25,445 bases of DNA from a virus. Numbering within the stretch: position 1 is the stretch's first letter; each line of letters starts with the position of its first letter. The notes beneath the pieces were generated by a model. It was not told the DNA's origin. It saw only the letters and a program-made list of their open reading frames with translations, and did no database searches. The DNA lies in IMG/VR virus record IMGVR_UViG_3300047673_000063, positions 1 to 25,445 of that record; one strand, 5' to 3'. Positions 1-25,445 of the stretch are shown one piece after another. The position numbers were made by a program, and so were the translations under genes.

Positions 1-759
1 GCGATCAATTGCGAGGTGGAGCGAGTCACCATCCTGGCAGCCGCGACGATTGGCATTGAGGTTCAGAACGGAAGCTGGAACCGGGTAATTGACTGCTATG
101 TAACCGGAGTGGTTGGGAGTCATCACTTCCAGATGACGAATGAAACGAATAGCGAAGTGCGGGGTTGCAGGACCTACCTGCTGACGGGCAGCGGCTTCGG
201 TGTAAATCTGAACGGTTGCACATCGTGCCGAATCACAGGCTGCTTTGCACAGGATTCGGCGGCGGAAGGGATCAACATCACCAATTCGAGCAGTTGCATC
301 ATCTCGGGGTGCACGGTGCGCTGGACTGGCTCCCAATCGCAGGATTTTGGTATGTCTATTGAGGCTTCGACCGGTGGGTCGAGCAGCCTGAACATCATTT
401 CCAACAACGTCGTCCTGCGATCTGGCAAGTCGGGGATCGCTATTGCCGGCTCACAGACATCTAACGCCGCGAATATTGTGACCGGAAACAGCATTTTCTC
501 GGCTGGAATGCTAGGGCTGCCGAACGACGGCGGCATTCTGATCTATCAGAACACCGGAACTGCGACGCAGAACGTAGTGGAAAACAACGTCATCTATGGG
601 GATGGGGTGCATACGCGGTATGGCGTTCTGGAATCGAACGCCTATGGCAGCGCGCCGAACGGTAATCGGATTGCGCTGAACGGCGTATTCAATGTGACGG
701 TGGCGAACGTGAGCACCGTAGGCGCGGCGACTGTTTCGTTTATACCGGCTGGTTGGTAA
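1..759 (+). CDS. Tailspike-like right-handed beta-helix protein, C-terminal part (5' end outside window)
   Basis: The frame is open from base 1, with no stop before the first possible GTG at 16, so the gene begins upstream and only about 252 C-terminal residues are seen. The translation is a chain of short Asn-, Gly-, Ser- and Val-rich strands with recurring turns such as NNVVLRSGKSGIAI, NSIFSAG and NNVIYGDGVHTRYGV. This is typical of parallel beta-helix (pectate-lyase-like) folds used in phage tailspikes to bind or cleave surface polysaccharide. The last residues form a short beta-rich end. No catalytic residues can be assigned because the helix start is missing. It lies upstream of the portal gene and is followed at once by a second adhesin-like gene, which fits a receptor-binding role. 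It could instead be a beta-helix protein without enzyme activity. Confidence 0.7.
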   Translation, partial: AINCEVERVTILAAATIGIEVQNGSWNRVIDCYVTGVVGSHHFQMTNETNSEVRGCRTYLLTGSGFGVNLNGCTSCRITGCFAQDSAAEGINITNSSSCIISGCTVRWTGSQSQDFGMSIEASTGGSSSLNIISNNVVLRSGKSGIAIAGSQTSNAANIVTGNSIFSAGMLGLPNDGGILIYQNTGTATQNVVENNVIYGDGVHTRYGVLESNAYGSAPNGNRIALNGVFNVTVANVSTVGAATVSFIPAGW

Positions 760-772
760 CTTGAGGAATGAA

Positions 773-1747
773 ATGAAAAAGCTACTCATCGGCGCTATTG
801 CGCTTCTAACAGCGATCACTGGATGGGGTACAACGCTCAATCCGGTCCAGTTGCTAAACCCTGCTGGATCGACTTCCGGCCAGGTTGTTCTTTCTTCTGG
901 GCCATCGAGCACAGTCACATGGGGCAGCCTTCCGGCATCCTCTCTTGCCGCGCAGGCTGCAAATACAGTCGTCTCAAATGCTACTGGTTCATCTGCCTCG
1001 CCTACCGCGTTTGTCATGCCAAGTTGCAGCGCGGCCGGCAACGCATTGCAATGGACAAGCGGTTCCGGGTTCTCATGCGCATCCGGTGCAACCTCCGGTC
1101 GGCTGATCGGCATTCAGGTCTTTACTGCGGGCGGCACATACACGCCTACGGCGGGCACGAATAGCGTAGTCGTCGAGGCAGTTGGCGGCGGCGGCGGTGG
1201 TGGTGGCGCTGCTGCAAGTGGGGCCGGCGGAGCAGGTGGTGGGGCCGGCGCATATGCGAAAGTCAGAATTACAAGCGCATTTTCTGGCGTTACGGTCACG
1301 ATCGGTGCGGCAGGCGCAGCGGGGACGGCAGGCGCCAATGCTGGAGGTGCTGGCGGTGCGACTTCGTTTGGGGCAATCGTGTCATGCCCGGGTGGCTCTG
1401 GTGGGAATGGGGGAACGACAACAGCCACCATTGGATTCACGATCACGGGCGGCAATGGTGGTGGCACGCCGACAATATCGGGCGCGACAACGCTTATCAG
1501 TTCGCAGGGGTCATCTGGAGGCTACGGACTGACCGGATCGAACTTAGAAATTCCTGGTATCGGAGCCGCTTCTGTTATTGGGCAGACCTCCAATCAGCAA
1601 TTCGCGGCCGGCGCATCGTCGCTGCCTGGCATCGCAGGTGTTGGGCCTGGATCGGGCGGCAGTGGCGGAGCAACGGGCGGAACTGGCGCGGCGGCCGCAG
1701 GTGGCGCAGGTAAGGCCGGTCTCGTCATCGTCTACGAATATAACTGA
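773..1747 (+). CDS. Glycine-rich phage adhesin-like protein with signal-peptide-like N-terminus
   Basis: The ATG at 773 is chosen over the in-frame TTG at 761 because GAGG at 763-766 is well spaced and the product then opens with a signal-like sequence, MKKLLIGAIALLTAITGWG. Residues ~20-120 form a Ser/Thr/Ala-rich segment with a Cys pair (PSC and FSC). From ~120 a glycine-rich domain begins at FTAGGTYTPTAGTNSVVVEA and runs through long Gly/Ala tracts to a closing strand, GLVIVYEYN. The same domain type ends the tail fibre at 18817-19941. Glycine-rich terminal domains of this kind occur in phage tail fibres and tip adhesins. The secretion-type leader is odd for a virion protein. It could be a virion adhesin with a hydrophobic N-terminus or a protein exported by the lysogen. 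Exact function unknown. Confidence 0.65.
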   Translation: MKKLLIGAIALLTAITGWGTTLNPVQLLNPAGSTSGQVVLSSGPSSTVTWGSLPASSLAAQAANTVVSNATGSSASPTAFVMPSCSAAGNALQWTSGSGFSCASGATSGRLIGIQVFTAGGTYTPTAGTNSVVVEAVGGGGGGGGAAASGAGGAGGGAGAYAKVRITSAFSGVTVTIGAAGAAGTAGANAGGAGGATSFGAIVSCPGGSGGNGGTTTATIGFTITGGNGGGTPTISGATTLISSQGSSGGYGLTGSNLEIPGIGAASVIGQTSNQQFAAGASSLPGIAGVGPGSGGSGGATGGTGAAAAGGAGKAGLVIVYEYN

Positions 1748-1755
1748 GGTCAATC

Positions 1756-2037
1756 ATGAACCACACCACAGCAGGCTTCACCTACAAGCAGACCATCACC
1801 TCTGGCAACGTGTGCAAGGTGGATGGGATCATGGGCGGCATCTTCGTCAGCTCGGCGAGCAATACGCCGACGATCACGGTCTACGACGACGCGGCGAACG
1901 GGACGAACACGAAGATCGTCGATACGTTCACGCCGGTAGCCGGTACGTGGTATCCGCTGCCGTTTGCCTTCTCGGCTGGTCTGAACGTGGTCATCGGCGG
2001 CACGGTTTCGGCCACTGTCGGCTTTATCTCGGGCTGA
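1756..2037 (+). CDS. Small beta-rich hypothetical phage protein
   Basis: This 93-residue protein starts at the ATG at 1756; the GAGG overlapping the previous stop (1745-1748) serves as ribosome binding site. The sequence is Thr-, Gly- and Val-rich, with alternating hydrophobic strands (PTITVYDDAANG, TWYPLPFAFSAGLNVVIGG), and has no charged helices, membrane segment or catalytic motif. It looks like a single beta-sandwich domain. Its place between adhesin-type genes and the portal gene, with four bases to the portal ATG, suggests a minor structural part such as a spike or fibre accessory. I do not recognise the family with certainty and assign no function. Confidence 0.6.
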   Translation: MNHTTAGFTYKQTITSGNVCKVDGIMGGIFVSSASNTPTITVYDDAANGTNTKIVDTFTPVAGTWYPLPFAFSAGLNVVIGGTVSATVGFISG

Positions 2038-2041
2038 AATC

Positions 2042-4315
2042 ATGACTGAAGCGCGCGCACAGGGCGATACGCAGCTCTCGACCGACAACACCGTCACGCG
2101 ATGGGTGAAGGAGATCGAGCTATACGAATCCAAGGCTTCCGAATGGGAGACCAAGGCGAAGAAGATCCTGCGCCGGTACAAGGACGAGCGTAACGCGCGC
2201 GAGGGCAAGGAAAGCCGCTACAACGTGCTGTGGTCGAATATCCAGACGCTGCTGCCGGCGCTCTATTCGAAGAACCCGAAGCCCGATTTTCAGCGCCGGT
2301 TCCTCGATGCCGATCCCGTCGGCCGTGTTACGTGCCAGATTCTTGAGCGTGCAACGAGTTTCACGCTCGACAAGGAAGATTTCTTCCTGACCGCGCGCCA
2401 GTGCGTGACCGATCGCCTGCTGCCGGGCCGCGGTACGGTCTGGATTCGCTATGTGCCGCACTTCGCCGAGGGTGGCGAGGGCATGCTTGGCAATGAAGGC
2501 CCGGAAATCGACGATGACGCGGACGCCAATCAGGCGCCTGACGTTGAGCAGCATGCATCGAGCGGCGAGCCCATCGTTGATGTCGAATATGAGGAAATCG
2601 ACATCGATTATGTGCACTGGTCGGACTTCGGGCACACCATCGCGCGCACCTGGCAGGAAGTCCGCGCTGTGTGGCGCATCTGCTATCTGACGCGGCCGGA
2701 ACTGGTCAAGCGTTTCGGCGCGGAAAAGGGCGGGCGCGTGCCGCTCGACTACAAGCCCGAGGATCTGAAGGGGCAGGAAGTCACCGAATACCAGCAGAAG
2801 GCCCGAATCTACGAGATCTGGGACAAGAGCACGAAAAAGGTGATCTGGCTGTCCAAGGGAATGATGTTCGAGACGCTCGACGAGCGCGACGACATGCTGG
2901 GGCTTGAAGGCTTCTTCCCCTGCCCGCGTCCGATGCTTCCGAACCACGCGAACGACACGGTTATACCGGTCCCCGACTACGCGATGTATCAGGATCAGGC
3001 GAATCAGCTTGACGATCTGACATCGCGCGCGAAACTGCTTGCTGATGCGCTGCGCGTGGTGGGCGTCTACGATTCGAGCACGCCGGGTTTGCAGCAACTA
3101 TTGTCGGGCGGCTATGAAAACCGGCTCGTTCCGGTCGATTCGTGGGCAGCATTCGCCGAGAAGGGCGGCATGAAAGGCGCGGTAGAGCTACTGCCGATGG
3201 ACATGATCGCGCAGACACTGCTGAGCCTCTACGACACGCGCGAGAAGGTCAAGCAGGACCTATATGAGATCACCGGCATGGCCGACATCATCCGTGGCTC
3301 GACTGATCCAGACGAAACCTATGGCGCGCAGAAGATCAAGTCGAACTGGGCGTCGATCAGGCTCGTTGACATGCAGGCCGAGGTTCAGCGTTTCGCTCGC
3401 GATGTCGTCGTGCTGGTGGCTGAAGTGCTGGCGAACCAGTTTGACATCAAGACGCTTGCCGAGATTTCCGGCTATCCGCTAATGACGCAGCAGGAAAAGC
3501 AGATCGCGCAGATGATCCAGCAGGCGGGCGGCCAGCTTCCCGACGACATGGAAAAGCCGTTCACTGAGCCGACATGGGAAGAGGTCGATAAGCTCCTGCG
3601 CGATTCCAATATGCGTCATTTCCGGCTCGACATCGAGACCGATTCGACGCTGAAGATGGACCAGATGCAGGAGAAGCAGGACCGCACTGAATTCCTGACG
3701 GCGGTCGGCGGCTTCCTGAAGTCGGCAGACGGTGCAGACCCGTCACTCATGCCGCTGCTCGGGCAGATGCTGATGTTTGCCGTTCGAGCTTTCCCTGTTG
3801 GCAAGCAGATGGAATCCTGCCTGCAGGAGACGGTGGACGCGCTTGAGAAGCGGGCCAAGCAGGCGATGCAGAATCCGCAGCCGAATCCTGAGCAGGTCAA
3901 GGCGCAGACGCAACTTCAGATCGCGCAGGGCAAGCAGCAGGGCGATATGCAGGCAGAGCAGTTGCGCGGCCAGATCGAGATGAAGAAGCTGCAGCAGGAG
4001 GCCGAGAACGACCGCCAGAAGGCCCAGCTAGACGCATGGGTAGCGCAGATGGAGCAGCGCGCGCAGGCCCAGCAGGCGGCACAGGAGCAGCAGCTTGAAG
4101 CTCAACGTAATGCGATGGACGCGCAGAATCAGGTGATGATCGAGCGCATGAAGGCGCACATGGAGCAGCAGACGGAAGGGCTGAAGCAGTCCATGGCCGT
4201 CCTGATCGCGCAGATGAACAACGCGCGCGCCATCGAAGTTGCCGAAATCGGCGCTCAGTCGGCGCTCGATACCGCACAAATCAGCGCGGCGAATGCCGCA
4301 ACCTCGGGGGAATGA
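2042..4315 (+). CDS. Portal protein (podovirus, P22-like size)
   Basis: The 757-residue product is the expected size for a large podovirus portal (P22 portal is about 725). A portal is a dodecameric ring at one capsid vertex that gates DNA entry and exit and seats the tail. The N-terminal half has the usual pattern: a helical start (WVKEIELYESKASEWETKAK), RYNVLWSNIQTLLPALYSKNP, a stem/clip-like region, then YDTREKVKQDLYEITGMADI followed by RGSTDPDETYGAQ, which is characteristic of phage portals of this class. From about residue 620 to the end the protein is a Gln/Ala/Glu/Met-rich helical segment, consistent with the C-terminal barrel of P22-type portals. It begins four bases after the previous stop, and its stop overlaps the start of the zinc ribbon gene. 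The terminase genes expected nearby are not in the window. Confidence 0.9.
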   Translation: MTEARAQGDTQLSTDNTVTRWVKEIELYESKASEWETKAKKILRRYKDERNAREGKESRYNVLWSNIQTLLPALYSKNPKPDFQRRFLDADPVGRVTCQILERATSFTLDKEDFFLTARQCVTDRLLPGRGTVWIRYVPHFAEGGEGMLGNEGPEIDDDADANQAPDVEQHASSGEPIVDVEYEEIDIDYVHWSDFGHTIARTWQEVRAVWRICYLTRPELVKRFGAEKGGRVPLDYKPEDLKGQEVTEYQQKARIYEIWDKSTKKVIWLSKGMMFETLDERDDMLGLEGFFPCPRPMLPNHANDTVIPVPDYAMYQDQANQLDDLTSRAKLLADALRVVGVYDSSTPGLQQLLSGGYENRLVPVDSWAAFAEKGGMKGAVELLPMDMIAQTLLSLYDTREKVKQDLYEITGMADIIRGSTDPDETYGAQKIKSNWASIRLVDMQAEVQRFARDVVVLVAEVLANQFDIKTLAEISGYPLMTQQEKQIAQMIQQAGGQLPDDMEKPFTEPTWEEVDKLLRDSNMRHFRLDIETDSTLKMDQMQEKQDRTEFLTAVGGFLKSADGADPSLMPLLGQMLMFAVRAFPVGKQMESCLQETVDALEKRAKQAMQNPQPNPEQVKAQTQLQIAQGKQQGDMQAEQLRGQIEMKKLQQEAENDRQKAQLDAWVAQMEQRAQAQQAAQEQQLEAQRNAMDAQNQVMIERMKAHMEQQTEGLKQSMAVLIAQMNNARAIEVAEIGAQSALDTAQISAANAATSGE

Positions 4316-4728
4316 TGCCGCTCTATACCTATCGCTGCACCATCTGTGACCACGATCGGCAGGAGTTTCGAAAGATCGCAGACCGGGACCGCGCGCCCGA
4401 ATGCGACAGAGAGACTATCCCCGAGGATCTTGGCGAGGACGAAGAAAGCATGCGGTGGACTTGCGGCCATGAGATGCAGCGCATCATCGAAGCGCCTATG
4501 GTCGCGCCCGACATCGGCCCATATCAGGCGGTCGCCGTCGATGTCGCCACCGGCAAGCCGCCAGTGATCAACAGCCGCAGCGCGCACCGAGACTTCCTGA
4601 AGCGCAACGGCTATACGGAAGTCGGAAACGAGCGCGTCGGACGCAAGCCCGGCGAGGTACGCGGCGATTTCAACCTGCGCAAGGAACTGACGAAGGCCAC
4701 GCGCGAAGTCTTGGGGAGGGGGAAATGA
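4315..4728 (+). CDS. FmdB-type zinc ribbon protein
   Basis: Two adjacent ATGs (4312 and 4315) are possible. The second is preferred because it gives better spacing to the GGGGG at 4306-4310 and the usual family start MPLYTYRC. The N-terminus holds CTIC (Cys8 and Cys11), then Cys30 and a CGHEM segment with Cys50, which fits a zinc ribbon of the FmdB regulatory type with a long acidic insertion between its knuckles. The basic C-terminal half (NSRSAHRDFLKRNGYTEVG, then KELTKATREVLGRGK) could contact nucleic acid or the portal. Phages of this kind often carry such a gene next to the portal gene. Its start overlaps the portal stop (TGATG), implying translational coupling. The role in the virion or host is not established. 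Confidence 0.75.
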   Translation: MPLYTYRCTICDHDRQEFRKIADRDRAPECDRETIPEDLGEDEESMRWTCGHEMQRIIEAPMVAPDIGPYQAVAVDVATGKPPVINSRSAHRDFLKRNGYTEVGNERVGRKPGEVRGDFNLRKELTKATREVLGRGK

Positions 4729-4868
4729 TCGGCGCTTTCATGCCGCGCCTTCTGGCGCAACTTCAGCAGATCAAGATGCAGGCGATGCAGCAGGCGATGC
4801 AGCAACAGCAGCCACCGCAAGCGCCACCGATGCCGCCGCAAGGCATGCCACCGCAGCAGATGCATTGA
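4725..4868 (+). CDS. 47-residue Gln/Met/Pro-rich miniprotein
   Basis: An ATG at 4725 overlaps the stop of the zinc ribbon gene (ATGA) and is preceded by a strong purine-rich site, GGGGAGGGGG, at 4713-4722. The frame runs to TGA at 4866-4868. The product begins MIGAFMPRLLAQLQQIKMQA, continues with MQQ repeats and ends in a Pro-rich tail (PPQAPPMPPQGMPPQQMH). Its helical Gln/Met half resembles the C-terminus of the portal. The very good ribosome binding site, the coupling overlap and the position between portal and scaffold genes argue for a real gene. It may be a small helical head-assembly or connector factor; no family is recognised. Confidence 0.6.
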   Translation: MIGAFMPRLLAQLQQIKMQAMQQAMQQQQPPQAPPMPPQGMPPQQMH

Positions 4869-4882
4869 TTGCCGTCCAGATT

Positions 4883-4919
4883 CCCGCTACCTAGCATGTA
4901 CCGCATGCAAATAAGCGGG
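4883..4919 (+). promoter_or_regulatory. Two-tier hairpin overlapping the scaffold gene ribosome binding site
   Basis: The outer stem pairs CCCGCT (4883-4888) with AGCGGG (4914-4919). The inner stem pairs GCATG (4894-4898) with CATGC (4904-4908), closing a TACCG loop. The two stems are separated by a symmetric 5 x 5 internal loop (ACCTA and AAATA). The 3' arm supplies the only purine-rich site (GCGGGG, 4915-4920), seven bases before the scaffold ATG at 4928, so folding would hide the ribosome binding site. The pairing is read directly from the sequence; a control role is inference. Confidence 0.5.
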
Positions 4920-4927
4920 GATTGGAA

Positions 4928-5959
4928 ATGACGGTCGAAAGTCAGGTGGGCGAAACGGGCGAAGTCGGGCAGGAAACAGAGCTGTCACTGCGCGACGAAC
5001 TGGTCAAGAACCTCGCCGATCTGAAGGGCGATCCTGAGGCTGTCGAGCCAGTTGTAAAGCCGACGGAAACGAAGGTTGTCGAGCCCACTGACGCCGCGCC
5101 GAATAAGGCCGCGAGCGAGACCAAAGAGCCGAATACAGCCGAATCGTCGAGCGAGTCGAAAGCCAAAGCCCCGCAGTCCTGGTCGGCCGCCGAAAAAGCG
5201 CATTGGGACAAGATCCCGCCCGAAGTTCAGGCCGTCATCGCGCGCCGCGAGGAAGAAGCGCACCGCGGCATCACGACGCTCGGCCAGGATGCTGCGCTCG
5301 GCAAGAAGCTCAAAGACGTAATTAACCCCTATCTCCCGATGATCCGCGCAGAAGGCGGCGACGAAGCCGGCGCGGTTCGGGATCTTCTCCAGACTGCCTA
5401 CATTCTGCGCACGGCCGGCCCCGAACAGAAGATTGGCGTTTTCCGGCACCTGGCAGGACAGTTTGGAGTGGATTTAGCAGTCGCTGCGCAAGGCGTCCCG
5501 CAAGTTAGCCCCGAGTTGCAATCACTCCGCCAGGAGCTTGCCCAACTCAAAGGCCATCTGACGAGCACCGAGCAGCAGCAACATCAGCAGATACAGGGGC
5601 AGGCTCAAGCCATGATCGAAGCCTTCGCTGCCGATCCTAAGAACGAGTTCTACGAACAGGTGAAGCCGCTCATGGCCCATCTCCTGGTCGCGGGACAGGC
5701 TAAGGATATGCAGGAGGCGTACGACATGGCGTGCCATGCGAACCCTGATGTTCGTTCCACAATTCTGACCCGCCAGCAGGCGGATGCAGAGGCGAAGCGG
5801 GCAGCCGAGGCGAGAGCCAAAGCTGATGCGAAGCGTAAAGCGGCAGGATCAATCAGCGGATCACCGGCGGGCACTGTCTCGACGACGATTGCAGCGAACC
5901 CTGACCTCTCCCTGCGCGATCAATTGCGGCAAGCGATGCGCGCCGCGACAACTTCGTAA
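4928..5959 (+). CDS. Probable scaffolding protein
   Basis: The ATG at 4928 is preferred to the in-frame TTG at 4922 because of spacing from GGGG at 4917-4920. The 343-residue product is highly charged, with a disordered acidic N-terminus rich in Glu, Thr, Pro and Val (VGETGEVGQETELS, VEPVVKPTETKVVEPT), a middle helical segment with PQSWSAAEKAHWDKIPPEV followed by QAVIARREEEAHRG, a Gln-rich helix (STEQQQHQQIQGQAQAMIEA) and a basic Ala/Lys/Arg coiled coil near the end. Its place between portal and major capsid genes and its composition fit a scaffold that directs procapsid assembly and then leaves or is degraded. The WSAAEKAHW and HRGI elements recur in phage proteins at this position. The motif LSLRDxL occurs near both ends. 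Confidence is good for the role, moderate for family. Confidence 0.75.
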   Translation: MTVESQVGETGEVGQETELSLRDELVKNLADLKGDPEAVEPVVKPTETKVVEPTDAAPNKAASETKEPNTAESSSESKAKAPQSWSAAEKAHWDKIPPEVQAVIARREEEAHRGITTLGQDAALGKKLKDVINPYLPMIRAEGGDEAGAVRDLLQTAYILRTAGPEQKIGVFRHLAGQFGVDLAVAAQGVPQVSPELQSLRQELAQLKGHLTSTEQQQHQQIQGQAQAMIEAFAADPKNEFYEQVKPLMAHLLVAGQAKDMQEAYDMACHANPDVRSTILTRQQADAEAKRAAEARAKADAKRKAAGSISGSPAGTVSTTIAANPDLSLRDQLRQAMRAATTS

Positions 5960-5977
5960 CCCTCTTGGAGTCACATC

Positions 5978-6967
5978 ATGGCCCTGCAAAATCCGTCGAG
6001 CACTCTCACGGAAATTGTCACGACCACGCTTCGCAATCGCACCGGGAAGCTGGCTGACAACATCACGAAGAACAACGCCCTGTTGTTCCGCCTCCGCAAG
6101 CGCGGCAACGTCAAGACCGTTTCCGGCGGTCGGACCATCGTTCAGGAACTCGAATACGCCGAAAACGGCACGTTCAAGCGCTACAGCGGTTATGAAGCGC
6201 TGAACATTTCGCCGTCCGACGTGTTCACCGGCGCGGAATACAACTACGCGCAGGCAGCCGTGGCCGTCTCGATCTCCGGTCTGGAACAACTCCAGAACAC
6301 CGGCGAGGAAGCGATCATCGACCTGCTCGAATCGCGTATCAAGAACGCGGAAAAGACGCTCGTCAACAACATCGCGCTCGACTGCTACTCGGACGGCACC
6401 GCTGATGGCGGACGGCAGATTGGCGGCCTCGCGCTGCTCGTGTCGAACACGCCGACGACCGGCGTGGTGGGTGGCATCGACGCATCGACGACCGTCGGCA
6501 GCTTCTGGCGCAACCTGAAGTTCTCGGGTGTCACGGACGGCGGCGGCGCCACGACCTCGGCGAACATCCAGTCGTACATGAACCGCCTGTACGTGCAGCT
6601 CGTGCGTCAGACGGACAAGCCGGATCTGATCATCGCCGACAACAACTATTTCCGTCTGTATCTGGAATCGTTGCAGGCCATCCAGCGCATCACGTCGAAC
6701 GAAATGGGCGAAGCGGGCTTCGACTCGCTGAAGTACATGAATTCGGACGTGGTGCTCGACGGCGGCTTCGGCGGCGGCGCACCGGCAAGCACGATGTATT
6801 TCCTGAACACGGATTACATCTACTTCCGCCCGCACGTCGATCGCAACTTTGCACCGATCGGCGACGACCGGTATGCAGTCAATCAGGACGCGATGGTCAA
6901 GCTGGTCGGCTTCGCCGGCAACATGACCACGTCCAATCGCCGCCTTCAGGGCGTGCTGATCGCCTAA
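5978..6967 (+). CDS. Major capsid protein
   Basis: The 329-residue product starts at ATG 5978 with TTGGAG upstream. It follows the scaffold gene directly and has the features of a phage capsid shell protein: an N-terminal helical stretch with TTLRNRTGKLADNITKNNAL, a basic loop (RLRKRGNVKTVSGGRTIVQE), a long alpha-helical spine region (NTGEEAIIDLLESRIKNAEK) and beta-rich C-terminal parts with DLIIADNNYFRLYLESLQAI. The C-terminal portion contains YIYFRPHVDRNFAPIG, like the terminal strands of related podovirus shells. Size and gene order (scaffold, capsid, small decoration protein) resemble Bordetella phage BPP-1-type heads, which have an HK97-like fold with altered topology; that relationship is inference. 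No protease gene is seen nearby, so the shell may be built without proteolytic maturation. Confidence 0.85.
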   Translation: MALQNPSSTLTEIVTTTLRNRTGKLADNITKNNALLFRLRKRGNVKTVSGGRTIVQELEYAENGTFKRYSGYEALNISPSDVFTGAEYNYAQAAVAVSISGLEQLQNTGEEAIIDLLESRIKNAEKTLVNNIALDCYSDGTADGGRQIGGLALLVSNTPTTGVVGGIDASTTVGSFWRNLKFSGVTDGGGATTSANIQSYMNRLYVQLVRQTDKPDLIIADNNYFRLYLESLQAIQRITSNEMGEAGFDSLKYMNSDVVLDGGFGGGAPASTMYFLNTDYIYFRPHVDRNFAPIGDDRYAVNQDAMVKLVGFAGNMTTSNRRLQGVLIA

Positions 6968-6979
6968 GGGAGAAACGAA

Positions 6980-7561
6980 ATGTCTTTCATTGCATATGAC
7001 AACACCTTGGGCGTCGTCAAGCTGACGGATGTCGACACTGCTGGTCCCGGTCCTGTCAACCTCGTGGCCGGCACGGGCTCGGGTCGTCAGTCGTTCAGCT
7101 TCGAGATCATGCGCGGCTATGACGCGGCATTGGGCGGCGGCGAATTCGTCTACGCCCAGGCCACCGGCACGATTGCGGCCGGCACGGTCTGCCAGTTCAA
7201 CCAGTCGCTCACGAACGGCGCGATCATCAACGGCGCGGCGGCATGGGCTGGTACGGCAAACAGCGGCGACGTGATCGGCGTGGCTGTGTCGGCCATGACG
7301 GCCAATCAGTGGGGCTGGTTCCAGGTCAGCGGCAACGCCATTGTCACCTGCCAGGGTGCGCCGGTTGCAGGCAACCCGGTGTACTGGCAGGCCGCCGGCG
7401 TCGTCAGCCCGACCGCAGTGGCTGGCAAGCAGTTGCTCGGCGCGAAGTTCGCTACGGCTCCGGCTGTCACGCTCGGCAGTGGTTCGAACGCAGTCGTTCT
7501 GTCGGCCACGCAGGCTGTCCTGCTGCTTGACCGCTGCACCGCACAGCCGGCTATCACGTAA
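6980..7561 (+). CDS. Probable capsid decoration (cement) protein
   Basis: The 193-residue product has a strong ribosome binding site (AAGGGAG, 6966-6972) just ahead of ATG 6980 and follows the capsid gene by 12 bases. It is Gly-, Ala- and Val-rich and almost entirely beta-strand (GEFVYAQATGTIAAGTVCQF, QWGWFQVSGNAIVTC, NPVYWQAAGVVSPTA), like DUF2190-type and other head stabilising proteins that bind the capsid exterior. Few charged residues and no enzymatic motif are present. The terminator at 7581-7604 follows it, so capsid and decoration genes share a transcript end that would favour high, matched output. It could alternatively be a head fibre base. Confidence 0.65.
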   Translation: MSFIAYDNTLGVVKLTDVDTAGPGPVNLVAGTGSGRQSFSFEIMRGYDAALGGGEFVYAQATGTIAAGTVCQFNQSLTNGAIINGAAAWAGTANSGDVIGVAVSAMTANQWGWFQVSGNAIVTCQGAPVAGNPVYWQAAGVVSPTAVAGKQLLGAKFATAPAVTLGSGSNAVVLSATQAVLLLDRCTAQPAIT

Positions 7562-7580
7562 TCCACGCGGCAGCATCTTC

Positions 7581-7604
7581 GGAGGGCTTCGGCCCTCCCT
7601 TTTT
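7581..7604 (+). terminator. Intrinsic (rho-independent) terminator after capsid/decoration genes
   Basis: A perfect 7-bp stem, GGAGGGC (7581-7587) with GCCCTCC (7592-7598), encloses a stable TTCG tetraloop and is followed by C then five Ts (7600-7604). This is a textbook intrinsic terminator in the middle of the late operon, 20 bases after the decoration stop. Partial read-through would lower expression of the tail genes relative to capsid genes. Confidence 0.9.
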
Positions 7605-7627
7605 CCCTCATCTGGAGACTCACCACC

Positions 7628-8227
7628 ATGGATTTCGCACAGGCCCGTATCGTTGAACAGGGCAACTCGCTGCACGTCTCACACGGCGACGATAGCCGCC
7701 TCTACGTGGAATTCACGATGGAGGCCATCCATCAGACCGCAAAATCGGAAGAAGAAGGCCGGCCGATTTTCAAGGACGTGCCGCATGTGCGTATCCACTT
7801 CCCCGGCGACCGGACCAAGCAGATTTTCCGCCCGGTGAAGTTCGAGGACGATCATCAGGGACCGGCCGATCCGCGTCGATTCCCGCAGCAGTGGCGAGCC
7901 TTCGAAGCGCAGCAGGAACAGGTTCAGACCGGCACGCCGATCGAGCAATGGGGTCCGCTGACGAAATCGCAGGCGATGGAATTCAAGGCGATGCACATCC
8001 ATACGGTCGAGCAATTGGCCGGCATCGCGGATAGCAACCTGTCCTGGCTCGGCGCGCGCGAGCTGCGCGACAAGGCGGTTGCATGGCTCGCTCAGGCCGA
8101 GAACGGCAAAGAGGCATTGCGCCTTCAGAGCGAACTGGAAAAGCGCGACGCGGATATTGAAGACCTGAAGCGCCAGGTCAAGGAACTCGCGGCGCTCGCG
8201 CAGGGTGCCGAAAAGGCGAAGAAATAA
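7628..8227 (+). CDS. Conserved phage hypothetical protein (possible connector-region factor)
   Basis: ATG 7628 is preceded by GGAG (7613-7616). The 199-residue protein has a beta-rich N-terminal half (NSLHVSHGDDSRLYVEFTME, HVRIHFPGDRTKQIFRPVKF) and a helical C-terminal half. Within the latter, TVEQLAGIADSNLSWLGARE resembles small helix-hairpin-helix segments, and a charged coiled coil (LQSELEKRDADIEDLKRQVK) ends it. It sits between the capsid terminator and the adaptor gene, where podoviruses of this group commonly carry such a protein. I know no proven function. It may be a virion or assembly factor; nothing in the sequence indicates catalysis. Confidence 0.6.
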   Translation: MDFAQARIVEQGNSLHVSHGDDSRLYVEFTMEAIHQTAKSEEEGRPIFKDVPHVRIHFPGDRTKQIFRPVKFEDDHQGPADPRRFPQQWRAFEAQQEQVQTGTPIEQWGPLTKSQAMEFKAMHIHTVEQLAGIADSNLSWLGARELRDKAVAWLAQAENGKEALRLQSELEKRDADIEDLKRQVKELAALAQGAEKAKK

Positions 8228-8230
8228 GTC

Positions 8231-9181
8231 ATGACCCAGCCCATTACCTCCCTTGGACAGAAAACCATCCTGCGGATCATTCAGGAGGTCATGGGCGACT
8301 TCGGCTTACCGCAGCCGAGCCAGATTATCGGCAACACGGACAAGACGGTCTCGCAGATGCTCATTCACGCGACGCGCGTCGGTGAGGATCTGGCAGCACG
8401 CGGCGGCATGAATGACGGCTGGCCGGCGATGCGCAAGGAATACACGTTCAACCTCGTGGGGTACGGCGGGTATAGCGGCAACACGACCGCGGGATCGAAC
8501 GTCATCACGAACATGAACACGGTGGCGAATATCGCCGTCGGCATGGTCGGCACGAGCACGGCGACGCCCTACGGTGTCACTGTGACCGCGGTAGATCCGA
8601 TCGGGATGACGGTCACACTGAACCAGAACGCTCTGAACACGGCGACCGGCGCGTTGTTCTCGTTCGGCAATGAAAGCTATGCGGTACCGCCCGATTGCGA
8701 CCACTTCATCCAGCAAACGGGCTGGGATCGCTCTTTCCGCTGGCAACTGGTCGGCCCGCTCAATGCTCAGGAATGGCAGGTGCTGAAGTCAGGTATCAGC
8801 CCGACCGGCCCGCGTCTGCGCTGGCGCCTGATGGACAACAGGATCTTCGTCAACCCGGTTCCGGCGTCTCTCGATAGCCTGGTGATGGAATATTACTCAA
8901 CGGGCTGGTGCCAGTCCGCCGCGGGCGTGCCTCAGACCGCATGGGCGGCCGATACGGACACGCCCGTTCTTCAGGACCGGCTCTTTATCCTCGGGATCAT
9001 CGCGCGCTTCCTGAATCGCAAGGGCTTCGATTCGAGTTCGGCGCAGCGCGAGTATGACGATGCAGTCGAGGCCGCAATTGGCCGGTCTGGTGGCTCTCGC
9101 GTGCTGCCGATCAATGCGCGCGCCGAGCCGCCGATTCTGCTCGGATCGGCTTCGATTCCTGACACAGGTTTCGGATCATAA
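8231..9181 (+). CDS. Head-tail adaptor (P22 gp4 / tail tubular A-like)
   Basis: The 316-residue product starts three bases after the previous stop. The N-terminal helix (TILRIIQEVMGDFGLPQPSQ), the segment QMLIHATRVGEDLAARGGMN, the motif YAVPPDCDHFIQQTGWD and the C-terminal helices (DTPVLQDRLFILGIIARFLN, RKGFDSSSAQREYDDAVEAA) match the usual pattern of podovirus adaptor proteins that form the ring below the portal. Between about residues 78 and 150 there is a Thr/Val-rich beta insertion (NTTAGSNVITNMNTVANIAV, then VGMVGTSTATPYG). This looks like an added beta-barrel seen in some phage adaptors. Its position before the nozzle gene supports the call. The HNH gene now separates it from the nozzle gene. 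Assignment is by pattern and gene order. Confidence 0.7.
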   Translation: MTQPITSLGQKTILRIIQEVMGDFGLPQPSQIIGNTDKTVSQMLIHATRVGEDLAARGGMNDGWPAMRKEYTFNLVGYGGYSGNTTAGSNVITNMNTVANIAVGMVGTSTATPYGVTVTAVDPIGMTVTLNQNALNTATGALFSFGNESYAVPPDCDHFIQQTGWDRSFRWQLVGPLNAQEWQVLKSGISPTGPRLRWRLMDNRIFVNPVPASLDSLVMEYYSTGWCQSAAGVPQTAWAADTDTPVLQDRLFILGIIARFLNRKGFDSSSAQREYDDAVEAAIGRSGGSRVLPINARAEPPILLGSASIPDTGFGS

Positions 9182-9182
9182 G

Positions 9183-9203
9183 GCGGGTTTCCCGTTTTCC
9201 CGC
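9183..9203 (+). promoter_or_regulatory. Inverted repeat in the intergenic gap before the HNH gene
   Basis: GCGGG (9183-9187) can pair with CCCGC (9199-9203). Alternatively, the shorter hairpin CGGG-TTT-CCCG (9184-9194) is followed by TTTT, a weak terminator-like shape. The gap (9182-9241) also carries TTCCCGCTA at 9197-9205, shared with the gaps at 4881 and 12004. Function is uncertain; it could be an attenuator left by the HNH gene insertion or part of the shared element. Confidence 0.35.
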
Positions 9204-9241
9204 TAGCAATAATGGGACGTGAGAACTTCAAAGGAGAACTC

Positions 9242-9793
9242 ATGATCGCCATTGATGAAGGTTGGAAATATCGCGCTCTCGGTCGCCTGCTATCGAAGAT
9301 AGACAATTCGAACGGCACCGGGTGTTGGGAATGGCAGGGTGGAAAGACGAAAAGCGGCTATGGGATGTTTTTCTATGGCACATTCGACGGAAAAGAAAAA
9401 ATGGGCAAGGCGCATAAGGCCGCATGGACTCTTATTCGCGGACCTGTTCCTGATGGTCTTTTCGTACTTCATCGCTGCCATAACAATAAATGTTGCAACC
9501 CTGACCATCTTTATCTCGGGACGCATATGGATAACATGAAGGATCGAGATGAAGCGGGCCGCACATCGCGCGGCGCTCATCGCTATAACTTCAAACGCGA
9601 TGAGGAATTGGTGGGGGAAATCGGCAAGCTTCGTGAGCAAGGATTGCTTATCGATGCCATCTGCAAATGCCTTGGCATCGGTAAATCGACTTACTATCGC
9701 GCGGCACGCGCAGGTGCAGTAGACCCAGAAGCTAACAAGCGCGCCCGTTCAGCTAACGCCAGCGCTTGGCAAGCAGCTCGAAAGGCCGCCTGA
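9242..9793 (+). CDS. HNH homing endonuclease
   Basis: The ATG at 9242 is chosen because AAAGGAG lies just upstream (9230-9236); the in-frame ATG at 9212 has no such site. The 183-residue protein carries a GCWEWQGG-type start of the domain, HKAAWTLIRGPVPDGLFVLH, then the zinc/HNH core HRCHNNKCCNPDHLYLGTHM with DNMKDRDEAGR. This is the arrangement of HNH_3-type phage endonucleases. The C-terminal segment (LLIDAICKCLGIGKSTYYRA) is a helix-turn-helix likely to contact the target DNA. Local base composition is more AT-rich than in its neighbours, a sign of independent transfer. It sits freestanding between the adaptor and nozzle genes, so it is probably a selfish mobile gene that cuts related phage genomes lacking it. 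Confidence 0.9.
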   Translation: MIAIDEGWKYRALGRLLSKIDNSNGTGCWEWQGGKTKSGYGMFFYGTFDGKEKMGKAHKAAWTLIRGPVPDGLFVLHRCHNNKCCNPDHLYLGTHMDNMKDRDEAGRTSRGAHRYNFKRDEELVGEIGKLREQGLLIDAICKCLGIGKSTYYRAARAGAVDPEANKRARSANASAWQAARKAA

Positions 9794-9794
9794 T

Positions 9795-12002
9795 ATGCGC
9801 CGACCCGTCAACCGCGCGCCCCGACTCCAGACCGAAACGCTGCCGCCGCCCGTCGGCGGTCTGAATACGCTCGATGCGGTGTCGAACATGCCGCCCACCG
9901 ATGCCGTCATTCTGGACAACTATTTCCCTGGCACCGCCGATGTCCCGCTGCGCAACGGATACCAGACGTGGGGATCTGGCCTGACGAACGTCGAAACGCT
10001 GGCTGTCTATACGGCGGGCACGCTCAAGAAGATGTTCGCGGTGTCGAAGGGCGCCATCTACGATGTGTCGGCGAATCAGCCTATCGGCGCTGGTAACGTC
10101 GTCGTTGAAGGCCCATTCGTGGCCGGCGCGCAGTTCACTGGTGGCGTCACGACGACTCTGCCTCTGTCGAAAACATATGCGAAGTCTGCCGATCTGATCG
10201 TCCACTTCGACGGCCAGTATCAGGGCTTCGATCAGTACACGGTCGGCCCGAACAGCATCACGTTCACGTCACCTATCCCGGCCGGCGTGAATCAGGTCTA
10301 TATCGAGAGCATCGGCGCGCTCACGGGCAGCATCACCGCAGAAGGGCCATTTACCGGCGTCGGCGGACAGACATCGCTTACCCTCTCGCAGTCCTATGCA
10401 GGCCCGACAAACCTGCTCGTGTGGTTCGACGGCACCTATCAGGGACCGGATCAATACACCCTCGCCGGCAAGGTGCTGACCTTCACGTCTGCGATTCCGA
10501 CGTTCACCACGACTGTCTATATCGTCGCGGTGGCGATCGGCAATATCGTGCAGGAAGGGCCATTCACTGCAAGTGGACAGACAACGCTTACGCTGTCGCA
10601 GGGCTACCCGAGTTCGGCGAATCTGCTTGTTCACTTCGATGGCGGATTCCAGAGCCCGGATCAGTACACGCTCAGCGGGAAAACGCTCACGTTCACCGCG
10701 GCAGTCCCGACGGGCATCGGCAAGATCTATGTGCTCGCGGTTGGTGCGCCTATCGTTTCGGGCCTCACGAATTCGCGCTGGCAGTATGTGAACTTCAGCA
10801 ACGCCGGCGCCAATTTCCTCGTGATGGTGAACGGCGTGGACGCGCCGCTCGTCTATAACGGCACGGCGTGGCAGCAGATCACGAACTCATCGACGCCGAT
10901 CGCGATTACCGGCGTCGATCCGACGACGTTCGTTAGTGTCAACGTGTTCGCACAGCGGCTGTGGTTTGCCAAGCTGAACACGACGCAGGCATGGTATCTG
11001 CCGGTCGGCCAGGTCGGGGGCGCGGCGAATGTGCTCGACATCGGCTCAGAGTTGACGCTGGGCGGATTCCTCGCTGGCATGGCGACATGGAATATTGACG
11101 ACTCGGCGGGCCTGAATCCTTACCTTGTGCTGGTGAGTTCAGTCGGTGAGGCGGTCGTGTATCAGGGCTCCGATCCGTCTCAGGCTAACGCTTTCGGCAT
11201 CTCCGCGCACTTCCGCATTGGAGCGCCCACCGGCCGGCGCTTCTATGAGAAGTACGGTTCGGACATCGTATTTGTCGGCGCCGACGGCCTGACGCCGCTC
11301 AGTAAAGCGCTGCTCAGTGACCGCTCCGAGCGCAATGAAACGCTCACGCGCAAGATCAGCCCGAGCATCACGGCTGACGTTTCCGCGTATGGCTCGCATT
11401 TCGGCTGGCAGGTGATTCTGTATCCCGACGGTAATAAGCTGATTGTGAACGTGCCGACGGCGGAGGATACGGTCTCATACCAGTACGTCATGAACACCCT
11501 GACGAACGCATGGTGCCGCTTCACCGGGTGGAATTCGACCTGTTTCGCCTACTACAACAGCGGACTGTTCTTCGGCGGCCCGAATGGCGTAGCGCAGGCT
11601 GATGTGGGCAATGACGACGGCGGCAGCGCGATCAACGCCGATGTCAAGCCGGCGTTCAATTACTTCAACATGCGCGGCGTGCAGAAGTACTTCAAGATGG
11701 TCCGCCCGGTGTTCCTCGCCAATTCGCCGTTCTCGTTGCAGATGGACCTGTCGGTCGATTTCAGCAACACATTGCCGACTTCGACGCCTGGATTCTCGCA
11801 GGGCTTCTCAACACCATGGGACACAACGCCCTGGGATCAGGTGCCGTGGAACGGTGCGCAGATCATCCAGTCGGACTGGCAATCGATCGATGGCATCGGA
11901 TACGCAGCGACCTACCGGATGCGAACCCAGACGAAGGGCGTCGCCTATTCGATCGAATCCGCAACTTTCATGTACGAACCGCAGACACAGCTAACACTCT
12001 GA
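9795..12002 (+). CDS. Tail nozzle / tail tubular B-like protein with three internal repeats
   Basis: The 735-residue product begins one base after the HNH stop and lacks a strong ribosome binding site of its own. Its core (PPPVGGLNTLDAVSNMPPTD, AVILDNYFPGTADVPLRNGY) and its C-terminal part (SWSI-type strands, KYFKMVRPVFLANSPFSLQM, DTTPWDQVPWNGAQIIQSDW) match podovirus tail tubular or P22 gp10-like nozzle proteins, which form the distal tail tube. Residues ~104-175, 181-247 and 251-317 are three tandem copies of a ~70-residue beta module, each with EGPF near its start, NLLVxFDG in the middle and a DQYTL...LTFT strand. This repeat insertion makes it longer than a minimal nozzle and could add binding surfaces. 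The call rests on size, motif pattern and gene order. Confidence 0.75.
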   Translation: MRRPVNRAPRLQTETLPPPVGGLNTLDAVSNMPPTDAVILDNYFPGTADVPLRNGYQTWGSGLTNVETLAVYTAGTLKKMFAVSKGAIYDVSANQPIGAGNVVVEGPFVAGAQFTGGVTTTLPLSKTYAKSADLIVHFDGQYQGFDQYTVGPNSITFTSPIPAGVNQVYIESIGALTGSITAEGPFTGVGGQTSLTLSQSYAGPTNLLVWFDGTYQGPDQYTLAGKVLTFTSAIPTFTTTVYIVAVAIGNIVQEGPFTASGQTTLTLSQGYPSSANLLVHFDGGFQSPDQYTLSGKTLTFTAAVPTGIGKIYVLAVGAPIVSGLTNSRWQYVNFSNAGANFLVMVNGVDAPLVYNGTAWQQITNSSTPIAITGVDPTTFVSVNVFAQRLWFAKLNTTQAWYLPVGQVGGAANVLDIGSELTLGGFLAGMATWNIDDSAGLNPYLVLVSSVGEAVVYQGSDPSQANAFGISAHFRIGAPTGRRFYEKYGSDIVFVGADGLTPLSKALLSDRSERNETLTRKISPSITADVSAYGSHFGWQVILYPDGNKLIVNVPTAEDTVSYQYVMNTLTNAWCRFTGWNSTCFAYYNSGLFFGGPNGVAQADVGNDDGGSAINADVKPAFNYFNMRGVQKYFKMVRPVFLANSPFSLQMDLSVDFSNTLPTSTPGFSQGFSTPWDTTPWDQVPWNGAQIIQSDWQSIDGIGYAATYRMRTQTKGVAYSIESATFMYEPQTQLTL

Positions 12003-12094
12003 ATTCCCGCTACCTACACTAAGCGGCAGATTTTCCATCTTCATGCATGCGGGGCTCCCCGCGGTAAAAGATGCGCTCAGCAGACGCGCATCTT
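12003..12094 (+). promoter_or_regulatory. Structured leader with three hairpins and a repeated 14-base element
   Basis: The 126-base gap before the GNAT-like gene holds three inverted repeats: CCGCT/AGCGG (12007-12011 with 12022-12026), GCGGG/CCCGC (12049-12053 with 12058-12062), and a perfect 9-bp stem AAGATGCGC/GCGCATCTT (12068-12076 with 12086-12094, 9-base loop). The first 14 bases, ATTCCCGCTACCTA (12003-12016), are identical to 4880-4893. On the - strand the third hairpin is followed by TTTT, so a bidirectional or antisense terminator is possible. Role unknown. Confidence 0.5.
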
Positions 12095-12128
12095 CGTGCA
12101 TCCAGCTTTGCGCATCGGGAAAGCACTG

Positions 12129-12575
12129 ATGAAACGCATTGTCTGGGATCAACCCGAACGGATTATGAGGTTTGTCGCTGATCGCGTAGGCGAGGAATCG
12201 TTTCGCGATTACACGGCGCTCGGCCTCGAAAAAGACGGCGAACTGACCGCGGGCGTGCTGTTCACCAATTACACGCAGGCGTCAATCGTGATGCATGTGG
12301 CCTCCGACGGTTCACGGCACTGGATCACTCCTGCCTTCCTTGCGGCGACCTTCCGCTATCCCTTTGTGCAGCTCGGCGTGCGGCGCGTGACGGGTCTCGT
12401 GCGCGCGGATAACGCCGATGCGCAGCGCTTTGACGAGCACCTTGGGTTCCGGCGTGAAGGAATCCTGCGTGAAGGCACCACGGACGGATGCGATCTGATT
12501 CTTTACGGCATGCTCAAGAGCGAATGCCGCTTCCTACAGGAGAGGCTGCGTGCGGCACTTCAACGAATTTCCTGA
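12129..12575 (+). CDS. GNAT-like acetyltransferase domain protein
   Basis: ATG 12129 (148 residues) is preferred to the in-frame GTG at 12096, which lies in the structured leader. The segment FRYPFVQLGVRRVTGLVRAD followed by NADAQRFDEHLGFRREGILR is the acetyl-CoA binding and C-terminal part of a GCN5-type fold, with the usual Asn, Ala and LGF residues. The central strands (AGVLFTNYTQASIVMHVAS) and the WITPAFLAATFRYPF segment are typical of phage members of the family. Such genes are frequent in podovirus late modules, but substrates are unknown; a virion or host protein may be acetylated. It overlaps the next gene by 26 bases. Confidence 0.75.
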   Translation: MKRIVWDQPERIMRFVADRVGEESFRDYTALGLEKDGELTAGVLFTNYTQASIVMHVASDGSRHWITPAFLAATFRYPFVQLGVRRVTGLVRADNADAQRFDEHLGFRREGILREGTTDGCDLILYGMLKSECRFLQERLRAALQRIS

Positions 12576-13737
12576 TCTGCCGGAACGCGCGTTCGCGCGC
12601 GCATTGGGCAAGAACCGGCCGGCCACGCTTGAGGGTGGCGGCAAAGGCGGCAGCGCGCCTCAAGCGCCCGATCCATACAAGGTTGCGGACGCAACGACGC
12701 AGACGAACGAGCAGACAGCGCAGTTTAACAAGGCGCTGAACCTCAACAATTATTCGAATCCGTTCGGCTCGCAGCAAAGCAACGTGGTCGGCACCGATGC
12801 GACCGGGGCGCCGATCTACCAGACCAGCATCAGCGCGAGCCAGCCGCTTCAGAATCTGCTCAATAGCTCGATGTCGGCGGCCGGCAACTCGAATGCGACC
12901 GTCGGAAATTCGATCTTCGGTCTCGGCGGTGTCAATTCGCAACTGGCAGGACTCAGCTCGCAGATCAGCCCGACTGCCGCGCAGGATGCCAATCGGCAGG
13001 GCCAGCAGGCCGCGTATGCCGCGCAGACCCAGTATCTCGATCCGCAGTTCAAGCAGCAGCAGTCGAGCATGGAGTCACAGCTTGCCAATCAGGGCCTTGT
13101 CCCCGGTTCGCAGGCGTACGACAACGCCATGACGAATTTCAACAATTCGAAAAATCAGGCGTATAGCAACGCGGCGAATCAGTCGGTCCTGACCGGCTCG
13201 CAGATCGGCTCGCAGATGCTGAATAACAACCTCGCCGCGGTTGGCGAGCAGGGCAATCTGCTGAACCAGCAGGGCGTGAATTACGGCCAGCAGGCATCGC
13301 TTTCGCAGCTTCCGTACTCGCAACTGTCGAGCCTCGCGGGTCTTGTGCCGGGCAATACGGGAACGGCTCAGTCTGCAGCGAACCCGGCGAACATCGCGCA
13401 GGCATTCCAGAACCAGTACCAGGGCCAACTGAATGGCTACAACGCATCGACTGGCGCGTCGAACTCGTCAAAGAGCGGGCTTTTTGGACTGGGCGCCGCG
13501 GCCATGCCGATGATGGGCCAGATGATGTCAGATCGGCGCCTGAAAACTGACATCGAGGCAGTCGGCCCGCTGAAGGATGGCGTAAACCTGTACCGCTATC
13601 GATATGTGTGGGACGAGCCCGGCACGGAGCGTCATGGCGTGATGGCAGACGAAGTGAAGCGCGTCGATCCGCAGGCTGTCGTCCGAACGCCGAGCGGCTT
13701 CGATGCGGTGAATTACGACCGCGTGCTGGGAGGCTGA
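12550..13737 (+). CDS. Internal virion-type protein with C-terminal S74-like chaperone segment
   Basis: GTG 12550 is preceded by AGGAGA (12538-12543) and lies inside the end of the GNAT-like gene. The 395-residue product has a Gln/Asn/Ser/Ala-rich helical body (residues ~40-300) like ejected virion proteins. Its C-terminus begins SDRRLKTDI (Ser327 and Lys332) and continues with YRYRYVWDEPGTERHGVMAD and EVKRVDPQAVV. This is the Peptidase S74 / endosialidase chaperone pattern, in which the Ser-Lys pair performs self-cleavage in tailspikes. Here it is shortened to about 70 residues and attached to a non-fibre protein, so it may act as a trimerisation or folding unit, with or without cleavage. 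Next to three other internal-virion-like genes, a DNA ejection apparatus role is likely. Confidence 0.65.
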   Translation: MRHFNEFPDLPERAFARALGKNRPATLEGGGKGGSAPQAPDPYKVADATTQTNEQTAQFNKALNLNNYSNPFGSQQSNVVGTDATGAPIYQTSISASQPLQNLLNSSMSAAGNSNATVGNSIFGLGGVNSQLAGLSSQISPTAAQDANRQGQQAAYAAQTQYLDPQFKQQQSSMESQLANQGLVPGSQAYDNAMTNFNNSKNQAYSNAANQSVLTGSQIGSQMLNNNLAAVGEQGNLLNQQGVNYGQQASLSQLPYSQLSSLAGLVPGNTGTAQSAANPANIAQAFQNQYQGQLNGYNASTGASNSSKSGLFGLGAAAMPMMGQMMSDRRLKTDIEAVGPLKDGVNLYRYRYVWDEPGTERHGVMADEVKRVDPQAVVRTPSGFDAVNYDRVLGG

Positions 13738-13738
13738 T

Positions 13739-14728
13739 ATGTCCTGGCTCTTTGGCGACTCGCTGAGCGGCAGCAACTACGAAGATCCTCTTGGCGCGGC
13801 GGGCTCGAAGTTCCAGCGGTGGACCGATCCGCTGTCGTGGATTGGCGGCCAGAAGTACATCGACCTCACGAGCAAGAAAATCCCGTCGCTCGTCAATGAG
13901 GGACTGTCGAAGGTCATCACGCCGATTGACAAGGCGACCTCATACATCGATCCGCTGTACTCGCAGACGGCCGGCATCCATAACTGGGTCGATCACAAGC
14001 CGGGCTCGACCGTGGGCGCGGTGGTTGGCTCCGTCTTCACTGGTGGCGCATTGGGCGGTGCGCTCGGTGCGGGCGCCGGCGGTGCGGGCGGCGGCGCTGC
14101 CGCAGGCGCTGAAGGTGCTGGCGCGGCGGCCGGTGGTAGCGGCGGAATGTCGAGCCTGTTCGGTCTCGGCGGCGGATTGGGAGCGGACGCGGGCGCTGGT
14201 GGCGCCGGCGCGAGCGGCCTGACTGGCTTCTTCGGCGGTCCTGCCGCCGTAGGCGACGCAGGCATGACCGGAACGGTATCAGCGGGCGGCAGCGGTCTCG
14301 GAACGGTGATGGGCGGCGACATGGGCGGCGCTCTGGGGTCGTCTCCGACAGGCCTCTTTAGCGGCCTGCTGCCGGGCGGTGGCATGAGTGGCACGGCAAG
14401 CGGCGCGCTTGGCGGTGGCATGTCGGGTGAAACCGCTGGCCTGTCGAATATCGGCGGCGCTTCTATGGGTGGCCTGAACATGGGCAACTTCACGAACCTC
14501 GCCCAGCAGGTGATGCAGCAGCAAAGCCAGCTTGCTCAGCAGCGCGCGAATCAGGCGAACAGTCAGCAAGATAACTCGACCGCTTACCAGAATCCCACCG
14601 CGACGCTGCTCGCTCCACCGCAGGCGATGCCGGCGCGCACCGGCTATGCCCAGACGCCACAACAGCAACTGGTCGGCCAGATGATGCTGCAAGGCATGGG
14701 CGGTCTCGGTCTGTACGGAGGATATTGA
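13739..14728 (+). CDS. Glycine/alanine-rich internal virion protein
   Basis: ATG 13739 follows the previous stop by one base, with GGGAGG at 13728-13733. The 329-residue product has a folded-looking N-terminus of ~90 residues (MSWLFGDSLSGSNYEDPLGA, FQRWTDPLSWIGGQKYID), then a long Gly/Ala/Met tract (residues ~95-250) containing glycine-zipper-like stretches, and a Gln-rich helical end (LAQQVMQQQSQLAQQRANQA). Glycine-zipper and Gln-rich regions are common in proteins ejected by podoviruses that form a channel across the cell envelope. Gene order supports that role. No enzymatic motif is visible. Confidence 0.6.
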   Translation: MSWLFGDSLSGSNYEDPLGAAGSKFQRWTDPLSWIGGQKYIDLTSKKIPSLVNEGLSKVITPIDKATSYIDPLYSQTAGIHNWVDHKPGSTVGAVVGSVFTGGALGGALGAGAGGAGGGAAAGAEGAGAAAGGSGGMSSLFGLGGGLGADAGAGGAGASGLTGFFGGPAAVGDAGMTGTVSAGGSGLGTVMGGDMGGALGSSPTGLFSGLLPGGGMSGTASGALGGGMSGETAGLSNIGGASMGGLNMGNFTNLAQQVMQQQSQLAQQRANQANSQQDNSTAYQNPTATLLAPPQAMPARTGYAQTPQQQLVGQMMLQGMGGLGLYGGY

Positions 14729-14729
14729 A

Positions 14730-16637
14730 ATGCCGACTCAGCCCACTATGGGGATGAATCCGATGCTGGCGCTGCTGCCGCCTGACCAGCAGCAGAACCT
14801 GATGCAGCTGCAGCAGCAGCAGGCGATCGGGCAGGCGCTGCTTCAGCAGGGATTGCAGCCGATCGACACGAGCAACCGTCAGGTCGGCGGCATAGGCTAT
14901 CGCATCAGCCCGCTCGAAGGTCTCGCCAAGATGGCGAACATGTACGCGGGCAACAAGATCGCGCGCGACTCGATGGGTCAGCAGGCGCAGATCATGGGGC
15001 AGATGTACGGGAATGCGTTCGGCGGTCAACCTCAGGCGCCCCAGGCGGCTCCGGTCGATGCCGGCGGTATGACGGGTGGGCAGTCTGGAGAAGGCGTCGT
15101 ATCGGCTCCTATCGCAACACCCGGAGCAGCCGATCTCGGCGCGGCGATGGGTGGCGGAACACAGGTAGGGCCACAAACGCAGATGGCGAATGGAGTGATG
15201 ACGCTGCCCGGCAAGACGCCGCAGCAGTCGATGATCCTGTTCGGGATGCTCGGGCCGGATGCCTATGGAAAGATGCTCGCGCAACAGATGGCCCCGACGG
15301 CGGCCACGCTCGCTGCGCGGCAGGGCGGTTTCGATCCGATGGCGGCGAATCAGGCGCAGTTCCGCAAAGACACATACGTTGCGCCCACGACTGGAACGGG
15401 CATCATGCGCAACCCGTTCACGCAGCAGCCTGTCGCGTTCAATCCCGAAGTGCCGAATGGCGCGACGCCGCTATTCGACGCTTCCGGCAATGTCGCGGCA
15501 GTAAAGCCGATCGCGGGCGCGCAGGGAGTCATGCAGGGCAACGCTGCGGCAACGGCGGCCGGTGGAGCACAGTTCAAGCCGGTCCAGGTCTACAACCCGC
15601 AGACGCAGCAGATGGAGTATTCGAACGAAGCCGCGGTGACGAATCCGACCGCTCCTGCTCCGGTGCGCAATAACAACCCTGGCGCGATGATGCCTGGCGG
15701 AAAGTTGGCGCAGTACCCCGATATGCAAACGGGCCTGAAGGCACTGGACGACAACCTGGCGAGCTATGGAAAGCAGGGCGTCAATACGATCTCTGGCGTG
15801 ATCTCGAAGTGGGCGCCCCCGAACGAGAACGACACGCAGGCGTATATCAAGGACGTGTCGCAACGGCTCGGCATCAGTCCGAACCAGAAGATCGACCTGT
15901 CCAATCCGCTGCAGCGTCAGGCGCTCAGCACGGCTATCTCGCTGCACGAGAACGGGCCGACTGGCGTCTTTGGTGGCGGCGGTGCACCCGCTGCTGCGCC
16001 CCCGCTCGGTGCCGCTATAAGCGCAGAGAGAGGCGCCGGCAATCTTCAGGACGAACTCTCGAAGAAGTGGACCGATCTGAGCGCAGCGAATCAGCAGGCG
16101 CAGGGCGTCATTTCGAACCTGCAAAACATCAAGACACTGGCTGCGAAAGCCGCGGTCGGCCCGCAGTCGGATCGACTGAATTATGTGAATGGCTTGCTGT
16201 CGCTCGCCGGCAGCGAGAAGGCAACCGATGCAGTCACGGCAAACGATCTGCTGAACAAGTATTCGAACCAGATTACCGCACGCCTGAGCGCTGGCGGCAT
16301 GGGCACGGACGCCGCTCGATCGATCCTGCAATCGGCCTATCCGAATTCGCACATGACGCCGCAGGCGATCAACGAAGCGGCCGACAATCTTCAGGGCGCA
16401 AGCCAGATGGTTCAGGCAAAAACACGCCTGCTCGCGCCGCTGCGCAATAAGGGCGATGCGCAGGCATACAACAATACCGAAGTGCAGTTCGACCAGAACG
16501 CCGATCCGCGCATCTTCCAGTACGCGAACATCAAAGACCCGACCGCGCGCGCGGCGTTCGCTAAAAACCTCATGCAGCAGGACCCGGCGATCGTCAACAA
16601 GATACAGACGCTGCAAAAGCTGGGAGCGCTGCAATGA
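14730..16637 (+). CDS. Ejected virion protein with putative peptidoglycan-hydrolase-like domain
   Basis: ATG 14730 has a strong GGAGG at 14718-14722. The 635-residue protein has a Gln/Met-rich N-terminus (DQQQNLMQLQQQQAIGQALL), a low-complexity Gly/Pro/Ala linker, and at residues ~313-409 a compact domain opening with RNNNPGAM and continuing KLAQYPDMQTGLKALDDNLA, ISKWAPPNENDTQAYIKDVS and ISLHENGP. The RNNNPGN-type start together with WAPxxEND and Y...V is a domain seen in phage virion proteins, usually considered lysozyme-like. It would open the cell wall locally during DNA entry. The C-terminal ~220 residues are helical. The hydrolase function is inference; Glu366 and Glu408 are candidates for catalytic roles. 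Confidence 0.6.
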   Translation: MPTQPTMGMNPMLALLPPDQQQNLMQLQQQQAIGQALLQQGLQPIDTSNRQVGGIGYRISPLEGLAKMANMYAGNKIARDSMGQQAQIMGQMYGNAFGGQPQAPQAAPVDAGGMTGGQSGEGVVSAPIATPGAADLGAAMGGGTQVGPQTQMANGVMTLPGKTPQQSMILFGMLGPDAYGKMLAQQMAPTAATLAARQGGFDPMAANQAQFRKDTYVAPTTGTGIMRNPFTQQPVAFNPEVPNGATPLFDASGNVAAVKPIAGAQGVMQGNAAATAAGGAQFKPVQVYNPQTQQMEYSNEAAVTNPTAPAPVRNNNPGAMMPGGKLAQYPDMQTGLKALDDNLASYGKQGVNTISGVISKWAPPNENDTQAYIKDVSQRLGISPNQKIDLSNPLQRQALSTAISLHENGPTGVFGGGGAPAAAPPLGAAISAERGAGNLQDELSKKWTDLSAANQQAQGVISNLQNIKTLAAKAAVGPQSDRLNYVNGLLSLAGSEKATDAVTANDLLNKYSNQITARLSAGGMGTDAARSILQSAYPNSHMTPQAINEAADNLQGASQMVQAKTRLLAPLRNKGDAQAYNNTEVQFDQNADPRIFQYANIKDPTARAAFAKNLMQQDPAIVNKIQTLQKLGALQ

Positions 16638-18742
16638 CAGATCTCGCCGCACAGTTTCTGGCTGATGCGGGCGCTGCGCCGGCGAGCGCTGGCGCTGCGT
16701 CTGCGCCGGCTGCAACCGGGCTTGCGGCGCAATTCCTCGCTGACGCAGCAGCACCAGTCCCGGCGTCGGCAGCGGGCGGCACGGGAGCCGCGGCAAAACC
16801 CTCCGCTGCCGGGCAACTTGCGCATCAGTTGGGGCTCACGGCGCGCGCGGGCATCACCGGTGTCACGTCCTTGCCGGCGATGGCTGGCGATGCGCTCAAT
16901 GCGGGCATAAATAAGGTGTTCGGCACGCACCTGGCGCCCGTCTCCCAGTCCGTTCAGGATCTCGAAAACAGCATTGGGCTGCCGCAACCGCAGAACGGAA
17001 CTGAGAGGGTTGTTCAGGACGCCGCAAGCGCAATGGCAGGCGTCGCTCCATCCGTCGGCATCGGCAAGATGCTGGCCGGTGCTGCGTCGCCAGTCGCGCA
17101 GGCGGTAGGGCAGGGATTACAGGCAACGCCCGGCGCGCAGATTCTCGGCTCTGCCGGTGCAGGCGCTGGCTCAGGATCAGCGCGAGAACTCGGACTCGGC
17201 CCGGGCTATCAGATCGGCGCTGCTCTTCTCGGGGGTGCTGCGGGCGTCGGTGCGGGTTCCGTTGCAACGGCTGGCGCTCGCGCGCTCGCGCCGCGCGCGA
17301 TGATGGCGCCCAATGTAACGCCGGCCGCCGCGGCGTCGCTGGCTGATTCCGGCGTTGATCAGGTCGTCAACGAACTTGGCCCGCAAGCGCGTTTGTCCTA
17401 TGCGCCCGAAGCATCCATGACCGGGCCGATCGATCCGAACAATCCCGGCGCGATGATGTCGCCGACGAAACAGCAGGTTGCCGCCGCGATCCAGCAGAAT
17501 CCCGGTCTGAGTCCTGCTGCCGCGCTTCGTAATCAGGACTTCCAGGCGCTGGGCATTCAGCCGACGCTCGGCCAGATCACGCGCGATCCGACGCAGTTCG
17601 CGCAGGAATTGAACATGCGCGGCGTCAGCGGTGTCGGCGAGCCTCTGGCGAACCGGTTCAACCAGCAGAACACGCAGCTTCAGCAGGCGCTCTATGGGCT
17701 GGCTGGCAACCCGTCGGACACGTATCAGGCTGGCTCTGCAATCAAGGGCTCGCTGAAGGCAATCGACAACCAGATGTCGCAGCAGGTGAGCGACGCCTAC
17801 GTCGCGGCGCGCGCATCGAGCGGCAAGAATCTGGACGTTCCGCTTACGGGCCTCGCGCAGGACTATGCGCAGGTGCTGAACGACTTCGGCGACAAGGTTC
17901 CGAGCGGTGTCCGAAACAATTTCAACCAGCTCGGGCTGATGGGCGGGACTCAGCAAAAGACGTTTTCGATTGAGAACGCTGAGAATCTGCTGAAGGTCAT
18001 CAACGCGAACCAGAGCAACGACCCGGCGACGAACGCCGCGCTCGGCACGCTGCGCAACAGCGTCAAGAACGCGATTCTCTCGGCTGACGACAAGGGCGGC
18101 GTCTATGCGCCGGCGCGCGCGCTCGCTGCGCAACGCTTCGCCTTGCAGGATCAGATTCCCGCTCTTGAAGCTGCAGCGACCGACAGCATCAATCCTGACG
18201 ACTTCGTTCGCCGATATCTCATCGGTGGGAAAACGGATCAGGTGAGTGCGCTGGCGAATCTCCTGAAGTCGCAAGACCCGGGCGCCTTTAATGAGGCGCG
18301 CAGTCAGATCGGCGCGCAGCTCGCGCTGAAGGGGTTCGGTAATAACGTCGCTGGCGATGCGCCATTCAAGCCGTCTGGGTATGCGCAGCAGATGCAGGCA
18401 TTCGGCCCGTCGAAGCTCGCGGCGTTCTATACGCCCGACGAACTCGCGCAGCTCAATGCAATCGGCCGCGTGGGTTCGTATATGAATGCCTTCCCGTCGT
18501 CAGCGCCGGTGAACACGTCCAACACGGCTTCCGCCTTGGGTTCGCTCGTCGGCTCGGGGGTGAAGAAGATTCCGTATGTCGGCGGCCTGATCGAGAACGC
18601 GCAGAACCGCGCGCTCGTGAATCGGGCGCTGGCAGCACGTCTTTCAGATGCGGCGCAACAGCCGGTTAATTCCGCGACGCAGAACGCCCTGGGGGCGTTG
18701 CTGTTGCAGCAGGCGCCACGAACGCCAGGCGGAAACCGATGA
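16634..18742 (+). CDS. Large DNA-ejection-type internal virion protein
   Basis: The 702-residue protein starts in an ATGA overlap with the previous gene. It is Ala-, Gly- and Gln-rich with long predicted helices. A ~9-residue motif, LAAQFLADA, occurs twice near the start (residues 4-12 and 30-38), separated by an Ala/Pro/Ser linker. A hydrophobic Gly/Ala segment at ~200-235 (GAALLGGAAGVGAGSVATAG) could insert in a membrane. The C-terminal half is soluble-looking (NLLKVINANQSNDPATNAAL, GDKVPSGVRNNFNQLGLMGG). As the last and largest member of the four-gene cluster it matches the position of podovirus ejection proteins. No family was recognised with confidence and no catalytic motif is seen. Confidence 0.6.
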   Translation: MTDLAAQFLADAGAAPASAGAASAPAATGLAAQFLADAAAPVPASAAGGTGAAAKPSAAGQLAHQLGLTARAGITGVTSLPAMAGDALNAGINKVFGTHLAPVSQSVQDLENSIGLPQPQNGTERVVQDAASAMAGVAPSVGIGKMLAGAASPVAQAVGQGLQATPGAQILGSAGAGAGSGSARELGLGPGYQIGAALLGGAAGVGAGSVATAGARALAPRAMMAPNVTPAAAASLADSGVDQVVNELGPQARLSYAPEASMTGPIDPNNPGAMMSPTKQQVAAAIQQNPGLSPAAALRNQDFQALGIQPTLGQITRDPTQFAQELNMRGVSGVGEPLANRFNQQNTQLQQALYGLAGNPSDTYQAGSAIKGSLKAIDNQMSQQVSDAYVAARASSGKNLDVPLTGLAQDYAQVLNDFGDKVPSGVRNNFNQLGLMGGTQQKTFSIENAENLLKVINANQSNDPATNAALGTLRNSVKNAILSADDKGGVYAPARALAAQRFALQDQIPALEAAATDSINPDDFVRRYLIGGKTDQVSALANLLKSQDPGAFNEARSQIGAQLALKGFGNNVAGDAPFKPSGYAQQMQAFGPSKLAAFYTPDELAQLNAIGRVGSYMNAFPSSAPVNTSNTASALGSLVGSGVKKIPYVGGLIENAQNRALVNRALAARLSDAAQQPVNSATQNALGALLLQQAPRTPGGNR

Positions 18743-18816
18743 CTTCAGGATCACGTAAATGGCGACACACATCATTGGCGCGAGCGCCGTTATCGAATTT
18801 TGCATAGGGGTCTGAG
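18743..18816. other. Short intergenic gap before the tail fibre gene
   Basis: These 74 bases hold only a small palindrome (GGCG/CGCC, 18777-18780 with 18785-18788). Two very short frames also exist: ATG 18739, 22 codons, coupled by ATGA to the previous stop; and ATG 18759, 18 codons. Neither has further support. A purine-rich GGGG (18807-18810) serves the fibre start at 18817. No clear promoter or terminator is seen. Confidence 0.4.
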
Positions 18817-19941
18817 ATGCCTTTTAACGGAAGCGGTTCGTACTCGTTGCCATATAACTGGCAAGCCGACGCAGCGAATGGCCTGAACATCAGTTCGTCG
18901 CGCATGCAAGGTCAGGATGCGGACATCGCTGCAGCGCTCTCCATCTGCCTGACGAAAGACGGCCAGCAACAGGTCGCCGCGAACCTACAAATGGGCGGCT
19001 TCACGCTCACGAACATGGCGAATGCGAGCGCCCAGAAGCAGCCTATCTCTGTGCAGGACTTCCAGAATGGTACGCCGACATGGCTCGGAACGGTATCAGG
19101 AACTGACACGATCACAGGGGCGACCAACATCGCGCCAGCCGCCTATGCGCGCGGTCAGCGGTTCCGCTTCATTTCAGCCGGCGCGAACACGACCGCAGCC
19201 GTCACGCTCAATGTCAACGGACTCGGCGCGGTCAGCATCACGAAATTCGGATCGACTTCGCTCGCGGTCGGCGATATACGGCCGGGCCAGATTGTCGAGG
19301 TCACCTATGACGGCACGAATTTTCAGGTCTCGGGCTCGACCGGTGGCCGCGGCGCTCTGCTGAATATCCAGAAGATCACGGCGAGCGGGACTTATACGCC
19401 GACGCCCGGAGCAACTGCTGCGCGCGTGCGCGGGGCAGGCAGCGGCGGCGCCGGGGGCGGCGGTGGTGCGACAGCATCAGGACAGACCGCAGGCGGCGCC
19501 GGCGGATCGTCCGGTGCATACGGCGAAATCTGGATTGCTTCGGGGCTCGCTTCGCAGACGGTGACGGTCGGCGCTGCAGGGACGGGCGTAACTGGCGGGA
19601 CCGGCGGAGCGGGGCAACAGTGTTCCTTCGGCTCGCTTCTGGTGCTTCCTGGCGGCCCCGGCGGCACGAGCGGACTGGCATCGACGAGCGCCGTATTCGC
19701 AGCGCCTGGAGGGCCGGCGGCGGCGCCATCTGGAACAGGGACGTTCCTTGTATCGGGTCAAGGTCAGGTCGGACAGGTGGGGATCGGCGGATCGGGTAAC
19801 GGCATCGGCGGCTACGGTGGGCAGACTCCGCTCGGCTCGCTCGGCCAGGGCGGGATCGGTGCAACGGTGCTTCAGAACCAGTCGGCAGCAGCCGGCATAG
19901 CGGGCAATACAGGCGGTTTCATTATCGAAGAATACGCATAA
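18817..19941 (+). CDS. Tail fibre protein with glycine-rich C-terminal domain
   Basis: The 374-residue product has an N-terminal attachment-type domain (MPFNGSGSYSLPYNWQADAA, IAAALSICLTKDGQQQVAAN, LQMGGFTLTNMANASAQKQP) of the kind found at the tail-binding end of podovirus and prophage fibres. A short beta region follows (TTAAVTLNVNGLGAVSITKF, FGSTSLAVGDIRPGQIVEVT). From ~190 the glycine-rich terminal domain begins at ASGTYTPTPGATAARVRGAG and runs to a closing strand, GGFIIEEYA. The glycine-rich tip likely binds the host surface. The same tip domain occurs in the gene at 773-1747. The gene is placed between ejection and lysis genes, the common position for late fibre genes. No chaperone gene follows it directly. 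Confidence 0.75.
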   Translation: MPFNGSGSYSLPYNWQADAANGLNISSSRMQGQDADIAAALSICLTKDGQQQVAANLQMGGFTLTNMANASAQKQPISVQDFQNGTPTWLGTVSGTDTITGATNIAPAAYARGQRFRFISAGANTTAAVTLNVNGLGAVSITKFGSTSLAVGDIRPGQIVEVTYDGTNFQVSGSTGGRGALLNIQKITASGTYTPTPGATAARVRGAGSGGAGGGGGATASGQTAGGAGGSSGAYGEIWIASGLASQTVTVGAAGTGVTGGTGGAGQQCSFGSLLVLPGGPGGTSGLASTSAVFAAPGGPAAAPSGTGTFLVSGQGQVGQVGIGGSGNGIGGYGGQTPLGSLGQGGIGATVLQNQSAAAGIAGNTGGFIIEEYA

Positions 19942-19953
19942 CGGGGAACGGCG

Positions 19954-20190
19954 ATGCTCAACTTTCTACTGCGGTACACGATGAACTGGCTTCTGTTACT
20001 GGACAGAGCCCTCAATGTCGCGGCCGGCGGCGCAAGCGATGAAACCCTGAGCAGCCGAGCAGGCAAAGGGGTGAAGGAAGGGAAGGTATGGGCCTGCGTG
20101 CTCTGCAAGTTCCTGAACATCTTCCAGAAGGATCACTGCCTCAAGTCGATTGATGCGGATGATGGAAAAAATGCCACGATCCCGGACTGA
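19954..20190 (+). CDS. Conserved small lysis-module protein, function unknown
   Basis: ATG 19954 follows GGGGA (19943-19947). The 78-residue protein has a hydrophobic N-terminus (MLNFLLRYTMNWLLLLDRAL) and then NVAAGGASDETLSSRAGKGV followed by WACVLCKFLNIFQKDHCLKS. The combination of a W...LDRxLN start, DETLSSRAGK and a CxxC-like pair with DHC recurs in small proteins placed just before phage holin genes. Cys and His residues could bind a metal. It may be a membrane-associated lysis or regulatory factor, but I know no demonstrated activity. The holin start lies four bases downstream. Confidence 0.65.
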   Translation: MLNFLLRYTMNWLLLLDRALNVAAGGASDETLSSRAGKGVKEGKVWACVLCKFLNIFQKDHCLKSIDADDGKNATIPD

Positions 20191-20194
20191 ACCC

Positions 20195-20374
20195 ATGGAA
20201 CATTACAAAGAACAACTCATTGCGGTAGCCAAAACCGCACCGGCATGGCTCGGGGTTTTCGTTGGACACGCCATCGACAGCATCACGCTATCGGGGCTTG
20301 CTCTGCTCGCATCGACGGTCTACAGCGTCGTGCAGACCTATATCTCGATCAGCCGGTATCGGGGGCAAAAGTGA
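20195..20374 (+). CDS. Small holin
   Basis: ATG 20195 is selected because the upstream in-frame ATG at 20150 lies inside the previous gene and would add a hydrophilic Met/Arg-rich tail. The 59-residue protein has a short charged N-terminus (MEHYKEQLIAVAKTA), a hydrophobic stretch that can form two membrane segments (PAWLGVFVGHAI and SGLALLASTVYSVVQTYI) and a basic C-terminal tail (SRYRGQK), the layout of a small phage holin. It would permeabilise the inner membrane and release the endolysin. Its stop overlaps the endolysin start (GTGA). Confidence 0.75.
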   Translation: MEHYKEQLIAVAKTAPAWLGVFVGHAIDSITLSGLALLASTVYSVVQTYISISRYRGQK

Positions 20375-20913
20375 CTCCCGAGACGCTAGCCGCGGCGCTC
20401 GGCATTCCGGTATCGAGAACGCAGGCATGGGCCGATCCCATCAGCGCGGCAATGGCGTTATGGGCGATCGACAGCGACGCGCGGCAGGCGGCGTTCCTCG
20501 CGCAGATCGGGCACGAAAGCGGGCGACTCGTCTATGTGCGTGAACTGTGGGGACCAACGCCCGCACAGGCCGGTTACGAAGGCCGCAAAGACCTCGGCAA
20601 TACAGAACCGGGAGACGGGAAGCGGTTCATGGGGCGAGGCTTGATCCAGATCACCGGCCGCGCGAACTACCAGAAAGCGAGCGATGCCCTGGGCATTGAC
20701 TTCGTGTCGTCTCCTGAACTGCTCGAACAGCCGTCGAATGCAGCGCTGTCGGCTGCGTGGTTCTGGAACGTGCATGGCCTGAACGACCTCGCCGATGCAG
20801 GCAACTTTGCAACGATTACCCGTCGGATCAATGGCGGCATGAACGGCTATGCAGACCGGCTTGCGCTGCTCGCGCTTGCCAAGGACGCACTGAGCGAAAG
20901 GAGCGCAGCATGA
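20371..20913 (+). CDS. Endolysin, glycoside hydrolase family 19 (chitinase-like)
   Basis: GTG 20371 overlaps the holin stop and has GGGGGCAAAA upstream, giving a 180-residue enzyme of normal length. FLAQIGHESGRLVYVRELWG carries the two expected catalytic glutamates (Glu49 in HES and Glu58). RFMGRGLIQITGRANY (residues 85-100) is the family signature, and ITRRINGGMNGYADR (149-163) completes the substrate groove. Phage GH19 enzymes cleave peptidoglycan glycan strands. No signal peptide is seen, so release depends on the holin. It overlaps the following holin-like gene by ATGA. Confidence 0.92.
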   Translation: MTPETLAAALGIPVSRTQAWADPISAAMALWAIDSDARQAAFLAQIGHESGRLVYVRELWGPTPAQAGYEGRKDLGNTEPGDGKRFMGRGLIQITGRANYQKASDALGIDFVSSPELLEQPSNAALSAAWFWNVHGLNDLADAGNFATITRRINGGMNGYADRLALLALAKDALSERSAA

Positions 20914-21470
20914 GCGCATGGACATCCGCATTGAACGTCGTCAAGACGCTCGCGCCGACGATCGCAACGGTTCTCGGCGGCCCGCTTGCCGGCGGCGCTG
21001 TAACGGCACTGGAAAGCGTGTTCGGCATCACTGCCAAACCTGATGCATCGACCGATGACCGTCAATCGACTCTCGCCGCGGCGATCAGTGGCGCGACGCC
21101 CGAGCAACTGGCGGCCATGAGAAAGGCTGATCAGGATTATGCGCTCGCCATGGCGCAAGCCGGGTTCAAGAACACCGAAACCCTGGCCTCCCTCGCAGTC
21201 GAGGACCGGGCCAGCGCGCGCGCGATGCAGATCAGCACCAAAAGCGTGACGGCGCCGTTTCTGGCTATCTTCGTCACGCTCGGCTTCTTCGGTTGCCTCG
21301 GGCTGATGATGTTCTACCCGATCCAGAAGGAAGCGCATGATGCCCTCATGCTGATGCTCGGCGCGCTTGGCGCATCGTGGTCGGCGGTGGTTGCTTACTA
21401 CTTTGGCAGCAGCCAGTCGAGCGACCGTAAGACGGAGTTGCTGGCCCAGTCCACACCAGCCCAGAATTAA
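20910..21470 (+). CDS. Three-TM holin-like protein
   Basis: ATG 20910 overlaps the endolysin stop and follows AAAGGAG (20898-20904). The 186-residue protein has an N-terminal hydrophobic segment with TLAPTIATVLGGPLAGGAV, a soluble helical middle (TPEQLAAMRKADQDYALAMA) and two clear C-terminal membrane segments (TAPFLAIFVTLGFFGCLGLM and ALMLMLGALGASWSAVVAYY) before FGSSQSSDRKTELL. This is the pattern of the GTA-type three-TM holins (PF11351-like). It may act with or against the small holin at 20195. The gene ends against the convergent secreted-protein gene; both stops share TTAA. Confidence 0.7.
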   Translation: MSAWTSALNVVKTLAPTIATVLGGPLAGGAVTALESVFGITAKPDASTDDRQSTLAAAISGATPEQLAAMRKADQDYALAMAQAGFKNTETLASLAVEDRASARAMQISTKSVTAPFLAIFVTLGFFGCLGLMMFYPIQKEAHDALMLMLGALGASWSAVVAYYFGSSQSSDRKTELLAQSTPAQN

Positions 21471-21745
21471 GGGCGCTGGTATTTGCGCATTTCCGACTGA
21501 GGCCAAGGCTGGTAAGCGTCAACCGGATCGGCATTGAGGTTCGGCGACCAGTACGAGCCGCCCATACCTGACTGACCCGATCCAGCAGAACCGGCCGCCG
21601 AACTGCCGCCGCCGAATGCGCCGGCCGCGGCGCCCATTGCTCCATTGTTTCCGCCTCCGTGATGCCCTGCATTGGCGCTCATGGACGAAGCGAACGAAGC
21701 GGCGGAAAAGGTAAGTGCTGCCACAGCGATGATAATCTTGCGCAT
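21467..21745 (-). CDS. Small secreted Gly/Ser-rich protein (possible moron)
   Basis: The ATG whose complement is at 21743-21745 is chosen because GGGAG lies just upstream and the product then begins with a clear signal peptide, MRKIIIAVAALTFSAASFAS, cleaved near Ala-Xaa-Ala. The 92-residue preprotein has a Gly/Ala/Ser-rich mature part with GHHGGGNNGAMGAAAGAFGG and an aromatic/Pro end (GGSYWSPNLNADPVDAYQPW). It is on the opposite strand to the late genes and has its own leader, so it may be expressed from the prophage. It resembles small exported host proteins more than phage parts. Function unknown; envelope modification or superinfection exclusion are only possibilities. Confidence 0.65.
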   Translation of the reverse strand: MRKIIIAVAALTFSAASFASSMSANAGHHGGGNNGAMGAAAGAFGGGSSAAGSAGSGQSGMGGSYWSPNLNADPVDAYQPWPQSEMRKYQRP

Positions 21746-21749
21746 GGTG

Positions 21750-21766
21750 AATCTCCCGGTGAGATT
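21750..21766 (-). promoter_or_regulatory. Hairpin covering the ribosome binding site of the secreted protein gene
   Basis: AATCTC (21750-21755) pairs with GAGATT (21761-21766) around a 5-base loop. On the - strand this folds over the GGGAG ribosome binding site just before the start codon. A second perfect 6-bp hairpin, TCGGCA/TGCCGA (21775-21780 with 21785-21790, loop GGGT), lies further upstream in the leader. Control of translation is inferred. Confidence 0.4.
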
Positions 21767-21853
21767 ATTGGTTATCGGCAGGGTTGCCGAAATCTTTACC
21801 GGGCTCCACATAAATTCTCTTGAAGTATCGGGCTCGCCTTCCTAGCTTGGAAG

Positions 21854-21876
21854 TTCGACCCCGGTCCCCGGCACCA
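21854..21876 (+). other. Probable att core: 3' end of a tRNA gene
   Basis: TTCGACC (T-loop), CCGGT (3' side of the T-stem), CCCCGGC (3' side of an acceptor stem), A and CCA occur in the exact tRNA order, but the upstream bases do not complete the T-stem and no 5' half exists nearby. Only the last ~23 bases of a tRNA are present, as expected for a phage attachment core that restores the tRNA after integration. The acceptor arm implies a host tRNA starting GCCGGGG, possibly a leucine tRNA. It lies 154 bases before int. Confidence 0.65.
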
Positions 21877-21965
21877 CCAACTATATACAAGTTTCTACGG
21901 TCAGTGAAGAAATTTGTGTAAACAAGGGCTTAGGCTAACCATGAGTTAGCCCTGTTAGGTGCCGA

Positions 21966-21995
21966 TTGACCGCCGTGTGTAGAAGTTTGTAGACT
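21966..21995 (+). promoter_or_regulatory. Candidate sigma70-type promoter for the integrase gene
   Basis: TTGACC (21966-21971) and TAGACT (21990-21995) are separated by 18 bases and lie 34 bases before the int ATG. The -35 box matches five of six consensus bases and the -10 box four of six. It overlaps one putative arm site and is just after a 7-bp inverted repeat, so integrase could repress its own promoter. Prediction from sequence only. Confidence 0.35.
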
Positions 21996-22029
21996 TCTCC
22001 CCACATTCCACACACACGGTACTCCACAC

Positions 22030-23043
22030 ATGGCCTCGATTACCCAGCAGCCGAACGGCAAATGGCGGGCGCAAATCTTCGTCAAGGGACGGCGCGATAC
22101 ACAGGTGTTCAGGACGCAGCGCGAGGCCAAGTCATGGGCCGTGTCGCGCGAGGAAGAAATGCGCCGACTCAGCGGCGTGCCGGAAGATGAAAAGCACACG
22201 CTGAAGCAGGCGCTAGAGCGCTATATCGAGGAAGTGACGGAGAACAAGAAAGGGGTCCGTCACGAGACATTGCGCATTCAGGCTTTCATCCGGGACTTCC
22301 CGGAAGTGGTGAGTTTGCCGCTCGCCGAGGTCAAGACGCCGGTGCTGGCCGGATGGCGGGATGCCAGGCTGAAGAAAGTCGCCGGCTCGACCGTCAACCG
22401 CGACATCAACTGGCTTCGCAATGCTCTTCTGACGGCGCGAGATGAGTGGCACTGGATGACGCATAACCCGTTCGCCGGGTTCCGCTTCCCGAACGATCCT
22501 CCGCCGCGGGACAGACGAGTGACGCCAAAGGAAGTCAGGGCGCTGTGCCGGGCCTGCAACTACGTCACCGGCCGTACACCTATCAGCAAGACTCAGGAGG
22601 TCGCCTATGCGTTCCTGATCGCCCTGAGAACGTCAATGCGGATGGGGGAGATTGTTTCACTGGGTGCATATAATGTGGACCTGAAGAAACGCACGGCGAC
22701 GCTCTCGCACAAGATGCAGTATCTGACGGGCAAGCCTCGTGTTGTTCCTCTGACGCGCCATGCAGTTAGGTTGCTGAAGCCGCTGGCCACCAGGAAGCAG
22801 TTCTTCACGATCACGGCCGCGTCTCTGGAAACTTTGTTCAGGAAGGAGCGCGCGCGGCTGGCGATCACGATGCCGGAAATTGCGACGATGCATTTTCATG
22901 ACACGAGGGCCGAGGCGCTTACCCGGCTGTCGCGGAAGGTCGATGTGATGACGCTGGCGAAAATTAGCGGGCACAAGGACCTGTCCATTCTGCAGAATAC
23001 GTACTATCGCGAGTCGGCCGAGGATATTGCCGCACGGCTCTAG
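22030..23043 (+). CDS. int: Tyrosine integrase
   Basis: The 337-residue product starts at ATG 22030 without a clear ribosome binding site. The N-terminal arm-binding domain (MASITQQPNGKWRAQIFVKG) is followed by a core-binding SAM-like domain (residues ~55-150) and the catalytic domain. All active-site residues are visible: Arg204 in SMRMGEI, Lys235 in TGKPRVVPL, His290 and Arg293 in HFHDTRAEAL, His315 in ISGHKD, and the nucleophile Tyr325 (or 326) in QNTYYRES. It would integrate and, with an excisionase, excise the phage at the tRNA-derived att site just upstream. It faces the excisionase-like gene, and both stops share CTAG. Confidence 0.93.
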   Translation: MASITQQPNGKWRAQIFVKGRRDTQVFRTQREAKSWAVSREEEMRRLSGVPEDEKHTLKQALERYIEEVTENKKGVRHETLRIQAFIRDFPEVVSLPLAEVKTPVLAGWRDARLKKVAGSTVNRDINWLRNALLTARDEWHWMTHNPFAGFRFPNDPPPRDRRVTPKEVRALCRACNYVTGRTPISKTQEVAYAFLIALRTSMRMGEIVSLGAYNVDLKKRTATLSHKMQYLTGKPRVVPLTRHAVRLLKPLATRKQFFTITAASLETLFRKERARLAITMPEIATMHFHDTRAEALTRLSRKVDVMTLAKISGHKDLSILQNTYYRESAEDIAARL

Positions 23044-23249
23044 ACCGCCTCCAGAACCCTGTCCACCAACTCGATAGGGATCAGCCCGCATTTGTTCAGC
23101 TTGAGCTGGCCGACGCGGACCATCTTCGATACCGTGTGCCGGCTCAGTCCGAGCATTTCTGCCGCCTGAGTTATCGTCACCTGGACGGGCCTCGGGTGGC
23201 GCTGCGCATACAGTTGGACCGCGCGCTCTGCAATCTCGATTTCGCTCAT
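23040..23249 (-). CDS. Excisionase-like small HTH protein
   Basis: The ATG at complement 23247-23249 overlaps the stop of the upstream micro-ORF (ATGA) and follows GGGGTG. An alternative start four codons earlier (23261) is possible. The 69-residue product carries a helix-turn-helix of the AlpA/MerR-like type, VTITQAAEMLGLSRHTVSKM, then VRVGQLKLNKCGLIPIELVD, the wing-like end common in DNA-binding excisionases and small phage regulators. It is convergent with int and could bend att DNA or regulate early transcription. Position favours an excisionase; sequence alone does not separate the two. Confidence 0.6.
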   Translation of the reverse strand: MSEIEIAERAVQLYAQRHPRPVQVTITQAAEMLGLSRHTVSKMVRVGQLKLNKCGLIPIELVDRVLEAV

Positions 23250-23305
23250 TTCACACCCCATGCGTTCTTCGTGGTTTCAACCATGCGTTGTGCTGCGTCT
23301 GCCAT
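23246..23305 (-). CDS. Putative 19-residue micro-ORF in the early operon
   Basis: ATG at complement 23303-23305 lies directly after the stop of the Ea22-like gene (TAAATG), and its TGA overlaps the next ATG (ATGA). The frame encodes MADAAQRMVETTKNAWGVK. It fills the space between two genes exactly, so it may exist mainly to pass ribosomes from one gene to the next. No independent support for a functional peptide. Confidence 0.35.
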   Translation of the reverse strand: MADAAQRMVETTKNAWGVK

Positions 23306-24031
23306 TTACTGCTGCTCTCCCTCTTTCTGTGACAGGGCGGCGATAGTGTCATTTATCGCTTGAGAAGCCGCCGACCTAAATGTTGCATGCGGCTTCGGGG
23401 CCTCGCATTGAGAATGGACGCGTTCCGCAATGTCCCACTTTTGCTTCGCCGTTAGGTCGCCATGAGCGTCGAGACGTGATTTGTGGAATGCCAGTGCGTA
23501 GTCGCGCATCTGGTCCATCGTGTACAGCGCATCAGACGGCTTCTCAAGAGCGGCGGTTGGAGCGGTGTAGAGCGGTACGCTGCGAGCGAACTCGTTTGGC
23601 TCCTCGCCGAAATAATGGCCAAGGTCCGGCTCGTCGGGCCAGTCGATCAGCCATGCAACAGGCTCACCCTTCACCGCCTCTTTCCCTGCTGCCGCGAGTA
23701 GAGCGTCGCGCTCGGACTCAAGGGCGGTTAGGCGGGCGACTTGCTGTTCGATCATGGCGATCAATTCGAGAATGGCAGCAGGGCTGGCGGCACGGAAATA
23801 CGCCTCTGCCGCTGAGTGTTCCGGCCCGATGCCGTAGAACTGCACGCCGATCGCTTTGCCGTCGTAATTGCAGAAGTCGGAATTCAGCTCGGCGTAACCT
23901 TCTCCGCCGCAGGTCGGACAGGTGATATGGCTGCCGTCCTCAAAGCGCTCGACCTGCTGTGCCGTGTCGAGGTTTTGGGGTGTCGCTGCTTGCGCGGCTT
24001 CCTTCAACCGCTTAATCAGGTCTTCAACCAT
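23306..24031 (-). CDS. Ea22-like early phage protein
   Basis: ATG at complement 24029-24031 follows AAGGAG and is inside the end of the upstream gene by 8 bases. The 241-residue protein contains a small zinc-finger-like CPTCGGEGY motif (Cys38 and Cys41) with a further FC, then AAEAYFRAASPAAILELIAM with a coiled coil (IEQQVARLTALESERDALLA), as in Ea22-type proteins. The middle has EPVAWLIDWPDEPDLGHYFG...VPLYTAP, a module common to phage early proteins. The C-terminus is helical. Ea22-like genes lie in leftward early operons of lambdoid and related phages and are dispensable; their role is unclear. Confidence 0.6.
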   Translation of the reverse strand: MVEDLIKRLKEAAQAATPQNLDTAQQVERFEDGSHITCPTCGGEGYAELNSDFCNYDGKAIGVQFYGIGPEHSAAEAYFRAASPAAILELIAMIEQQVARLTALESERDALLAAAGKEAVKGEPVAWLIDWPDEPDLGHYFGEEPNEFARSVPLYTAPTAALEKPSDALYTMDQMRDYALAFHKSRLDAHGDLTAKQKWDIAERVHSQCEAPKPHATFRSAASQAINDTIAALSQKEGEQQ

Positions 24032-24254
24032 TATTTGTCTCCTTGGCGAGGGCGCGGATTTGCATAGCAACCAGATCTTTGCCTAGCGCTTGGAACATCT
24101 GTGCCGCTTCCTCAAGCGCCGAGCGGCGGGATGCTTGCCAAACGGCGAATCCAAATTCCGCGATCCATTGATCCCAGTGTTGGAAGTAGATCGGCCCTCT
24201 GAAATCCTTCTTCCACGCTTGATAAGCGGCCCATTCCTTTTCGCGCTCGCTCAC
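24024..24254 (-). CDS. Small aromatic-rich early phage protein
   Basis: The start is a GTG (complement 24252-24254) that overlaps the stop of the upstream gene (GTGA), with GGAGG close by. The 76-residue product is rich in Trp and Phe (EWAAYQAWKKDFRGPIYFQH, WDQWIAEFGFAVWQASRRSA) and ends in an amphipathic helix. Proteins with spaced Trp and a W..AW pattern are common in early phage operons. No function is known; it is part of a translationally coupled chain of early genes. Confidence 0.55.
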   Translation of the reverse strand: MSEREKEWAAYQAWKKDFRGPIYFQHWDQWIAEFGFAVWQASRRSALEEAAQMFQALGKDLVAMQIRALAKETNNG

Positions 24255-24850
24255 GATTTCCCTCCGCTCACAGGTTGCGCGGCGAGAAGCGCGCGTCCTG
24301 CTTCAACAACGTCATCAGGGTGGGTATGACTATCGGCGATGTCCTTCAGTGACTGCCAGATCTGCTCGTCCGTCAGCGCCACCTGTGTCTGTGCTGGTTG
24401 CGGGGCGGCAGATTGCGTGGATGCGGCGCGGGCATAGACCGGGATCATTCCGCCGACATAATCGGCAGTCGATTTGTTGCGCGTGAAGTAATTGCCATTC
24501 GGGTTCTCTGGCGCATAACCGTAAGGCTCGTCCTGCTCGGCAGATTGCGCGGGCTGTTGTGGGGCGGCGAGCAGCGCGTGCATCATGAGAACGTCCCGCT
24601 TCGCATCGTTGAGCGCGTGGAATACTGCCGCCTGGGACATTTTCGACATCGCCTCGGGGTCGCACTTTTCCCACTGTTCGCGTGTCCGCTGAAGGTTACT
24701 ACTGAAGATCTCGGTTCTATCTGACGCGCCGATGATGGCAGGCTTGCTTGCAAGCAGGGCGCGGGCGAAGTCGACTAACGCCGACTCACTCGCATCCAGA
24801 TCGAAGCCTGTCGTTTCCAGATGCATGCGCTTGATGTCGTCGTCAGTCAT
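24251..24850 (-). CDS. Early phage protein with mosaic linkers
   Basis: ATG at complement 24848-24850 overlaps the upstream gene by 8 bases and is served by a GGAG site. The 199-residue protein has an N-terminal helical domain (LETTGFDLDASESALVDFAR), a linker AAPQQPAQSAEQDE, a module EPYGYAPENPNGNYFTRNKS ending in IPVYARAAS, and a C-terminal QTQVALTDEQ segment that ends ALLAAQPVSG. The linker, the TQS..QTQVALTDEQ region and the last residues are repeated almost exactly in the next gene upstream. Function unknown. Confidence 0.55.
   Translation of the reverse strand: MTDDDIKRMHLETTGFDLDASESALVDFARALLASKPAIIGASDRTEIFSSNLQRTREQWEKCDPEAMSKMSQAAVFHALNDAKRDVLMMHALLAAPQQPAQSAEQDEPYGYAPENPNGNYFTRNKSTADYVGGMIPVYARAASTQSAAPQPAQTQVALTDEQIWQSLKDIADSHTHPDDVVEAGRALLAAQPVSGGKS
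24262..24559. repeat. First copy of a three-module repeat array (A-B-C)
   Basis: Three segments within the gene at 24251-24850 match the neighbouring gene: A (24262-24295, 33 of 34 bases), B (24362-24391, 29 of 30, plus 24411-24431) and C (24526-24559, 34 of 34). They encode the C-terminal end, the QTQVALTDEQ segment and the QQPAQSAEQDE linker. Confidence 0.8.
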
Positions 24851-25445
24851 GGTCGGCTCCGCTCACAGGTTGCGCGGCGAGAAGGGCGCGCAGGTCATTG
24901 GCCATTGGTTTATTCCCTTCCGTCTCGAATCGAAGCGCGGCAGCTAGAATCGATGCTGCCTGTCCTTCCGTTAGATGACGCACGACATAGAGTGGGTATT
25001 CGCCATCCAGGAGGTTTCCCGCGTATTTGTAATCAGTCACCTCTCCGTTGATGATTGAGACGGACATCACCTGCTCATCCGTCAGCGCCACCTGTGTCTG
25101 CACTGGCTGCGTTGCCGTGGATTGCGTGGATGCGGCGCGAGCCATGTACTTGCGAACGAAATGCACCAGGCTTCGCTCAGAAGGCTCGCCAAAGCAATTC
25201 GAGTATTCGCGGCTTCGACCAAACGCTTCGGTTGCATCTTCAATAATCTCGTCATCCGTTGGGCTCGCCGCCCGCTCGTCCTGCTCGGCAGATTGCGCGG
25301 GCTGTTGCGGCGCGGCGCTAGTCATGCACTTATAAGCGTAGAAATGCATCGACAGGCGATCAAACAGCGGACCTAATTTATCGTGCATGACGATAGCGGG
25401 CGGCATCGGCGGGAAAACGAAATCCACCGGCTCCGCTGCCACCTT
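24843..25445 (-). CDS. Early phage protein sharing mosaic linkers (5' end outside window)
   Basis: The frame is open to the window edge; the GTG at complement 25440-25442 is probably internal, so the N-terminus is missing. About 200 residues are seen, beginning AAEPVDFVFPPMPPAIVMHD, then the linker AAPQQPAQSAEQDE, a module with EPSERSLVHFVRKYMARAAS, QTQVALTDEQ, a unique domain (YKYAGNLLDGEYPLYVVRHL) and the shared end LLAAQPVSG. It is a mosaic relative of the gene at 24251-24850. It overlaps that gene by 8 bases and is the first early gene visible. Function unknown. Confidence 0.55.
   Translation of the reverse strand, partial: KVAAEPVDFVFPPMPPAIVMHDKLGPLFDRLSMHFYAYKCMTSAAPQQPAQSAEQDERAASPTDDEIIEDATEAFGRSREYSNCFGEPSERSLVHFVRKYMARAASTQSTATQPVQTQVALTDEQVMSVSIINGEVTDYKYAGNLLDGEYPLYVVRHLTEGQAASILAAALRFETEGNKPMANDLRALLAAQPVSGADHD
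24857..25307. repeat. Second copy of the three-module repeat array (A-B-C)
   Basis: Counterparts of the modules lie in the same order at 24857-24890 (A), 25071-25100 with 25120-25140 (B) and 25274-25307 (C). The sequence between modules is not shared, so the two genes are mosaics joined at conserved linkers. Confidence 0.8.

Follow-up and report, generated by a model that had tools for sequence, protein, structure and literature searches.

A likely promoter lies within a hairpin that may silence the scaffold gene of temperate phages on read-through messages

Tailed phages need far more scaffold and coat protein than portal protein, all from adjacent genes. In the window (the whole 25,445-nt stretch of viral DNA that was analysed), a hairpin covers the start of a scaffold gene and raises the question of whether, and by what means, it controls scaffold synthesis. 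We call the gene scaffold because it lies between a portal gene (phrog_12082) and a major head protein gene (phrog_9953). Its product had no match in Pfam, PHROG or the PDB and no detectable sequence relation to any solved structure, that of the P22 scaffold among them. The protein is predicted, with low confidence (pLDDT 67), to be all-helical; near-copies of one motif, LSLRDELVKNL on the N-terminal side and LSLRDEL on the C-terminal side, occur at its two ends, and both are predicted to be helical. Elsewhere in the window, positions 21838-21878 resemble the 3' end of a tRNA gene (GGAAGTTCGACCCCGGTCCCCGGCACCA) and adjoin a phage integrase gene (22030-23043), making this segment a possible attachment site. 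The genes and the parts of the hairpin are as follows:

4880-4888, + strand: 5' arm of the outer stem (ATTCCCGCT), from folding
4894-4908, + strand: inner stem-loop GCATGT-ACC-GCATGC, from folding
4914-4922, + strand: 3' arm of the outer stem (AGCGGGGAT), holding the Shine-Dalgarno (SD) run GGGG at 4917-4920, from sequence and folding
4928-5959, + strand: scaffold gene (by position), start codon ATG at 4928-4930, between the portal and major head protein genes
5978-6967, + strand: major head protein gene (phrog_9953, E 8e-134), likely on the same transcript

An earlier note on this DNA had described nested stems, CCCGCT/AGCGGG and GCATG/CATGC, separated by a symmetric internal loop, with the only ribosome binding site of the scaffold gene in the 3' arm. 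Both descriptions were correct. The outer stem (CCCGCT 4883-4888 with AGCGGG 4914-4919) grows to nine pairs that join 4880-4888 to 4914-4922, the inner stem pairs GCATGT (4894-4899) with GCATGC (4903-4908), and between them lies a 5x5 internal loop (4889-4893 and 4909-4913); GGGG is the sole SD-like run before the scaffold ATG. The hairpin segment folds at -17.9 kcal/mol, compared with a mean of -10.2 (sd 2.4) for dinucleotide shuffles (z -3.2), and only 1 in 200 shuffles folded as well. An Rfam search of the window returned no family at the gathering threshold. An intrinsic terminator was rejected because the U run is absent: after the 3' arm comes GATTGGAAATG, with no run of T/U, and a terminator scan calls none there.

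Relatives gathered by scaffold or capsid from viral contigs and genomes gave an alignment of 18 distinct leaders; the scaffold proteins downstream share 47-98% identity with that of the window. The leaders share a near-invariant pattern, TTGC-N19-TAGCAT-N5/6-CAT, in which TAGCAT with its preceding C, and the CAT, are the same in all 18 and TTGC in 17 (L026 has TAGC). Of 16 phage records, 15 contain the pattern and none contains a reversed control pattern. In the window it corresponds to promoter-like hexamers that the earlier note had missed and that overlap the 5' half of the hairpin:

4869-4874, + strand: putative -35 element TTGCCG (TTGC in 17 of 18 distinct relatives; B. cenocepacia -35 consensus, TTGCC)
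4892-4897, + strand: putative -10 element TAGCAT, the same in all 18 relatives, separated from the -35 by 17 bp and lying over the 5' half of the hairpin
4904-4906, + strand: predicted transcription start region CAT, invariant and 5-6 nt past the -10, with A4905 as the presumed +1

The 17-bp spacer, found in all relatives, falls within the 16-18 bp of sigma70-type promoters. Mapped sigma70 promoters of Burkholderia cenocepacia have the consensus -35 TTGCC and -10 TAnAAT (PMC4603805). The phage elements share the TTGCC and a TAnAAT-like -10, which differs from the consensus in the G and C at its third and fourth positions; the fit is better than to the Escherichia coli consensus, matched at 8 of 12 positions. 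From this anatomy and its conservation we infer promoter activity and a start at A4905, and a sigma70-type promoter for the scaffold and capsid genes is likely at this locus. Conservation has a sharp profile: mean information (bits per base, ungapped) is 0.33 upstream of the -35, 1.92 in TTGC, 2.00 in CTAGCAT and 1.68 in CAT, with the boundary exactly at the -35. A repeated family of late promoters was rejected, as the window holds a single copy of the pattern and so do most related records; the second matches in G490 and G500 have different spacings. RNA begun at A4905 would open with an AUG and an eight-codon frame, MQISGDWK (4905-4931), which ends on a stop codon shared in part with the scaffold ATG (ATGA). 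This frame is also present in L006 and L007 and is not conserved elsewhere.

The surroundings of the promoter also point to a break between portal and scaffold. In most relatives the conserved block begins 0-4 nt from the end of a small upstream ORF. Three relatives, L006 (76 nt), L007 (313 nt) and L022 (225 nt), carry extra sequence at exactly this joint. The L022 insert holds a Lar restriction-alleviation gene in antisense orientation (3644-3868, - strand; PF14354, E 8e-13), and the promoter downstream of it is intact; the L007 insert at the same joint had no Lar match. Among 74 distinct distant relatives, six have an intrinsic terminator just before scaffold and none has one at two control positions. 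Given the conservation boundary at the -35, the inserts and these distant terminators, the portal-scaffold joint looks like a transcription boundary. The small ORF itself (4725-4868, MIGAFMPRLLAQL...) encodes 47 Gln/Pro-rich residues, closely precedes the promoter in most relatives and had no Pfam or PHROG match. In the Rhizobium relatives (L075, L106, L110, L119 and L125) the leader carries a different conserved sequence, with AACGGGCATCAATCCCCGAAATAGGA common just before the scaffold start and a short potential stem.

Where the promoter sits could decide what the hairpin does. The -10 element and the conserved CAT lie downstream of the 5' arm, which occupies the promoter spacer, and the arms of the inner stem coincide with the -10 and the start region. 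With the -10 inside the hairpin, RNA begun near 4905 would lack the 5' arm, and thus the hairpin would matter in read-through RNA only. The predicted unpaired probability of the window SD is 0.00 in read-through RNA versus 0.76 in promoter RNA, and this calculation puts the cost of opening it at 18.7 kcal/mol in the former and 2.0 kcal/mol in the latter, absolute values being dependent on flank length. We infer from the predicted folding that read-through messages are repressed and that this serves scaffold dosage: RNA reading through from the portal genes would carry both arms, fold and yield little scaffold, and RNA begun at about A4905, free of the outer 5' arm, would have an accessible SD in a leader of 23 nt and be translated. 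The scaffold-capsid pair would then be served by its own promoter, scaffold would be poorly made from read-through RNA, and its output would be tied to that promoter. The best-conserved feature of the locus being a promoter inside a hairpin, the gene probably relies for its expression on short messages from its own promoter and is muted on long ones, as for T4 lysozyme. The earlier note had proposed a control element at the scaffold start; the element and the hidden SD stand, and the conserved promoter changes their meaning.

Does selection act on the stem itself? The 18 relatives gave no convincing covariation, the score being equalled by 35 of 500 shuffles. Only one of the nine outer pairs (4880/4922) is altered on both sides with pairing retained, and C4883/G4919 becomes G·G in five relatives; a hand-corrected count with one gap shifted in L023 gave the same picture. 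These results weigh on two other readings of the hairpin. The first is a feedback switch in which scaffold translation would be repressed by free scaffold protein, as the earlier note suggested, or by another ligand, acting on the hairpin. P22 offers a precedent, its scaffold synthesis being autoregulated after transcription, and a stable fold positioned at the scaffold SD would suit such a switch. The stem shows no convincing covariation, however, the hairpin would be absent from promoter-started RNA, relatives such as L100 keep the scaffold gene and lose the pairing, and comparison of the protein with solved scaffold proteins detected no similarity. We therefore regard feedback of this kind as very improbable.

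The second reading is that the DNA holds a host-type promoter for scaffold and capsid and nothing more, the hairpin being a by-product, without a regulatory role, that arises from GCAT in the -10, CATGC in the start region and the GC richness of the SD. The lack of convincing covariation in the stem fits this reading, as does the persistence of the promoter in L023, L302 and L100, where the hairpin is weak or absent and the SD is hidden little more than by chance. On the other hand, the SD has an unpaired probability of 0.14 or less in predicted read-through RNA of 16 of the 18 relatives. Window-wide, the scaffold ATG ranked 44th of 421 start sites in opening cost in one context; this cost varies with flank length, and we therefore used permutation tests in which the promoter, SD and start were held fixed, the rest was permuted and the cost of opening the SD was the statistic. 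Of 13 sequences, 8 hid the SD beyond this null at P<=0.05 (window, 0.010; L013, L022, L025, L026 and L332, 0.003 or less; L010, 0.018; L005, 0.050), with P values that are not independent across sequences; L007, L009, L023, L302 and L100 showed no significant hiding. A second permutation null agrees in outline. Members of the L005-L011 group are predicted to form another helix, GCATC with GATGC, that could hide the SD; it showed no covariation across the set. The spacer adds a further objection to a promoter without a hairpin function, for its 5' arm block is far better conserved than its first half (1.65 versus 0.75 bits, ungapped). A by-product hairpin thus seems rather unlikely, and there is moderate support for an SD hidden in read-through RNA.

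The conserved spacer could also have a function in DNA. Its core, TTNCCG, is present in all 18 relatives and is kept, with the promoter, in the Robbsia relative L100, which has lost the partner arm; retention without its partner points to a DNA-level role. The inverted arms over the promoter might then be an operator bound by a phage activator or repressor, with the RNA hairpin incidental, and hexamers as weak as these might need an activator. Against this, the half-sites are centred about 31 bp from each other, a large separation for a simple dyad, many relatives have imperfect arms, and no regulator was identified. We consider an operator improbable, though less so than feedback by scaffold protein. 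The reading that we favour, with roughly even confidence, is a promoter for scaffold and capsid whose -10 lies inside an SD-hiding hairpin that silences read-through messages, and a translational gate on such RNA is plausible from the predicted folds. More generally, an eye-catching hairpin at a ribosome binding site can be in part the footprint of a promoter, and conservation boundaries and covariation can tell the two apart.

If the favoured reading holds, this group of temperate phages may set scaffold dose by transcript origin, with only RNA from the dedicated promoter making scaffold, a proposal that we advance somewhat more tentatively. The locus suggests a simple solution to unequal demand from neighbouring genes: a dedicated promoter and a hairpin that mutes read-through, so that the dose follows one promoter. 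Such control would differ from P22 feedback. What the two cases would share is the site of control, the scaffold gene, in a phage where this gene is paired with that of the capsid; here the analysis gave no support to sensing of the scaffold protein, and the point at which transcription begins best accounts for the proposed control. The closer likeness is to gene e of T4, in which late promoters lie inside an SD-hiding hairpin, a proven arrangement in which the structured, upstream-started RNA yields about 100-fold less lysozyme (PMC3014915). At both loci a promoter occupies the 5' strand of the hairpin, which in our predictions would likewise hide the SD in the long RNA and expose it in the promoter-started one. 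They differ in that T4 relies on a late sigma promoter of its own (TATAAATA), with a measured effect, whereas the window has a predicted host-type promoter before a head gene. Transcript origin also decides SD access at the hairpins of T4 I-TevI and Aeh1 mobE (PMC2988022). The predicted logic is the same, although those are homing endonuclease genes that have no sequence relation to the window locus. Two features of this class are predicted for the window, where upstream-started RNA would bury the SD in a stable hairpin and the promoter is placed so that its RNA would lack the 5' arm. By analogy, and with no claim of homology, the locus would work like T4 gene e, and the principle of a promoter within a hairpin would reach beyond lysozyme and homing genes into head assembly.
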